Of a DNA stretch of 64,000 bases, positions 1 to 64,000 are shown piece by piece. The stretch spans positions 124,001 to 188,000 of the forward strand of contig JAGYKR010000002.1 of NCBI GenBank assembly GCA_018401375.1, given 5' to 3'. Each line of letters opens with the position of its first letter. Positions within the stretch are counted from its first letter, which is position 1. The stretch comes from Ilumatobacteraceae bacterium (lineage in GTDB: Bacteria; Actinomycetota; Acidimicrobiia; Acidimicrobiales; Ilumatobacteraceae). Under the pieces are notes generated by a model. That model was not told the DNA's origin. It was given only the letters and a program-made list of their open reading frames with translations, and searched no databases. The position numbers and the translations under genes are program-made.

Positions 1-582
1 CTTGACGTGACCGTTCCTGAACACGGCATCGCTGTGCGCGAGGCACTCGCTGAACGATGGGGCCACGTAGATGGGGTGTTGCATGCGATCGGCTTTGCCC
101 CCGAAGTCTGCTTAGGCGACGATTTTTTGGCAGCCACCTGGGATGACGTGGCTGTGGCGATTCATGTCTCGGCCTATTCTCTCAAAGCGTTGGCCGATGC
201 ATTTCTCCCGCTGATGGGACCCGGCGGTTCCTTCGTCGGACTGGACTTTGATAATCGGCAGGCGTGGCCTGCGTATAACTGGATGGGGGTGGCCAAGTCC
301 GCTCTGCAGAGTGTGAGCCGGTACTTAGCCAAAGATCTCGGCCCACGGGGAATCCGTTCCAATCTGGTGGCGGCTGGCCCGATCAAGACGATGGCCGCAA
401 AATCCATTCCCGGGTTCGCGTTCTTTGAGGACACCTGGGATCAAAGGGCACCGCTCGGCTGGGACGTTGCTGACCCCGAGCCCGTGGCACGGGCTGTGGT
501 TGCCCTGCTGTCAGATTATTTTCCGGCCACCACCGGTGAGATCATCCATGTCGATGGCGGTTACCACGCAATGGGGGCCTGA
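1..582 (+). CDS. fabI: Enoyl-ACP reductase, InhA/FabI type (5' truncated)
   Basis: NADH-dependent enoyl-[acyl-carrier-protein] reductase, catalysing the last reductive step of type II fatty-acid elongation in the cytoplasm. The frame is open back to base 1, so the N-terminal nucleotide-binding glycine motif lies outside the window and the GTG at 7 is not the true start. The visible part has the SDR/FabI active-site block [11 protein letters not shown], with catalytic Tyr and Lys six residues apart. It is followed by [12 protein letters not shown], the substrate-loop region and a C-terminal GEIIHVDGG. These blocks match mycobacterial InhA closely. The next gene starts 8 bases downstream, so the two probably share a transcript. 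Family assignment is firm; InhA-like chain-length preference is inference. Confidence 0.95.
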
Positions 583-590
583 AGACGCTG

Positions 591-2633
591 ATGCCCAACC
601 GTCTCGCAGCCTCAACCTCGCCGTACCTGCGCCAACACGCCAACAATCCGGTGGACTGGTGGCCTTGGGGCCTTGAGGCCTTCGCTGAGGCCCGAGAGCG
701 CGACATCCCGGTGCTTTTATCGGTTGGCTACTCGGCCTGCCATTGGTGCCATGTCATGGCTCACGAGTGCTTTGAGGATCTGGAGGTGGCCGCTGAAATG
801 AACCGGCGCTTCGTCAACATCAAAGTTGACCGTGAGGAACGCCCCGAAGTGGACGCCGTCTACATGGACGCCGTCCAGGCCCTTACCGGTCGGGGTGGAT
901 GGCCAATGACGGTGTTTATGGACGCAGACGGTCGACCATTTTTCGCAGGCACCTATTATCCACGACCCACATTTCTCGAGTTGATGGCCGCGATCACTGA
1001 CGCATGGGATCATCGCCGAGGCGAACTCGAAGAGAATGCGACAGCCCTCGTGGCTGCGGTTTCGGCTAGCGCTCAGATCCTCGCCACGGAGGCGATACCA
1101 CCACTCGAACTGGTCAACACCACCCTCGAATCCCTTGGACGCGCCTTTGATCCTGAATGGGGTGGTTTTGGGACCGCGCCAAAATTTCCCCAGACCATGC
1201 ACATCGAACTCGTGCTGTGGGCCCACACCCGCACGCACTCGGCCGAAACCGCAGAGGTGGTCATCACCACCCTCGATGCAATGGTTTCAGGCGGTGTCTA
1301 CGACCATCTCGGTGGGGGCTTCGCCCGTTACAGCACCGACCGCAAGTGGCTGGTGCCACACTTCGAAAAAATGCTCTACGACCAGGCTCTCCTGACCCGG
1401 ATGTACCTCCACGCCTGGATGGTTTTTGGCAAGGAACAGTGGCGCCAGGTAGTGACGGAAACCATCGAATTTGCACTTCGAGACCTGCGCCACGAACGCG
1501 GCGGGTTTTTTTGCGCCACTGACGCCGACTCCCCCACCGATCGCTCTGCGAATGCGATCACCGCCGAGGGGGCGTATCTGACATGGACCCCAGAGGAAGT
1601 GTCAGCGGTCCTCGGCGATCGAGCGGCTTCGGTGATCGACTGGTGGGGCATCACACCTGAGGGGAACTTCGAGGGCCGTTCGATCCCCCATCGCAGCCGG
1701 CAACGCGGCCTCCTGGCCCGCAGCCCCGAACAGGAACAGGCCCGTGCTGAACTGCTCACAGCACGGACCCAACGGCCTCAACCCGGCATCGATGACAAGG
1801 TGCTGACCGAGTGGAATGCGCTCATGCTGTCCACTTTGGCTGAGGCTGCTGCGATTTCTGGCAGGGCTGACTGGCGTGGAGCGGCAATCGCCTGCGGGGA
1901 GTTCTTGTGGGAGGAACTGCGAGACGATTCTGGACGCTGGTTCCGCTCGTGGCAGGCCGATGCCAAACCGCAGGCCCGCCATATGGCCACAGCAGCCGAC
2001 CATGCTGCACTGATCGACGCGTTCATCCGTCTCGGCGAGGCCTGCGGCGAGGCCCGCTGGATCGCCCGAGCCCGAGAGGTCGCTGACACTCTCCTCGACC
2101 ATTTCTTTGATCCGGTCAACGGTGGACTGTTCACCATCGCCGATGACGCCGAGTACCTAGTCGCCCGCCAGAAGGACCTCTATGACACCTCCACACCGTC
2201 AGCAAACTCCTCAGCGGCACTCGCATTGATGCGACTGGCAGCATTGACCGGCGAAACCCGTTACGCAGAACACAGCGACCGCATCTTGCAACTGATCGGG
2301 ACAGTGGCCACCCAGATGCCCACGGCGATCTCTCACGGTCTGTTAGCCCTCGGGTTGAGGCATCAGGGGATAACCGAACTCGTCATCACGGGTCATCGGC
2401 CCGACCTCGTCGAGGTGGCCCATTCGGTTTGGAGACCAGATCTCGTGCTGGCTTGGGGAGAGGCCTACGACTCCCCACTGTGGACCCGGCGTCAGCCAGA
2501 TCTGGCCTACCTGTGCACCGGTTACACCTGTGCCGCACCCGAGACTGCGCCAGCGGCTCTCCGGTCGCTATTACTCGTCCCAGCGGAGCGGTCGACAGAT
2601 GCGGAACACCGATCTCACCAGCGACCGTGGTGA
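591..2633 (+). CDS. Thioredoxin-domain DUF255 protein (YyaL/SPATA20 family)
   Basis: A 680-residue cytosolic protein of the widespread YyaL/SPATA20 family. An N-terminal thioredoxin-like domain (about residues 1-165) is followed by a long alpha/alpha-barrel, glycosidase-like region. The N-terminus has the family hallmark of [14 protein letters not shown] followed by a CHWC motif at residues 50-53, which corresponds to the thioredoxin CxxC. The motif [17 protein letters not shown] follows. The length is normal for the family. The biochemical role of the family is not established; redox or carbohydrate-linked functions have been suggested from fold alone. It lies 8 bases after fabI, and its 3' end overlaps the convergent nitroreductase gene by 19 bases. 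Confidence 0.93.
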
Positions 2634-3241
2634 ATGATGTCTTCGGGGCTGCGACGGGGTCGGGGTGCGGACCGACCGCCAGAACCCCCGGTCGAATCAG
2701 TACCCCCGGTTGAATCAGCCCGGTAACCGAGGGCGATCGCTCCCAGGATTTGAAGTGCGGCGGGAATCCCAAGGGCCTCGCGAATCTCCGCTTCTGCGTT
2801 GAACACGCCAAACAGCAAGGCGCCGAGACCCTGGTCTTGTGCTGCGAGCAACAAGGTCATCATCGACATCGATCCATCCACCGTCCAATAGGGGGTGGGC
2901 CATGCTTCAACTGATTCACCGAGCCCGGTGCGGGCCTTGTCAGGCTCGGAATACCGCTCCACATAGGCCGTCGGATCCGCCAAGGCGATGGCGATGACCG
3001 GTGCCCGCAAGAGTCCTGGCCAGCGAAATCCGGGCCTCTTCGCAGCGGGAAGGGAGAGGTCCCAGAACCGGGCGGTCTCGGCACCTGTCAGCACCAGGAG
3101 ATGCCAGCCTTGAGTCTTTCCTGCGCTCGGTGCCCGGGCAGCAAGATCCACGAGGCCTTCGAGCACTCCCTCGGGAATCGGATCGGGAAGAAAATCCCGT
3201 GTCATTCGCCGACGTCGAACGACATCGGCGAATTCCGGCAT
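2615..3241 (-). CDS. Nitroreductase-family FMN oxidoreductase
   Basis: A 208-residue flavoprotein of the nitroreductase superfamily. The N-terminal RRRMTRDF block, the [17 protein letters not shown] block and the C-terminal [11 protein letters not shown] segment are the family's FMN-binding regions. Such proteins use NAD(P)H to reduce nitro compounds, quinones or F420-like substrates; the physiological substrate cannot be read from the sequence. The C-terminal 25 residues are Gly/Ser/Arg-rich and look unstructured, with a small imperfect repeat ([13 protein letters not shown]). The start ATG overlaps the stop of the upstream gene (TGATG at 3241), so the two are probably translated together. 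Confidence 0.88.
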
Positions 3242-3897
3242 CAGCGCTTACCGAGGCGGACCAGGTCTTCGGCCATTGTCCAGCCGTACACCACCATCGA
3301 TCCGCCCTTAGCCGCAGGGACCTTGGCGAACATTTCGGTGAGATCTGCAGCAACCTTTTCCGGCTTGGTGGTCTCGAAATCCAAAAACCCGTGCTGGCCA
3401 TTTTTGGCTGCAATGAACGACTTCTCGTCGTAAGTGGCGTCCACATCGAAACGCTTCGCCAAACGTCGACCCCAGGCCCGTTCCTCACCCACTGCACGCA
3501 CCCCAGGGCTCGGGGTCAGTTCCTCAAGATCTTTAAAAGCCTCGAGGCCACCGGCTGTCACGAATCGTGAGCCAATCACCACATCTTCGTCAGGAAAGGC
3601 CATCAGCGCCCGGTGATACGCCTCGCCCATGAGACCCCTCAGCACTTGATCGCGCTTGGAATGACGGCGAACGCTGAGGAGGCCAATCAGCACACAGGGT
3701 GTTCCCCCAATGCGTTCCAAAGTGGAAAACGTGAAGCCATGAAGCTTCTCGTCCACGCGTGCTGTGGTGATCAGAACCCAATCGTCCTTGGCCTTGGACA
3801 GGCGCCCAATATCAAAGGCCCCTTCCATTGCGGCCATCTCATCGAGATCACTATCAGTGAGCGCGAGGGTGTCGTTTGTCACGACTTCAAGCGACAT
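3241..3897 (-). CDS. Unrecognised 218-residue protein upstream of nitroreductase
   Basis: I do not recognise this protein. It is soluble, with no signal peptide or membrane segment, and mixed alpha/beta in character. The pattern in residues 30-120 (a long strand-rich section, LIGLLSVRRHSKRDQVLRGL, then a helix) resembles a GNAT acetyltransferase core, but I see no clear acetyl-CoA P-loop, so this is only a suggestion. The start is supported by a strong ribosome binding site (GGAGAGG about 6 bases before ATG). Its stop overlaps the nitroreductase start, so the two form a probable operon. It could be a lineage-restricted actinobacterial protein. Confidence 0.8.
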   Translation of the reverse strand: MSLEVVTNDTLALTDSDLDEMAAMEGAFDIGRLSKAKDDWVLITTARVDEKLHGFTFSTLERIGGTPCVLIGLLSVRRHSKRDQVLRGLMGEAYHRALMAFPDEDVVIGSRFVTAGGLEAFKDLEELTPSPGVRAVGEERAWGRRLAKRFDVDATYDEKSFIAAKNGQHGFLDFETTKPEKVAADLTEMFAKVPAAKGGSMVVYGWTMAEDLVRLGKR

Positions 3898-4000
3898 GTT
3901 TCCTCTCCGGTGTTGCAGTCAACACCCATTGTGCCACCGTGAAGGCCCTACGGCACAACCTCACCACCTGATCGCAGGGATCACCCGAGGCCTTCGTGTC

Positions 4001-7000
4001 TCACAACAGCACTGCGTCATGGCCAAAAGCCATCCGCAACTCCCCAACCGAGCGGTCGAGGTCCACCCGAAACTCATCGGACAACCGCAGCACTTTGCCG
4101 TGCCCGATATCGATGTGCACCTGAGAATCTCCCGGATGTTCGCGCAGGATTCGCTTCAAACGATCGATGCGTTCCTCGTCGAGTGAGGTGGAGGGCAGCC
4201 TCAATCGCAATGAGGGCGCTGAACCGTCGGAGAGGTCGTTCAGAACGGTGATCTCATGGGCGATCAGACCAAACCGTGATTCGTCACGGCGGTCCAATCT
4301 CGCTGTGATCGCCACGATCAGGTCCTCTTGAAGTTTGTGGCCCTGTTCGGCCAGGGTGCGCGGAAATAAGGTCACCTCGATCGAGGCGGCGAGATCTTCA
4401 AGGACGAACACCGCCATCTGGTCCCCCTTGCGGGTGTATTTCCGAGCGAGGTTAGTGATCACCCCACCGACCACAACCCGAGCCCCGTCCTCCATGGACT
4501 CGAGGTCGGCTAGTGGGTGCTCCACACGACGCTTGAGAGCCGCCTCCACCCCGAATAGCGGATGGTCTGACACGTAGAGGCCAAGCATTTCTTTTTCGTG
4601 GCGCAGGCGATCAGACTTATCAAACTCGATCTCAGGAATCTCGATCCGTTCGTCAAAGGTCGCGACCGCTGGGTCTTCGGACCAATCACCGAACAGGCTC
4701 ATCACCCCTTGATCACGTTCACGACGTCTGACCAAGGTGGTGTCGATGATCTGTTCGAAACTGGCGAGCAAACCTTGGCGCGGATGCCCGAGCGAGTCAA
4801 AAGCCCCGGCTTTGATCAACGACTCGATGGTCCGCTTGTTCAGCACCGGTTCAGGTACCCGCTCAGCGAAATCGAAGAAACTCACATAGGTCCCATTCGC
4901 ATTGCGGTCCTCGAGCAACTGAGCGACGAGCCCTTCTCCGACATTGCGGACCGCCGAGAGACCAAAAGTGATTGCGCCGGGACTGCTGAGCGGCAAGGTC
5001 ACGCCGGGCGGCAATTGGTCGGGAGTTAAAGCTGCGAAATCAGTCACCGAACGGTTGATGTCGGGGGTCAGCACCTTGATCCCCATCGAACGTGCATCCG
5101 ACAGATACACCGCTGCTTTATCCAGATTGCTTTTGACGCTGCTCAGCAGACAGGCCATGTACTCCACGGGGTGATGGGTCTTGAGATAGGCCGTCTGATA
5201 GGTGATCAAGCCGTATCCGAAGGTGTGGCTTTTGTTAAACGCATAATCAGCGAACTTCTCGATCACATCGAAGAGCTGCACCCCGAGGTCTCGCCCGTAG
5301 CCGGTGCGTTCGCAACCGACCTCAAACGCGTCTCGCTCCTTAGCCATCAGTTCACGAATTTTCTTGCCGCAGGCTTTGCGGAGGTTGTCCGCCTCTGCGA
5401 GGGAGTAGCCGGCGAACTTTTGCGCGACGCGCATCACGCTCTCCTGATAGATCATCAGGCCGAAGGTGTCACCTAGCACCGCTTCGGCATCAGGGTGGAA
5501 GTACTCCACAGGTTTGCGATTATTTTTGCGATCGGCGTAGTCGTAGTGCATGTTGACGCTCATCGGCCCCGGCCGATAGAGGGCCAACACAGCCGACACG
5601 TCCTCAAAACTGTTTGGGGCGAGGGCTTTCAGCAGTTGACGCATCGGTGGCGATTCCAGCTGAAACACGCCGATCGTGTTACCGCGAGACAACAAGGTGA
5701 AGGTGGCTTGGTCGTCCAGCGGCACCTTGTCGATGTTGAAATCCGGCTGGCCCGATGCTCGGACCATTGCCTCCGTATCGGTGATCACGTCAAGGTTGCG
5801 AAGGCCCAAAAAGTCCATCTTTAAGAGACCGAGTTCTTCTACCCCGTGCATTTCGTATTGGGTCACCACGGGGGCGAGGGCGGGATCTTGACCCGATTCC
5901 GGTTTACGCTGCACCGGAAGGTAGGTAGTGAGTGGTTCTTTGGTAATCACCACGGCAGCAGCGTGGATCCCGTCAGAACGCTTCAGCCCTTCGAGGCCTT
6001 TCGCCACATCCACTACTCGACGCACATCGGGATCAGTGTCGTACATGGCCCGCAGATCCCCGGCAGCCTTATAGCCATCAGAATATTTATCGCTCTGCTC
6101 AAAGCAGTATTTCAGAGGGGTGTCGCGCCCCATCACTAGCGGCGGCATGGCTTTGGCGATCTTGTCGCCAAGACCATAGGGGAACCCAAGCACCCGGGCT
6201 GCGTCTCGCACTGCGTTACGAGCCTTGATCGTTCCAAAGGTGATGATCTGGGCCACATGGTCGCGGCCGTAACGTTCAGCGGCGTAGCGGATCATCTCAT
6301 CGCGGTATCGCGAATCGAAGTCCATGTCGATATCGGGCATCGAGACCCGACTCGGGTTCAAAAATCGTTCAAACAACAAGTCGTATTTGATCGGGTCGAG
6401 GTCCGTAATCCGGAGGCAGTAGGCCACCGCACACCCTGCCGCCGAGCCACGCCCCGGACCGACTCGGATCCCGCTGCGTCGGGCGTGCGCAATCAAATCC
6501 CAGGTGATCAAAAAATAGGACGCGAAGCCCATATCGCAGATGACCTTGAGCTCGTAGGCCAGGCGCTCCACCGCACTAGCGGGAATCTCAGCGCCCCAAC
6601 GGTCCTTGGCACCCTCCCAGGTCAGATGGGCGAGGTACTCAGCGTCAGTGGTGAATCCGGCGGGGAGTTCGAAGTTGGGCAGCAACGCTTCACCGAACGT
6701 GATCTCAAGCTCGGCACGTTCGGCGATCCACAAACTGTTGTCGCAAGCTTCGGGGACCTCCCGGAACAGATGGCGCATTTCAGCTGCCGATTTCAGATAG
6801 TGCTCTTGGCCCTCAAACCTGAAGCGTTTCGGGTCTGACAGCATTGCCCCGGTCTGCACACACAGCAGCGCGTCGTGGGCGGCGTGGTCATCGCGATGGG
6901 TGTAGTGGGAATCGTTCGTAGCTAAAAGTGGGGCTCCGATCCGACGTGCGATCTCCAGCAGTTTCGGGTTTGTGTCCCGCTGAGCCTGAATCCCGTGATC

Positions 7001-7567
7001 CTGGATTTCCACAAACAAGTTGTCCTTGCCGAAGATCTCCTGCAAACGGCCTGCTTTTTCCAGAGCGCCCTTCTCGTCCCCATTCAAGAGAGCCTGCAGC
7101 ACATGACCACCAAGACAACCGGTGGTAGCGATCACACCCTCGTGATATTTCTCAAGCAACTCCCAGTCGATCCGCGGCTTGTAGTAGTAACCCTCCAAGA
7201 ACGCGAGGCTCGACAGCTGGATCAGGTTGCGATACCCCGTCTCGTTTTCCGCCAGCAGGGTCAGGTGGTAGTAGAGCTTCTTGCCGCCTTCGGTGTCGCC
7301 GCCAGAGTCGTCGAGACGTCCCCGTCGAGTCGGACGTTCGCTGCGGTGATCGTGGGCCATGTAGGCCTCGGTCCCGATGATCGGTTTGACACCGTGCTTG
7401 CGGCACTCCTTATAGAAGTCCAGGGTGCCGTACATGTTGCCGTGGTCGGTCATCCCGAGGGCCGGCTGACCGTCGGCGGCGGCTGTGGCCACGAGCTCAT
7501 CGAGTCGAGCCGCCCCGTCAAGCATGGAGAACTCGGTGTGAACGTGGAGGTGGGTGAACGAATCCAT
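4001..7567 (-). CDS. dnaE: DNA polymerase III alpha subunit (DnaE1 type)
   Basis: Replicative DNA polymerase catalytic subunit, 1188 residues, normal for actinobacterial DnaE1. Order: N-terminal PHP domain (about 1-280), polymerase palm with the catalytic PDIDMDF motif near residue 410, fingers, beta-clamp-binding region, and C-terminal OB fold (about 1000-1090). The PHP domain keeps HLHVHTEF (two His), LDG, TDHGNM, GTEAY, YYHLTLL, TTGCLGG and TNDSHYTH. That is a full set of metal-ligand candidates, as in mycobacterial DnaE1 where the PHP domain is the proofreading exonuclease. A separate epsilon subunit may therefore be dispensable here (inference). The start ATG gives MDSFTHLHVH, the usual N-terminus. 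Confidence 0.97.
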   Translation of the reverse strand: MDSFTHLHVHTEFSMLDGAARLDELVATAAADGQPALGMTDHGNMYGTLDFYKECRKHGVKPIIGTEAYMAHDHRSERPTRRGRLDDSGGDTEGGKKLYYHLTLLAENETGYRNLIQLSSLAFLEGYYYKPRIDWELLEKYHEGVIATTGCLGGHVLQALLNGDEKGALEKAGRLQEIFGKDNLFVEIQDHGIQAQRDTNPKLLEIARRIGAPLLATNDSHYTHRDDHAAHDALLCVQTGAMLSDPKRFRFEGQEHYLKSAAEMRHLFREVPEACDNSLWIAERAELEITFGEALLPNFELPAGFTTDAEYLAHLTWEGAKDRWGAEIPASAVERLAYELKVICDMGFASYFLITWDLIAHARRSGIRVGPGRGSAAGCAVAYCLRITDLDPIKYDLLFERFLNPSRVSMPDIDMDFDSRYRDEMIRYAAERYGRDHVAQIITFGTIKARNAVRDAARVLGFPYGLGDKIAKAMPPLVMGRDTPLKYCFEQSDKYSDGYKAAGDLRAMYDTDPDVRRVVDVAKGLEGLKRSDGIHAAAVVITKEPLTTYLPVQRKPESGQDPALAPVVTQYEMHGVEELGLLKMDFLGLRNLDVITDTEAMVRASGQPDFNIDKVPLDDQATFTLLSRGNTIGVFQLESPPMRQLLKALAPNSFEDVSAVLALYRPGPMSVNMHYDYADRKNNRKPVEYFHPDAEAVLGDTFGLMIYQESVMRVAQKFAGYSLAEADNLRKACGKKIRELMAKERDAFEVGCERTGYGRDLGVQLFDVIEKFADYAFNKSHTFGYGLITYQTAYLKTHHPVEYMACLLSSVKSNLDKAAVYLSDARSMGIKVLTPDINRSVTDFAALTPDQLPPGVTLPLSSPGAITFGLSAVRNVGEGLVAQLLEDRNANGTYVSFFDFAERVPEPVLNKRTIESLIKAGAFDSLGHPRQGLLASFEQIIDTTLVRRRERDQGVMSLFGDWSEDPAVATFDERIEIPEIEFDKSDRLRHEKEMLGLYVSDHPLFGVEAALKRRVEHPLADLESMEDGARVVVGGVITNLARKYTRKGDQMAVFVLEDLAASIEVTLFPRTLAEQGHKLQEDLIVAITARLDRRDESRFGLIAHEITVLNDLSDGSAPSLRLRLPSTSLDEERIDRLKRILREHPGDSQVHIDIGHGKVLRLSDEFRVDLDRSVGELRMAFGHDAVLL

Positions 7568-7625
7568 GAGTCTCTCTAGTGAATCACACGGGTGTGATCC
7601 GGACCGTTGTCATTACACCTGAAGC

Positions 7626-8159
7626 TCACAAATAGGTTCCGGGACGTTCTCCTGCAGCGGGCAGATGACGCTGGTCCATCCCAGGAGGGAGTTGACGCAT
7701 CTGTTCGAGTTGTTGACGGGCCGCCACCTGCTGCGCAAAAAGGGTGGCCTGAATTCCGTGGAACAGTCCTTCCAGCCATCCCACCAACTGAGCTTGAGCG
7801 ATCCGCAATTCCGCATCCGATGGAGTGGTGTCGACGTCAAAAGGCAGGGCGAGCATCCGCAGTTCCTCTTGGAGATCCGGAGACAGGGCCTCAGCTACCT
7901 CCACGATTGAACGCTCGTAGACCTCGGCGAGACGTTCCCGGCTCGCTTCATCGAGTGGTGCTTGGCGGACTTCCTCAAGAAGTTGTTTCACCATCGAGCC
8001 AATTCTCATCACCTTGGCCGGCTCGGTGACGCTCTCTGTCACGTTCCCAGGCTCTGACGGTCCATCCATCGTCGGCCTCGGGCTTTGGGTCGCCACTTCC
8101 TCTCCGACGTTGGCCGGTCGAGGGGAAATGATCTCCGGACGGGAGGATTCGGTACTCAT
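7626..8159 (-). CDS. bpa: Bacterial proteasome activator Bpa (DUF2587)
   Basis: ATP-independent ring-shaped activator of the actinobacterial 20S proteasome, which opens the gate for unfolded protein substrates. The helical core contains MVKQLLEEVRQAPLDEASR and SDAELRIAQAQLVGWLEGLF, nearly identical to mycobacterial Bpa. The chain ends in GTYL, the HbYX-like tail that docks into alpha-subunit pockets. I chose the ATG at 8159 (177 residues) because AAGGAG lies 5 bases upstream; an in-frame start at 8186 has no such site. The N-terminal 50 residues are disordered. Presence of Bpa implies a 20S proteasome elsewhere in the genome; none is in this window. Confidence 0.95.
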   Translation of the reverse strand: MSTESSRPEIISPRPANVGEEVATQSPRPTMDGPSEPGNVTESVTEPAKVMRIGSMVKQLLEEVRQAPLDEASRERLAEVYERSIVEVAEALSPDLQEELRMLALPFDVDTTPSDAELRIAQAQLVGWLEGLFHGIQATLFAQQVAARQQLEQMRQLPPGMDQRHLPAAGERPGTYL

Positions 8160-8173
8160 CAGACTCCTTGCAT

Positions 8174-8201
8174 ACTCACAGCACACTCACAGCACACTCA
8201 C
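8174..8201. repeat. 11-bp tandem repeat in the bpa leader
   Basis: Two and a half exact copies of ACTCACAGCAC lie between the end of the phosphodiesterase gene and the bpa ribosome binding site. No hairpin is visible. It resembles the other short junction duplications in this window. Confidence 0.9.
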
Positions 8202-8218
8202 GGCGATCAGATCTGCAG

Positions 8219-9337
8219 TCAGACTCGCTTGGCCAGCAACGGTACATAGACCTCTGCTGAAGTCAACGAGCCGTGTCGAGAAATCAATTCATAGGGCCCA
8301 GTGTCATCGGGATCGTGGAAACTCACCGGCTCGAAGGGCACGAGCGCAACATCGCCGAGTCGTCCAAGGAGCGGCGGCGACACCTGCGGGCCGAACCATC
8401 CTTCATCGAGCACCTGCTCTCGGCTGACCACCCAGGCCTGATGTCCGCATTCGGTGTGGGCCGCGGCCAACAGGTCGTGGTCGGCGCCGCGTCGGGCGTG
8501 AAGCCATCGGAACCGGCCCTCACCCGATTGAAGTTGCACCATCGATAACAGGCTCGCAGACGGGTAAACGATATTTCCGCCCACCTCCACCTGCCCATGA
8601 TCAGCGGTGATCAGCAGGGTTGATCCCGTGGGCATCGCCTCCAAGATGTCGCCCACCAATCGGTCCACGGTGCGCAACTCGGAAAGGTAATACTCCCCGA
8701 GACCACGTTCGTGGGAGACCTTATCGATGCCGGCGTAATAGGCATAGACGAAGCGTTCCCCGCTGCGGACGAGCGCTCCCACCTCCACCGGAATCGAGGA
8801 GGCCGAGCGCCAACCCACCGAGCGGCAGCCTCGCATGTGGGCCTCGGTGAACGCGGAGTTGTGAAGTTCATGAGGACCGACCACCGGCACCTCACGACCC
8901 ATGAACCCCGGATAGGGCTGGACGTCGGCCGGAGGATACACACGCCGCCGGTCCGCATTGTCCACGCACCAGCGCAAGGTGTTGATCACCTCACCCGACA
9001 ACAGCATCCGGTATCCGAGAATCCCGTGCTCTCCGGGCGTCAGACCGGTCGTGATCGAACTGAGCGCCGTGGCTGTGGTGGTCGGGGCCACAGTGGTGAT
9101 GGCCCGCCCCTCCATCGACATCAGGGTCGGGGCATGGTCACTGCGTTCGTTGAGTTGGTCCCAGCCGAGACCATCGAGCACCAACAGCACCACACTGTCG
9201 GACCCTGTGACCGGTTCGGGCATCCAGTCCGGTAGCGATTGATACCACTGGGACGGGCCGAGCAGGGCGGGAATGATCCCTCTGACGTTGGCGCCCTGAT
9301 ACTCGGGCAGGATGGGAAACTGTTCTAAAGCGGACAC
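8219..9337 (-). CDS. Alkaline-phosphatase-superfamily nucleotide pyrophosphatase/phosphodiesterase
   Basis: A 372-residue type I phosphodiesterase/nucleotide pyrophosphatase-like enzyme. The two-metal core is visible: VLLVLDGLGWDQL (metal Asp), APTTTATALSSITTG with the nucleophilic Thr, YYAGIDKVSHERG, and TADHGQVEVGG carrying the Asp-His metal pair. No signal peptide is evident, so it is probably cytosolic. The substrate is unknown. Bpa lies 59 bases downstream. The gene is divergent from the Rrf2 regulator, with 71 bases between the starts. Confidence 0.85.
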   Translation of the reverse strand: MSALEQFPILPEYQGANVRGIIPALLGPSQWYQSLPDWMPEPVTGSDSVVLLVLDGLGWDQLNERSDHAPTLMSMEGRAITTVAPTTTATALSSITTGLTPGEHGILGYRMLLSGEVINTLRWCVDNADRRRVYPPADVQPYPGFMGREVPVVGPHELHNSAFTEAHMRGCRSVGWRSASSIPVEVGALVRSGERFVYAYYAGIDKVSHERGLGEYYLSELRTVDRLVGDILEAMPTGSTLLITADHGQVEVGGNIVYPSASLLSMVQLQSGEGRFRWLHARRGADHDLLAAAHTECGHQAWVVSREQVLDEGWFGPQVSPPLLGRLGDVALVPFEPVSFHDPDDTGPYELISRHGSLTSAEVYVPLLAKRV

Positions 9338-9396
9338 GACTTCTCCAGTCCATCACCTCTCAGGCTCAGATGCCAAGCGAACGGTGCCAGAACCCG

Positions 9397-9402
9397 TACG
9401 AT
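9397..9402 (+). promoter_or_regulatory. Candidate -10 box giving a leaderless Rrf2 mRNA
   Basis: TACGAT (TANNNT form) ends 6 bases before the GTG start at 9409, placing the transcription start at or next to the start codon. There is no Shine-Dalgarno sequence before the GTG. I see no good -35 element. Confidence 0.45.
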
Positions 9403-9408
9403 GAAGCC

Positions 9409-9867
9409 GTGCGCGTGTCCACCCGAGGAGACTATGCCTGTCGAGCACTGCTCTCGCTCGCGTTGCGCGACCGTGGGACCGGGCCGACATCTGTGCGAGA
9501 TATCGCAGAGCGGACCGGTCTCCCCCAGCCGTACCTCGAGCAAATTTTGCTCGCTTTGAAAGGTGCTGGCCTCGTGAAGTCCAAGCGGGGGGTCGGTGGT
9601 GGGTACGTGCTCGCCCGTTCACCCGAAGAGATCCGCCTCTCCGAGATCATCTCGGCGGTGGACGGCCCCATCACCCTCGGCGACTTCGGCGAGCCCCATC
9701 AAGACGGGGCCTGTGACCATGAGGGACAATGTGTGCTGCTCGCCGTGTGGAAGCAATCAGGTGAAACGATGCGCCGTCATCTCGACAGTTACACCTTGGC
9801 CCGGGTAGCTCAGATCGCTCAAGGCGGGTCGGAATGGCCTTCCGGGGAGTTTAATCCGGGTCACTGA
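9409..9867 (+). CDS. Rrf2-family transcriptional regulator
   Basis: A 152-residue winged-helix DNA-binding protein of the Rrf2/IscR family, many of which sense iron-sulfur status, nitric oxide or redox. The N-terminus RVSTRGDYACRALLSLA and the recognition region LPQPYLEQILLALKGAGLVKSKRG are typical. In the cluster-binding loop two cysteines are present (CDHEGQC). The third IscR-type cysteine position holds Trp (CVLLAVW), so a full three-Cys site is not conserved. The start is GTG at 9409; a longer in-frame ATG at 9370 adds residues unlike the family. The target genes are not evident from the neighbours. Confidence 0.88.
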   Translation: MRVSTRGDYACRALLSLALRDRGTGPTSVRDIAERTGLPQPYLEQILLALKGAGLVKSKRGVGGGYVLARSPEEIRLSEIISAVDGPITLGDFGEPHQDGACDHEGQCVLLAVWKQSGETMRRHLDSYTLARVAQIAQGGSEWPSGEFNPGH

Positions 9868-9880
9868 TGTGGCCTCTGGA

Positions 9881-10825
9881 TCAGTCAGGAGCTGACTCGG
9901 AGGGTTGAGCAGCACGCAGCTCAGTCAATTTCTCCTGGAGATCTGCAGCGAGCGGACAACTAAAGGTCAGTTCCTCGCCGGTACCTGGATGCGTAATAGT
10001 GAGATTCTGGGCGTGCAGGAACGGTCTGCTCACACCGAGGATCGGCCGGCGATCCCCGTAGGCGCTATCACCCACCAATGGATGCCCGATGGAGGTGAGA
10101 TGCACCCGGATCTGATGGGTCCGTCCCGTGTGGAGATGACATTCGAGCAGAGCGAGATCAGTCGGCCGATGAAAGATCTCAAGCAACTGATACTCGGTGC
10201 GGGCGTAACGCCCGTTTGCCACCACCGCCATCTTGAGTGGGTCACGACGATCTCTGCCGATCGGAGCATCCACGATCCCATGGGGGGCGCTCGGATGACC
10301 CCACACCAAAGCCACGTAGCGGCGCGTGGCTAAATGCGCGGAGAACTGTTCCACAAGATCGGTCATCGCATTGTGAGTACGAGCCACCACCAAGAGACCC
10401 GAACTCCCGGCGTCTAGGCGGTGGACGATTCCTGGCCGCATCGGATCTCCAATGTCGGCGATCTCGGGGAACCTGGCGAGCAGGCCGTTCACCATCGTCT
10501 TATCCGGGTTCCCCGCCCCCGGGTGAACCACGAGTCCTGGTGGTTTGTTGACGATGATGATCTCGGCGTCGCTGTAGACCACCTCAAACTCCACAGTTGG
10601 ATCAGCGACCGGCGGTTGTGGTTGCAGGATCTGGGAGTCGTCAACGGTGAGGCTCTGGCCCTCACGCACCTTGCTGCGTCCTACCGTGATGACCGCAGCA
10701 TCTACTCGCACCGCACCGGCGCTGACGAGCAGCGCTGCTTGGGCTCGGCTGATATCGGCGATCAAGGCCACGACACGATCCAGACGCTCGTTGTCGAGGG
10801 CGCCGGGCACAATTTCAGTGATCAT
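9881..10825 (-). CDS. rluD: RluD/RluA-family rRNA pseudouridine synthase
   Basis: Isomerises specific uridines, normally in 23S rRNA, to pseudouridine. An N-terminal S4 RNA-binding domain (about residues 12-70) precedes the RluA catalytic domain. The signature HRLDAGSSGLLVV carries the catalytic Asp138, and TGRTHQIRVHL and GHPLVGDSAYG are both present. I chose ATG at 10825 (314 residues), which overlaps the lspA stop by 11 bases; an upstream in-frame ATG at 10861 lies inside lspA. It is the last gene of the ileS-dksA-lspA-rluD group, a common actinobacterial order. The exact target uridines are inference. Confidence 0.93.
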   Translation of the reverse strand: MITEIVPGALDNERLDRVVALIADISRAQAALLVSAGAVRVDAAVITVGRSKVREGQSLTVDDSQILQPQPPVADPTVEFEVVYSDAEIIIVNKPPGLVVHPGAGNPDKTMVNGLLARFPEIADIGDPMRPGIVHRLDAGSSGLLVVARTHNAMTDLVEQFSAHLATRRYVALVWGHPSAPHGIVDAPIGRDRRDPLKMAVVANGRYARTEYQLLEIFHRPTDLALLECHLHTGRTHQIRVHLTSIGHPLVGDSAYGDRRPILGVSRPFLHAQNLTITHPGTGEELTFSCPLAADLQEKLTELRAAQPSESAPD

Positions 10826-11303
10826 TGGGAACTTCTCCTCGCAAGCTGTTGAGGATCGCACCCAACAACAGCAAGATCACACCCACATTGATGGCCATAT
10901 CGGCAAAGTTAAAAACTGGAAACCACTGCAGGTCGATGAAATCGACAACTTTGCCTCGCAGCCAGGCTTCACCGCGAAACAGGCGATCGGCGAGATTGCC
11001 CGACGCACCACCGACCACGAGTCCAATCACCATCGGGTGGCCGAGTCCGGAACCTTTGGCCACCGACACGAGTAGCGCCGCAATGACAAAACCCGATACG
11101 ACCGCGATTAACGGACCAAGGTTTTGACCTTGACTGAAGGCCATTCCGGGATTGAAGACCAAGCGCAGGCGCAGGGTCCAGAAGAGGTTGATCGGTCCGG
11201 TATTGAGCGCGTTCAGCGCCCAGTGCTTGGAAATTTGGTCGGCGATGAGAACGAGAACAGCGATCAACACCGACCCACGCAGCGCGCGGGTCGAAATGAT
11301 CAT
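10815..11303 (-). CDS. lspA: Lipoprotein signal peptidase (signal peptidase II)
   Basis: Integral membrane aspartyl protease that removes signal peptides from diacylglyceryl-modified prolipoproteins. It has 162 residues and four hydrophobic segments. The catalytic aspartates are in GNLADRL (Asp106) and FNFADMAINVG (Asp135). The N-terminal ADQISKHWA is also conserved. The start ATG at 11303 overlaps the preceding gene's stop as ATGA. The window contains at least one probable substrate, the GerMN lipoprotein at 47 kb. Confidence 0.95.
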   Translation of the reverse strand: MIISTRALRGSVLIAVLVLIADQISKHWALNALNTGPINLFWTLRLRLVFNPGMAFSQGQNLGPLIAVVSGFVIAALLVSVAKGSGLGHPMVIGLVVGGASGNLADRLFRGEAWLRGKVVDFIDLQWFPVFNFADMAINVGVILLLLGAILNSLRGEVPNDH

Positions 11304-12421
11304 CGCCGACCGATTCCTCCGACCTTCTCCGATACAAGTTCGGTAGCCCACGGAAGGGCCTCGAGACGCTCACGCGGGATCGGACGACCCGAGGTCTTCG
11401 AGTATCCATAGGTACCCACTTGGATGCGCGCGATGGCTTCATCGATCTCGGTGATGGTTTCACGAGCCTGGGCCGACAGGGCCAGATCGCGTTCACGTTC
11501 CACAACCATGGTGTCGCCTTCGCCACCTTCGTCATCAAACTGAACATCGCCCATCTCGGCTTCTTCGATCAGTTGATGGGCCTCATCTTCGAGTCGGACC
11601 GCTTGGCCGAGCAGCCGGGAACGCTCTTCAAGCAGCATTTCCCATTGGGCCTTGAGGAACTTCACATCAAAATCCTTGGTGTAGGCGATGCCGTCCTTGC
11701 TGGTGCCACGCGGGGCTGGGATCTCAAACACCTCCGGGCCCGACCGTGCCGAGGATCCTGTCGGCTTCTTCGCAACCCCGGAGGCCACCAGAGCGGAGGG
11801 TTGTGGAACGGCTTTACCTGTCGGGGCTGCACCAGGGGCCTTTGTGGTAGCGGTTCCGGTCTTCGTCGACCCTGATTTGGGCTTGGCTGTTCCCTTTGTT
11901 ACCGGGACCTTGGTGGGAGCGGGGCCACCGCTCTTGCCAGCTACTGACTTCGCTGATGCTGTTTTCGCTGGCGACTTTTTCACGGGTCCTTTGGCCGCCG
12001 GGGCTTTTTTTGCCGGGGCTTTTTTTGCTGGAGCTCCTTTTACCGGAGCTTGTTTCGCTGGAGCTTTTTTTGCCGGAGCTTTTTTTGCTGGAGCTTTTTT
12101 CACTGGAGCCGCTTTCACTGAGGACTTGTTCGCTGGCTCTTTTTTTGCTGGCCCTTTATCCGCTGGGACCTTTTGTGCTGGCGCCTTTGCAGCGGCCTTC
12201 TTCGGTGGAATCTTGGCCGCCGTCTTCTTCGCTGGCGATTTAACAGCCGGATCTTGTGAGCCCGATCGCTTCGGGGCCGCAGACTTCTTTGCCGATTGCG
12301 ATGTGCTCACTGGGACTGCTTTCTTGGCTGCAGCAGATGATGCCGCAGCTTTCTGGGGGGAGGGCTTTTTGGCCGGGACACCGACCTTTTTAGATGCGGC
12401 AGACTTTTTGGTTGTGGCCAT
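11300..12421 (-). CDS. DksA/TraR-like protein with Lys/Ala/Pro-rich N-terminal tail and no zinc cysteines
   Basis: A 373-residue two-part protein. Residues 1 to about 235 are a very basic low-complexity tail of AKKAPAKK-type repeats, like histone H1 or the tails of mycobacterial HupB. Residues about 250-373 are a DksA/TraR-like coiled-coil domain ending in a zinc-finger-like segment with the family motif GRPIPRERLEALPWAT. The four positions that bind zinc in classical DksA are Tyr/Ser, Ser, Glu and Ser-like residues (YGYSKTSG and ATELVSEK), and the whole protein contains no Cys. It may bind RNA polymerase's secondary channel and nonspecifically DNA or RNA (inference). It lies between ileS and lspA and is coupled to lspA by ATGA. 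Confidence 0.85.
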   Translation of the reverse strand: MATTKKSAASKKVGVPAKKPSPQKAAASSAAAKKAVPVSTSQSAKKSAAPKRSGSQDPAVKSPAKKTAAKIPPKKAAAKAPAQKVPADKGPAKKEPANKSSVKAAPVKKAPAKKAPAKKAPAKQAPVKGAPAKKAPAKKAPAAKGPVKKSPAKTASAKSVAGKSGGPAPTKVPVTKGTAKPKSGSTKTGTATTKAPGAAPTGKAVPQPSALVASGVAKKPTGSSARSGPEVFEIPAPRGTSKDGIAYTKDFDVKFLKAQWEMLLEERSRLLGQAVRLEDEAHQLIEEAEMGDVQFDDEGGEGDTMVVERERDLALSAQARETITEIDEAIARIQVGTYGYSKTSGRPIPRERLEALPWATELVSEKVGGIGRR

Positions 12422-12457
12422 TTCAGAACACCTCCGGGTGTGCGCGGTCGTTGGACT

Positions 12458-15400
12458 CTATCGGTTCTGTACCTCGGGGTCGGCCACCTTGGTAACAGTG
12501 ATCACCGGATCGTCAAGATTGGCAGTCGTGGCCGACACCGAAAGCGCCAAGGTTTCCGACCTCACGAGGTCCTCAAACTGAGAGAGTGCGTCCACCGTGG
12601 CACGATCGGCTCGCACCTCGAGGCCGATCCGATCCGACACCTCAAAGCCCGCCGTCCGGCGTGCCTGTTGGATCATCCTGATCAGGTCTCGGGCACGTCC
12701 TTCAGTTTCGAGTTCCGGGGTGATTTCGGTGTCGAGTACCACGATCCCGCTCCCACCCGGGAGATTTGCTGCGGCCCCCGCAGTGGAGGCAACGAGACGG
12801 TATTCATATTCACCATCCAACAGCTCGATGCCACCCACGATCACCCGATCCGCATCAGTGGTCCATTCTCCAGACTTGTAGGCCCGAATCACCACCTGGG
12901 TCCGGTCCCCGAGACGCGGCCCGAGCGCTCCCGGGTTCAGTTTCAATTCCGGGGTACCGAACCTTGCGACCTCGTCGGTCAGGTGAATCTCCTTCACGTT
13001 TAATTCATCGCGCAGCACATCGATATGTGGAGCGATCAAATCCGCGAAGGGCGACGCGACCGTGGCCGAGGCCAAAGGTAGCCGAACCCTCAAACCCTCT
13101 GATTTACGTAGCGCCAATAGCGCCGAGCAGGCCGCTCGGACCTGCGCCATGCCGAGCCGCAAATCTGGATCCACCGGGAACTGATCCGCATCTGGCCACG
13201 CTGCGAGGTGCACGCTGTCAGCAGCCGCAGCCGATCCCCCGGTTAAGCCGCGGTATACCGACTCGGTGACCAAAGGCAGCATCGGTGCTGCCACCTGGCT
13301 CAACGTCACAAGCGCCGTATGCAAGGTGTCGATCGCGTCCTGATCTCCCGCCCAAAACCGGTCTCGGCTTCGGCGGATGTACCAGTTCGTCAGCGTCTCG
13401 AGAAACTTTGAGATCTGAACCGCGGCGCCATAGAGGTCGTAGGCATCCATCTGAATGGTGGTTTCGGCTACCAGTTCGTTCAGTTCACCGAGCAGGTAGC
13501 GATCCAACACATCGGTCTGATCGGTACGGAAAACTCCAGAGGTGTCGGCTGCATTGGCGTACAAGGTCAAGAAGTACCACGCGTTCCAATAGGGCAGGAT
13601 CACCTGTCGGACCGTGTCGCGAATCCCCACCTCGGTGACCGAGAAATCCGCACCGCGCAAGATGGTGGAAGACAACAGATACCACCGCATCGCGTCGGCA
13701 CCGTACGTCTCAAAAATCGCCATCGGATCGGGATAGTTCCGCAGACTCTTCGACATCTTTTGGCCGTCATCACCGAGCACAACTCCGTGGCTGACGCACG
13801 TGGAGAAGGCGGGCCGATCAAACAACGCCGTTGCGAGGACATGCATCGTGTAGAACCAGCCGCGGGTCTGGCCGATGTATTCCACAATGAAGTCACCCGG
13901 ATAATGGTTCTCAAACCACTCCCGATTCTCGAAGGGGTAATGCACCTGGGCAAAAGGCATCGCACCGGACTCGAACCAACAGTCGAGTACTTCCGGGACG
14001 CGTCGCATCATCGATTTCCCCGTCGGATCATCAGGGTTCGGACGCACCAAATCGTCAATTGCGGGACGGTGCAGATCGGTCACAGTGGCACCGAAATCCC
14101 GTTCGAGTTCAGCGATCGAACCATAGACATCGGTCCGCGGGTACTGCGGGTCGTCGCTTTGCCAGACCGGGATCGGGGCACCCCAAAACCGGTTCCGGCT
14201 AATCGTCCAATCCCGAGCGTTCGCCAACCATTTGCCAAAGCTTCCCTCTTGGAGATGCTCAGGGACCCAACGGATCTCCGAGTTGAGTTCCAGCATCCGT
14301 TCCTTAATTGCTGTGACCTGCACAAACCATGAACTCACCGCCTTGTAAATCAGTGGCGTTCCCGTGCGCCAACAGTGCGGATAGGAGTGGTCATAGGTCT
14401 CATGGCGCACGACCCGGCCGCGCTCTTTGAGGGTGCGGATCACTTCTGGGTTGGCCTCAAAAACGAGCATCCCTTCAAAGTCGGGGACCTCTGCGGTGAA
14501 ACGGCCTCGACTGTCCACGGGCACCACGAGTTCGATCCCATGCTCCTCGCAGACCCTTTGGTCATCTTCACCGAAACCGGGAGCGAGGTGCACCACACCG
14601 GTGCCGTCCTCTACCGAAACGAAATCTGCGGTCAGGACCTGGAATGCTCCGGGGTGATCGGCGAAATAGTGGAACAGCGGACGGTACGAACGCCCTGCGA
14701 GTTCGGACCCCATGATGGTTCCCACCACCTCTGCCTCACCGAGTTCACGCGCGTACGCGCCCCGACGGGCCTCGGCGATGATCATCCGTTGGCCGTTCAG
14801 TTCGATGATTTCGTAGACCATCTCCGCACCGACTGCGAGGGCGAGATTGGAAGGAAGCGTCCATGGGGTAGTGGTCCATGCGAGCAGCAACTCCCCCGTT
14901 TCGAGTTCGAAACCTACGGTGAGCGCTGGGTCCTGGACGTCTTTGTATGCATCGTCGAGACGGGTCTCTGAGTTGGACAACGGCGTCTCCAGCGCCCAGG
15001 AGTATGGCAGCACCCGGAAACCCTCATAGACGAGGCCTTTGTCCCACAGGGTCTTAAACGCCCACATGACGCTCTCCATATAGGGCAGATCAAGGGTCTT
15101 GTAGTCGTTGGAGAAATCCACCCAGCGGGCCTGCCTGGTGACGTAACGCTCCCATTCGGAGGTGTACTGAAGGACGGAGCTCCGGCAGTACTGATTGAAT
15201 TCAGAGATCCCGTGATCGGTGATCGCTTGACGGCCAGAGATCCCGAGTTGACGCTCGGCTTCGGCCTCAGCAGGCAGACCGTGGCAATCCCACCCGAAGC
15301 GCCGCTCCACTCGTACGCCGCGCATCGTGCGGTAGCGGGGCACAGCGTCTTTCACGTACCCGGTCAGTAGGTGACCGTAGTGAGGCAAACCGTTAGCGAA

Positions 15401-15556
15401 GGGAGGGCCATCGTAAAACACGAACTCGTTTGCGCCCTGCTCGCCGGCAGGACGGCACTCCACCGAGGCCTCGAATGTGTCATGCACCCGCCAATCATCA
15501 AGGATCTGTTCCTCGAGCCGTGGGAGGTCTGGTTGGGGATCGACGTGAGGGTACAT
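12458..15556 (-). CDS. ileS: Isoleucyl-tRNA synthetase, long (type 2) form
   Basis: Class I aminoacyl-tRNA synthetase charging tRNA-Ile, 1032 residues from the chosen ATG. It has HYGH near residue 60 (HIGH signature), the CP1 editing domain containing TTPWTLPSN, and DGQKMSKS near residue 610. Length and motifs match the eukaryote-like type 2 IleRS of mycobacteria, a form that in other bacteria is associated with low mupirocin sensitivity (known of the family, not tested here). A GTG at 15565 is an alternative start. It is followed by the dksA-like gene after 36 bases, and divIVA lies upstream. Confidence 0.97.
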
Positions 15557-15645
15557 GACGATCACGCAGGTTACTGGAGCCAGACAGGTCCAACTCGGTC
15601 CAACTCAGGTCCCCGGCAGGCAGAGGCCTGCAGTAGATCCGAAGA

Positions 15646-16245
15646 TTAGATTTCGAAGGTCTCTTGATCGGGATGCGGCCGGGATTCCGAACCGAGACCG
15701 AGCGGAACGTTTTCGGCAAAAGCGAGGAGTTCGCGTCCTGCACTTTGGATGCGACGCCGCTGGGCCGAGATGAACTCATCGAGTTGTTCGAGGTCTGCGA
15801 GCAAAAACTCGCGCCGCCCGATCAAGACGTCAATTTCGGAGCGCAGACGGACAGCCTCGGAGGATTCGAGTCCTTCGGCCTCAGCGCGGGCCTGAGCAAG
15901 GATCCGTGCCGCCTCCGCCTTGGCTTCATCACGGACCGCCTCGGCCGCCCTATGGGCCAACTGCAGGGCCCGTTGAACAGGGGTCGGGTCCCCGTCGGCG
16001 ACTACTTCATCTGGATCTAACAGACCCGTCAATGACTGCAGACGATCGCGGGCGGCGCGGCCCATGCGCTCCATAGTCACCGCATGGTTATGTAAACGGG
16101 CCATTTCCTCGGCCACCTGATGGAGATATTCAGTGACCTCGGTGGAGTCAAAACCCTTGCGTGACTGGGAGAACGTCGCTTTTCGGACCTGCTGCGGGGT
16201 GATTTCCACTGCCCTGCGACGCACGCGATCAGTCGTCGTAGGCAT
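15646..16245 (-). CDS. divIVA: DivIVA-family polar/septal protein
   Basis: A 199-residue coiled-coil protein of the DivIVA/Wag31 family. The N-terminal domain EITPQQVRKATFSQSRKGFDSTEV is the membrane-curvature-binding segment. Long Ala/Glu/Arg-rich coiled coils span about residues 80-175. In actinobacteria this protein marks poles or septa and directs cell-wall synthesis. Its 5' end overlaps sepF by 17 bases. It lies at the usual position downstream of sepF and upstream of ileS. Confidence 0.9.
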   Translation of the reverse strand: MPTTTDRVRRRAVEITPQQVRKATFSQSRKGFDSTEVTEYLHQVAEEMARLHNHAVTMERMGRAARDRLQSLTGLLDPDEVVADGDPTPVQRALQLAHRAAEAVRDEAKAEAARILAQARAEAEGLESSEAVRLRSEIDVLIGRREFLLADLEQLDEFISAQRRRIQSAGRELLAFAENVPLGLGSESRPHPDQETFEI

Positions 16246-16789
16246 CGCTGCGCGCCGATCGAACTGGCGCCGGCTTTAACAGATACACACCTGAGGCGAC
16301 CTTTTCCATCGAGCCTTCCAAGGCGTAACACAGTCCGCTCGCAAAGTCGATTAGTCGCCGCGACACTTCGCGATCAGCGGCCTCGAGGTTCATGATCACC
16401 GGTTGGCCGCTCTTAAAGAAATCGGCTACCTCTTGGGCCTGTTCAAAACCCCGGGGCCGCACTGTGTGCGGTTCCGCTGAGGCTGGGGCCAGATTGCGGA
16501 GGCCGCTTGGCTGGCGCACCGGCCGGGGCTGCACACCCGAATCGTCGCCGCCCACTCGACGGGGACCGGTCAGATCTGCCTCGCGTGGAGGACCTTGGCG
16601 GGGCTGCGTGCGCACCACTTCACCCGTCTCTGACTCCGGGACCCAACCTCGTGAGACCCGCGTTTCGGCCTCAGGGGCTGTGCGCCTTTGACGGGGCGCC
16701 GGTTCGTGATCCTCGTACTCGTCGTAGTCGTCATACGAGTCATCAGGCCCGAGACCGAGGTAATCCATGGTGCGTTTCCAGAGTGTCAT
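16229..16789 (-). CDS. sepF: Cell division protein SepF
   Basis: A 186-residue FtsZ-associated membrane anchor that replaces FtsA in organisms lacking it. The N-terminal amphipathic helix (TLWKRTMDYLGLG) is followed by an acidic, Arg/Pro-rich linker and the C-terminal SepF domain (PRGFEQAQEVADFFKSGQ, then NLEAADREVSRRLIDFASG). A ribosome binding site (AAGGAG) lies 6 bases before the ATG. No ftsA is present in the cluster, consistent with SepF being the FtsZ tether. Confidence 0.95.
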   Translation of the reverse strand: MTLWKRTMDYLGLGPDDSYDDYDEYEDHEPAPRQRRTAPEAETRVSRGWVPESETGEVVRTQPRQGPPREADLTGPRRVGGDDSGVQPRPVRQPSGLRNLAPASAEPHTVRPRGFEQAQEVADFFKSGQPVIMNLEAADREVSRRLIDFASGLCYALEGSMEKVASGVYLLKPAPVRSARSDAYDD

Positions 16790-16864
16790 AGGGGCTCCTT
16801 CGCCTCAGAGGTTACCGCACGAGAACTTGTAGATCCGGTCTCTTGGCTCCAAGAGGTCCGCACT

Positions 16865-17554
16865 TTATGTTCGTGGCCCGAACAATGCCCGACCCACTCT
16901 GATCTCTGTCGCCCCTTCAGAGATCGCGACCTCGAGGTCGTCACTCATGCCCATCGAACACTCTCTCAATCCGAGTTGGTCGGCGAGGGAACGCACGAGA
17001 GCAAACCCGCGGCGAGCGGCCTCAGGGCCCCCCTGCGTGGGCCCGACAGTCATCAAACCTTCCACCACAAGACCGCGACTGCCGGCCAGATCGCAGAGCG
17101 CGGCCACCTCGTCGGGGGCGCATCCGCCCTTACCTGGCTCATCGCTCGTATCCACCTGAATCAGGATTCGAGCGCCCGGGGCTCGACGCGCCAGTTCTGC
17201 GACGAGCGAGGACCGATCGACAGTGTCGAATCGATCCACTAGCCCAACGAGAGAGCGCACCTTGTTGGATTGCAATTGCCCGATAAAATGCACCTCTAGG
17301 TCATCGATGCTTCGGATCACCTCAGCTTTGGAGAGCAGTTCCTGGGCGTAGTTCTCGCCGATCCGACAGATACCTGCGGCATGGGCATCAAGGATCAGTT
17401 CCGCCGTGAAGCTCTTCGTCACACCAAGAACGTTCACCCGTGGAGATGTGACCTGAAAGCCCTCAGTCCGCGCCGGGAGGTTCTCCTCGATCCGGGCTTC
17501 GAGTTCGCTCAACCGCTTTCGGATCTCTGCTGCTCCGGGCCCAGACTCACTCAC
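16865..17554 (-). CDS. yggS: YggS/PROSC-family PLP homeostasis protein
   Basis: A pyridoxal-phosphate-binding protein with a single alanine-racemase-like barrel that buffers cellular PLP; no enzyme activity is established. It has 229 residues from GTG at 17554, which overlaps the pgeF stop as GTGA. Motifs: NVLGVTKSF with the PLP lysine, IGENYAQEL, VHFIGQLQSNKVRSL, and C-terminal SMGMSDDLEVAISEGATEIRVGRALFG. It sits between pgeF and sepF, its usual place in Gram-positive division clusters. Confidence 0.93.
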   Translation of the reverse strand: MSESGPGAAEIRKRLSELEARIEENLPARTEGFQVTSPRVNVLGVTKSFTAELILDAHAAGICRIGENYAQELLSKAEVIRSIDDLEVHFIGQLQSNKVRSLVGLVDRFDTVDRSSLVAELARRAPGARILIQVDTSDEPGKGGCAPDEVAALCDLAGSRGLVVEGLMTVGPTQGGPEAARRGFALVRSLADQLGLRECSMGMSDDLEVAISEGATEIRVGRALFGPRT

Positions 17555-18294
17555 GAGACCCTCCACGCCGCCATCACATGCCGCTCGCTCTCGCCTCGGG
17601 TCCGATGGGAGAACCACCGTTGATCACACCCGGTGCAGACTGCCCCCGGTCCGGGCGCGTGGCGCAGATCAGTAATCCCAGCGCTCCTCAAACAGTGCGA
17701 GACGGCTGCTCCCATGTCCATCACGGTGCCATATCGATGGTGGGGAGGAGAGATCATTGTCGGATCTGATCCAATCGCTGTCGCCACCCTCTCGAGATCC
17801 ACCCGAGAAAACTCATAACAGCACGGCCCGATGTGTGGCCCGAGGACCGCAACCGCATCGGCCCGCCTCACCGCAGGGTCCACCGATTCCTCCAACATTA
17901 TGATGGCCCGAGCTACGGCACCTGCTGCGAGCCCTCTCCAGCCGATGTGGGCCATTACCAAACGTCCACTCGGGGAGATCAGGAGTAACGGCACGCAGTC
18001 CCCTGCCCAGATCCCGATCACCGCACCGATCTGCGAGGTAGCCACGATGTCAGCGATCGCGAAGTTCCCCTCACCGGGGGTGATGACATCGATCGCATCG
18101 GTGCCATGGACCTGGTGGACGAGAGTCCACGGGTGATCGACGAGAGCACGCTGCCGGGCCCTCAGCAGATCCGAACCCACTCGTTCGATACAGAAGTCCC
18201 CGTGAACACGCTCAGATACCGCCCACCGAACCTGCGCTGTCACGTGGGATGCGACCACCTCAGGAGTTGGTGGCGTCACGGGCCCGTTCACCAC
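17551..18294 (-). CDS. pgeF: Multicopper-oxidase-like laccase-domain protein (PgeF/YfiH, purine nucleoside phosphorylase family)
   Basis: A 247-residue protein of the YfiH/LACC1 family. Bacterial members hydrolyse or phosphorolyse purine nucleosides and one has been linked to peptidoglycan editing. The zinc-site motifs are all visible: VHQVHGTD, GDCVPLLL, HIGWRGLAAGAV, and LGPHIGPCCYE. A C-terminal WFSHR segment is typical. It is located 22 bases after ftsZ, a conserved actinobacterial and firmicute arrangement. The exact substrate here is inference. Confidence 0.92.
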   Translation of the reverse strand: MVNGPVTPPTPEVVASHVTAQVRWAVSERVHGDFCIERVGSDLLRARQRALVDHPWTLVHQVHGTDAIDVITPGEGNFAIADIVATSQIGAVIGIWAGDCVPLLLISPSGRLVMAHIGWRGLAAGAVARAIIMLEESVDPAVRRADAVAVLGPHIGPCCYEFSRVDLERVATAIGSDPTMISPPHHRYGTVMDMGAAVSHCLRSAGITDLRHAPGPGAVCTGCDQRWFSHRTRGESERHVMAAWRVS

Positions 18295-18316
18295 CGCAGC
18301 AGACGGGGCACTCGAA

Positions 18317-19390
18317 TCACTTCAAGAATGAAGGGACATCAAACTCGTCCTCATCGTCTGACTCCAATGGATCCCCGGCGGGAGCCACGAACAGATCATT
18401 GAGGCGGGCTGCAGAGGAACTCGCGAGCGAAGGCGCACCCTCAGTGCGGTCAAAGCCTGCGGCGATCACAGTGACTTTGACCTCATCGCCCATCTCGTCA
18501 TCGATCACGGTGCCGAAGATGATGTTGGCATCTGGATGAGCCACACCATGGATAATCTCCGCAGCAGCATTCATTTCAAACAGTCCCATGCTGGACGGGC
18601 CCGTGATGTTCAGCAGGATTCCTCGTGCGCCGTCGATCGCCGATTCGAGGAGAGGACTTGAAATCGCCGCCTTTGCCGCTGTTACGGCCCGATCGTCTCC
18701 CGATGCCTGTCCGATGCCCATCAACGCTGAGCCGGCGTTGGACAACACCATTTTGACGTCAGCAAAGTCCGTGTTGATCAATCCAGGGGTGGTGATCAAA
18801 GAGGTAATGCCCGAGACACCTTGGAGGAGTACCTCGTCAGCCATCTTGAAAGCGTTCAACACGCTGGTTTTGTCATTGGCCACGCTGAGGAGACGATCGT
18901 TAGGGATCACGATCAAGGTGTCGACCTTCTCCTTGAGCTTTTGGACTCCGGTGTCAGCCTGCACGGAGCGCCGGCGCCCTTCAAACGAAAAGGGACGGGT
19001 CACCACCCCGATCGCCAAGGCGCCTGCGGCCCGAGCAATCTCTGCAATAACCGGTGCAGCACCGGTCCCAGTTCCACCACCTTCGCCAGCGGTGATGAAG
19101 ACCATGTCGGCCCCACGGACCATCTCATCGATCTCGTCGTGGTTCGCTTCGGCAGCGGCGCGCCCCACCTCGGGGTCGCTGCCTGCTCCAAGGCCACGAG
19201 TCAGGTCACGACCGATGTCGAGTTTGACGTCGGCGTCAGACATCAGCAGTGCCTGTGCGTCGGTGTTCACCGCAATGAACTCGACACCTTTGAGACCGGC
19301 GTCGATCATGCGGTTCACGGCGTTAACACCGCCTCCACCGACACCGATGACCTTGATGACGGCGAGGTAATTCTGTGGTGCGCCCATCAT
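18317..19390 (-). CDS. ftsZ: Cell division GTPase FtsZ
   Basis: Tubulin homologue forming the cytokinetic ring. The N-terminal [17 protein letters not shown] and the tubulin signature [16 protein letters not shown] bind GTP; synergy-loop and T7 residues (NTDFADVK) are present. The C-terminal peptide [10 protein letters not shown] is the docking tail for SepF and other partners. I chose the ATG at 19390 (357 residues) because GGAGG lies about 8 bases upstream; a second ATG follows immediately, and an in-frame ATG at 19423 lies inside a tandem repeat. A good promoter candidate lies upstream, so ftsZ can be transcribed apart from ftsQ. Confidence 0.97.
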
Positions 19391-19402
19391 CGGGGACTCC
19401 TC

Positions 19403-19438
19403 CAAGGATTGTGTGAAGAACAAGGATTGTGTGAAGAA
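19403..19438. repeat. 18-bp exact tandem duplication in the ftsZ leader
   Basis: CAAGGATTGTGTGAAGAA occurs twice head to tail just upstream of the ftsZ ribosome binding site. The first copy ends 4 bases before GGAGG on the gene's strand. It creates an in-frame upstream ATG in one copy but appears non-coding. Confidence 0.95.
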
Positions 19439-19468
19439 CTAGGTGCGGGTCGGATCAAACGGTGCAGA

Positions 19469-19496
19469 GTCATATTTTAGTTAAATTTCTTGTCAA
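19469..19496 (-). promoter_or_regulatory. Candidate ftsZ promoter
   Basis: On the minus strand TTGACA (19491-19496) is followed after 16 bases by TATGAC (19469-19474) in an AT-rich spacer, unlike the G+C-rich surroundings. The predicted transcript would start near 19462 and have a leader of about 70 bases including the 18-bp duplication. The rest of the 245-base gap between ftsQ and ftsZ (19391-19635) shows no gene. Confidence 0.6.
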
Positions 19497-19635
19497 AAGT
19501 CGTAACTGCCCGGCGCAGGGTATCTGGACTAATGCACATGCATTCTTATCTTTACACGTTCACAGTGCGTTAACGGGTGATGGTGCACTGCTGAGTGGCG
19601 TTGTCTCGCGCCCACCCCTCACCCTTGTCGATGGA

Positions 19636-20808
19636 TCATCGGACAGTCACCGTGGCAGTAGACACGTCGATAAAGGAGACCTCTCCGCCGAGGGCCACCG
19701 GCAGCACGGTCTCGAGGCGGACGAGTTTCAACAACAAGTCTGAGGTCGCACCGAAACGGACCTCGATCCGTTCGGCGGTGATGGGATCAAATTCGGGGTC
19801 CTCTTCGTCGGGTTCGCGAGTCGGGTCCACCGTGGCATAGATCGCATCACGGTAGAGATACATGCTGAGGTCGTCGCCATTCGGATCCACCTCAATCGCT
19901 TGGGTCCGGCCCCTCACTGTGACTGTGAGCGCTTGCACGAGTTGGGCGGCACCCACCGGGCCTGGCGGCGTGAACTGCCCGGGCTGGAGCGTCAGTTCTT
20001 CGAGCCCAAACAACAACATGTACGCGATCGGCTGTCCCTCGATCACATCGAGGACCCGGCCCTCTTTGTCGATGACCCGGAACACACCGTCGGCACCTTG
20101 GTAGGTGGCCAACGGGAAGCGTTCCCGGATCTCAATTCTCAGTCCCGTTGGGAAACTGGTGCGAGCACGAGCTGTATCAACCCAAGGAATTTCTTCGATT
20201 CGCTGCTCAATCCCACCGATATCGAGCAGCAGTGTTGTGCTGCCCACAACTTCATCGATGATCTCTGCCAACCTGGTCTGATCGGTGTAAACGGCTCCGG
20301 TGACCACCACGTCATCCTCAGCGATCGAAAACAATGGGGAGCCTAAGATCGCAAGGACCGCCACGAGCCCAAGTAGAAACCCACCACCGATCCCTACCCA
20401 ACGTAACCGGCGCCGACCCTCTGCTCGTCGCACCGAGATCCGACGGGCGCGGAGCCTTGGCTCCATCTGACCGGGACCATCGCGTCCCGATGCCCCCGGG
20501 ACGAAGGCGTCCACCTCTCCCCCATCCACGATCACCACACGGCCCGTCGAGTCCGAGGAGTCCACGGTTGGTCCTGAACCCGACCGGTCCAAGCCCAGTT
20601 CATCCAGATACACCGGATCGGCAAACTCCTCATCGGAGATCGTGATCACCGTGGCCATGGGAGCGGTGGGGTCCAATTCAGGCTCGAGTGGATCAACTTC
20701 GGGCAGATCCAGATCCGGCAGATCCGGCTCCGGCAGATCCGGCTCGGGCAGAACTGCCGGTGATGACCGGCTCGGGCAGAACTGTCGGTGACGACTCTGC
20801 ATCCACAC
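19636..20808 (-). CDS. ftsQ: Cell division protein FtsQ (POTRA domain), frame broken in N-terminal region
   Basis: Bitopic division protein that links FtsB/FtsL to the septal synthase. The frame encodes a Pro/Glu/Asp/Leu repeat (LPEPDLPEPDLPDLD), a cytoplasmic region, a transmembrane segment (WVGIGGGFLLGLVAVLAILG), a POTRA domain (FSIAEDDVVVTGAVYTD to FPLATYQ) and the FtsQ beta domain. The open frame begins at an ATG at 20808, but the first 18 residues are an out-of-frame reading of the upstream segment. The next in-frame ATG (20658) has no ribosome binding site. The natural start coupled to murB (ATGA at 20908) is in another frame; see the adjoining entry. Domain identity is firm, but the N-terminus is uncertain. 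Confidence 0.85.
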   Translation of the reverse strand: MWMQSRHRQFCPSRSSPAVLPEPDLPEPDLPDLDLPEVDPLEPELDPTAPMATVITISDEEFADPVYLDELGLDRSGSGPTVDSSDSTGRVVIVDGGEVDAFVPGASGRDGPGQMEPRLRARRISVRRAEGRRRLRWVGIGGGFLLGLVAVLAILGSPLFSIAEDDVVVTGAVYTDQTRLAEIIDEVVGSTTLLLDIGGIEQRIEEIPWVDTARARTSFPTGLRIEIRERFPLATYQGADGVFRVIDKEGRVLDVIEGQPIAYMLLFGLEELTLQPGQFTPPGPVGAAQLVQALTVTVRGRTQAIEVDPNGDDLSMYLYRDAIYATVDPTREPDEEDPEFDPITAERIEVRFGATSDLLLKLVRLETVLPVALGGEVSFIDVSTATVTVR

Positions 20809-20908
20809 CGAAAGCCGCAGCGAGTTCCGCCATCACCTCATGGCGAATGTCCATCTCTTCGGTGCGGGGCCGAAAAGCCTGATCGCCGTCGGCTCGAGGC
20901 CCGCTCAT
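20693..20908 (-). CDS. Probable true N-terminus of FtsQ in the preceding frame
   Basis: A 71-residue frame starting at ATG 20908, overlapping the murB stop as ATGA in the same way as the other joints of this cluster. It reads MSGPRADGDQAFRPRTEEMD onward to a VDAESSPTVLPEP stretch, then degenerates into a Gly/Ala/Ser run and stops at 20693. The segment CAGTTCTGCCCGAGCCGG occurs twice, 28 bases apart. The first copy reads VLPEP in this frame and the second reads VLPEP in the ftsQ frame. Removing one base between them would fuse the two frames. I interpret this as the beginning of ftsQ separated by a one-base frame change. Confidence 0.65.
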   Translation of the reverse strand: MSGPRADGDQAFRPRTEEMDIRHEVMAELAAAFGVDAESSPTVLPEPVITGSSARAGSAGAGSAGSGSARS

Positions 20909-21903
20909 GCCAGATCCCCCGCACCAACGATGCGGACTTCGCTGCGCAAAGCAATCCCGGTGGCGGCCAAGACGACCTCACGTACGTGTTCAATCAACGC
21001 TCGCACGTCAGCGGCGGTTGCCGACTCCTCGGCCTGAATAAAGTTCGCATGTTTCAAAGACACGACCGCGCCGCCGATCCGGGTTCCTCTCAGACCGCAC
21101 TGGTCGATCAGCTCACCGGCACTCAGTTCGCCCGGGATCGGATTAACAAACACCGACCCACAGTTGTGTCCGCCGGGTTGATGTTCGCGTCGCCATTGGA
21201 CGATCTCGGAGATCTTGGCTGTGGAGTCCTCCACCGAACCCGGCTCGAGTTCCACCGCCGCCGAGATCACCACATCGGTGTCTCGGAGATCTGAACCCCG
21301 GAACCGAAGGCCAAGAGCAGAGCGTTCACGTTCGGAGACCTCCCCAGTTTCGAGGTTAAAGATTTCCGCCGATACGAGAGTCTCGGCCATATCTGATCCG
21401 TGTCCGCCAGCATTCATGCGCACTGCGCCGCCCACCGAACCGGGAACTCCGACGGCCCACTCCATCCCTGTGAGACCCATCGCGGCGCTGCGCCGAGCGA
21501 GCACCGGCAATGCCACTGCGGCGCCGACCCGGAGAACAGTTGAGCCCGGACTCGATGGGGCGGTTAATCGGGGGGTTGTGTCAGCCGAGATCTGCTCGAA
21601 ACCCTCTGCGAGACGCACCGCAATGCCGGGGAAGCCCAAGTCATCGACCAGCAGGTTCGAACCGCGCCCAACCACCAGCACCTCCAGCCCACTGACTCGT
21701 CGTGCCTCTGCTATCAGCCGCAGATCATTGACCGTGCGAGCCTCCACAAAAACCGCTGCCGGTCCGCCGAGTCGATACGTGGTGAGCCCGGCGAGAGAGC
21801 GTTGGACGACAGCCAGATCGCCGAGTACTTCGAGCGCCAGCGCGACCCGGACGGGACTTGGCCCTGCCCCGGTGATCTCTGACCCGTCGCTCATCTCGGT
21901 CAC
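20905..21903 (-). CDS. murB: UDP-N-acetylenolpyruvoylglucosamine reductase
   Basis: FAD-dependent enzyme that reduces UDP-GlcNAc-enolpyruvate to UDP-MurNAc in peptidoglycan precursor synthesis; 332 residues. It shows LTTYRLGGPAAVFVEA, the FAD motif VVGRGSNLLV, GVPGSVGGAVRMNAGGHGSD, RREHQPGGHNCGSVFVNP with the catalytic Ser in GSVF, and the C-terminal LRSEVRIVG with the conserved Glu. It overlaps murC by ATGA at its start and the ftsQ N-terminal frame by ATGA at its end. Confidence 0.96.
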   Translation of the reverse strand: MTEMSDGSEITGAGPSPVRVALALEVLGDLAVVQRSLAGLTTYRLGGPAAVFVEARTVNDLRLIAEARRVSGLEVLVVGRGSNLLVDDLGFPGIAVRLAEGFEQISADTTPRLTAPSSPGSTVLRVGAAVALPVLARRSAAMGLTGMEWAVGVPGSVGGAVRMNAGGHGSDMAETLVSAEIFNLETGEVSERERSALGLRFRGSDLRDTDVVISAAVELEPGSVEDSTAKISEIVQWRREHQPGGHNCGSVFVNPIPGELSAGELIDQCGLRGTRIGGAVVSLKHANFIQAEESATAADVRALIEHVREVVLAATGIALRSEVRIVGAGDLA

Positions 21904-23318
21904 GGTGATGCGATCCCGACCGCCGTGGGTGCAGCTTTGTGGAGTAGCTCATCGGGCAATGCAGCGATATCACCGCATCCCATGGAGATGCAGACATCCC
22001 CTGGCCGCAGCTCGTTTCCGAGGTATCGGACCAGATCTTCTCGGTGGGGCATCCAGACCACCTTCGCCGAGGGATCGGCCTCACACACCGCGTTGAGAAT
22101 TAACTTCCCGGTCACACCAGGAATCGGCATCGTTCCCGAGGCATAGATATCGGTAAGCACCACGAGGTCAGCCTCAACGAAGCAACGCTCATACTCGCGC
22201 CACATCTCTGCGATCCGATGGAACCGGTTGGGTTGGAAGACTGCTACCACCCGGTTCCAGCCGTCGCCACTATGGCGGGCGGCGGCGAGTACCGCAGCGA
22301 TCTCTCCGGGCAGATGGGCGTAATCATCCACCAGCGTCGCACCCTTCAGCACACCTCGGATATCGAATCGCCGAGCGACTCCACCAAACCGCGATAACGC
22401 GCTCGCAATCTGCTCGGGAGCCACCCCGATCGCGTGGGTGAGGGCGGCTGCACCGGTGGCGTTGACCACATTGTGAACGCCCCGCAGGGGCAGGTGAACA
22501 TCCATCAGTTTCTGACCCTGATGTTCGATAGTGAAACGCCACGACCCATCGTGGGCCTTGAGGTCCACAGCGCGATACTCACAACCCTCGCTTAAGCCGT
22601 AACTCGTCGCCGCTGGGAACGCCTCCAGACTGCGCACCACTGGATCATCTCCACAGACCACCCGCGGGCCAGCGATCGCAGCCAGATACTGATCGAAACT
22701 GCCTACCAGAGCCTCAAAAGACCCAAAGTGGTCCAGGTGGTCGCGTTCGATGTTGGTCAGAATCGTTGCGTACAAGGGAAGTTGAAGATGGGTTCCGTCG
22801 CTCTCATCAGCTTCGACCACCAGCCACTCGCCACCGGTCCATTGGGCGCCGGTCCCGGTATCGGTCACATCCCCACCGATCACGAAACTCGGAGCGAGTT
22901 GGGCGTTGGCCATTATCAGCATCACCATCGAGGTCGTGGTGGTCTTGCCATGAGTCCCCGCCACCGCCACTGAGCGCGCTGAGCCACAGATCCCAGCGAG
23001 AATACCGGCCCTCGTCAGCACAGGGATTCCGAGCCGATGCGCCTCATCACATTCGTTATTGGAGGTTGGGATCGCAGAGGAAGCCGTGACCGCGTCGCAT
23101 CCGATCACGTGGGAACGAGAATGGCCGATGTGGACCGTCACCCCGGCCGCTCGGAGCCGATCGAGGACGGGGCGTTCTCTGATATCGCTTCCCGACACCT
23201 CGTGACCCATCTGAGCGAGCACGATCGCAATCGCACTCATACCTGGGCCACCTACCCCGACGACATGGATCCGGCGCCGCTGCGACAAATCCAACTGGGA
23301 GCGAGTCGTGGCCTTCAC
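21900..23318 (-). CDS. murC: UDP-N-acetylmuramate-L-alanine ligase
   Basis: ATP-dependent ligase adding the first residue, L-Ala, to UDP-MurNAc. It has 472 residues in the three-domain Mur ligase fold. The N-terminal VVGVGGPGMSAIA binds the UDP substrate, GTHGKTTTTSMV is the ATP P-loop, and NIERDHLDHFG is the central Mur motif. murG ends 6 bases upstream of its start. Confidence 0.97.
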   Translation of the reverse strand: MKATTRSQLDLSQRRRIHVVGVGGPGMSAIAIVLAQMGHEVSGSDIRERPVLDRLRAAGVTVHIGHSRSHVIGCDAVTASSAIPTSNNECDEAHRLGIPVLTRAGILAGICGSARSVAVAGTHGKTTTTSMVMLIMANAQLAPSFVIGGDVTDTGTGAQWTGGEWLVVEADESDGTHLQLPLYATILTNIERDHLDHFGSFEALVGSFDQYLAAIAGPRVVCGDDPVVRSLEAFPAATSYGLSEGCEYRAVDLKAHDGSWRFTIEHQGQKLMDVHLPLRGVHNVVNATGAAALTHAIGVAPEQIASALSRFGGVARRFDIRGVLKGATLVDDYAHLPGEIAAVLAAARHSGDGWNRVVAVFQPNRFHRIAEMWREYERCFVEADLVVLTDIYASGTMPIPGVTGKLILNAVCEADPSAKVVWMPHREDLVRYLGNELRPGDVCISMGCGDIAALPDELLHKAAPTAVGIASP

Positions 23319-23324
23319 AGAGGA

Positions 23325-24464
23325 TCAGGCTAGAGCGACGGACTCGATCAGTGCGGTCAATGCCCCGCGCCGGTGCACCTCACCCATCTCAAATGCCGCC
23401 GAACCAAGCCCCACTCGCCGTGTCGTGGATTCGCGCAGGTCCTCAACAAGGTCAGCGAGGAACGCGAGTTCGCTCTCTTCAAGCAAGACAGCACCACCTT
23501 GATCGGACAGCCATTGAACATTCAGGCGTTGGTGGTCTTCGGCTGCCCCCGACCACGGAACGAGGATCGCTGGGGTACCGGTGACAGCCACCTCGTGCAC
23601 GGTGGATGCGCCACCGCGGGCGATCAGCAGGTCGCAGGCTGCGTACACGAGGTCCATCCGATCTTCAAAACCCACCGGGGCGTACGCGACACCATCTGAG
23701 CCGTCGCGAGCATCGGGTGCTTCGGCGAGGAAGCGTTCACCGACCACGTGGTGGATCGCTAGGCCTCGATCCGCCCGAGAGGCCTCCACCAGTTGAGCGA
23801 TGGCTGCGTTTACAACACCTGAGCCTTGGGACCCACCCATGACTGCGACCATGAACCGGTCCTGTTCCACTCCGAGCGTTACGCGAGCGGCGTCTCGGTC
23901 TCGGGCCCGACGGAGTTCGAGGATCGATTGGCGAATCGGCGCTCCAGTCATCACCGCCCGAGGCAGCACCGAATCTGAAAACGACACCGCACATGCCGCG
24001 GCTCGGCGCGCTGCGAGTTGGCTGGCACGCCCCGGCCGCCGGTCGTAGCTCACCACCACCACGGGAATCCGCAGTGATCTCGCCGCAAGGATTGCGGGAA
24101 GGCTTGCGTATCCGCCCACCGAGACCACCACGCTGACCTGATGATCAGCGAGGAAACGCCGTGCGGTACGTCGGGCGCGCATCAGCCGAGGCAAAAATCC
24201 GACATTTGACATGGTCAGGCGACGTTGCAGGCCCACGACTTCGTACAGGCTGTACCGGTACGGGGTCTGTGGCAGCATCCGGGCTTCAATGCCCCTCGCC
24301 GCACCCATGTAGTGAATCTCGTGTGGGCGATGGCCTGCAGCGACGAGGCCCTCGGCCACCGCCAAAGCAGGGAGTACATGGCCTGCGGTACCGCCGCCGG
24401 CGATGACGGCGAAGATCTTCCGATCGGCGGCCGATGGCTCCGAACGCCCTTGGGGGCCGACCAT
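23325..24464 (-). CDS. murG: Undecaprenyl-PP-MurNAc-pentapeptide GlcNAc transferase
   Basis: Membrane-associated glycosyltransferase (GT-B fold) converting lipid I to lipid II. It has 379 residues. Motifs: AVIAGGGTAGHVLPALAVAEGL near the N-terminus, VVSVGGYASLPA, VMGGSQGSGVVNAA, and the C-terminal UDP-GlcNAc site ARGGASTVHEVA with TPAILVPWSGAAEDHQ. An N-terminal extension of about 18 residues precedes the first strand. ftsW ends 14 bases upstream. Confidence 0.97.
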   Translation of the reverse strand: MVGPQGRSEPSAADRKIFAVIAGGGTAGHVLPALAVAEGLVAAGHRPHEIHYMGAARGIEARMLPQTPYRYSLYEVVGLQRRLTMSNVGFLPRLMRARRTARRFLADHQVSVVVSVGGYASLPAILAARSLRIPVVVVSYDRRPGRASQLAARRAAACAVSFSDSVLPRAVMTGAPIRQSILELRRARDRDAARVTLGVEQDRFMVAVMGGSQGSGVVNAAIAQLVEASRADRGLAIHHVVGERFLAEAPDARDGSDGVAYAPVGFEDRMDLVYAACDLLIARGGASTVHEVAVTGTPAILVPWSGAAEDHQRLNVQWLSDQGGAVLLEESELAFLADLVEDLRESTTRRVGLGSAAFEMGEVHRRGALTALIESVALA

Positions 24465-24478
24465 CAGGGGTGGCCGTC

Positions 24479-25714
24479 CTATCTCGCCCGACGGGCCACG
24501 TTAAGCAGCAAACCCGACGCAGTCATCATCACAAACAATGAGGTACCGCCAGCGGAAAAGAACGGCAATGTGAGACCGGTCACCGGTAAAAGCCCGCTGA
24601 CCCCACCCAAGTTCACCACGGCCTGCACGCCGAACCAGGCAGCAATGCCGCCGGCCATCAACATAGAGAAACGGTTGGGGGCCGCGAGTGCTGTTTGAAT
24701 CCCGAACCAGACCAGCAGGGCAAACCCGCCTACCACCGCCACCGATCCGATGAATCCCAGTTCATCGGCGATGACAGCGAAAATGAAGTCCGAATGAGGC
24801 AATGGCAGATACCCCAACTTGCCGTTGCTGCCTCCGATCCCTGAACCGGTCACACCGCCATTGGCCATGCTCAAGAAGCCTTGATATGTCTGGTAGGAGG
24901 CGTATTCACGGTTACCGCGAATATCGAGAAACGAGGTCAAACGATTCATTCGTCTCGGGCTCGAGATCGCCAACACTCCAAGACCGACTGCGCCAACACC
25001 GAAGAGACCGGCCAAGTGGTGAACAGGTATGCCCCCAATAAACCCGACGGCCACCAGAATCGATCCGAGCACCACCGCTGATCCGAAGTCACCTTGGGCC
25101 AAACAGAGTCCTGTTCCGATCCCCGATAATGCGAATAGCGGCAGCAACCCTTCTTTTTTGTCGGAGAGTTTCGGCGCACTGCGGGTCAAGAAGTCTGCGG
25201 TCATCGCGAGCAGTGCAAGTTTCAACACTTCAGAGGGCTGGAAACTGATATCACCAAACCTGGCCCAGGCCCGAGTGTCGTTAATCGTGGCGCCGATCCC
25301 ACCGATAAAAGGCAAAATCATCAGCCCTGCGGCGACGGCAGCAATCGGGGTAACAAATGGCCGCCATCGTTCAAAGGGAATTTGTGCTCCGGCTATCAGA
25401 CCGCCCACACCGATGAAAGCCCACATCACTTGACGCCCAAAGATGCGATAGGGCGAACCGTCCGAGCCGACGGCGTTGGCCGCCGATGAGGACAGCACCA
25501 TCACCAAGCCGAGCATCACGAACACGACCACGACGGTCGCGATCACGTAGAACGCCACAGGTGGCGGACCCGTTGGCCGAGCCACCTGCACCGGCACACC
25601 GGTACGACGCGCAATCCACGCCGTCAAACGAGTGGGTGGAGCACTTTCGATCAGATCCAACCGTTCTCGAGCAGCTTGGCGGCGTTGTGACAGGTTCTCT
25701 GGCAACATGGTCAT
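24479..25714 (-). CDS. ftsW: Septal peptidoglycan glycosyltransferase FtsW (SEDS family)
   Basis: Polytopic membrane protein (about ten segments) that polymerises lipid II at the septum with its partner PBP. It has 411 residues. The cytoplasmic N-terminus is rich in Arg/Gln (RRQAARERLDLIESAP). SEDS motifs include the catalytic-Asp region NDTRAWARFGDISFQPSEV, the loop GSNGKLGYLPLPHSDFIFAV and the C-terminal GLLPVTGLTLPFFSAGGTS. The start overlaps the murD stop as ATGA. The divisome PBP partner is ftsI in the same cluster. Confidence 0.96.
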   Translation of the reverse strand: MTMLPENLSQRRQAARERLDLIESAPPTRLTAWIARRTGVPVQVARPTGPPPVAFYVIATVVVVFVMLGLVMVLSSSAANAVGSDGSPYRIFGRQVMWAFIGVGGLIAGAQIPFERWRPFVTPIAAVAAGLMILPFIGGIGATINDTRAWARFGDISFQPSEVLKLALLAMTADFLTRSAPKLSDKKEGLLPLFALSGIGTGLCLAQGDFGSAVVLGSILVAVGFIGGIPVHHLAGLFGVGAVGLGVLAISSPRRMNRLTSFLDIRGNREYASYQTYQGFLSMANGGVTGSGIGGSNGKLGYLPLPHSDFIFAVIADELGFIGSVAVVGGFALLVWFGIQTALAAPNRFSMLMAGGIAAWFGVQAVVNLGGVSGLLPVTGLTLPFFSAGGTSLFVMMTASGLLLNVARRAR

Positions 25715-27162
25715 CTGACTCCTCCCTGCGCATCGCCTTCCGATTGGACTTCATCTGCCAGTTGAGACCCGCACCGGCCCTCGCCATCTGTTCGCACCTG
25801 AGAAGTATTGATCACAGCGTGGACCAAATCGCGGAAATGATCACCACGAGCGGCGTACCCACCGGTCGGATACCAATCAAAACTGGCGCATCCCGGAGAC
25901 AACAACACCACATCGCCGGAGCTGGCGAGGCGCGCTGCCTGCCGCACTGCGTCCTCCATTGATCCGGCGTGATGGACCGGACAATCACCGGCGAACACCT
26001 GCGCGATCTCCCCGGCTGCTTCACCGATCGCGATCACTGCACGCACCCGATCTGGGGCGCGCATCGCTGCGAGATCCAGGTCTTTATTACGCCCACCGGC
26101 GATCAATATCACCGACTCAAAACCAGCAATCGCTGAGGCTGCGGCATGCGGGGTCGTTGCTTTGGAGTCGTTAAACCAAGAGATCCCACCAGCGGTTCCG
26201 ATGGCTTCGATCCGGTGCGCAACACCACCGAACCCGGCCAATGCACTACGTACTGCATCCACCGTGCCCAGGCCGATCTCCATCACGGCGGCGGCTGCAG
26301 CCAAAGCATTGGTTTGATCATGAGGGAGTTGTCGCCACATTTGGCTGACCTCACACAACTTTCCCTGTGGTCCCCACAGGGAACCGCCGTCGCTCCAGTA
26401 ACTCGTAGATTCGCGATCCACCAGTGGACCGGACCCGAAGCGCACCTGTCGAGAAGGAGCGATCGCGAGGTTGCGCATCACGATGGGATCGGCAAGGAAC
26501 CCGATCCCCACATCACTGGCCATCTGGAGACGAAAGATGTTGGCCTTCGCCCACTCGTAGCTGTCCATGGAGCGATGCCAGTTGAGGTGATCGGGAGCCA
26601 GATTCAGCCACACGGCAGCCTCAGCGCGAAACTGATGTGTCCAAGCGAGGCGGAAACTGCTGCACTCCACCACAAACACCTCGATATCGGAGTCCAGAGC
26701 CGCGATCAGTGGAGTGTCAGTGTTGCCTACGGCTTCGGCTCGGAACCCTGCCTCCTGCAACATCGCAGCAGCGAGCAAACACGTGGTGGTCTTGCCATCG
26801 GTGCCGGTAATCGCAATCATCGGTCGGGGCCCGCCGGGACGTAATTGTTCGATCCGGTAGGCGAGTTCAATCTCACTCACCACCTCGCATCCATGGCCGA
26901 GGGCGGCCTGGATCACCGGGTGGTCCTCGGGGACTCCGGGGGCCGGCACAAGTTGGTCCACGGTGGCCAGACGAGCGGGTACATCGCGGGCTGCGACAAC
27001 CTCGGCACCGTGGCGTTCGGCGAGTTCTCCGAGGTGCGCCATGGCATCGGTTCCCTCAACGGCTGCATCGTCAGAGATACTGAGGTCTGCTCCTCGGGCA
27101 CACAGCGCCACCAAAGTTGCAGCCCCCGCAACGCCCATGCCGTGGAGATGAACCGTCATCAC
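25711..27162 (-). CDS. murD: UDP-N-acetylmuramoylalanine-D-glutamate ligase
   Basis: Mur ligase adding D-Glu; 483 residues. N-terminal HLHGMGVAGAATLVAL, ATP P-loop ITGTDGKTTTCLL, NLAPDHLNWHRSMDSY, and FNDSKATTPHAAASAI in the C-terminal domain. The first two codons are GTG ATG; the ATG at 27159 is equally plausible. The start sits in a 14-bp tandem repeat. It lies directly after mraY and is coupled to ftsW. Confidence 0.96.
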   Translation of the reverse strand: MMTVHLHGMGVAGAATLVALCARGADLSISDDAAVEGTDAMAHLGELAERHGAEVVAARDVPARLATVDQLVPAPGVPEDHPVIQAALGHGCEVVSEIELAYRIEQLRPGGPRPMIAITGTDGKTTTCLLAAAMLQEAGFRAEAVGNTDTPLIAALDSDIEVFVVECSSFRLAWTHQFRAEAAVWLNLAPDHLNWHRSMDSYEWAKANIFRLQMASDVGIGFLADPIVMRNLAIAPSRQVRFGSGPLVDRESTSYWSDGGSLWGPQGKLCEVSQMWRQLPHDQTNALAAAAAVMEIGLGTVDAVRSALAGFGGVAHRIEAIGTAGGISWFNDSKATTPHAAASAIAGFESVILIAGGRNKDLDLAAMRAPDRVRAVIAIGEAAGEIAQVFAGDCPVHHAGSMEDAVRQAARLASSGDVVLLSPGCASFDWYPTGGYAARGDHFRDLVHAVINTSQVRTDGEGRCGSQLADEVQSEGDAQGGVR

Positions 27163-27192
27163 AGAACCGCCATCACAGAACCGCCATCACAG
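27157..27192. repeat. 14-bp tandem repeat at the mraY/murD junction
   Basis: CATCACAGAACCGC occurs twice exactly with a further 8-base partial copy. It spans the murD start codon, the short gap and the mraY stop. On the coding strand the repeat carries a GTGATG in each copy, so duplicate start-like codons are present. Confidence 0.95.
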
Positions 27193-28239
27193 GCCCGCTG
27201 CGATCCGGGTGAAGTCGCCGATAAAAATCGCCAACGCAGTGGCAACACAGATCGCTGCGATCAGCCAAAACCTAATGATGACCGTGGTCTCTGGCCACCC
27301 CAACAACTCGAAGTGATGGTGGATCGGTGTCATCTTGAACAGGCGGCGCCTCCGCCCAGAAGCTTTGAAGACCCCCATCTGCATCGCTACCGATCCCGCT
27401 TCGATCACGTTGATCCCGCAAATCAAAATCAACAGCAAATGGGTGTTCATCGTCAGCGCCATGAACGCGAGTGCAGATCCGAGAGCGAGCGCACCGACAT
27501 CGCCCATAAAGATCCGAGCCGGTGCTGCATTCCACCACAAAAATCCGAGACAGGCCCCGGCAAAGGCCGCCGAGAAGACCGCCATATCCAACGGGTTGAT
27601 TACCGAGGAGTAGATCCCCGGGTTACGAAAGGCCCAGTAAGCGATGATCGTAAATGCCCCAAACCCCATCAGCGCAGATCCGCCCGCCAGGCCATCGAGA
27701 CCGTCGGTCACGTTGACCGCGTTGGTGGTGGCCCAGATGATGATCCCCGCCCAGACCACCCACACCGCAACCGGAAGTTCAATTCCGAGGTCCCCTGCCC
27801 TCGTCAAGGCCACGCTGGTGGAGATCCCGGTGGAAGAAACCATCCACCATGCAACCAGCATCGACATTGCCAGAGTGATGTAGTTCTTCTGCTTCCAAAA
27901 GATGCCGCGGTTGTGACGTTTGCGAACCTTGATCACATCGTCGAGCAGTCCCATGGAGGCCATCGCCAGCACCCCGACCCAGGCGATCAATGCCTGGTCC
28001 GAAAAAGGCAGACCGCGTCGAAGATGGGCGACCGACCATCCAATAAACGCAGCGCTCACAATGGCCAACCCACCCATCGTCGGAGTGCCTTGTTTGGGCA
28101 TGTGATGCTCGGGCCCGCGATCCTCCTTGCCGAGAATCGGTTGGCCTCGGCCATGCGTGGCAAAAAAGATCATGAGTGCCCGAGTGCCAAACAGCGACAC
28201 GACGGTGGCCACCGCCCCCGCCAACATGATCGCAATCAT
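27187..28239 (-). CDS. mraY: Phospho-N-acetylmuramoyl-pentapeptide transferase
   Basis: Polytopic membrane enzyme that transfers phospho-MurNAc-pentapeptide to undecaprenyl phosphate, forming lipid I. It has 350 residues and about ten membrane segments. Conserved blocks: KQGTPTMGGLAI, LLDDVIKVRKRHN with the catalytic Asp pair, NAVNVTDGLDGLA, FMGDVGALALGSALA, and MTPIHHHFELLGWPE. Its start overlaps the murE stop as ATGA, leaving no room for murF. Confidence 0.97.
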   Translation of the reverse strand: MIAIMLAGAVATVVSLFGTRALMIFFATHGRGQPILGKEDRGPEHHMPKQGTPTMGGLAIVSAAFIGWSVAHLRRGLPFSDQALIAWVGVLAMASMGLLDDVIKVRKRHNRGIFWKQKNYITLAMSMLVAWWMVSSTGISTSVALTRAGDLGIELPVAVWVVWAGIIIWATTNAVNVTDGLDGLAGGSALMGFGAFTIIAYWAFRNPGIYSSVINPLDMAVFSAAFAGACLGFLWWNAAPARIFMGDVGALALGSALAFMALTMNTHLLLILICGINVIEAGSVAMQMGVFKASGRRRRLFKMTPIHHHFELLGWPETTVIIRFWLIAAICVATALAIFIGDFTRIAAGL

Positions 28240-29741
28240 CTCTGCTCTCCCTGCTTGTGACCGAGGATCTCTCGAACTACCTCGGCATCACTAAATGGCA
28301 CTATGAGATCACCAATGGTTTGGGTGTTCTCATGGCCTTTCCCGGCAACAACAACCACATCGTTGGGACCTGCAGTGGATAACGCTCTGGCGATTGCCGA
28401 ACGACGATCGTGTTCCACGAGCACTCGACTGCGATCGATATGTTCAATCCCTGAGAGCACCGCATCGGCGATGGCGGCCGGGTCCTCTGAGCGAGGATTA
28501 TCCGAGGTCACGATCACGAGATCCGCACCAGCCACCGCTACCTGGCCCATACGAGGCCGCTTTTCACGGTCCCGATCGCCACCGCATCCAAAGACCACGA
28601 TCACCTGATCGCATCCGTGCAGGGAGCGTACTGAGGTCAAGAGTTCCTCGAGGCCCTCGGGGGTATGAGCGAAGTCCACGATCACCGTCGCCGAATCCGA
28701 CGCACCAACTTGTGGGCCCGCAACAACTTCGAAGCGTCCGGGGATCCCCGCCATCTGAGCCAATCCGCTCGCCGCCACCGTTGCGTCGATGCCGAGCACC
28801 TCGGCCACCTGAAGTGCCGTCAGCAGATTCTCCACGTTGGTGTGACCGCCGAGCGGAACCGAAATTTCCGTACCTGCCCAGACTCCGGTGATCCGACCGG
28901 CGCCCACCCTCACATCGCTCAGTCGATCATGGTTCACTGCGGTGACCGGAATATCTACGGTGTCAGCCAGCAACGCCCCGTGCATGTCTGCGGTATTGAG
29001 CACCGCCTGCGCGCTGAACTCTCTCGTGAAGAGTCGTGCCTTAGCCCGAAAGTAAGCCTCCATCGATTGATGCAGATCGAGATGATCCCGCCCGAGGTTG
29101 GTGAATACGGCGAGTGCGAATTTGACCCCGTCTACCCGTTGCAAAGCCAACGCATGCGAGGAGACCTCCATCACCACCAGGTCACAGCCCTCGGCGTGCC
29201 AACTAGCCAACTGGGCCTGCAACGAAGCCGCCTCAGGTGTGGTCAAGGTTCCCGACAAGGTACCGAGAATCCGAACTGACCGGCCCGCAGCAGAGGCGAT
29301 GGCTGCGATCAGGTGCGCTGTCGTGGTCTTGCCATTGGTGCCGGTGATGCCGATCACCTTCATGGCCTCGCTCGGATATTCAAAGATCGCTGCGGCAAAT
29401 TCTCCGACGGCCATTCGAGTGTCGGGGACAAGAATCTGCGGGCACTGTGTGACGAGTCGACGCTGTACCAGGAGCGCATGCGCGCCAGCCCGTAGGGCAG
29501 CTTCTGCATGATCGTGACCATCGTGGTGCTCGCCAGGAATACAAACGAATAGATCTCCGGGACGGACCGCGTCGGAGCTATCGGTAATGCCGGTAACCCG
29601 GACATCAACGCGGTCAGCGACCCCTGAACCCGATGAGGCGCCCGATGAGGCGTCCACAACCTCCCCTATGACCCGACCCTCGCTATGGTCAGCAACCCTC
29701 TGGCAGAGATCCGTGAGGCGGAGTCCAACCATTGCGTTCAC
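28236..29741 (-). CDS. murE: UDP-MurNAc-tripeptide synthetase, meso-diaminopimelate type
   Basis: Mur ligase adding the third residue of the stem peptide; 501 residues. The P-loop is GITGTNGKTTTAHL. The substrate-selecting loop reads SDNPRSEDP; the DNPR form is diagnostic for meso-DAP rather than lysine, so the cell wall is predicted to be DAP type. The start GTG overlaps the ftsI stop as GTGA. Its length is that of a single MurE, so it is not a MurE-MurF fusion. Confidence 0.96.
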   Translation of the reverse strand: MNAMVGLRLTDLCQRVADHSEGRVIGEVVDASSGASSGSGVADRVDVRVTGITDSSDAVRPGDLFVCIPGEHHDGHDHAEAALRAGAHALLVQRRLVTQCPQILVPDTRMAVGEFAAAIFEYPSEAMKVIGITGTNGKTTTAHLIAAIASAAGRSVRILGTLSGTLTTPEAASLQAQLASWHAEGCDLVVMEVSSHALALQRVDGVKFALAVFTNLGRDHLDLHQSMEAYFRAKARLFTREFSAQAVLNTADMHGALLADTVDIPVTAVNHDRLSDVRVGAGRITGVWAGTEISVPLGGHTNVENLLTALQVAEVLGIDATVAASGLAQMAGIPGRFEVVAGPQVGASDSATVIVDFAHTPEGLEELLTSVRSLHGCDQVIVVFGCGGDRDREKRPRMGQVAVAGADLVIVTSDNPRSEDPAAIADAVLSGIEHIDRSRVLVEHDRRSAIARALSTAGPNDVVVVAGKGHENTQTIGDLIVPFSDAEVVREILGHKQGEQR

Positions 29742-31666
29742 CGGTTCTCACAGCCCACGGAATTCTCCGGAGGTTGGATATTGCGTTCGTGGACGATCGT
29801 TGGGGCCATCCGAGCAAACACTGGGGCCGCTGCGGTACCACCAAAGCGATCGCGGCTACCCGCCGGGGGCTCGTCCACGGTGATCAACAAGGTGATCTGG
29901 GGATCCTCGGCCGGGAAAAATCCCACGAAGCTTGCGTAATACACCCGTTGACCAAACTCGTTCAGGTAGGTCCCGTTGGGCTGCGCTTTGAGTCCGGTTC
30001 CGGTCTTTCCGGCCACTGTGAAGTTACCGACCCGAGCCTCTTTGGCGGTGCCCACGCAGACCACATCAATCAGCATGTCACGCACTTGGCCGGCGGCCTT
30101 AGCAGACACCACTTGACGGGTGGCTGACGGCGGCAGGTCGGTGACCGTTCCCTCGCTGTCAATGACTGACTTCACCAGACGAGGTTCCACATAGACGCCG
30201 TTGTTAGCGATCACGTTCACCGCCGCTGCCAACTGCATCGACGTACTGGCAAGACCTTGGCCGTAGCTCACGGTGACGCGCTCAGAACCCCATAGATCGG
30301 TCCAGTTCTTCAAGATGCCGCCGGATTCCCCGGGGAAACCGAGCGCCGTCGGCTCCCCGAGACCGAATTCGCGGAGATAGTTCCAATGCCGTTCGCGACC
30401 GATCTGTTCCCAGATCTTGATCGTGCCGATATTGGAGGAAGTGACCAGAATGTCGCTGACGCTCCAGTCCAATTCTGGGTGCTGCCACGCATCCGACAGC
30501 AGATCGTCGTAGTACTGCTCCCGCCACGGCACGGAGAACACGGTTTCCGGGGTGACCACTCCGAGGTCAAGTGCAGCCGCCACAGTGATTACCTTGGCGA
30601 CCGAACCGGGCTCGTCGGCGTCCACCATGGCAAAGTTGCCCGAGGACACTTCAACGTGACCCGATTCGGGGTTGCGACGCACCGACGCCATCGCATAAAT
30701 CTCGCCGTTACGGGTATCCATCACCACACAGGTCGCCCCCTTAGCACCGATCCGACTGACCTGGTTGATGAGGGCTTGTTCGCAGGAGAACTGGATCGAC
30801 CGGTCGATAGTGACAACGAGATCATCGCCAGGTACTGGACGTCGCGACACCTCCTCGGTCCCGGGGATCGATCGACCACCAGGGGCTACCTGACGGGTGA
30901 CCTCGCCCCCGCTTCCGGTCAGCAGATCCTCGTATTGCATTTCCAGCCCTGCGATCCCCGACCCATCGATATCGGTGCGTCCGATCACGCTGCGACCTGT
31001 GTCTCCGCCGGGCAGAACACGGCGCGCTTCGGGATCAACATTGACGCCGATCATCCGAAGGCCCGAGATCTGCGCCCCGATTTCGGTCGGGATCTGTCGA
31101 GCCACATAGACAAATCCGCGTTCTTTGGTGTGCATCTCGTTGCGCAGTGACGCAACCTTGTCCTCGTTGAGCGGCAGGATCGCCATCAACGTTGCCAGCG
31201 TTGCCTCAGGATCGGTGATCAAACGGGGATTGATGCTGACAGTGCTGGCGGGCACCGACATTGCCAGCTCCTCACCGTTGCGATCGAAGATCGTGCCGCG
31301 ATCAGAGGACAGACGGGCAGTTCGGGTCCATTGACGCGCACCTTCCTCGCGCAGCTCCACACCTTTTGCAGCGATCTGAATCGCGCCCACCTGTGTCAGC
31401 ACTGCTGCAAGCACGCCGATCAGCACGGCCAGGACCACAAGGAGTCGATTGCGAGGCCGCGGGCTCTGACGGCTGCTTGCCACAGACCGCTGACGGGTGC
31501 TGATCCGAGAAGCAGATGGTCTCGGATTTGGCTTCGTGCGGGCGCTGCGAAGAGCCAGCACCGACCCCTCATCGCCGGATCTCCGTGTACCCGAGCGAGT
31601 CGCGTCAGAGGAAACCCGATGGTGACTACGAACTCGGGGCGGTAGGGCGGGGGGACGCTCGCGCAT
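29738..31666 (-). CDS. ftsI: Septal class B penicillin-binding protein (FtsI/PbpB)
   Basis: Transpeptidase crosslinking septal peptidoglycan; 642 residues. A basic cytoplasmic N-terminus (about 1-72) precedes one membrane segment (about 74-96). The dimerisation domain contains SDRGTIFDRNGEELA. The transpeptidase domain has SVAK at 355-358 (acyl-enzyme Ser355), SSN at 410-412 and KTG at 554-556. No PASTA repeats are visible. The start overlaps the ftsL stop as TAATG. It partners with FtsW. Confidence 0.96.
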   Translation of the reverse strand: MRERPPALPPRVRSHHRVSSDATRSGTRRSGDEGSVLALRSARTKPNPRPSASRISTRQRSVASSRQSPRPRNRLLVVLAVLIGVLAAVLTQVGAIQIAAKGVELREEGARQWTRTARLSSDRGTIFDRNGEELAMSVPASTVSINPRLITDPEATLATLMAILPLNEDKVASLRNEMHTKERGFVYVARQIPTEIGAQISGLRMIGVNVDPEARRVLPGGDTGRSVIGRTDIDGSGIAGLEMQYEDLLTGSGGEVTRQVAPGGRSIPGTEEVSRRPVPGDDLVVTIDRSIQFSCEQALINQVSRIGAKGATCVVMDTRNGEIYAMASVRRNPESGHVEVSSGNFAMVDADEPGSVAKVITVAAALDLGVVTPETVFSVPWREQYYDDLLSDAWQHPELDWSVSDILVTSSNIGTIKIWEQIGRERHWNYLREFGLGEPTALGFPGESGGILKNWTDLWGSERVTVSYGQGLASTSMQLAAAVNVIANNGVYVEPRLVKSVIDSEGTVTDLPPSATRQVVSAKAAGQVRDMLIDVVCVGTAKEARVGNFTVAGKTGTGLKAQPNGTYLNEFGQRVYYASFVGFFPAEDPQITLLITVDEPPAGSRDRFGGTAAAPVFARMAPTIVHERNIQPPENSVGCENR

Positions 31667-32181
31667 TAGGGCTCGTTTCTCAGGATCTTCACTGTCAGGA
31701 ACTGACCGAGGGGATTGTCTTGGATCACCGTCTGGGAGGACTCCGGAAGGGCGCCGCCAGCGGCGATCACTCGCGCCAACTCCATTGGCTCCACTGAGAG
31801 AAACTCGGTCGGCTGGGCCGGACTCATTCCCAAAGCTCGAGCGGCGTCTGCCAGACGAGTCGGAGACCGCAGTTCAGCGCGCTCGCTTCGCAGCACCGCA
31901 AAACGCGCCTGTTCGCTACGTACCGAGCGGTTGAGGTTGTCGATCCGGAACTGACGTTCCGCAAGTTGAGTGTGCAATACGGCTGCCATCAACATCAACA
32001 CAATCGCCACCACTGCGGCTGCCACCACTGCCCCAGCGGCACGTCGGCGCACGGGTGGGATCTTTGGAGTGGGTCGTGGGATCGTGCTCTGTGAAACATC
32101 CGTCAGTCGCTGCCTAGTCGGCCGATCACCTGCAGAGATCTCTTGGGTGGAGCGGGTTGCAGACGAGAAAGTGGCGGCCAT
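31666..32181 (-). CDS. ftsL: FtsL-like division protein
   Basis: A 171-residue bitopic protein. A Pro/Arg-rich cytoplasmic N-terminus of about 47 residues is followed by an Ala/Val-rich membrane segment (AAGAVVAAAVVAIVLMLMAA). A periplasmic coiled coil comes next (about 75-110: LAERQFRIDNLNRSVRSEQA), with a helix containing LADAARALGM. This is the FtsL/DivIC architecture, and it lies at the canonical place between rsmH and ftsI. The sequence itself is weakly conserved, so the assignment rests on architecture plus position. Confidence 0.87.
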   Translation of the reverse strand: MAATFSSATRSTQEISAGDRPTRQRLTDVSQSTIPRPTPKIPPVRRRAAGAVVAAAVVAIVLMLMAAVLHTQLAERQFRIDNLNRSVRSEQARFAVLRSERAELRSPTRLADAARALGMSPAQPTEFLSVEPMELARVIAAGGALPESSQTVIQDNPLGQFLTVKILRNEP

Positions 32182-33137
32182 CAGGCACGCTCCCTGGGAT
32201 CAGAGGCCATTTTTTCGGCCACCCGAAGGCGGGCCGAGGCGGCACGGGGGTTTGACTCAATTTCGGCTTTGCTCGGGGTGCGGGGGACTCGACGCACGAT
32301 CCGCACCCGCTGCACGGCACCACACCCACAAGGCAAACCGTGAGGGCAATCGCACTCCCCCGTCGCTGAACGCAGACGATCTTTGACGATCCGATCCTCG
32401 CCAGAGTGATAGGCAAGTACGGCGATTCGCCCACCGGGGGCCAGCGCGTCGATCGCATGATCCAAGGCCTCAGGCAACACCTCAAGTTCCGCGTTCACCT
32501 CGATCCTGATCGCCTGGAAGGTCCGTTTTGCCGGATGTCCACCGGTGCGCCGTGCTGCCGCTGGGATGGCAGCGGTGACCACCTCGGCCAGACGCGCCGT
32601 CGAGGAAATCGGCCGCGCCGCCACGATTGCGGCGGCGATCCGATCAGCAAAACGCTCATCTCCGTAGGTACGGATGATGCGCGCGAGGTCACGTTCCTCA
32701 GACCCATTCACCACATCGGAGGCCGAACGAACTGCATCGGTATCCATTCGCATATCGAGCGGGCCGTCGTTACGGAAGGAGAACCCCCGCTCGGCCTGAT
32801 CGAGTTGGGGTGAAGACACCCCGAGATCAAAAAGGGCACCGCTGAGGTGCGTGACCTCATGTGCATCCATCGCTAAACGCAGATCATCGAAGCGACAGCG
32901 GTGTGTCATGACCCGATCACCGAATCCGGCCAGTCGCTTCCGGGCTGCTGCGAGCGCTGCCGGGTCCTGATCGAGACCCAGCACCCGCAGATCAGCGCGC
33001 CGGTTCAGTATCGCCTCAGTGTGACCACCCGCTCCGAGGGTCGCATCGACCACGATTCCAGCCGGGACGGAGTCGAGAACAGCCAAGATCTCTGACTCCA
33101 TGACCGGACGATGGGTGAACTCGCTCGATGTCACCAC
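32181..33137 (-). CDS. rsmH: 16S rRNA (cytosine1402-N4)-methyltransferase RsmH
   Basis: SAM-dependent methyltransferase acting on C1402 of 16S rRNA. The motifs VDATLGAGGHTEAIL (SAM loop), LGLDQDPAAL, DLGVSSPQLDQAERGFSF and AVLAYHSGEDRIVK are all typical. I chose GTG at 33137, just after the mraZ stop; a GTG at 33155 inside mraZ is possible. The family usually starts a few residues before HRPVM, which fits. The ftsL start overlaps the stop by one base (TGATG). Confidence 0.95.
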   Translation of the reverse strand: MVTSSEFTHRPVMESEILAVLDSVPAGIVVDATLGAGGHTEAILNRRADLRVLGLDQDPAALAAARKRLAGFGDRVMTHRCRFDDLRLAMDAHEVTHLSGALFDLGVSSPQLDQAERGFSFRNDGPLDMRMDTDAVRSASDVVNGSEERDLARIIRTYGDERFADRIAAAIVAARPISSTARLAEVVTAAIPAAARRTGGHPAKRTFQAIRIEVNAELEVLPEALDHAIDALAPGGRIAVLAYHSGEDRIVKDRLRSATGECDCPHGLPCGCGAVQRVRIVRRVPRTPSKAEIESNPRAASARLRVAEKMASDPRERA

Positions 33138-33139
33138 GA

Positions 33140-33565
33140 TTACTGATCGCTCCACTGCCGTCCCGGCTCTTCGTCGCGACCTTCGGCCTCGATCGCAGCA
33201 AACCGCTCAGGTCGCCAGAGTTCGATTGCGTCGAAGGTGCCGGCCACCACTACCGGAGATCCGGGGGTCAGACCAGCGTGGGTCCGGAAACGCTCATCGA
33301 GAGTGAAGCGACCCTGCTTGTCGATGGTGACCGTGGTCGAGTTTGTGGCGATTGCCCGACGGCGGGCCAGAGAGATCTCACCGCGCTTTTCGGCCTCGAT
33401 CAAGTCCTGCGCATGGGCCTCAAAATCCTCGGCTGTCCGCAAGGTGACGCAGCCGTCATCTCCGAGCGATAGGTAGCAGCGTTCCCCGAGTTCAGTTCGA
33501 TAAGGGGATGGCAAAGCGCAGCGTCCCTTGTCATCGAGTTGTCGATCGTGAACTCCGACAAACAC
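33140..33565 (-). CDS. mraZ: Transcriptional regulator MraZ
   Basis: A 141-residue protein of two AbrB-like MraZ domains that forms a ring and represses its own operon in bacteria where it has been studied. It has the conserved segments HDRQLDDKGRCALPSPYR near the N-terminus and TVTIDKQGRFTLDERFRTHAGL in the second half, each with the D-x-[KQ]-G-R signature. The start is GTG at 33565. It is the first gene of the division cluster; four matching operator boxes lie 100-140 bases upstream. Confidence 0.95.
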   Translation of the reverse strand: MFVGVHDRQLDDKGRCALPSPYRTELGERCYLSLGDDGCVTLRTAEDFEAHAQDLIEAEKRGEISLARRRAIATNSTTVTIDKQGRFTLDERFRTHAGLTPGSPVVVAGTFDAIELWRPERFAAIEAEGRDEEPGRQWSDQ

Positions 33566-33668
33566 CTGCGGTTGCCTTCGACTTCCTGCATCTCGTGCCG
33601 CGCGCTCAGTTCTGCCTCAGAGCGCGCGCCGTGGTTCTCCCACTTCGAGACAGTGTGTCGCCTATTTT

Positions 33669-33703
33669 CCCCATTGTCAACCATTTCGCCCCACTAGCCC
33701 CCA
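33669..33703 (-). promoter_or_regulatory. MraZ operator boxes around a -35-like TTGACA
   Basis: On the minus strand four 5-base boxes occur at exact 10-bp intervals: TGGGG (33699-33703), TGGGG (33689-33693), TGGTT (33679-33683) and TGGGG (33669-33673). MraZ is known to bind TGGGN repeats separated by 5 bases upstream of mraZ. TTGACA (33675-33680) lies between the third and fourth box, so binding would cover the promoter. The -10 element is not clear. Confidence 0.75.
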
Positions 33704-33709
33704 CCAACT

Positions 33710-33865
33710 CGTGATTAAAGGCAAATGTCATCCACGCAGATGGCGGGCGCTGCCACAGATGAGCGCGATCAAAAACGAGCAAAAACAAGCAAACACGAGC
33801 CAGGATCGAGCCAAAAATCCACCCGTGATCTGCTCTCGATCGATCCGCTCTCGATCAAGGATCGA
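33710..33865. repeat. Non-coding gap with two families of short direct repeats
   Basis: This region between lplA and the mraZ promoter has no supported gene. On the minus strand it contains a 15-base direct repeat GATCGAGAGCGGATC followed directly by GATCGAGAGCAGATC (one mismatch; about 33822-33851). A run of four GCTCGTTTTT-like units of 10-11 bases follows (about 33770-33812). The T-rich units could mark the lplA transcript end, but there is no proper hairpin. Confidence 0.6.
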
Positions 33866-34591
33866 TCAGGAAGTGAGTTGGCGCGCCAACAAGTTCACGA
33901 GATCGCGATCGGAGATGACTCCGCAGCGATCGAGGGTGGCCACCGCCGGCAGGTCATGAAGCGCCGGGGTCGGCACCGCCCACAGGTCAGCCAGATCTGC
34001 GATAGAGAACTTTCTGTGGATCGCCATCTGAAACCGGGCTCCCGCACGGGTACGACGTTGGCTGATTCCGACCAACTTGGCCCCGTCCACGGTCACTTCG
34101 CCGGGTCCCAGACCACCAAAACACACAAGATCTGCCCAGGGCGAGATCTGCACTGGCCCGTCATAGACGTGGATCTGAGGGCCGCCCCCGCCCTTTTGCT
34201 CACACTGCAGCGGCTTCGGAGCGCAGATCCCCTCCAGCACTGCCGCCCACTGCTCTCCCATCCAGATCATTGAGGCTCGGAGATCGGAGATGAAATGTCG
34301 ATGATCCGCAGGCACCACAACGTCCACCCATAGGACCTCACCGGGGACAAGATGGACCAGCGTTCCACCCGATCGGCGGCGAGTTACCTCGAATCCCATT
34401 GCCCGAGCCCGCTCTGGGTTGAGGATCCCGATGTCTTGACGAGAACCAAGAACTAGTGCAGGTGACGTCACTTCACAGATCCAGATCCCGATCCCTCCGC
34501 CGAAGACGAGGTCGCGTCCGTGGAAGTCGCCGGCTGAGCCAGTCACTATCTGAGTCCGAGTTGGAAGGTCGGCCGGACCAACGTTCACCAT
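33866..34591 (-). CDS. Lipoate-protein ligase A/LipB-family protein
   Basis: A 241-residue enzyme of the biotin/lipoyl ligase fold. Visible motifs are LVLGSRQD, RRRSGGTLVHLVPGEVLWVDVVVP (corresponding to the RRxSGGG lipoate-binding loop) and VDGAKLVGISQRRTRAGARFQ with the catalytic Lys. It probably attaches or transfers lipoyl/octanoyl groups to the E2 subunits of dehydrogenase complexes; which of the two is not determined. The start ATG at 34591 (or the GTG at 34588) overlaps the stop of the HNH gene. No lipA or lipoylated protein is nearby. Confidence 0.85.
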   Translation of the reverse strand: MVNVGPADLPTRTQIVTGSAGDFHGRDLVFGGGIGIWICEVTSPALVLGSRQDIGILNPERARAMGFEVTRRRSGGTLVHLVPGEVLWVDVVVPADHRHFISDLRASMIWMGEQWAAVLEGICAPKPLQCEQKGGGGPQIHVYDGPVQISPWADLVCFGGLGPGEVTVDGAKLVGISQRRTRAGARFQMAIHRKFSIADLADLWAVPTPALHDLPAVATLDRCGVISDRDLVNLLARQLTS

Positions 34592-35082
34592 GCAGACAGA
34601 AGATACGGCTTCCACGCCTCAGGCATCTGCGATCCGCCGAGCATTGCGACCGCCATCGGCCGGGCCGGTGCTCGCGGACTGACCCGTGTCATCCCCGCTT
34701 CTTCCGGGGTGCGGTCGCGCTTGTGAAGATTGCAGCGCCGGCATGCTGCCACAACGTTCTCCCACGTGTGATCCCCACCGCGCGACCTCGGCATCACATG
34801 GTCGATCGAGTCAGCAAGCTCACCGCAGTACTGGCAGCGGTGGTCGTCTCGAGCAAACACACCTCGACGCGACACCGTTTGGATTCTCCGGTACGGGACC
34901 CTCACCATCTGTCGCAACCTGATCACCTGCGGCAGCGGGATGATCAGACGCTCCGACCTCCATGCCTCCGCTCCAGTTTCGATCAGTTCGGCTTTTTCAT
35001 CGAGGACCAAACAAATCGCTCGGCGGACAGCCACCACGCTCAACGGCTCAAAAGATGCATTGAGAACCAATGAGCCCGCCAT
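34585..35082 (-). CDS. HNH endonuclease-family protein
   Basis: A 165-residue HNH nuclease-like protein, very common as a conserved single-copy gene in actinomycetes. The N-terminal MAGSLVLNASFEPLSVVAVRRAI block is characteristic. The HNH core has CQYCG, SIDHVMPRSRGGDHTWENVV and ACRRCNLHK, with two CxxC zinc knuckles. The function is not known; it is not linked here to any restriction or phage gene. It lies 6 bases after the small ORF 35089-35325 and overlaps the lipoate ligase gene. Confidence 0.9.
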   Translation of the reverse strand: MAGSLVLNASFEPLSVVAVRRAICLVLDEKAELIETGAEAWRSERLIIPLPQVIRLRQMVRVPYRRIQTVSRRGVFARDDHRCQYCGELADSIDHVMPRSRGGDHTWENVVAACRRCNLHKRDRTPEEAGMTRVSPRAPARPMAVAMLGGSQMPEAWKPYLLSAW

Positions 35083-35088
35083 CTCGGA

Positions 35089-35325
35089 TCAGGTCCTATC
35101 CCAATCCCGACACCACCGCAGATACCCGATCACATCACTAGGAACTGCCCTCACCCGAGAAGATCCGTACTGAGTCTGAAGACGAAACTCCATGTACCTG
35201 CGATCCGGGATCGGCAGGAAAGGCGACCGCTTCCACCAACCCGCAGGCCGTAAACGATTCCATTGTCGAATTGCCGTCCCCCATAACGAGGGCCGCGCTG
35301 CGAGAGCCGCAGCGGTCCGCACCAT
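35089..35325 (-). CDS. Small 78-residue protein, Trp/Arg-rich, probably conserved in actinobacteria
   Basis: I do not know a function. The frame encodes a basic protein with five Trp. The segments ARPSLWGTAIRQWNRLRP, GWWKRSPFLPIPDRRYMEFR and DVIGYLRWCRDW have the look of a conserved small actinobacterial protein, not random sequence. It sits in the 275-base gap between the acyl-CoA dehydrogenase and HNH genes, 6 bases before HNH and in the same direction, so a shared transcript is likely. The start is ATG at 35325 (GTG at 35322 possible). From memory of similar sequences I believe homologues exist, but this needs a search. Confidence 0.72.
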   Translation of the reverse strand: MVRTAAALAARPSLWGTAIRQWNRLRPAGWWKRSPFLPIPDRRYMEFRLQTQYGSSRVRAVPSDVIGYLRWCRDWDRT

Positions 35326-35357
35326 CGAAACCGAAACAGAGAGCAGCGCTGATGGCC

Positions 35358-36578
35358 TCAGGATGGCCGAGGCTCCTTAGGAAGACCGAGCACCATCTCC
35401 CCGATGATATTGCGTTGGATCTGGGAAGACCCGGCATAAATCGTTCCGGCCCGGGCATTGAGGAACGTACCCACCCAGGAGGCAGAGGTGTTCGGCGCAC
35501 CTGAATCGTCCGTCTGAAACGCGCTTGACGGTGGGCGACCAGTCGGCACCAATCCCTCTGCTCCCATGATGTCCATAGCCAACTCGGTGATCTTGAGGTG
35601 GTACTCGCTCCAGTAGAGCTTAGAGATTGCGCCATCGGGCCCGGGATGGTGGCCTTGAACGAACTTCGTCAGGGTCCGCATTCCGAGGTAGCGCATGATC
35701 TGCACCTTGGAGTAGCACCATGCCAAGCGCTGACGGATGTTCGGGTCAGTATCGAGCCCGCGCTCCTTGGCCAGCATGAGCAAACGATCAATTTCGGCCT
35801 GGTAGCGAATCGGCATGGTTGCGGCGGCCTCGCCCCGCTCGTAGCCGAGCAGGGTCATGGCCACTGCCCAACCATTGTTCACGCCACCGATCACGTTTTC
35901 TTTGGGCGCGGTCGCATCGGTGTAAAACACCTCGTTGAATTCGCTCTCCCCCGAGATCATTCTGATCGGGCGCACCTCAATCCCGGGTTGGCGCATGTCC
36001 ACGAGCAGGAACGAGATGCCCTTGTGCTTCGGAGCGTCCGGGTCGGTGCGAGCCAGAGTGAAGATGTGGTCAGCAAGATGACCGGCCGAGGTCCAGATCT
36101 TTTGGCCGTTGAGGATCCACTGATCCCCATCAAGCTCACCGCGCAACCCCACGTTGGAGAGGTCAGAGCCGGCGTTCGGCTCGCTATATCCCTGACACCA
36201 CTTGTCATCGCCGGCGAGAATCCGCGGCAGGTAATAGGCCTTTTGTTCCTCGGTGCCCCACTGCAACAGCGTGTTGCCGAGCATCTGGATGCCAAAGACG
36301 TCGTTGGGTCCGCCCATCGGAACCCCGGCCTTTGCGAATTCCTCAGCAAGGATCACCTGTTCGAGCGCCGACAAGCCACCACCGCCAAAAGCCACGGGCC
36401 AACCCGGAGCGAGATAACCGCCCTCATGAAGTGTTTGACGCCAAGAGGTCACGAACTCCTCAAAGGCCTCTCCTTCGAGTTGTCCCATCCCTTTCCAGTT
36501 GCTCGGGAGTTTCTCAGCGAGGAAAGCCTGCACCTTCTCACGGTAGGACTCAGCTTCAGATGTATAGGTCGGCTGCAT
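35358..36578 (-). CDS. Acyl-CoA dehydrogenase
   Basis: A 406-residue FAD-dependent enzyme oxidising acyl-CoA to enoyl-CoA. The FAD/substrate block WCQGYSEPNAGSDLSNV, the WILNGQKIWTSAGHLADH block, GYERGEA and the C-terminal TIYAGSSQIQRNIIGE are typical. At the place where medium-chain enzymes have the catalytic Glu (YEGT), this one has Ala (YAGS). Many actinobacterial members of heterotetrameric or steroid-related acyl-CoA dehydrogenases show this, so the base may lie elsewhere or be supplied by a partner (inference). No partner gene is adjacent. Confidence 0.92.
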   Translation of the reverse strand: MQPTYTSEAESYREKVQAFLAEKLPSNWKGMGQLEGEAFEEFVTSWRQTLHEGGYLAPGWPVAFGGGGLSALEQVILAEEFAKAGVPMGGPNDVFGIQMLGNTLLQWGTEEQKAYYLPRILAGDDKWCQGYSEPNAGSDLSNVGLRGELDGDQWILNGQKIWTSAGHLADHIFTLARTDPDAPKHKGISFLLVDMRQPGIEVRPIRMISGESEFNEVFYTDATAPKENVIGGVNNGWAVAMTLLGYERGEAAATMPIRYQAEIDRLLMLAKERGLDTDPNIRQRLAWCYSKVQIMRYLGMRTLTKFVQGHHPGPDGAISKLYWSEYHLKITELAMDIMGAEGLVPTGRPPSSAFQTDDSGAPNTSASWVGTFLNARAGTIYAGSSQIQRNIIGEMVLGLPKEPRPS

Positions 36579-36612
36579 GCGTCAATCCTAGATCATCGAT
36601 GTGATCAGGCGG

Positions 36613-37518
36613 TTACTCGTGGGTAGCGAATGAGCGGGCGATAGCCGCCGCTCGAATCAACGGCGAAGTGGCCTCTGGACCGAGGACCGTCAGTTTCATA
36701 CGTCGCAAATGCCCAAGCCGAGAGCGTTCGGCGATCTCGCGGCGCACTGCGATTTCGAAACCTTGGCCGAAGTAGTAGAGGGCCCGCCCGCCGATCAGAA
36801 CTTGTGACGGATCGCTGATTGCGCTGAGCGAGGCAACAGCCCGGCCAAGCATGATCCCCGCCCTCTCAATCAACGCGACCGGCGTCCTCTCTAAGGTCCG
36901 GTTCGTTTCTTCCTCCATGGCCCGTAGGCCAACGTAGGCATCTACGCAACCTCGCACCCCACAACTACACATCTTGCCCTCGGGCTCCACAACCATGTGG
37001 GCGATGCATCCGACATTGCCGCGATGTCCACGCAGTAGTCGGCCACCACTAATGACCCCGGCTTCCACCACATCAGACATCAAGATCGCCAACAGATCCG
37101 TCTCACCAACCGCTGAACCACACCAAGCTTCGGCGAGGGCGAAGCCCTGTCCGCTGGTTCGGATCGCCACCGGTAGGCCAACCTCCTCAGCCAGTTGGGC
37201 CTGCAAAGTAAAACCTGCCCAGACCGGCAGGTGCGCCGGCATGATCTCGCCACTGCGAGCATCGATCGGACCCACACAACTCACACCACAACGTGACGGC
37301 ATCATGTCGTTCGGGGTTGCGGCGAGCACCCGACCGATCAGGCCGGCTAACACCGGCCACGCGTGACGTGACGGCGCCGCCACCCGGTCACGGATGATGA
37401 GATCACCGTTGGAATCCACCACCCCAGCCGCGAGACGTTGGGCGCCGAGGTCGATGGCCAAATAGCTTTCTCGCACGCCGGAAAGGTACCGGATCTGAAC
37501 TCGGTCTAGGGTGCTCAT
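36613..37518 (-). CDS. ROK-fold protein lacking kinase catalytic residues
   Basis: A 301-residue protein of the ROK (sugar kinase/repressor) family with no N-terminal helix-turn-helix. The zinc motif is intact (HMVVEPEG then CSCGVRGC at about 184-191). The ATP and catalytic motifs are not. The usual DxGGT is DLGAQ (about 23-27), the catalytic NDAN segment aligns with TSGQ (Ser122 at the Asp position), and the GTGIGGG loop reads SDVVEAG. Sugar phosphorylation is therefore unlikely; a ligand-binding or regulatory role is inference. Its ATG abuts the divergent moxR start with no gap; later in-frame GTGs could be the true start. Confidence 0.8.
   Translation of the reverse strand: MSTLDRVQIRYLSGVRESYLAIDLGAQRLAAGVVDSNGDLIIRDRVAAPSRHAWPVLAGLIGRVLAATPNDMMPSRCGVSCVGPIDARSGEIMPAHLPVWAGFTLQAQLAEEVGLPVAIRTSGQGFALAEAWCGSAVGETDLLAILMSDVVEAGVISGGRLLRGHRGNVGCIAHMVVEPEGKMCSCGVRGCVDAYVGLRAMEEETNRTLERTPVALIERAGIMLGRAVASLSAISDPSQVLIGGRALYYFGQGFEIAVRREIAERSRLGHLRRMKLTVLGPEATSPLIRAAAIARSFATHE
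37507..37512 (+). promoter_or_regulatory. Candidate -10 box for a leaderless moxR transcript
   Basis: TAGGGT (TANNNT form) lies 6 bases before the GTG at 37519, inside the 5' end of the divergent ROK gene. No Shine-Dalgarno precedes the GTG. No clear -35. Confidence 0.35.
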
Positions 37519-38478
37519 GTGAATCGGAAATCGCTGACCGCTGCCGAGTGCGAATCGGTTTTTGAGCAGATCGTCGACAATGTTGCCAAGGTGGTACATG
37601 GCAAAGCCACCGCCACCCGCACCGCCGTAGCGACCTTGTTGGCCGGGGGGCACCTTCTGATCGAAGATGTTCCGGGGGTAGGAAAGACAAGCCTCGCTAA
37701 AGCCTTAGCTGCCTCGGTGGAATGTTCATGGAAGCGGGTGCAGTTCACCCCTGATCTGCTGCCGAGTGATCTCATCGGCGTCAACATTTACCGGCGTTCC
37801 GATGAGACCTTCCGGTTCTCCCCCGGACCGTTATTCGCCAACATCGTGCTCGCCGACGAGATCAATCGTGCATCACCCAAGACCCAATCGGCTTTGCTCG
37901 AAGCCATGGAGGAGCGCCAGATCACCGTAGATGGCACCGGCCATCCACTTCCCGACCCATTTATGGTGATCGCCACCCAGAACCCGATCGAGTCCGATGG
38001 CACCTACCGTCTGCCCGAGAGCCAGATCGACCGATTCATGAGCCGGATCTCTCTTGGCTACCCCGACGCGGAGTCCGAGTTGGAGATGCTCGGAGATCAG
38101 GGGTCGTTTCATACTATGCAAGAGATCCGATCGGTCGTCGATGCCGGAACGCTGTCAGCGATCATCGCTCACACGAGGCTGGTCCACCTTTCCGAGCCAC
38201 TTAAGAGGTATCTCGTGGCGGTGACAACGGCTACGAGAAGCCACCCGGGAGTGCAGTTGGGCCTGTCTCCGCGAGCCACCTTGCAGCTCGCCGCCACCAC
38301 CCGGGCTCGCGCCCTCGCAGCGGGCCGCGAGTATGCGATTCCTGAAGATGTGGCCGATGCTGCGATCCCCACCCTCGCCCATCGATTGACTGTGACCCCT
38401 GAGGTAGCGGCGCGATCAGGCCCAGGTGGCGTGATCACAGAGATCCTCGACCGGATTCCCGTACCTCTCGGTAACTGA
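37519..38478 (+). CDS. moxR: MoxR-type AAA+ ATPase
   Basis: A 319-residue AAA+ ATPase of the MoxR family, typically a chaperone for assembling or activating partner complexes. Walker A is VPGVGKTSLAKAL (residues 51-63) and Walker B is IVLADEINRASPKTQSALLEAMEE. The sensor block VIATQNPIESDGTYRLPESQIDRFM is canonical. It starts the moxR-DUF58-transglutaminase operon, with one base between stop and next start. The GTG start is used because the family needs the residues just before VVHGK. Confidence 0.94.
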   Translation: MNRKSLTAAECESVFEQIVDNVAKVVHGKATATRTAVATLLAGGHLLIEDVPGVGKTSLAKALAASVECSWKRVQFTPDLLPSDLIGVNIYRRSDETFRFSPGPLFANIVLADEINRASPKTQSALLEAMEERQITVDGTGHPLPDPFMVIATQNPIESDGTYRLPESQIDRFMSRISLGYPDAESELEMLGDQGSFHTMQEIRSVVDAGTLSAIIAHTRLVHLSEPLKRYLVAVTTATRSHPGVQLGLSPRATLQLAATTRARALAAGREYAIPEDVADAAIPTLAHRLTVTPEVAARSGPGGVITEILDRIPVPLGN

Positions 38479-38479
38479 A

Positions 38480-39619
38480 ATGCTCACCCGGACCGGTCTG
38501 CGGTCCCTTTTCGTGGCGGGAATCACCGCCCTGTTCGCCCGTGCTTTCGCAGTGCCTGAGGCCTATGCGATCACCGCAGCGATCATCACGGCACTCGCAA
38601 TCGCTCTGATTAGCGTCTACCTGCGTCCGCTCCGATTGGAGGCACGCCGTCGGGTGGAACCCGCCACCATTCACGCCGGGGAACAAGGCCGTCTATTTCT
38701 CGAAGTCGTCAATCGTTCCCGATGGCGCAATCCCCCGGTGAGATGGCTGGACTCCACGTGGATCCCACCGCTGCGGCGCAACTCGCCCAAAGTCGTCACC
38801 CAGATCCTCGATACCTCACGGCGCGGTGCCGTGACTCTTCCGATCGGCGAGATTTTGCGCGAGGATCCGCTCGGCCTCGTAGCCCGGAACCGAGTGTTGG
38901 TCCCGTCCACCGAGGTGATGATCTTGCCGCGAATCGGCGAGGTGTCGATGCCCGTGGCCGGAACGGGCATTCTCGGCGAGTTATTGATGCGCAACGCTCA
39001 ACGTCTCGGCCTCGGTGAGTTCGACGGGTTGCGGGAATATGTCGACGGTGACGACCCGCGATCGATCCACTGGCGTGCCTCAGCCCGCTCAGAGGATCTC
39101 ATGGTGCGTCAGTTCACAGTGGAGGGAACACGACGCTGCACCGTGGTCCTCGATCGCGATGCCTTAGGTGCAGCCGCTTCGGGACCGGAGGCATTTGAAG
39201 TGGCTGTGGAGATCACCGCCACTTTGGTGGTGGCCGCTGAAGCCGCCGGACTCGCCACACGGCTCGTGATTTCTGGTGGCGCCGAACTCAGCGGTTCGTC
39301 GATTTCGGCTGCTGCGATCGAAGCCTTGGCCCTCGTCCAACCCGGGCCAGCCGTCCAACGCCTCCAACGCGACGGATCCGACGGACTCGGGATCCTCGTG
39401 ATCGTCACCACCGCACGTGAGTTCCCGGCCTCACGGGCGCGGGCGCTGAGCGGGGACCTCACATTGGTACCGATCCGTGTGATCGCGACCGCCCCTAACA
39501 CCGAGGACTATGACTCCCGCATCGGTGCGGGATCTTCGAGCACCGATCCGTTGATCCGAGCCGCAGATCTGAACCAGTTCACCGAGGCCTGGCGCACCAT
39601 GGCGCACCCAGCACCATGA
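38480..39619 (+). CDS. DUF58 membrane-associated protein
   Basis: A 379-residue protein with two N-terminal hydrophobic segments (about 1-45) followed by a soluble region. The DUF58 signature LREYVDGDDPRSIHWRASARSEDLMVRQF is present. A von Willebrand A-like fold follows (VVLDRDALGA, then LVISGGAE). DUF58 proteins regularly accompany MoxR ATPases and transglutaminase-like membrane proteins; their role is thought to be in envelope processes, not proven. Its stop overlaps the next start (ATGA). A 10-base tandem repeat (TGGCGCACCA) lies at its 3' end. Confidence 0.9.
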   Translation: MLTRTGLRSLFVAGITALFARAFAVPEAYAITAAIITALAIALISVYLRPLRLEARRRVEPATIHAGEQGRLFLEVVNRSRWRNPPVRWLDSTWIPPLRRNSPKVVTQILDTSRRGAVTLPIGEILREDPLGLVARNRVLVPSTEVMILPRIGEVSMPVAGTGILGELLMRNAQRLGLGEFDGLREYVDGDDPRSIHWRASARSEDLMVRQFTVEGTRRCTVVLDRDALGAAASGPEAFEVAVEITATLVVAAEAAGLATRLVISGGAELSGSSISAAAIEALALVQPGPAVQRLQRDGSDGLGILVIVTTAREFPASRARALSGDLTLVPIRVIATAPNTEDYDSRIGAGSSSTDPLIRAADLNQFTEAWRTMAHPAP

Positions 39620-41928
39620 ACCAGCAGGAACCAACACCGGTCAGCATCCGGCGAGGCCTCACCGCACGTGAGGTCGGGGTGGGAATCACCGTTGCGCTTT
39701 ATCTGTCCAGTGCTGCAGGTGTTGGATCGCGGATCTTCACTGACGGCAGTTACCTAGGCCCCAGCCTTGCGTTGATCTTCATGAGTCAAGTGTTGTTTGT
39801 GATCGCACTGGCCCTGCGAAGCCCCCGCTGGATCGCTGCTGTGTTCTCTACAGCGGGCCTCGGGATCACTGTGACCCACCTCCACGCCGGAGATAGTCAT
39901 TGGTATGGACTTCCCACCGGAGAGACCTGGGACCTGATCGCCGACCAACTCCGGGAGGCCCAGACATTGTTCAGTACCACGGCTACTCCTGTGACCTACG
40001 AATCTTCATGGTCGCTGCTGTTCAGCATCGCAATCACGATGATCTCAGTGACCACGATGGTCTCTGGCCAAGTACTCAGAACCCATTTCGAAGCCCTCTT
40101 GCCCGCCGCCACACTGTTCATCTTCCTCTCGGTTCTCGGCACTGGCCCTGGTGGCCTGATCCTCACCTTGTTCGTGATCATCAGCGGGTATCTGATGGCA
40201 GCGACTCTGCGCGGTTCCTCCCATATCAGTGCGGCCCGGCTCATTGCGACCGGGGCGACGGTCGCACTCATCGGCACAATCGCAGTGCCGTATCTGCCCG
40301 GGGTTGAACACGACCCGTGGGTGATCACCCGTGGCCGCTTCGGCACTGTCGACACCCGACTCAGCCCGTTGGTGGACATCCAAGGGCGCCTCGTCTCGCA
40401 GTCCACGGTGGAAATGTTCCAGGTCGAGGCCTCCGAACCGGCCTACTGGCGCATGCTGACCCTCACCGAGTTCGATGGCCGACGTTTCACTGCGCCTTCA
40501 TCCCCGCTCGGCATCACCACCCAAAGTGAACTCGACACCGCTGGCGCAGGTCCGAATCTGCGTCCGTTGGAACAGTCCGTCAGGATTACCGCTCTCAGCG
40601 GCAATCTGATGCCAGCCGCTGCTGTTCCCATTGCGGCCGGCCCCGGCCCGACCGATGACCCTGACGCTCAACCTGACCCGAACCTGGATATCCAATGGGA
40701 TTCCGATATTTCTGCCGTGGTCCGAGCCGACCGCGAACTACTTCCCGAAGACACCTACTTCTTACGCTCCGTGATCCCGAAGTTTCGGATCGCCGACTTG
40801 TTGAGCCGGACCGCCTTCGCCCCACCTCACCCAACTTTTCTCAGCCTTCCCGACGACTTCCCGCAATCGGTGATCGACCTAGCCGCCGAGATCATCGCCG
40901 AGGCAGCGGCCCCTGCGTTTTCCGGCGACGGCACACGCAGCACAGTTCCGGGGGGTCGCGAGCCGTTTCTGGTGGCTCGAACCCTGCAGGATTGGTTCCG
41001 TTCTGAGTTTGACTACAGCCTCGAGATCCCTCCCGGTCACGGCTCCGCTGCGTTGGAACGATTTCTTGAGGATCGGATCGGCTATTGCGAACAGTTCGCT
41101 GCGGCCTTTGTGGCGATGGCCCGCTCCCAAGGGGTACCGAGCCGTGTCGCCGTTGGTTACACCCCAGGCATCCAACGTCAGCGAGGGCTCTACTCAGTGC
41201 AGGGTCGCCACGCACACGCCTGGCCAGAAGTTTGGTTCGATGGACTTGGTTGGGTTCCCTTTGAGCCCACGCCAGGACGCGGTCTTCCCGGGTCGGAGGA
41301 TCACACTGGTCTCGCCGCCCAACAGGACGGACCACTCGATTTTGACGAATCCAGATCAGATGGATCGTCCGGGTTTGATTCCCTCGATCAGATCCCCGAT
41401 CTCGGCGATCTGATCACCGACCCTACCCTCGAGGAAAATCTCGATTCAGCGGCCGCCTCAGATTCTGACGGTGATGAGGATCCTCAAGATGGCACCACCC
41501 GCCGCCTGTTCGCACTTGGGGTCATTGCACTCCTGAGCGTGCTAGGGCCCGGTCCGTGGTTCTGGCGCCAACTCCGAAGCCGACGTCTGCGCCGTTTGCC
41601 TCCACACCTTGAGGTCATCTCCCTGTGGCTTGGACAACTGCGTTCCCTTCGCCAGCACGGGATTATCACCGACATAGCAATGAACGTGACACAGATTGTG
41701 AAGGTTGCTCCGCACCGTCTCCCCGCCCTGTCCGAACCGCTCACCGGCCTAGCGACGGTGGCGGTCGAGATGGGCTTCTCTGCGGACCCGATCCTCAGCG
41801 AATCCGAACTGTCTCAATGCCGCAACTGGGATGAAGAGCTCACCCGAATCTTGAAGCGACGCCGAGGCCCACTCTCACAGATCCTCGATTACTACGCAGT
41901 TTGGCGCGACAAACCCGTTCGGATCTGA
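39616..41928 (+). CDS. TgpA-like membrane transglutaminase-domain protein
   Basis: A 770-residue integral membrane protein. About six N-terminal membrane segments (residues 15-225) precede a large extracytoplasmic region with a transglutaminase-like core. The triad is visible: Cys491 in GYCEQFAAAFVAMARS, His534 in GRHAHAWPEVW, and Asp542 in VWFDGLGW. An acidic linker and a C-terminal membrane segment (about 634-652) with a cytosolic tail follow. This is the TgpA/DUF3488-transglutaminase architecture. It probably acts on envelope proteins or peptidoglycan-linked substrates (inference). Confidence 0.92.
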   Translation: MNQQEPTPVSIRRGLTAREVGVGITVALYLSSAAGVGSRIFTDGSYLGPSLALIFMSQVLFVIALALRSPRWIAAVFSTAGLGITVTHLHAGDSHWYGLPTGETWDLIADQLREAQTLFSTTATPVTYESSWSLLFSIAITMISVTTMVSGQVLRTHFEALLPAATLFIFLSVLGTGPGGLILTLFVIISGYLMAATLRGSSHISAARLIATGATVALIGTIAVPYLPGVEHDPWVITRGRFGTVDTRLSPLVDIQGRLVSQSTVEMFQVEASEPAYWRMLTLTEFDGRRFTAPSSPLGITTQSELDTAGAGPNLRPLEQSVRITALSGNLMPAAAVPIAAGPGPTDDPDAQPDPNLDIQWDSDISAVVRADRELLPEDTYFLRSVIPKFRIADLLSRTAFAPPHPTFLSLPDDFPQSVIDLAAEIIAEAAAPAFSGDGTRSTVPGGREPFLVARTLQDWFRSEFDYSLEIPPGHGSAALERFLEDRIGYCEQFAAAFVAMARSQGVPSRVAVGYTPGIQRQRGLYSVQGRHAHAWPEVWFDGLGWVPFEPTPGRGLPGSEDHTGLAAQQDGPLDFDESRSDGSSGFDSLDQIPDLGDLITDPTLEENLDSAAASDSDGDEDPQDGTTRRLFALGVIALLSVLGPGPWFWRQLRSRRLRRLPPHLEVISLWLGQLRSLRQHGIITDIAMNVTQIVKVAPHRLPALSEPLTGLATVAVEMGFSADPILSESELSQCRNWDEELTRILKRRRGPLSQILDYYAVWRDKPVRI

Positions 41929-42012
41929 TGTGCACTGCCCCTCGCATCTCGCCTGACCAACCACGCAACGAAGTTGCAGAGCGGGATGATGAACGAGCGA
42001 TCCCGAAATAGG

Positions 42013-42336
42013 TCAGCGGTCCGGGCGGCTGGAGTTTTGGCCTCCGCCGAGCCACACGCTGATGGGGAGCGTACCGAGACGCTCACGACCGATCAATCGG
42101 ACTTCGCTCTCGAGAGCGAATCCCAAAACCAGCACCACAAGGAACCCAACGAACGCAAATACGAAGGTAACGGCGAGGCTCAAAACTGTGGCCACGAGAG
42201 CGATCACCAAAGCGACCGATAAAGCCACGACGCGGCGACGAGACACCTTTGCGACGCGCTGGGTGAACACAGGGTCAGCCTGGAGTTCCTGTTCAATCTG
42301 ACGCAGGATCCGTTGCTCTTCCTCTGACAGCGGCAC
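42013..42336 (-). CDS. DUF3040 small membrane protein
   Basis: A 107-residue actinobacterial protein. The N-terminus VPLSEEEQRILRQIEQEL is the DUF3040 signature. It is followed by a basic stretch and two closely spaced membrane segments (about 35-75), then a basic tail. I start it at GTG 42336 because the signature normally begins at the initiator; an ORF extension upstream has unrelated sequence. Function unknown. It lies downstream of dinB in the same direction, with a 105-base gap that holds nothing recognisable. Confidence 0.85.
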   Translation of the reverse strand: MPLSEEEQRILRQIEQELQADPVFTQRVAKVSRRRVVALSVALVIALVATVLSLAVTFVFAFVGFLVVLVLGFALESEVRLIGRERLGTLPISVWLGGGQNSSRPDR

Positions 42337-42441
42337 CCCCGTATCATCGCAGGTTCTTTGGTCATGCTCAACGCGAGCCGCAAAACATCTGACCTGAATC
42401 TTTTCCATGAACCAGATGCGCCCCCCAAGTCTTCGGCACAC

Positions 42442-43677
42442 TCAGTGCGGATTCGGGGTCTGGCGGGGAGAACGCAGGCTGGCCGGACCGATTGCGCTGC
42501 TGCCAAAGCGTTCACGAATTGCGTCCACCGCATCGCGAGCCTGGTCCGAGGCCTCTAGATGTGGAGCCTCAAACAAGTTGAGCTGCTGAGCGGCCTCACC
42601 GAGATTGTGCAAACTGATACCCAGCAAGCGGACACCCCGATCGAGGTTCACTTCGGCCACCAGACCCTCGGCGATCCCGAGCACCTCGATCGGATCGTGA
42701 AGCGGTCCGGCGGTGGTTGCGGACCTAGTGATTGTCTGAAAGTCCGCAAACTTCACTTTCAGTGTCACGGTGCGCGCCGCACGACCATCACCTCGCATTC
42801 GCGCTGTGACTTGATCGCTCAAACGCAACAGCTCGCGATGCACCTCCTCCCTGCTAGTCAGGTCTTCAGCGAATGTGTCCTCGTTACCAATGGACTTGGA
42901 TTGACGATCCGGCACCACCGGTCGTTCATCGCGGCCGTGGGCGAGCGCGATCAGATGTTCCCCGAGGTTGCGGCCGAGTCGACCATGGATCCGCTGCGGA
43001 TCGGTCATCCGCAGGTCGCGAACCCGCCGGATACCGAGTTGCTCCAATTTTTCCGCAGTGGCAGGACCTACCCCCCATAGCCGGCGCACCTCGAGGGGAT
43101 CCAGAAACTCCTGCTCTGCTCCAGCTCGTACTTCCCAGACCCCGGCCCCCGGCGCGACCCCTGCTGGAGTGGCCTGAGGCTTAGCTTCCACGGAGGCCAA
43201 CTTGGCGAGAAACTTATTTCCAGCCACCCCAACGGAACAGGCCAAACCGATCTCAGCTGCGATCACGGTTCGGATGTGATCACCGATCTCTGCCCCTGAT
43301 CCCCATAGCCGGCCCGATCCGGTCACATCCAAAAAGGCCTCATCGAGAGCGAGTGGTTCAACGAGCGGAGTGAACCGGTGGAAGATCTCGTGGACTGCCT
43401 CAGAGACACCGGCGTAGTGGGCGAGGTCGGGAGGTAAAAAAATCGCTGTGGGACAGCGCCGTTTGGCAACCACCGAGGACATCGCCGAATGGACACCATG
43501 CCGGCGCGCCTCATAGGAGGCCGCAGCCACCACCCCGCGCTGCGATGACCCTCCCACGACCACGGGGAGTCCACGGAGTTCCGGGCGCCGAAGCATCTCC
43601 ACTGAGACGTAGAACGCATCCATATCCACATGCAAAATGGTGCGAGCCACACACCCCACGATGGTAGGAATCTTCAT
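42442..43677 (-). CDS. dinB: DNA polymerase IV (Y family)
   Basis: Translesion DNA polymerase, 411 residues. The palm motifs ILHVDMDAFYVSVE and LALDEAFLDVTG carry the catalytic acidic residues. YEARRHGVHSAMSS and GVAGNKFLAKLASVEAKP are standard. Helix-hairpin-helix motifs lie around LWGVGPATAEKLEQLGI. Near the C-terminus, QQLNLFE is a good beta-clamp-binding motif. The start is not certain: ATG at 43677 chosen, with GTG at 43650 just before the first conserved residues as an alternative. No LexA-type box recognised upstream. Confidence 0.94.
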   Translation of the reverse strand: MKIPTIVGCVARTILHVDMDAFYVSVEMLRRPELRGLPVVVGGSSQRGVVAAASYEARRHGVHSAMSSVVAKRRCPTAIFLPPDLAHYAGVSEAVHEIFHRFTPLVEPLALDEAFLDVTGSGRLWGSGAEIGDHIRTVIAAEIGLACSVGVAGNKFLAKLASVEAKPQATPAGVAPGAGVWEVRAGAEQEFLDPLEVRRLWGVGPATAEKLEQLGIRRVRDLRMTDPQRIHGRLGRNLGEHLIALAHGRDERPVVPDRQSKSIGNEDTFAEDLTSREEVHRELLRLSDQVTARMRGDGRAARTVTLKVKFADFQTITRSATTAGPLHDPIEVLGIAEGLVAEVNLDRGVRLLGISLHNLGEAAQQLNLFEAPHLEASDQARDAVDAIRERFGSSAIGPASLRSPRQTPNPH

Positions 43678-43777
43678 TGCGGTCAAGCACCCGCCAAGGG
43701 ATCAGGACCCAAACTGCGGACCGAGAGCTCAGCGCTATCGTTGCAGTGATGAGCACGCCAACAGGATCGAGAGGCCA

Positions 43778-44089
43778 ATGAGCGGGCAACAGATCGGCCT
43801 CGGCCAGATGCCTGGCGAACGCCCCTTGTCGGCTCTGCCTTCCCCTTTGGCTCGCGGCCTAGCTTTCACGGGCATTTTGCTCGGCGGTCTCGCTGGCGCC
43901 TTGATCGGATACGCCTTAATCGTCATCCAATGTGAGGGGTCCTGCGGCCTCCAAAAAGGTCTCGGCATTTTCATCGGTGCGTTGACCGCTGCCGCAGGGA
44001 TGTCGGTGGTGGCCGTGCTGGCCTTGCGGGCGATGGGCGAATGGCGCGAGATCAATGACCGAGAAGCCGCCGGACATCTCAACTTCTGA
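43778..44089 (+). CDS. Unknown small protein with two membrane segments
   Basis: A 103-residue protein with an N-terminal Pro/Gly-rich stretch and two membrane helices (about 33-54 and 63-85) separated by a loop with two Cys (CEGSCG). The tail is acidic/basic. A purine-rich site (GAGAGG) precedes the ATG. Its stop overlaps the inositol monophosphatase start (TGATG), so they are coupled. No function recognised. Confidence 0.75.
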   Translation: MSGQQIGLGQMPGERPLSALPSPLARGLAFTGILLGGLAGALIGYALIVIQCEGSCGLQKGLGIFIGALTAAAGMSVVAVLALRAMGEWREINDREAAGHLNF

Positions 44090-44862
44090 TGCGTGATACC
44101 TCGCTGCTTCAGTTGTGTATTTCGTTGGCCCGCCAAGGCGGTGAGCACGCAGCGCGATGTCGAGAGCGAGGGATCGGCGATCTCGGTTACAAGTCCTCTG
44201 CTACCGATGTCGTGACCGAGTGCGATCGTTCCACCGAAACTTTGATCGTGAGCCGGATTCGCGCCGAACGCCCTGATGACTCCATCCTCGCCGAGGAGGG
44301 CGCAGACCATCTCGGGAACTCGGGTCTGATCTGGCATCTGGACCCGATCGATGGCACCACCAACTTCGTCTACGGATGGCCTGCGTGGTGCACCTCAGTG
44401 GCCGTGGCCGACGCACAGGGGTCGATCGCCGGAGCCGTTTACGTGCCTGCGGCTCAGGAACTCTTCAGCGCATCTCGGGGCGGTGGAGCAACCCTCAACG
44501 GGTTGGCTATTTCCTGCAACTCCGTCAAGCATCTTTCCCAAGCCCTCATCGCCACCGGGTTCGGCTACGCGGCCCCTCGTCGCGAGGCCCAAGTACAGCG
44601 CCTCTGCTCTCTGATCGGCTCGATCCGCGACATCCGCCGCGGCGGCTCGGCCGCGTTAGACCTGTGCTACGTGGCCTGTGGCCGAGTAGACGCCTACTAC
44701 GAGGACAATCTGAACTCCTGGGATATCGCCGCCGGGGATTTGATCGCACGCGAGGCCGGAGCGACGTCTACTGCGTTTGATGGTGGACCGACCACCGCGG
44801 CTGATCTGGTGGTTGCCGCCCCCGGGATCCACTCCCAACTGCGTGCCCTGATCGCCGATTAA
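44089..44862 (+). CDS. Inositol monophosphatase-family phosphatase
   Basis: Mg-dependent, lithium-sensitive-type phosphatase fold, 257 residues. Motifs: ILAEEG, HLDPIDGTTNFVYGWPAW (metal-binding), and NSWDIAAGDLIAREAGA (C-terminal metal Asp). Possible substrates include inositol-1-phosphate, histidinol phosphate or PAP; the sequence does not decide. Inositol-phosphate metabolism is plausible in actinomycetes making mycothiol or phosphatidylinositol. It is coupled to the upstream small membrane protein. Confidence 0.9.
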   Translation: MRDTSLLQLCISLARQGGEHAARCRERGIGDLGYKSSATDVVTECDRSTETLIVSRIRAERPDDSILAEEGADHLGNSGLIWHLDPIDGTTNFVYGWPAWCTSVAVADAQGSIAGAVYVPAAQELFSASRGGGATLNGLAISCNSVKHLSQALIATGFGYAAPRREAQVQRLCSLIGSIRDIRRGGSAALDLCYVACGRVDAYYEDNLNSWDIAAGDLIAREAGATSTAFDGGPTTAADLVVAAPGIHSQLRALIAD

Positions 44863-44909
44863 GAGACCTATCACAGCGTATTCCCCCGATTATCGGCCAT
44901 CATGGTGGG

Positions 44910-45590
44910 GTGGGAACCCGCGTGTTGACCGTTGAGGATGACGAACGGATCCGTTCGGCCGTGAAACTGGCTCTCGAAGATGAGGGTTGGACCGTCGATG
45001 AGGCCGAGAGTGGTGAAGCCGCAATCGAACTCTTTAATCGCAATGCACCCGATGTGGTTTTGATCGACATCATGCTGCCCGGGATTGACGGCTTCGAATT
45101 GTGCCGAACGCTCCGCCGTACCAGTGCGGTACCGATCGTCATGGTCACGGCCCGTAACGACACCCACGACATCGTCGCCGGACTTGAGGCCGGAGCCGAT
45201 GACTACCTCACCAAACCCTTCGCCGCCAAAGAACTTTCTGCCCGCATCCGCGCCCTGCTGCGTCGGATCCGACCCTCGACCACCCGCCGGTCCCACATGG
45301 TGTTCGGCGAGTTAGAACTCTCCCCTGAGGAGGGCAAGGTCACCCGAAGCGGCGAGGAGATCCATCTCACCAAGACCGAGTTTCGGCTGCTCTGCGAACT
45401 TGCGGAAAATGCCGGCAAGGTGTTTAGCCGCGAGAACCTTTTGGACCGTGTCTGGGGGTATGACTACTTCGGCGACGGCCGTCTCGTCGATGTCCACATT
45501 CGTCGTCTGCGCACCAAAATCGAGGCGGACCCCGCCAACCCTCGTTACGTGGTGACGGTGCGCGGACTGGGCTACCGGCTCGAAACGTGA
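44910..45590 (+). CDS. OmpR-family response regulator (MtrA-like)
   Basis: A 226-residue two-component regulator. The receiver domain has acidic Asp10/Asp11, the phosphoacceptor Asp53 (VLIDIMLPG), Thr80 and the conserved Lys in YLTKPF. The C-terminal winged helix ends in RYVVTVRGLGYRLE. The start is GTG at 44910. The histidine kinase and a GerMN lipoprotein follow with 4-base overlaps, reproducing the mtrA-mtrB-lpqB order of actinobacteria, a system that controls cell-wall and division genes there. Orthology is inference. Confidence 0.93.
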   Translation: MGTRVLTVEDDERIRSAVKLALEDEGWTVDEAESGEAAIELFNRNAPDVVLIDIMLPGIDGFELCRTLRRTSAVPIVMVTARNDTHDIVAGLEAGADDYLTKPFAAKELSARIRALLRRIRPSTTRRSHMVFGELELSPEEGKVTRSGEEIHLTKTEFRLLCELAENAGKVFSRENLLDRVWGYDYFGDGRLVDVHIRRLRTKIEADPANPRYVVTVRGLGYRLET

Positions 45591-47092
45591 CCGCAACGGT
45601 TCCCGTTGGCCCGCCCGATCAGGGGTCGATCCACCACCGACTCCGGCTGCGTCCCCTCGGTCTGCGGCGTCGTCTGCTCTTGATCTTGACCCTCGGTTCG
45701 ATGGGGTTATCGCTGTTTTTGGCGATCACCACCTACGGCCTAACACGTTCCAACGTGGTCACCCAACGCGATGAGTCCAGCGTGGATGCCACTCGTCGCA
45801 ACGCTCAATTGGTCACCTCCAGCCTGCGCGGTAACCCTCCCAACGTCCAAGACGCTCTCGATGCCCTGCGTGGCTTCGGAGTGCAGCGTCCTTTGATCTG
45901 GTATCGCCCCAGCCAAGACTGGTACGGGGGATCCGGGAGGTTCCAGGCCGCAGTGCTGCCCGAAGAACTCGTGCGCCGGGTCGTCACCGATGCGATCCCG
46001 GCTCGCATGATCCTCGATGTGGCCGGGGAAACAAACCTGGTGGTGGGATGGCCCCTGCCCGATGTCGGCGCGTACTTCGAGTTCTTTTCCATGGGCGACA
46101 TCAACAGCACCCTCGGCAGTGTGCGTCTCGCCTTGGCGTTAGCCAGCGCGATTACCACTGGTCTCGGCGTGATGGTCGGAGTGTTCGCCGCCCAACGTTC
46201 GGTCCGGCCGCTCGGCGCTGCGGCACAGGCGGCCAAATCCTTTGCCAGTGGGCGCCTCGACACCCGACTCGAAGTCACCGATGACCCCGATCTCAGTGTG
46301 CTCGCAGACTCCTTCAACGAGATGGCGGCCGCCCTTCAGCAGCGCGTCGAACGAGATGCTCGATTCGCTTCCGATGTCAGCCACGAACTGAGGTCACCTT
46401 TGATGACCCTGTCGGCCTCGGTGGAGGTCATGGAAGCCCGTCGTGACGAAATGCCCGAGCGGGCTCGCGCTGCTCTCGATCTGTTGAGCAGCGATGTGAC
46501 CCGCTTCAAAGGTCTCGTCGAAGACCTGCTCGAGATCAGCAGATTCGATGCCGGCGCCGTACGACTCCACCTCGAGGAACTTCTCGTGGCCGAGTTCGTC
46601 CGTCAAGCGGTAGCAATCTCGAGTGTGCCCACCGCCCGCATGACCACCACCCAGCGCAGCGAGACCCTGTTGATCGAGGGGGACCGGCGTCGCCTCGCTC
46701 GGGTCATCGCCAACTTGTTGGACAATGCTCGCATCCACGGCGCCATGGCGGATTCGGGAGAGGTGACGATTTCGGTCCAAGAGATCCCTGAATCTGATGG
46801 GCAGGTCTCCAAGGTCCAGATCGCAGTGGAGGACCACGGAGGTGGTGTCCCAGCCGATGAACGATCTCTGATCTTTGCTCGCTTCGCTCGCGGCGGATCT
46901 GCGGGCCGACGCTCCAGCAGCGACGGGGCCGGGCTTGGTCTGGCGCTCGTCGATGAACACATTCGTCTCCACGGAGGTCGCGTTTGGGTGGAAGATCGTC
47001 TCGATCGGGAGGCGGGCGCCCGATTCGTGATTGAACTCCCCGCTGAAGAACTCGCCCCCGAGGAGATCGCTCATGAGGAGATAGCCACGTGA
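45587..47092 (+). CDS. Sensor histidine kinase (MtrB-like)
   Basis: A 501-residue membrane kinase. Order: first membrane segment (about 30-50), extracytoplasmic sensor (about 55-180), second membrane segment (about 190-210), HAMP, H-box SDVSHELRSPL with His266, then N-box NLLDNARIHG and G-boxes EDHGGGVP and GAGLGLALV. The C-terminus has a duplicated acidic tail (EELAPEEIAHEEIA). The start GTG overlaps the regulator stop (GTGA) and the next gene overlaps its stop. Confidence 0.93.
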   Translation: MTATVPVGPPDQGSIHHRLRLRPLGLRRRLLLILTLGSMGLSLFLAITTYGLTRSNVVTQRDESSVDATRRNAQLVTSSLRGNPPNVQDALDALRGFGVQRPLIWYRPSQDWYGGSGRFQAAVLPEELVRRVVTDAIPARMILDVAGETNLVVGWPLPDVGAYFEFFSMGDINSTLGSVRLALALASAITTGLGVMVGVFAAQRSVRPLGAAAQAAKSFASGRLDTRLEVTDDPDLSVLADSFNEMAAALQQRVERDARFASDVSHELRSPLMTLSASVEVMEARRDEMPERARAALDLLSSDVTRFKGLVEDLLEISRFDAGAVRLHLEELLVAEFVRQAVAISSVPTARMTTTQRSETLLIEGDRRRLARVIANLLDNARIHGAMADSGEVTISVQEIPESDGQVSKVQIAVEDHGGGVPADERSLIFARFARGGSAGRRSSSDGAGLGLALVDEHIRLHGGRVWVEDRLDREAGARFVIELPAEELAPEEIAHEEIAT

Positions 47093-47718
47093 CCGGCTGC
47101 GGGTGTGCTGTACGAGCCATCGCCGCCCTCGCCATCGCTGCGTTGGTGACCTCGTGCGCTGTCGGCACTGACCGGTTCGTGCGCGATGTTCCTGAAGAGC
47201 AGCGCCTTCCACTGCTGACAGAAACAGCGATAGTCGAACCCCAAGGCGGAGACGGTCGGATCTATCTCGTGACTTCAGGAGAGTCCGGACAGCAACGCCA
47301 ACTGAGGTCGGTGCAGCGCGATGTCCGCACCACCCCGGAGGCTCTCCTCCCCGAGATCTTGCTGCTCCTCCTGCTCAACGGGCCGAGCCAAAACGAGCTT
47401 GACACCCGCATGATCACAGCGATTCCTACAGGTACAGAACTGTTAGCCACCCGCCGTTCCGGTTCCACTTTGTTTATCGACATCACCGATGAGATCACCG
47501 AGTTGACCGGAGAAGCGCTGACTTTGGCCGTGGCGCAGATCGTCTTCACAGCCAGTGAACTCCCCGGGGTCCGTGCCATCCGATTGAGGATCAATGGCGA
47601 GGATCAGGCATGGCCGCGCGGCGACGGCCAATCACGCTTAGGGGATCTACGGATCTTTGATTATCCCGGCTTCGCCGAATCCACCCAGCCCGCGTACCCG
47701 GCCATCCCCTCGATCTGA
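47089..47718 (+). CDS. GerMN-domain lipoprotein (LpqB-like)
   Basis: A 209-residue secreted lipoprotein. The signal peptide ends in the lipobox VTSC, with Cys23 lipidated. The mature part carries a GerMN domain (about 75-180, containing LLLLLNGPSQNELDTR and LFIDITDEITELTGEAL). In mycobacteria LpqB is encoded with MtrAB and modulates MtrB. This protein is shorter and lacks LpqB's C-terminal propeller. It is probably processed by LspA encoded at 10.8 kb. Last gene of the operon. Confidence 0.88.
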   Translation: MTGCGCAVRAIAALAIAALVTSCAVGTDRFVRDVPEEQRLPLLTETAIVEPQGGDGRIYLVTSGESGQQRQLRSVQRDVRTTPEALLPEILLLLLLNGPSQNELDTRMITAIPTGTELLATRRSGSTLFIDITDEITELTGEALTLAVAQIVFTASELPGVRAIRLRINGEDQAWPRGDGQSRLGDLRIFDYPGFAESTQPAYPAIPSI

Positions 47719-47747
47719 ACCGGTCCGGTCCCGCCGCACAGGCCACG

Positions 47748-47779
47748 CAAAAATCTCAGGCAAAAATCTCAGGCAAAAA
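47748..47779. repeat. 13-bp tandem repeat at the end of pfkA
   Basis: CAAAAATCTCAGG occurs twice exactly plus a partial third copy at the pfkA stop codon. It apparently duplicates the last codons and stop of pfkA into the convergent intergenic region. Confidence 0.9.
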
Positions 47780-48803
47780 AGATCTCGGCCACATCGCTGT
47801 AGAGGGCGATGTCCACTGATCGGGTCCGGCCTACCGCCTCGGTAAGCGGGGCACGCAGAATTTCCGTTCCTCGCGCCACCACCATCTGACCCCAGGCCTG
47901 ATCGTGCACGGCGTCGATCGCTGCGATCCCAAAGCGAGTGGACAACACCCGATCAAAGGCGTTTGGAGTTCCTCCTCGCTGCACATGACCGAGCAACACA
48001 GGCCGGGTCTCGAATCCGGTGCGATCGCCAATCTCCGCTGCGATCAGATATCCAATCCCTCCCAGACGCACATGACCGAACTGATCGAGTGCCCGCTCCC
48101 CCAACTCAAAGGTGCCTGGAACCGGCACAGCTCCCTCGGCAACCACCACGATCGATGCGTAACGGCCGCGTTCGTGGCGTTGCAAAATCCGTGTGCAGAC
48201 AGACTCGATATCGAAAGGAATCTCCGGGATCAGCACGACCGCTGCCCCACCTGCAATCCCGGCATGAGTGGCGATCCATCCGCTGTGGCGACCCATTACC
48301 TCCACCACGATCACCCGGTCATGACTCTCGGCTGTGGTGTGAAGTCGATCGATGGCATCGGTAGCGATCTGAACAGCGGTGGTGAAGCCGAAGGTGATGT
48401 CGGTTCCCTCAATATCGTTGTCGATGGTCTTGGGGACACCGACCACCGGCAGACCGAACTCGGAATGGAGCCGACTGGCCACGCTCAAAGATCCGTTCCC
48501 ACCGATCACGATCAGCCCGTCGAGACCCATGTCGGAAAGCGTGGCCTTGACCCGGTCCACCCCATCGAATGTGTCGAAGGGACTCCCCCGACGCGTGCCG
48601 AGCACTGTCCCGCCGCGCGGCAAGGTGCCCCGCATCGATTCCACGCTGAGGGGCACGGTTCGGCGTTCCATCACACCGTCCCACGCATCAAAAAAGCCAA
48701 CGATCTCGTCACCGAAGGACCGCTCCCCCTTGCGCACGATGGCTCTGATCACCGCGTTCAAACCCGGGCAATCACCTCCGCCGGTCAGAACTCCCACTCG
48801 CAC
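47769..48803 (-). CDS. pfkA: 6-phosphofructokinase
   Basis: Glycolytic enzyme phosphorylating fructose-6-phosphate; 344 residues. N-terminal GVLTGGGDCPGLNAVIRAIV, catalytic PKTIDND, the substrate block MGRHSGWIATHAG, and GHVQRGGTPNAFDR are present. In the nucleotide-selecting site it has GGNGS (Gly at the position favouring ATP over pyrophosphate) together with Lys in PKTIDND. Actinobacterial group III ATP-dependent enzymes share this combination. Convergent with the GerMN gene. Confidence 0.94.
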   Translation of the reverse strand: MRVGVLTGGGDCPGLNAVIRAIVRKGERSFGDEIVGFFDAWDGVMERRTVPLSVESMRGTLPRGGTVLGTRRGSPFDTFDGVDRVKATLSDMGLDGLIVIGGNGSLSVASRLHSEFGLPVVGVPKTIDNDIEGTDITFGFTTAVQIATDAIDRLHTTAESHDRVIVVEVMGRHSGWIATHAGIAGGAAVVLIPEIPFDIESVCTRILQRHERGRYASIVVVAEGAVPVPGTFELGERALDQFGHVRLGGIGYLIAAEIGDRTGFETRPVLLGHVQRGGTPNAFDRVLSTRFGIAAIDAVHDQAWGQMVVARGTEILRAPLTEAVGRTRSVDIALYSDVAEIFFA

Positions 48804-48865
48804 ACCGGCATCTTAGATCCAAACCGGCATATGACACCGGGGGCTCGACCTGCTACAACGTCGAC

Positions 48866-49237
48866 ATGGCATGGGATTCTTCACGACCGATACCTTGGAC
48901 GCGTTTGATGCGCGAGTGGGTGGTGTACGCGGTCTTTATGTCGCTGGTCTTCGCTCTCTTTTTCCGTGAGAATGGTCTGGTAGGTGCTTTGTCTGGGCTC
49001 TTGGTGAGCGGTCCGCTCTATCTCGGTCTCGGCGCAATCCTCGCCAAACTCGGCCTGCAACGTAAATCGATCAGCCAGTTACGTCGTGAGCGGGCCGCCT
49101 CGGACACTGGATCCGGACGCACCGGGTCGAGTAAATCTGGATCCACCGCTTCGGGATCAGGCCCTCGTCCCCGACCAGCACCCACCCGTCGGACCGCGGG
49201 CCAACGCCCCGGACCACGGTCTACTCGCCGCCGCTGA
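48866..49237 (+). CDS. Small membrane protein with basic C-terminal tail (DUF4229-like)
   Basis: A 123-residue protein with two membrane segments (about 18-35 and 40-62) and a long Ser/Gly/Arg/Pro-rich, very basic tail (about 70-123). It resembles actinobacterial DUF4229 proteins in size and layout, but I cannot confirm the family. It starts 62 bases from the divergent pfkA start. Unknown function. Confidence 0.72.
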   Translation: MAWDSSRPIPWTRLMREWVVYAVFMSLVFALFFRENGLVGALSGLLVSGPLYLGLGAILAKLGLQRKSISQLRRERAASDTGSGRTGSSKSGSTASGSGPRPRPAPTRRTAGQRPGPRSTRRR

Positions 49238-49273
49238 CAACGGCCAGTCTGACCACCTCCTCCTGAACTCTTG

Positions 49274-50797
49274 GTGAGTGCCCCTGTGACTCCTCGCTCC
49301 CCCAGCCCCTGCGTAATTGCGATCGATGCCGGGACCACCGGAGTGCGCTCCCGAGCTGTCTTCACCGATGGCCGGTCGCCGGTCTCCTCCTATCGGGAGT
49401 TCCCCCAGATCTTTCCTCAGCCCGGCTGGGTAGAACATGACCCGCTAGCGATCTGGAATGCGGTGGTCACCACCCTCAATGACGTGATCTCTCGGGTGGA
49501 TCGAAAAAATGTCGCAGCGATCGGAATTACTAATCAGCGCGAAACGGCAGTTGCCTGGGAACGTTCCAGCGGACGGCCCGTCACTAACGCCATCGTCTGG
49601 CAGGATCGCCGCACAGCGGAGCGCTGTGACGAACTGCGCTCTGCAGGACACCTCGACATGATCCGAGACCGCACCGGACTAGTGCTCGATCCATACTTCA
49701 GCTCCACCAAATGGGAGTGGATGCTGCGCACCGGTGCGGTGGACCGCTCTCGGGCCGCAAAAGGCGAGATCATTCTCGGCACGGTGGACGCCTGGATCAT
49801 CTCCCAACTCACCGCCGGAAAGGTCTGCGCAACCGATGTCTCTAACGCGAGTCGCACGATGTTGTGTGACATCAGATCACGGACATGGGATCCGGAACTG
49901 TGTGCGCTGTTTGACATCCCGATGGCCGCGCTTGCTGAAATTCGGCCCTCGAGCGGTCGACTCGGCATGACCGCAACAGGGACCGGGATTCCTGACGCGA
50001 TACCGGTCAGCGGGGTGGCAGGAGATCAACAGGCCGCCCTGTTTGGTCAGGCCTGTTGGGAGGCCGGGATGGCCAAAAATACGTATGGAACGGGAAGTTT
50101 CCTGCTCATGAACCTCGGCTCGGTCTGCCCGCCTCCCGCCGAAGGATTGATCACCACCGTGGGCTGGGAGCTCTCCGATGGTCAATGCACCTACGCCTTA
50201 GAAGGATCGATCTTCGTCACCGGAGCAGCGGTTCAATGGATGAGAGACGGTCTCGGTGTGATCGAAGACGCAGGCCAGATGGAAGCGCTCGCCTCCTCGG
50301 TGCCCGATGCGGGCGGAGTGGTGATGGTGCCTGCGTTCACCGGTCTCGGCTCTCCGACCTGGGACCCGTACGCCCGTGGCCTTGTGATCGGCATCACCCG
50401 GGGTACCAGTCCCGGACATCTGGCTCGCGCCGTGGTGGATTCAATCACCTGTCAGGTGACAGACGTTGCGGCCGCCATGGTGGAGCACACCGGCACTGCG
50501 CTGAATGAACTTCGGGTAGATGGTGGCGCAGCCGCAATGGGATTGATGCTCCAACTCCAAGCCGACCTGCTCGGGGTCCCCGTCCGACGCCCGAGTGACA
50601 CCGAATCCACTGCTCTCGGCGCCGCTTTTCTCGCTGGACTCGCTGAACAGGTGTGGCCCGACCTCGATGCACTGTCGGATCAATGGCGAGTGGAGGCCGA
50701 GTTCCTACCGGCACCTGATACCTCCACCGATGCGCTCCGCACGGCGTGGCACTCAGCTGTGGGCCGCAGCCGCGGTTGGCTTAACCCGCAGGAGTGA
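49274..50797 (+). CDS. glpK: Glycerol kinase
   Basis: FGGY-family kinase making glycerol-3-phosphate; 507 residues. Motifs: AIDAGTTGVRSRAVF (ATP phosphate loop), ITNQRETAVAWERSSG, AIVWQDRRTAERC, and VAGDQQAALFGQACWEAGMAKNTYGTGSF, which is diagnostic for GlpK among FGGY kinases. The C-terminal LRVDGGAAAMGLMLQLQADL completes the fold. The start is GTG 49274 or the TTG just before it. No glpF or glpD is adjacent. Its 3' end overlaps the convergent ACT gene by 17 bases. Confidence 0.93.
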   Translation: MSAPVTPRSPSPCVIAIDAGTTGVRSRAVFTDGRSPVSSYREFPQIFPQPGWVEHDPLAIWNAVVTTLNDVISRVDRKNVAAIGITNQRETAVAWERSSGRPVTNAIVWQDRRTAERCDELRSAGHLDMIRDRTGLVLDPYFSSTKWEWMLRTGAVDRSRAAKGEIILGTVDAWIISQLTAGKVCATDVSNASRTMLCDIRSRTWDPELCALFDIPMAALAEIRPSSGRLGMTATGTGIPDAIPVSGVAGDQQAALFGQACWEAGMAKNTYGTGSFLLMNLGSVCPPPAEGLITTVGWELSDGQCTYALEGSIFVTGAAVQWMRDGLGVIEDAGQMEALASSVPDAGGVVMVPAFTGLGSPTWDPYARGLVIGITRGTSPGHLARAVVDSITCQVTDVAAAMVEHTGTALNELRVDGGAAAMGLMLQLQADLLGVPVRRPSDTESTALGAAFLAGLAEQVWPDLDALSDQWRVEAEFLPAPDTSTDALRTAWHSAVGRSRGWLNPQE

Positions 50798-51437
50798 TGC
50801 TGGCCGGATCTAACAGTGCGTCCACCACCTTGCTCAGCAAGTGGAAGCGGATGCGTTCACGCTCATGAACCGGGCGATCTATCCGACCCGCTGCAAGAGA
50901 GAGTTGATGCCGTGGCAGTTGCGCCCACAACATGTCGCTGGGCCCGGTGTCCCCACCTGCAGCAAAAGTCTGTCCCGGCACCAGATGTGTGCTCCCTTCG
51001 AGGAATGCACTCAGCCACGCCGGCTCAGGCGGGTCCCCCACCGAGGCGAGAACCTGGTCCTGATGCAACACCACCGACCATGAGGCGTCAGCAACGGCCG
51101 CTATGCCGCGACACAAGATCTCAAGTTGCTCTGCTGCCGGGCATTGTGCCAAGGCCGCACCGAGTTGCAGTGCGTTTAAGTTCGGGTCCGTGCGGTCATC
51201 GGCGATCGGGCGCACGTGCTCCACAGAGACCCCGTCCACCGCTCCGACCTCGGTGATCAACAGATCCACCAGAGCGGGATCATCAAGTTTGACCACGAGT
51301 TCGTCAATCACCCGGCCCCCACCGACCTCGAGGATCTCGATACCGAGCACATCACCGCGCACGGCCCCAATCCTGCTTGCCACTTGACCCAACGCTCCGG
51401 GACGATCAGGGAGCCATACCCGCACGAGGATCAACAT
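50781..51437 (-). CDS. ACT-domain protein
   Basis: A 218-residue protein with an N-terminal ACT domain (residues 1-75: ILVRVWLPDRPGALGQVASRIG). The C-terminal region (about 90-210) looks like a sensor-type alpha/beta domain without a named motif. ACT domains bind amino acids or similar ligands; the ligand and output are unknown. No membrane segments. Downstream end overlaps glpK on the other strand. Confidence 0.75.
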   Translation of the reverse strand: MLILVRVWLPDRPGALGQVASRIGAVRGDVLGIEILEVGGGRVIDELVVKLDDPALVDLLITEVGAVDGVSVEHVRPIADDRTDPNLNALQLGAALAQCPAAEQLEILCRGIAAVADASWSVVLHQDQVLASVGDPPEPAWLSAFLEGSTHLVPGQTFAAGGDTGPSDMLWAQLPRHQLSLAAGRIDRPVHERERIRFHLLSKVVDALLDPASITPAG

Positions 51438-51536
51438 GAGTCAGACGCTACAGATGCTCAGGTGTCGGCCGGATGAATCCTGTGTTGCCAGATCTCGTGC
51501 AGGTTGACCAGATTCAGTGCAGGTTAGGAGGAGAAC

Positions 51537-52742
51537 TCAGCCCAGTTTGGGCAGGCCGCGCTTCAGGTTCCGCAGACCCTGCTGAATCCGCTTTTCGTTT
51601 TCGATCAGAGCAAATCGAACATAGCCCTCTCCACCAGGACCAAACCCGAGTCCCGGTGACAACGCCACATCGCAATCGCGAACCATCAAGGAGCAAAACT
51701 CCACCGAATCGAGGTCCTTGTACGGCTCAGGAATGGGCGCCCAGACAAACATTGATCCGCCAGGTTTGGGGACATCCCATCCGATCCGAGCCAAACCGTC
51801 GATGAGGGTATCGCAACGACTCTCATAGGTCCGACAGATCTCCTTCGGGAAATCAGAGGCTTCGTTAAGGGTGACTGTGGCCGCAATCTGCACGGGCTGG
51901 AACATCCCGTAATCAAGGTAGCTCTTGAGCTTGACGAGGGCCTGCACCACCTCGGCGTTACCGAGCAAGAAGGCTGTACGCCAGCCAGCCATCGAGAAAC
52001 TCTTCGTCATCGAGTAGAGCTCCACTGCGCATTCTTTGGCGCCTTCGGCCTGGAGAATGCTCGGTGGCTGCACCCCATCAAAGCCGACGTCTGCGTAGGC
52101 GAAGTCATGGACCACGATCATTTCGCGCTCTCGGCAGAAGTCCACCACCTGTTGCATGAAGTCAAGATCCACCACCGCCCCGGTTGGGTTGTGGGGGAAG
52201 GAGATGACAAGCACCCGTGGCTTGGGCCAACCAATGTCATAGGCCGTGGTGAGACGACTCATGAAGTCCTCCGTAAAGTTCCCACGCTGCTCGGGATGGC
52301 TGAGACCGTTCATCGGCACCTGCCGCAAGTCCGCCCCAGCGAACAACGGTCCGTAGATGTGAATCGGGTAACTCGGGCTCGGAACGATTGCGGCGTCACC
52401 ACGGTCAAGCAGCACCCACATCAGGTGGCTGAACCCCTCTTTGGACCCGATCGTGTTCGTGATCTCGGTCTCGCTGTCGAGCTCCACACCCCAAGTACGC
52501 AGGTAGTAACCCGCAATCGCCTCACGCAATTTGGGCAGACCGCGGCTGAGGGAGTACCGGTGGTTCCTCGGCATTTGAGCCGCCTCGGCCAGTTTGCGCA
52601 CAGCAATATCAGGGGACGGAATGTCAGGATTGCCAAAGCCGAGATCGATCACATCTGCGCCCGAGCGACGTGCCTCGATCTTCAGGTTGTTGATGATCGT
52701 AAACACGTACGGCGGCAGATTCGAGATCCGGCGAAATTCCAT
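51537..52742 (-). CDS. Class I/II PLP aminotransferase, probably alanine-type
   Basis: A 401-residue fold type I aminotransferase. MEFRRISNLPPYVFTIINNLK is the typical N-terminus of bacterial alanine/valine-type transaminases, so I start at ATG 52742 and not at the longer 52823. PLP contacts: DLGFGNPDIPSP, SFPHNPTGAVVDLDF, SMTKSFSMAGWR with the Schiff-base Lys, and a C-terminal YVRFALIENEKR. It probably interconverts pyruvate/alanine with glutamate (inference). Divergent from ppa with about 70 bases between starts. Confidence 0.9.
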   Translation of the reverse strand: MEFRRISNLPPYVFTIINNLKIEARRSGADVIDLGFGNPDIPSPDIAVRKLAEAAQMPRNHRYSLSRGLPKLREAIAGYYLRTWGVELDSETEITNTIGSKEGFSHLMWVLLDRGDAAIVPSPSYPIHIYGPLFAGADLRQVPMNGLSHPEQRGNFTEDFMSRLTTAYDIGWPKPRVLVISFPHNPTGAVVDLDFMQQVVDFCREREMIVVHDFAYADVGFDGVQPPSILQAEGAKECAVELYSMTKSFSMAGWRTAFLLGNAEVVQALVKLKSYLDYGMFQPVQIAATVTLNEASDFPKEICRTYESRCDTLIDGLARIGWDVPKPGGSMFVWAPIPEPYKDLDSVEFCSLMVRDCDVALSPGLGFGPGGEGYVRFALIENEKRIQQGLRNLKRGLPKLG

Positions 52743-52812
52743 GCTGGGAACGCTAGCGGTAAAGACCCGATGCAATGGGTATCTGACGGCGTGATATGTG
52801 AGACTCATCTCG

Positions 52813-53331
52813 ATGAATCGCACACCTTCTGAAGGTTGTATCTACGTGGTGATCGAGATCCCCCGTGGCAGCCGCAACAAGTACGAGATCGACCATGAGC
52901 ACGGACGCGTGTTTCTTGACCGACGATTGTTTACCGCCACGACCTATCCGGCTGACTACGGCTTTGTTCCCGACACCTTGGCCGGAGATGGTGACCCGCT
53001 CGATGCGTTAGTGCTGCTCGACGACCCGGTGTACCCCGGCGTGTGGGTGGAGGCTAAGCCAGTAGGAGTGCTCTACATGCGTGACGAGGCCGGCGAGGAT
53101 GCGAAGTTGATCTGTGTCCCGCCGCGCGAGCCGCGCTGGAATGGAGTGGAAGACATCAGCGATCTGTCACCACAGTTGATGGCTGAAATCCAGCACTTCT
53201 TTGAGGTGTATAAGGCTCTCGAGCCCGACAAGTACTCCTCCACCTCCGGGATGGGCGGGAAAGAGCAGGCCTGGGCCGAGATCAACGCTGCCATCGCCAA
53301 CTTCCCCGGCGCTGAGCATGGGGGGCACTGA
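52813..53331 (+). CDS. ppa: Inorganic pyrophosphatase, family I
   Basis: Soluble Mg-dependent enzyme that hydrolyses pyrophosphate to drive biosynthesis; 172 residues. Motifs: VVIEIPRGSRNKYE, YPADYGFVPDT and the metal-binding signature GDGDPLDALVLL. The start at ATG 52813 puts the conserved region at the usual distance. Its stop overlaps the next start (TGATG). Confidence 0.96.
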   Translation: MNRTPSEGCIYVVIEIPRGSRNKYEIDHEHGRVFLDRRLFTATTYPADYGFVPDTLAGDGDPLDALVLLDDPVYPGVWVEAKPVGVLYMRDEAGEDAKLICVPPREPRWNGVEDISDLSPQLMAEIQHFFEVYKALEPDKYSSTSGMGGKEQAWAEINAAIANFPGAEHGGH

Positions 53332-54050
53332 TGTCGCAGGGCACCACACCCGATGAGCCCACGGAATATCGCCAAGGGCGTTTCATGCGGCCCCCGGGAG
53401 CCTGTGAGATTTTGCTGGTCCGCCACGGCGAGTCGGCTCCATACCGAGTCGGGACTCCGCATCCATTGGTGGACGGTCAAGGCGATCCTCCTCTCGACCC
53501 CGAAGGTGTCCGCCAAGCAGCGCAGGTCGCCGAACGACTGATCTCCACCGGAGAACCGATTTCAGCGATCTACGTGACCACGATGCAGCGCACCCATCAG
53601 ACGGCTGCACCCCTCGCTTCCTCGCTGGGTCTGACACCAATCCTCGAGCCGAACCTGCGCGAGGTCCACCTCGGTGAGTGGGAAGGCGGGGAGTATCGCC
53701 GGAGGATGGCTGAGTTCGGACCGATCGCCCAACAGGTTTTCGCTGAAGGGCGTTGGGATGCGATCCCCGGGGCTGAATCCACCGAAGCTTTTGCCGAGCG
53801 GATCACGGCTGGCATCAAGCGGATCGCCACCGAAAACCCCGACAAAGTCGTGGCCGCCTTCGTGCACGGCGGAGTCATCGCCCAGATCATCGCCTCAGCT
53901 ACCGGCGCCAAAAGTTTTGGATTCGTTGGGGCCGACAATGCCTCAATCTCCCACATCGTGGTCACGGGTGACACGTGGGTGGTGCGCTGTTTCAACGACA
54001 CCTCTCATCTCTCCCCCACGTTCACGGTGGCTGCCTCCCCGCTGATCTGA
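53331..54050 (+). CDS. Histidine phosphatase (phosphoglycerate mutase-like)
   Basis: A 239-residue member of the histidine phosphatase superfamily. The phosphohistidine motif EILLVRHGES lies at about residues 26-35, with LREVHLGEWEGGEY and AAFVHGGVI (second catalytic His). The substrate is unresolved (phosphosugar, cofactor-dependent mutase or other). It is coupled to ppa; the CLC gene follows 11 bases later, so the three may be one operon. Confidence 0.9.
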   Translation: MSQGTTPDEPTEYRQGRFMRPPGACEILLVRHGESAPYRVGTPHPLVDGQGDPPLDPEGVRQAAQVAERLISTGEPISAIYVTTMQRTHQTAAPLASSLGLTPILEPNLREVHLGEWEGGEYRRRMAEFGPIAQQVFAEGRWDAIPGAESTEAFAERITAGIKRIATENPDKVVAAFVHGGVIAQIIASATGAKSFGFVGADNASISHIVVTGDTWVVRCFNDTSHLSPTFTVAASPLI

Positions 54051-54061
54051 CCCGGACCGTC

Positions 54062-55309
54062 ATGAGGTTTGCGAAACTCAGCATCCTCGCGATTCCCGTC
54101 GGGCTGCTGGCTGGGGTGTCATCTGCTCTGTTCTTGTGGCTTCTTGACGTTGCCACCAACGCCCAGCAGACCACCACATGGTTGTTGTGGCTGCTGCCGG
54201 TAGCCGGTCTCGTGATCGGCCTGATCAACCAGCGGTCCAATCAGATCACCAATGCCGGGACCAGCGCCGTTTTGTCTCAAGCCCGCCGATCCACCTCGGC
54301 CCTCCCCGGTGTGTTAGCCCCGACGGTCCTCGTCACCACGGTGGTGACCCATCTCTTCGGCGGTTCAGCGGGCCGTGAGGGAACAGCCCTCCAGATGTCA
54401 GCGGGCCTCAGCGACCGACTCATCGCTGGTCCGTTGGATCTGGATCCGGGGACCCGCTCCACATTGTTACGCGTCTCAGTGGCGGCAGGATTTGGGGCCG
54501 TATTTGGGGTGCCGATCGCAGGGGCAGTGTTCGGGCTTGAGGTTGTCCGCAAGCGGTCTGACCACCGAACGGAACGATCTTTTCGGTGGCTGCCTCGCAA
54601 CCCACCCCGCAGTCTGCGTCCGTCCGGCGCAATCACGATCATCCCCGCACTCATCGCCTCAGTGATTGGAGACCGTGTCGTGCTCGGCCTCGGGATCGGG
54701 CATCTGGAGCTGCCCTCGATCCCGGGGCCTGAATGGTCGTTTCGGATTGGCGTGCTCCTGATCATCGCCGGGGTCGTGTTCGGCCTCGCAGCAATCGCGT
54801 TTGCGGGGCTGACACGATTGATCGGGCAACTGTTTCGGATCCTGATTCCGGTGACCTTTGTGCGCCCGGTGGTGGGCGCTCTGGTGCTGCTCATAATGGT
54901 CGCAGTGTCGGGCACTCGGGACTATCTCGGACTGTCCTTGCCGCTGATCACCAACGCCGTTACTGCAGGGGTCGGGGTGACCAGCCTGGCGTTCGTCGGC
55001 AAGATCCTGTTCACCGCCGTCACCCTCGGTTCTGGATTCCGAGGTGGTGAGGTCACCCCGCTGTTTGTGATCGGCGCCACCCTCGGTGCCTCCATCGCCT
55101 CTCTGGCAGATCTCTCCGTGACCTCAGTGGCGATGTTTGCTGCTCTGGGCATGTTGGCGGTATTCGCCGGTGCGGCGCGCACACCTTGGGCCTGCATTGT
55201 GATGACTGTGGAACTGTTTGGGTGGCACCTTGCCGTACCTGCCATCGTGGTCTGTGCCCTCTCCCAGTGGGTGGTCCGCGACCACGGGATCTATGTAGAA
55301 AAACCATAG
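54062..55309 (+). CDS. CLC-family chloride channel/antiporter
   Basis: A 415-residue polytopic membrane protein of the CLC family. The ion-pathway motifs are present in modified form: GGSAGREGTALQM (GREGP region), GFGAVFGVPIAGAVFGLEV and GSGFRGGEVTPLFVIGATLGA (GxFxP region). About ten or more membrane segments. No C-terminal CBS domains. Cl-/H+ antiport versus channel, or fluoride specificity, cannot be decided by eye. The start is ATG at 54062. Confidence 0.9.
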   Translation: MRFAKLSILAIPVGLLAGVSSALFLWLLDVATNAQQTTTWLLWLLPVAGLVIGLINQRSNQITNAGTSAVLSQARRSTSALPGVLAPTVLVTTVVTHLFGGSAGREGTALQMSAGLSDRLIAGPLDLDPGTRSTLLRVSVAAGFGAVFGVPIAGAVFGLEVVRKRSDHRTERSFRWLPRNPPRSLRPSGAITIIPALIASVIGDRVVLGLGIGHLELPSIPGPEWSFRIGVLLIIAGVVFGLAAIAFAGLTRLIGQLFRILIPVTFVRPVVGALVLLIMVAVSGTRDYLGLSLPLITNAVTAGVGVTSLAFVGKILFTAVTLGSGFRGGEVTPLFVIGATLGASIASLADLSVTSVAMFAALGMLAVFAGAARTPWACIVMTVELFGWHLAVPAIVVCALSQWVVRDHGIYVEKP

Positions 55310-55388
55310 GATCCGGCGATGGGACTAACCACCGTCGATTCACCGCTCTCGCCCGCACCCGTCAACTTGCCAACCGCACTTGGACTGC

Positions 55389-56138
55389 TCAACTGATAGG
55401 GCATTGCCGCTCCCATTGAGATCGAGTCATGAGGAACTGGCCCATCTGGGTCATCACCTCGCTCGAACAGCGATACGTGACGCCCGATACAACGAACTCT
55501 GCGCTCGGCCCCTCCCAAACGGAGGGGTTCCACTGCTTGGCTTCAGGATTCCAGAGGAGCCCCACGGCCATGCCGGCTCTCCACGCAACATCACTGACGA
55601 CAGCCGCATCGTTCCCGTACAACGTGAGGTGCACCACGACGGTGTCGGTTGCAAGATCAAAGCCGAAAACGTCGATGCTCTCGACTTCATCGATGGCATA
55701 CAACAGAAGACCAAAGGTGTCCCCGTGTCTTTCCAAAGTCCTCACTAGGACGGCCCGCCATTGATCTTCGGTGAGGTTGTCCCATGGATCAGTAGCGGGC
55801 CTCGCAACTTGGCCACCTGGAACGCTCGCCTGAGTTGCCCTCGGGTCCTGGAGGCCGGCATCGAACGGGGCCACCTCTGCCGGTCCTGTCGCAGCCATCT
55901 CCACCGCAAGCTCGGAGACGGACTCGGGGGGTTGGCGGAAACTTTGATAGGTCGAAAAACCCATGAACGCAATGATCCCGCAACCGATCGCCACTACACA
56001 TCGACCGAGCGGCGACCGGTCCCACCACAGGATCGAGGCAAGATCGGCAGACGGCTTAGGCGGTTGATCCGGCGCAAGTGGTGGCCGCTGCGTGGGTTGG
56101 GTTGGGGGTTGCGGGGAGAAATCCGAGATATCTGTCAT
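55389..56138 (-). CDS. Unknown single-pass membrane protein
   Basis: A 249-residue protein. Residues 1-45 are Pro/Gln-rich and cytoplasmic, one membrane segment follows (about 46-64, VVAIGCGIIAFMGFSTY), then an extracytoplasmic region with WDNLTEDQWRAVLVRTLERHG and VVHLTLYGNDAAVVSDVAWRAG. Two Cys near the C-terminus (YRCSS and QCPIS) could form a disulfide. I recognise no family. Convergent with the CLC gene; the 79-base gap 55310-55388 shows no clear terminator. Confidence 0.75.
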   Translation of the reverse strand: MTDISDFSPQPPTQPTQRPPLAPDQPPKPSADLASILWWDRSPLGRCVVAIGCGIIAFMGFSTYQSFRQPPESVSELAVEMAATGPAEVAPFDAGLQDPRATQASVPGGQVARPATDPWDNLTEDQWRAVLVRTLERHGDTFGLLLYAIDEVESIDVFGFDLATDTVVVHLTLYGNDAAVVSDVAWRAGMAVGLLWNPEAKQWNPSVWEGPSAEFVVSGVTYRCSSEVMTQMGQFLMTRSQWERQCPIS

Positions 56139-56191
56139 TCCCCCAGACGACAGCGCACCGTTATCGATGGGAAATCAGCATCAAAGCGAAA

Positions 56192-57727
56192 TCAGCAGAG
56201 TTCACCTGAACTGATCGCTGCACGAAGGTCGTGCTTCACGATCTTTCCGCTCAGATTTCTGGGGACGGCCCCCAGGATCACAACATGGGGGATCTTGTAG
56301 GAGGAAATCTTGTCCTTGCAGAATTCCTTGACTTCTTCAAGGCTGATTGTCTCACCTGGCTGAGGCGAAATCACCGCAACGATGCTTTCTCCGAACTCCG
56401 GATGCGGCTGAGAAACAATGGCGCAATCAGCAACCTTGGGATGGGCGCGCAACGCATTCTCTACCTCCACGGAATAGACATTGCGGCCGCCGGTGATGAT
56501 CATGTCCTTCATCCGATCAACCAGGGTCACGTATCCCTCAGCGTCGAGTTTGGCGATGTCGCCCGTGTGCAGCCAACCATCCACGATCGTTTCTGCGGTT
56601 TCGGCGGGCTTGTTCCAGTAGCCCTTCATCATCGTCTCCCCGCGCAGTAACAGTTCTCCGGTCTCACCCGGTTCCACGTCACGCCCGTCAGAGTCCACGA
56701 TCCGCATTTCGGTAAATGGCAATGGCTGTCGTCCACTTGCATCAGGACGGGCGATCACCTGCGCACCGGTGCTGTAGATCCCACCCGGGCCGGCTTCAGT
56801 TTGACCGCACAACTGCATGAACTCCACATGTGGCAGGGTGCTCACGAGTTCTTGCACTGCGCTCGCCGGCATCGGAGCGGCGCCGAACAATCCTGTCCGC
56901 CAGGCCGACAGATCGCGGTCTGTCAGCCCAGGGACCTTCAACAACAACTGGAACATCGTCGGGACACCGAAGAACATTGTGATGCGTTCCCGCTCGAGGG
57001 TGTCGGCCACGACTGTTGGATCAAAGCCGCTCAGCACGACGTGCTTGGCGCCGCCGATGACACCCGGAATGAGCTGCACACACAATTCAGCTGCGTGGTA
57101 GAGCGGAGCCACGATCAATAAACGATCTCCAGCTCGGATACCACAGGTCAGCACCGAGTTCACACCCACCCACAGGGCACGGTGGTGATCGAACAAAGCA
57201 CCCTTGGGCCGACCTGTTGTGCCAGAGGTGTACAAGATGATGGCGTCGTCATCTTCGGCGATGTCAATGTTTGGAGCGCTCACACCAGGTTGTTCGGCCA
57301 GTGCCAAGAGGTCAGCGAAATTTTCGCTCGGTCCAAGCGACACGACGTGATGACAACTCGACGGCACACCCTGAGCGACCACCGCCACGGCGGTCTGGGA
57401 AAGTGCCGGGTCGACGATCAGGACCTTTGCGCCGGAATCCTCCAAGAGGTAGCTGAGTTCGGGTGGCGCAGATCCAGGATTAATCGTGACGATGATTGCC
57501 CCCGCTCGCAATGCTGCATAGAAGGCCACGATGAAGTGGTCCGAGTTGGTCCCCATCAAGCCAACTCGGTCACCTTTCACTACCCCGAGACCAGCGAGCG
57601 CACCACTCACCTTGTCCACCGCTGCGTCTAACTCGGCATAGGTGTGAACGCGATCACCGAACGAGACAGCTTCGGCCTCAGGAACTCGGCGCGCCGCTGT
57701 TGCGAGTGACTCTGGAATAGTCGCCAT
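56192..57727 (-). CDS. Acyl-CoA synthetase (AMP-forming)
   Basis: ANL-superfamily acyl-CoA ligase, 511 residues. AMP-binding P-loop IILYTSGTTGRPKGALFDHH; QLCGQTEAGPG; GWLHTGDIAKLDAEGYVTLVDR; IITGGRNVYSVEVE; and C-terminal NLSGKIVKHDLR with the catalytic Lys. It activates a carboxylic acid (fatty or aryl) for CoA thioester formation; the acid is not predictable. A TetR-family gene lies upstream in the same direction (168-base gap), a common pairing in fatty-acid degradation. Confidence 0.92.
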   Translation of the reverse strand: MATIPESLATAARRVPEAEAVSFGDRVHTYAELDAAVDKVSGALAGLGVVKGDRVGLMGTNSDHFIVAFYAALRAGAIIVTINPGSAPPELSYLLEDSGAKVLIVDPALSQTAVAVVAQGVPSSCHHVVSLGPSENFADLLALAEQPGVSAPNIDIAEDDDAIILYTSGTTGRPKGALFDHHRALWVGVNSVLTCGIRAGDRLLIVAPLYHAAELCVQLIPGVIGGAKHVVLSGFDPTVVADTLERERITMFFGVPTMFQLLLKVPGLTDRDLSAWRTGLFGAAPMPASAVQELVSTLPHVEFMQLCGQTEAGPGGIYSTGAQVIARPDASGRQPLPFTEMRIVDSDGRDVEPGETGELLLRGETMMKGYWNKPAETAETIVDGWLHTGDIAKLDAEGYVTLVDRMKDMIITGGRNVYSVEVENALRAHPKVADCAIVSQPHPEFGESIVAVISPQPGETISLEEVKEFCKDKISSYKIPHVVILGAVPRNLSGKIVKHDLRAAISSGELC

Positions 57728-57895
57728 GGAAAATCTTCCCCTTCAGATCACGTACCGGTTCGAGGTCACGTTGGCTGCAATCGCAAGTTCACTTGACCCG
57801 CCACAGCAGCGACGATGTCCTCCCCCAAATGAACCTGCGAAGCTGAGCATTACATACAGAACATCCTGTTCGCAAGAAGCGTAAAAGATGCAAGG

Positions 57896-58489
57896 TCAGG
57901 CCGGGGCGAGAGTCCCGATGAACAGCCGTGTCCATGAGGCGATGATCTCGTCCTCGGCGTCGGGATCGGCACGCAAGATTCGTGTAATCGCTGCGCCGCG
58001 GAACACCCTCAACATCATTTCAAACACCTCATCAAACTGCGGGTGATGGGTGAAAGGTTCTCCAAACATCTCGGTGGCTAAGCGACGGTGTCTGCGACCG
58101 AGTTCACGTTCGGCCACATGCAGAGCATCATGTAGGGAGGCATCGGTACGCGCCGCGGCCCACAACTCGAGAGCCGCATAGAAAAGATCACTCTTGTGCA
58201 TCTCCCAGAACAACTGAATGACGCCACTGACCCGGTCTGTGTCATCGGAGAAATCTCTGGCGATCTCGCTGAGCTCCTTCTCTCGCACTTCTGCCAAGTG
58301 CTGGATGGCCGAAATCAGCATCTCCTGCTTTGATGAGAAATGATGGGTGAGTGCTCCACGAGAGACTCCGGCTCGTTCATGCACGGCCAATGTGGTTGTC
58401 GCCGAATACCCATCCTCGATCAAACACTGAATGGTGGCGGCGCTGATTGCCAACCTGGTCTCCGTGGAACGCTGCTCCTGAGTGGCCAC
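57896..58489 (-). CDS. TetR-family transcriptional regulator
   Basis: A 197-residue repressor. The helix-turn-helix is in residues about 10-55 (IQCLIEDGYSATTTLAV then AGVSRGALTHHFSSKQEML). The C-terminal ligand domain is all-helical with no named motif. It probably controls the acyl-CoA synthetase gene downstream, with an acyl-CoA as a plausible ligand (inference). The upstream gap (58490-58880, about 390 bases) holds a tRNA-derived sequence and otherwise nothing recognised. Confidence 0.9.
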   Translation of the reverse strand: MATQEQRSTETRLAISAATIQCLIEDGYSATTTLAVHERAGVSRGALTHHFSSKQEMLISAIQHLAEVREKELSEIARDFSDDTDRVSGVIQLFWEMHKSDLFYAALELWAAARTDASLHDALHVAERELGRRHRRLATEMFGEPFTHHPQFDEVFEMMLRVFRGAAITRILRADPDAEDEIIASWTRLFIGTLAPA

Positions 58490-58614
58490 TCACCTGATCC
58501 TCTCGCTCGGTTGTGGGTACGGGAATCTATACCCGCCGAGATCCACCTGACGTAGCACTGCGCCTTACAAGAAACCCCACCGGCGACGAACCAACTGCAG
58601 CAACAATTTTGAGA

Positions 58615-58645
58615 TGGTGGGGCGGATGGATTTCGAATCCACGAC
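58615..58645 (-). other. Copy of a tRNA 3' end (attachment-site remnant)
   Basis: These 31 bases match the 3' part (acceptor strand, encoded CCA, T-arm) of the intact tRNA at 63327-63357 in the same orientation, with only 3 substitutions. Two of the changes are compensatory in the T-stem, so the arm can still fold. There is no tRNA 5' half next to it. This is what integration into a tRNA 3' end leaves at the far end of the element. An independent decayed tRNA is the alternative. Confidence 0.75.
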
Positions 58646-58880
58646 TTTGTTCACTTGATCGATCCATCAGGTGAGTCTCTCGCGCAAACGATACGGCAAT
58701 CACCATATCGCCCCACGCCGAAGGGAGACCGCCTGTCCCTCTCAGTCGGTATCACACCGAATCGACGCGCCCAGTCCGCTATCTATCACACAACTAAGAG
58801 GAGCGTGTTTGAGCACGGGAGAGCAGCGTGCTCTGGGCGTTACATCACACATACAAAATTGAGTGGAAAGGGAAGAGAAC

Positions 58881-59138
58881 ATGACACTTCAAGAGATGCT
58901 GAGACATATCGCGGAGAATGATCAGACTCTGATCGAGATCGATGGTTTCGATCTCCAGGACCCCTGTTCGGAGATCAACGTTGTGATTTCACAGAGCGAC
59001 ATAGCGATGGTTGTGCGGATCGGGTGGGGATCTGTCGGATTGCACGCCGATGTGACTGGCTACCTGTACGGCGATCCTGTTGAGACTGAGCCGTTGAATG
59101 TGCTTGGAACAACATCGGTGTACGTGACGACGAACTGA
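58881..59138 (+). CDS. Unknown 85-residue acidic protein
   Basis: Begins MTLQEMLRHIAENDQTLIEI and ends with TTSVYVTTN. It is acidic, with no membrane segment, and probably mixed alpha/beta. A purine-rich ribosome binding site (GGGAAG) precedes the ATG at 58881. Base composition is lower in G+C than the flanking core genes. No family recognised. Located at the left edge of the putative element, it could be a small cargo or control protein. The 58490-58880 gap upstream contains the tRNA-end copy. Confidence 0.65.
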   Translation: MTLQEMLRHIAENDQTLIEIDGFDLQDPCSEINVVISQSDIAMVVRIGWGSVGLHADVTGYLYGDPVETEPLNVLGTTSVYVTTN

Positions 59139-59452
59139 TCCGGACGTATACGGGGGCGATGTCCATGAGCGATTTTGCATCATGGATATCCAACATTCTC
59201 CAAACGGCGCCAAACGAAATATGTGGACAGCCTCCCTTGGGATCAGGTTCCGACAGGGTTCGAATAGGTTCCTTTTGAGCACCTCTCAGCAAGTGGTGAC
59301 CGCTGGGGCGAGCGGTGACTGCAACAGCGGAGACTCGAATGATCTAGGCGACAACTCGATCTGATGGGATCGGGATTTGGGTCTGTGAAGTGACGTCCCC
59401 TGCAGTGGTACAAGGCTTGCGACAGTCCATTCGAATAGCAACAATATTCAAA
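59139..59452. other. Non-coding stretch before the LPXTG gene
   Basis: About 310 bases with no supported gene. A short irregular series of GGTTC-like direct repeats occurs near 59246-59272. No hairpin terminator is evident. It is more A+T-rich towards the promoter of the downstream gene. Confidence 0.5.
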
Positions 59453-59481
59453 TGTTCAATCTGTTTTTCTACGCGTATAAT
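59453..59481 (+). promoter_or_regulatory. Promoter of the LPXTG gene, predicted leaderless transcript
   Basis: A perfect TATAAT (59476-59481) lies 7 bases before the ATG at 59489. A TGTTCA/GTTCAA sequence stands at the -35 distance (59453-59459). No Shine-Dalgarno lies between them. Transcription would start at or within a base or two of the ATG. The surrounding DNA is markedly A+T-rich. Confidence 0.7.
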
Positions 59482-59488
59482 CTTCTGC

Positions 59489-62400
59489 ATGTCAAGCAGG
59501 CTGCGCGTCATCCGGAAGCAGCGAAGTAGTCGACTGATCCTGGCGACAGCAATCGGCACCGTGATCGGGCTGGGATCGGGTCTCGCCGTCACGAGTGCGC
59601 CCATCGAGTTGGCCCAGACAACTACCGGATCGATAGCCGCGGCGACGGCGATGACCGTCTCGGGAACGGTGTTCCACGACTTCACCGTCGATGGGCTCCG
59701 GCAGCAAACGCCGGCAGCCACGTTCGATGAGCCGGGTCTCGGCGGAGTGACGGTCCGGGCGTTCGACGTGTCTGGTGCGCTCGTGGACACGGCTACGACC
59801 TCAGCGGACGGGACCTACACCCTGCAGGTCACCAGCGCAGCGACCACCGACGTCCGCATCGAGTTCACGACACCGACCGGCTTCCGACCGTCGGTGGTCG
59901 GAGCCGACGCTGGACCGAGCATCCAGTTCACAACCGCAGGCACATCTGGCGTCAACTTTGCCGTGCAGATCCCGACCGAGTTCTGCCAAGCAAACCCGCG
60001 GGTATTTGTCGCGTGCTACTACCCCGGATCGATCGGCCGGAACGGCACGCTCGGTGTGCTGATGTCGAATGACTGGCTGATGCGGGGCAATGTCGGGGGC
60101 GCGGGCTTCACGCCAGCGACCCCGGTGCTCACGAAGGCGCAGGCCGGCTCCGTCTGGGGTGTAGCGACCCAGCGGCAGACCGGACTCGTTTTCACCTCCG
60201 CCGTCGTACGGCGTCACGCGGCACTCGGGCCGCAGGGCATCGGAGGGTTGTACGTCGCCGCCGCGGGGACACCCGGTCTCGTCGCGTCGTTCGACCTCGC
60301 CGCCGCCCCCCACGGGCTGACGCTGAAGGCGCCCGGTTCGGACTACTCCGACAGCGCTCGAGGCATGACCAACAACACCAGCGACCTGTCGCTCGACATC
60401 GTCGGGTTCAACGGGCTCGGCACCGAGGGCATCGGGGGTCTCGAGATCTCCCCTGACGGACGTCACCTCTACCTCACGAACCTCTACGAGCGCAACGTCG
60501 TCCGCTTCGAACTGACCGGCACCGCTGAAACGCCAGCCCTCGGGCCGCCGAGCGTGTTCCAGCTACCGGCCCTCTGCGCCGAGACGGAGCGTCCCTGGGC
60601 GCTCCAGGCGCTCGACGACGGCTCTGTGCTGGTCGGGGTGAACTGCATCACGCTCCGGACGTACGGCGCGCCGCTGCCCCGGGCCTGCACCCTCGCCGAC
60701 TGCTCCAACGTGGCCACCACGCATGCGCAGGTGCTCGAGACGCCCGAGCCCGGCGTGATCGTCCGCCTCGAACCCGACGGAGCGGATGGCGCCGGTAGCT
60801 GGACGGAGCTGTCGCGGGTGAGCTTCGACTACCCGCGAGAGACCGACACCTGCCGCCCGGCCCTCGATGGCAACTCCGGACTGGGTCGAAACACGGTCAC
60901 GGGGATCGACGAATCGGGGATCACCGGCATCCGGTGCAGGGCGGCGCGCTGGCATCCGTGGACCAATGACTGGAGCAATTTCAAGAACGCTGCATGGCGC
61001 GAGCACAGTGCCACCGACTCGATGCACTTCTGGCCGCAGCCGATCATTGCCGACATCGAGTTCCTCCGGGACGGGTCGCTCGCGGTCGGTATCGCCGACC
61101 GGTTCTCGATGCAGGTCGGATCGAACAACCGCCCACCGACGAACACGACCGACCCGCTGATCTACACATGGGTGCACGGTGACCTCCGGCTGATCTGCCT
61201 GACCGACGACGGCTACGTGGAGGAACAGAACGGTCGGTGCGGGACCACCACCTACGCGTCGGCCCCGACCCCGGACCGCATCGAGTTCTTTCACGACAAG
61301 CACATCCACAACGAGCCGATCCTCGGTGGTCTGCTGCTCCATCCCAACCGGAGCGACAACACCCTCGTAGCGACCGTGATGGACCCGGTCACCATCAACT
61401 CCTCGGGGCTGCTGTGGTTCTCCGTGGACGATGGCACGAAGGTCCTGCCTGGCGCAGACATCGTCCCCCGCGAGGACACGAACCCCCCCGCCACCTTCAA
61501 GAAGGCGAGCGGGATGGGTGACGTCGAACTGCTGTGCGACTTTGCGCCGGTCTCGCTCGGTGATCGGGTGTGGCTTGACGTCGATCGGGATGGTCTGCAG
61601 GATCCGGGGGAACCGGGCATCGCCGGGGTCACGGTGCGGCTGTACGACGCGGACGAGAACCTGGTCGCAGCGAGGCTGACAGATGCACAGGGGCGGTACC
61701 TGTTCACGACCGCAGCCGACGGGCTACTGCCGGGCGTCGCCTACACGGTCCGATTAGACGACCCAGCGGACTATGTCACCGGCGGACCGCTCGAGCACCT
61801 CCAGTTGACGACCGCCAACCAAGGGTCCTCCGCCGAGTCGATGTCGGACGAAGTCGACAGTGACGCGATCGTCGTCGGAGCCGGACCGTTCGGCGTCGGC
61901 GCGTTCCCAGAGATTGCCGTTGTGCCACTCGAGGCCGGCGACAACGTGTACTCCTACGACGTCGGGTTTACGACCCCGGCCCCGGCGCCACTCGTGGGGG
62001 ACCTCGGATTTGTGACCCCAGCAGTGTCCGTCGGCGACTTCGTTTGGTCGGACCTCAACCGCAACGGGATCCAAGACCCCGGTGAACCCGGCATCGAAGG
62101 GGTATCCCTCACCATACAAAGGGTGAACCCCACCACCGGCACGCTCGAAGACGCCCTCGACATTCTCGGTGCAGTCGTCGGCCCCACACTCACCAACCGC
62201 GACGGCTTCTACTCATTCGACCTGCTCGCGGCCGGCTACCAATACGTGGTCAGCGTCAGCAGCCCGGCAGGAATGACCCCCGCTCCCGCGCAGGTCGGTG
62301 ACCCCACCACCGACTCCTCCACTGGGTCAGCCACCTCCCGGCTCTTGACTCAGAACGGCGACCGGGATCCCACACTCGATTTCGGATTTGTGATGGATGT

Positions 62401-62893
62401 CGGGTCGGTGGCGGGAAATGTGTGGTGGGACACCGACCGTGACGCGCACCGCAGCGGATCCGAAGTGGTGTTGGTGGGTGTTGAGGTGATGTTGTTGCAC
62501 CCAGATGGGTCACCGGTGTTCGACGTGTTCGGTCGCTTGGTCACTACGACATTCACCGATACGAATGGCAACTACATGTTCGACAACCTGTGGCCCGGTT
62601 CATACATCGTGGTCATCGTGACGCCCCCTGCCACAGATCCAACAAACGTGCCAGGTGCCCACCTGCCCAGCAGAGTTCTCCTTGAGGTGGTGTTGGGCCC
62701 CGGTCAACGTCTCAGCGGCTTCGATGTCGGTGTAGCCCTCTCGCAGTTGCCGGCCACCGGTTCAGGGCGCACTCTGCCCATGCTCGCCTGGTGGTTGGTG
62801 ATGTTCGGAATTTTTGCGGAGGCCGCACGTCGCCAGCGCATGATCACCGACACCGGTCGGACGGTGAGCAACCCAGCATCTAAGCCGGTGTAG
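59489..62893 (+). CDS. LPXTG cell-wall-anchored protein with SdrD-type B repeats
   Basis: A 1134-residue surface protein. A basic N-terminus and hydrophobic core (about 16-36) form a Sec signal peptide. Next come an N-terminal SdrD-like beta module (about 52-150) and a long central region (about 160-680) with propeller-like features (EGIGGLEISPDGRHLYLTN). Three B-type modules begin near 688 (GDRVWLDVDRDGLQDPGEPG), 846 (GDFVWSDLNRNGIQDPGEPG) and 970 (VAGNVWWDTDRDA). The B modules bind calcium in staphylococcal Sdr proteins. The sorting signal LPATG at about 1087 precedes a hydrophobic helix and RRQR. The tail beyond is unusually long (about 20 residues). No sortase is in the window. Role in adhesion is inference. 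Confidence 0.88.
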   Translation: MSSRLRVIRKQRSSRLILATAIGTVIGLGSGLAVTSAPIELAQTTTGSIAAATAMTVSGTVFHDFTVDGLRQQTPAATFDEPGLGGVTVRAFDVSGALVDTATTSADGTYTLQVTSAATTDVRIEFTTPTGFRPSVVGADAGPSIQFTTAGTSGVNFAVQIPTEFCQANPRVFVACYYPGSIGRNGTLGVLMSNDWLMRGNVGGAGFTPATPVLTKAQAGSVWGVATQRQTGLVFTSAVVRRHAALGPQGIGGLYVAAAGTPGLVASFDLAAAPHGLTLKAPGSDYSDSARGMTNNTSDLSLDIVGFNGLGTEGIGGLEISPDGRHLYLTNLYERNVVRFELTGTAETPALGPPSVFQLPALCAETERPWALQALDDGSVLVGVNCITLRTYGAPLPRACTLADCSNVATTHAQVLETPEPGVIVRLEPDGADGAGSWTELSRVSFDYPRETDTCRPALDGNSGLGRNTVTGIDESGITGIRCRAARWHPWTNDWSNFKNAAWREHSATDSMHFWPQPIIADIEFLRDGSLAVGIADRFSMQVGSNNRPPTNTTDPLIYTWVHGDLRLICLTDDGYVEEQNGRCGTTTYASAPTPDRIEFFHDKHIHNEPILGGLLLHPNRSDNTLVATVMDPVTINSSGLLWFSVDDGTKVLPGADIVPREDTNPPATFKKASGMGDVELLCDFAPVSLGDRVWLDVDRDGLQDPGEPGIAGVTVRLYDADENLVAARLTDAQGRYLFTTAADGLLPGVAYTVRLDDPADYVTGGPLEHLQLTTANQGSSAESMSDEVDSDAIVVGAGPFGVGAFPEIAVVPLEAGDNVYSYDVGFTTPAPAPLVGDLGFVTPAVSVGDFVWSDLNRNGIQDPGEPGIEGVSLTIQRVNPTTGTLEDALDILGAVVGPTLTNRDGFYSFDLLAAGYQYVVSVSSPAGMTPAPAQVGDPTTDSSTGSATSRLLTQNGDRDPTLDFGFVMDVGSVAGNVWWDTDRDAHRSGSEVVLVGVEVMLLHPDGSPVFDVFGRLVTTTFTDTNGNYMFDNLWPGSYIVVIVTPPATDPTNVPGAHLPSRVLLEVVLGPGQRLSGFDVGVALSQLPATGSGRTLPMLAWWLVMFGIFAEAARRQRMITDTGRTVSNPASKPV

Positions 62894-62940
62894 ACGCCGC
62901 CGCCCCCGACAGCCATCTGTTCACCAGCCCTCAGGGGTAA

Positions 62941-63239
62941 CGGCTGGACTACCACAACTTTGCGAGGAGAGTGTTGAGGCCTGCGTGTCAACGAGCAGGA
63001 CTTGAGGGAATACCTCTGTACTCGCTGCGACGCACTCATGCCACCATGCTGATCACCTCTGGCGCCAACGCCAAGACCGTGCAGCATCGCATGGGCAGGC
63101 ATCGATTCAGACGACCCTGAAGCACCATGCAACCTCGACCGACGAAGATCGCACCGCAGCAGCCTCAGCGAAAGCCGGATACCCCAAGTCCACCGCCTCC
63201 GACAACACAACCGATTCCAGTGCTGCGACCGCCCCTTAA
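62941..63239 (+). pseudogene. Tyrosine recombinase (integrase) C-terminal remnant, frameshifted
   Basis: The frame 62941-63120 reads LDYHNFARRVLRPACQRAGL, then YSLRRTHATMLITSGANAKT, then VQHRMG. This is the C-terminal catalytic region of phage-type integrases (R..H..H/R block, with RRTHA for the usual RHTHA and the QHRMG motif). After GRH the frame changes by one base. From 63105 the next frame continues with IQTTLKHHATSTDEDRTAAA, the expected continuation, to TAA at 63237-63239. The residue aligning with the nucleophilic Tyr is His (LKHHAT). The N-terminal two-thirds is gone; an in-frame stop lies directly upstream at 62938. Inactive. Confidence 0.85.
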
Positions 63240-63326
63240 GGAGGCTCAAAATGAAGGCGATGTGCACTTTTTGTGCTCTTCGGTCCGGCCCCGAAAGGTT
63301 CGCCATCACGAAACCCTTATAAACAT

Positions 63327-63402
<76 letters not shown>

Positions 63403-63437
63403 TACATTCCTGTCTCGAAAGTATGCCCACAAAGACC

Positions 63438-63462
63438 AAAGGGACCCCAATGGGGTCCCTTT
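63438..63462 (-). terminator. Hairpin terminator between the two tRNAs
   Basis: A perfect 11-bp stem, AAAGGGACCCC paired with GGGGTCCCTTT around a 3-base loop, lies directly after tRNA-Asn. The stem itself ends in T residues on the minus strand. It would end the tRNA-Asn transcript. Confidence 0.75.
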
Positions 63463-63467
63463 GTCAG

Positions 63468-63540
63468 CTCCGGGGGTGGGGATCGAACCCACGACCAACG
63501 GATTAACAGTCCGTCGCTCTGCCAGCTGAGCTACCCCGGA
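63468..63540 (-). tRNA. tRNA-Asn (GTT)
   Basis: Cloverleaf with acceptor TCCGGGG/CCCCGGA, D-stem GCTC/GAGC, anticodon loop CTGTTAA (anticodon GTT), T-arm GTGGG-TTCGATC-CCCAC and discriminator G. The CCA end is not encoded. Confidence 0.95.
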
Positions 63541-63635
63541 AGGTGCGCCTCGGAGGTTAGCGCGAACCGGCGCGCCTCCCACATAAACACTGGGCATAAT
63601 CACTAGTCACAATCGGCTTTGCAGTCGTGTACGAC

Positions 63636-64000
63636 TCATTCAGATTCCAAAAACTCCCGCAGTCGCTGGGACAGTTTGGGTTGGCGCAGTTTGGCGAGGG
63701 TCTTGGCCTCAATCTGACGGATCCGCTCCCGAGTGACCCCGAACTCCTTGCCGACCTCCTCAAGAGTCTTTGATCTTGCCCCATCGAGACCGAACCGCAT
63801 CCGCACGATCTCTTGCTCACGGTCGTTGAGTTCCTCGAGCACAGTCTCCACTGCCTCACTCAGCATCTTGCGTGCCGCTGCGTCATCGGGCCCGTCAGCG
63901 GAAGCATCCTCGATGAAGTCACCGAGCAGGGATTCATCTTCCTCACCCACTGGAGAATCTAAAGACAGCGGATCCAACGAGATGCGCAGTAGGTCTCGAA
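63636..64000 (-). CDS. rpoD: Primary sigma factor RpoD/SigA, C-terminal part
   Basis: The frame runs open to the window edge, so only the C-terminal 120 residues are present. It begins [20 protein letters not shown] (end of region 3), then [15 protein letters not shown]. Region 4 follows, with [17 protein letters not shown] and the -35 recognition helix-turn-helix [20 protein letters not shown]. This is the housekeeping sigma factor pattern. The 95-base gap to tRNA-Asn (63541-63635) holds no clear terminator. Confidence 0.96.

Follow-up and report, generated by a model that had tools for sequence, protein, structure and literature searches.

The split ftsQ of an Ilumatobacteraceae genome is probably one ordinary gene with its frame interrupted in a linker repeat

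Why does the division gene ftsQ appear in two pieces, in two reading frames, in a genome of the family Ilumatobacteraceae? We analyzed a 64,000-nucleotide stretch (the window) of that genome, an assembly of 47 contigs (2.23 Mb, 90% complete) that is the sole member of its genus found. An earlier sequence-only reading had offered three causes: an assembly error, a recent mutation with internal re-initiation, or programmed frameshifting.

The 5' part of ftsQ and its main body are in different frames. All of the genes concerned are on the minus strand. murB occupies 20905-21903 in the ORF list, and a murB query also finds the murB that adjoins ftsQ in relatives. murB ends in an ATGA, a 4-nt overlap with a frame that begins at an ATG at 20908. 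This ATG opens a frame of 71 codons (frame A, 20693-20908) that contains the motif EVMAELAAAF (VMAELAAAF at 20810-20836 in a motif scan), continues as an out-of-frame tail and ends with a TGA at 20693-20695; its assignment as the 5' part of ftsQ comes from the sequence, the ORF list, coding score and motif conservation. The FtsQ body lies within an ORF from 20808 to 19636 that is one base off frame A. This second frame (frame B) is open from 20832 to 19636, beginning 72 nt past the murB stop, and has candidate starts at GTG 20808, ATG 20802 and ATG 20658. From 20751 to 19636 it encodes an acidic DLPEP linker, a second conserved stretch (VITISDEEFADPVYLDE), a membrane segment and the POTRA domain, as assigned by Pfam, coding score and an alignment of relatives (A1). 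The split was thus as first described, with the frame from 20908 ending at 20693 and the membrane and POTRA part in the other frame. The accompanying claim that all other joints from murE to ftsQ are short overlaps or gaps was borne out in the mechanical ORF list for the neighboring upstream joints. Scanning for promoters and terminators yielded no useful result.

The protein is identified as FtsQ by comparison with known families. The window protein matched POTRA_1 (PF08478; E = 3.3e-11), and the A1 profile matched six solved FtsQ chains (best E = 3.3e-08). There was no match to PF03799 (FtsQ_DivIB_C) in the window protein or elsewhere in its own genome, and in two relatives the match was weak, yet over the cut-off. 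FtsQ matches were found in 55 of 61 genomes and in 205 of 221 genomes of the family, with the source genome counted in both.

The coding signal changes frame at a tandem repeat. We scored codon usage in 45-nt steps, with 36 other window ORFs as the training set. Frame A led in the steps that begin at 20908 through 20773, and frame B led from the step starting at 20758, indicating that the switch falls at a 28-bp tandem pair at 20739-20794. The maximal coding segments ended at 20795 for frame A and began at 20751 for frame B, and the last third of frame A lost its coding signal.

The tandem pair is not a chance likeness, and its two copies are read in different frames. The upstream copy (20767-20794) is coding in frame A and the downstream copy (20739-20766) in frame B. 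The copies, located by repeat and 18-mer searches, are ungapped and 26/28 identical (period 28 and 93% in Tandem Repeats Finder); the best match among 2000 codon shuffles of a 300-nt stretch was 19/28. The 18-mer previously noted as duplicated occurs exactly twice in the genome (20739-20756 and 20767-20784), with the similarity extending to 28 bp, and VLPEP is indeed read once per frame: frame A gives SSPTVLPEP and frame B gives SSPAVLPEP. The two differences between the copies, each taken in its own frame, are one silent change and one T/A replacement. Because the copies differ at two of 28 positions, a fresh slip of 28 bp would be a less simple account than an in-frame repeat of older date to which a one-base offset was added later, but these two differences are only suggestive. 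Next to the pair, Tandem Repeats Finder reported a 15-bp array (20702-20752), which frame B reads as DLPEP repeats. Where the frame switches, the sequence contains no long run of a single base. Elsewhere in the window, a 15-bp repeat array is also found in a 373-codon ORF (11300-12421, minus strand). Its matches to families of the extensin-like and histone H1-like types are weak and under the curated cut-offs, and the strand opposite to it has a coding score as well.

Repeats are common in the linkers of intact relatives. Tandem arrays were present in the linkers of 16 of 48 relatives, and the period was divisible by three in 22 of 28 array rows and not in the other 6. Since such periods occur inside linkers that are intact, a period of 28 is by itself no proof of an insertion. 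The linker repeat of the window was not conserved among the relatives in A1.

In relatives, ftsQ is a single continuous frame that includes the peptide encoded by frame A. A first comparison set consisted of 50 relatives, from loci returned by searches. In 39 of the 50, FtsQ has a VLDEL..AF-type motif close to its start and in its own frame, and in none of the 50 was the motif out of frame; the window alone has its version, VMAELAAAF, out of the FtsQ frame. The 11 relatives without the motif include two whose loci start at contig ends (L002 and L020) and two with fused genes (L025 and L030) in which the motif lies beyond the 120 residues searched; a longer search found it in both. The motif pattern arose in 31 of 100,000 shuffles of the frame A protein. 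We then used a wider set of 94 distinct loci from the family and the order, including the window and after dropping 14 duplicates. Of the 79 relatives from the family or near it, 64 carried the motif, as [VAI]L-D/E-EL..AF, in the FtsQ frame; none of the 14 loci representing other families in the order did. Of the 68 relatives with separate genes and a placeable murB stop, 65 have an FtsQ frame that opens no later than that stop. In the three exceptions it opened 13 nt (L028), 12 nt (L029) and 54 nt (L045) after the stop, and L028 and L029 still keep the motif in frame. Of 46 placeable relatives, 30 have their nearest start in a 4-nt overlap with murB, as at 20908.

These comparisons bear directly on where FtsQ begins. 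A single continuous frame in relatives had been set beforehand as a test of the split, and that is what we found. The alternative set beside it, a start at 20658 with an unconserved upstream frame, did not hold: it is frame A that is conserved, and by eye the other 12 rows of A1 all lack a Met at the column of 20658. A long-standing downstream start of ftsQ is likewise unsupported. Judging from this conservation, frame A is the true N-terminus of FtsQ, and the start of ftsQ would be the ATG at 20908, in translational register with the end of murB through coupling to its stop. The EL..AF motif is predicted to be cytoplasmic and is perhaps a candidate binding peptide for a division partner. As a separate observation, the N-termini of L012, L016, L018, L040 and L049 share a second short conserved stretch after the motif (FDDPSIDRLLG or close variants). 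It seems to have a loose likeness to the FtsZ end peptide, as found at the end of the window's own ORF at 18317-19423, which we take to be FtsZ-like.

All of the relatives available for comparison are from other genera. A genus search returned only the source genome, with no same-species or same-genus copy. Searching genome contigs with the window protein gave no relative, and searching them with the A1 profile found 18 loci, 38-49% identical, the majority of which were already in the set. There was no near-identical copy of the locus in genome contigs or in viral contigs (zero hits in a viral pattern search).

In one group of relatives, murB and ftsQ are a single stop-free reading frame with the motif between the two domains. 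This was the case in 22 of 22 loci (L025, L030 and L059-L078, from genera g4, g6 and g9), 20 of which (L059-L078) had been selected for long open frames. The order is MurB, a linker with the EL..AF motif, a membrane segment and POTRA; the MurB and FtsQ matches are separated by 100-223 residues, and Pfam identified domains of both proteins in both of the fused loci tested. The motif was inside the linker and in one frame in all 22, and that of L025 (DVMAELHDAF) is close to EVMAELAAAF of the window. Finding the motif in the fused linkers adds to the case for assigning the frame A peptide to FtsQ. When 94 FtsQ sequences were placed in a tree, those from fused genes formed one side of a branch with support of 98/88. 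We found no description of a MurB-FtsQ fusion in the literature searched; the available portions of two papers describe neighboring genes and a transcript, not a single protein (PMC3762067, PMC4324946). Such a fusion would connect the divisome with a cytosolic enzyme of wall-precursor synthesis. We believe that the family-wide FtsQ motif and the MurB-FtsQ fusion clade are better leads than the split of ftsQ.

We believe that the window contains one ordinary ftsQ, interrupted in a linker repeat, and that the offset is likeliest an error of consensus or assembly, with a probability of roughly 0.6. A single ancestral frame would have been thrown off by a net one base inside the tandem repeat of the variable cytoplasmic linker, and the extra base would most likely be a mistake in the assembled consensus, made where the sequence is repetitive and rich in G+C, and absent from the cells. 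This is the simplest explanation of the split and calls for no new mechanism. Two of the three causes first offered, error and recent mutation, are supported by the continuous frame in relatives, which argues against the third. The second-ranked explanation is a real recent mutation, in which frame A is translated to 20693 and translation re-initiates at ATG 20658, 35 nt downstream of the frame A stop, or starts from GTG 20808 or ATG 20802, to give an FtsQ without the motif. It takes the sequence as deposited and uses starts that exist, and a body made from 20658 would keep the second conserved stretch, the membrane segment and POTRA. The branch of the window's FtsQ body is not unusually long (0.51, compared to 0.55 for its sister L004). 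In a crude overlap screen of 164 kb of the contig, six of 90 same-strand pairs reached 25 nt; the ftsQ overlap was the largest (59 nt, followed by 38 nt), and there was no larger break in the rest of the 164 kb. This suggests that the assembly is not generally indel-rich, leaving room for a real mutation, and together with the lack of a long single-base run it keeps a real mutation with re-initiation at 20658 as a less likely alternative. Against a real mutation, no purine-rich ribosome site is visible by eye before 20658, 20802 or 20808, but there is a GGGGGA 6 nt before 20908; a Met at 20658 is peculiar to the window in A1; and the mutation would cost a motif kept in most of the family. If the break is real, the locus would be a test of whether the N-terminal motif is dispensable. 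Improbable in our view is the stronger proposal of a real and fixed break, with re-initiation in the linker, or slipping between frames at a low level, as the only source of FtsQ, a lineage that lives without the motif kept by most of its family, and division that is perhaps tuned by slippage of the repeat.

Programmed +1 frameshifting could join frames A and B in an essential division gene: the two overlap by approximately 140 nt with an offset of +1, and the upstream repeat copy contains CCC-G, a slip-prone type of step. We consider it very unlikely, given that no relative has the motif out of frame as a two-frame gene would, that the stop of frame A is in the context AGT-TGA, and that the linker repeat is not conserved. 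Least probable of all is that murB and ftsQ are separated by a small independent gene, frame A. Frame A is an intact ORF with its own start, but it has no Pfam or NCBIfam match, its coding signal is lost toward the end, and its motif is part of FtsQ in relatives and of the MurB-FtsQ linker in the fused genes; we count this explanation as refuted by the in-frame relatives.

The locus can be compared to three known arrangements. Programmed +1 frameshifting of the prfB type uses overlapping frames offset by +1 and a CTT-TGA stop context. The window is similar in its overlapping frames and their offset, and is different in that its two-frame arrangement is not conserved and its stop context does not match. 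According to a report on Vibrio fischeri, ftsQ was among the essential genes that were split in version 1.0 of the sequence and fused by frameshift correction in version 2.0 (PMC2330054), and another report indicates that many purported pseudogenes are assembly errors (PMC11017572). As in the window, ftsQ in version 1.0 of the V. fischeri ES114 sequence was two ORFs separated by a frame change and was a single gene in a relative (PMC2330054). There the error was proven by resequencing (PMC2330054), whereas the break in the window sits in a tandem repeat and is known from the assembled sequence alone. The third is FtsQ/DivIB of Ilumatobacteraceae, with which the window shares the 4-nt overlap with murB, the EL..AF motif, an acidic variable linker, the membrane segment and POTRA, and from which it differs in that their frame is continuous and its own is broken.
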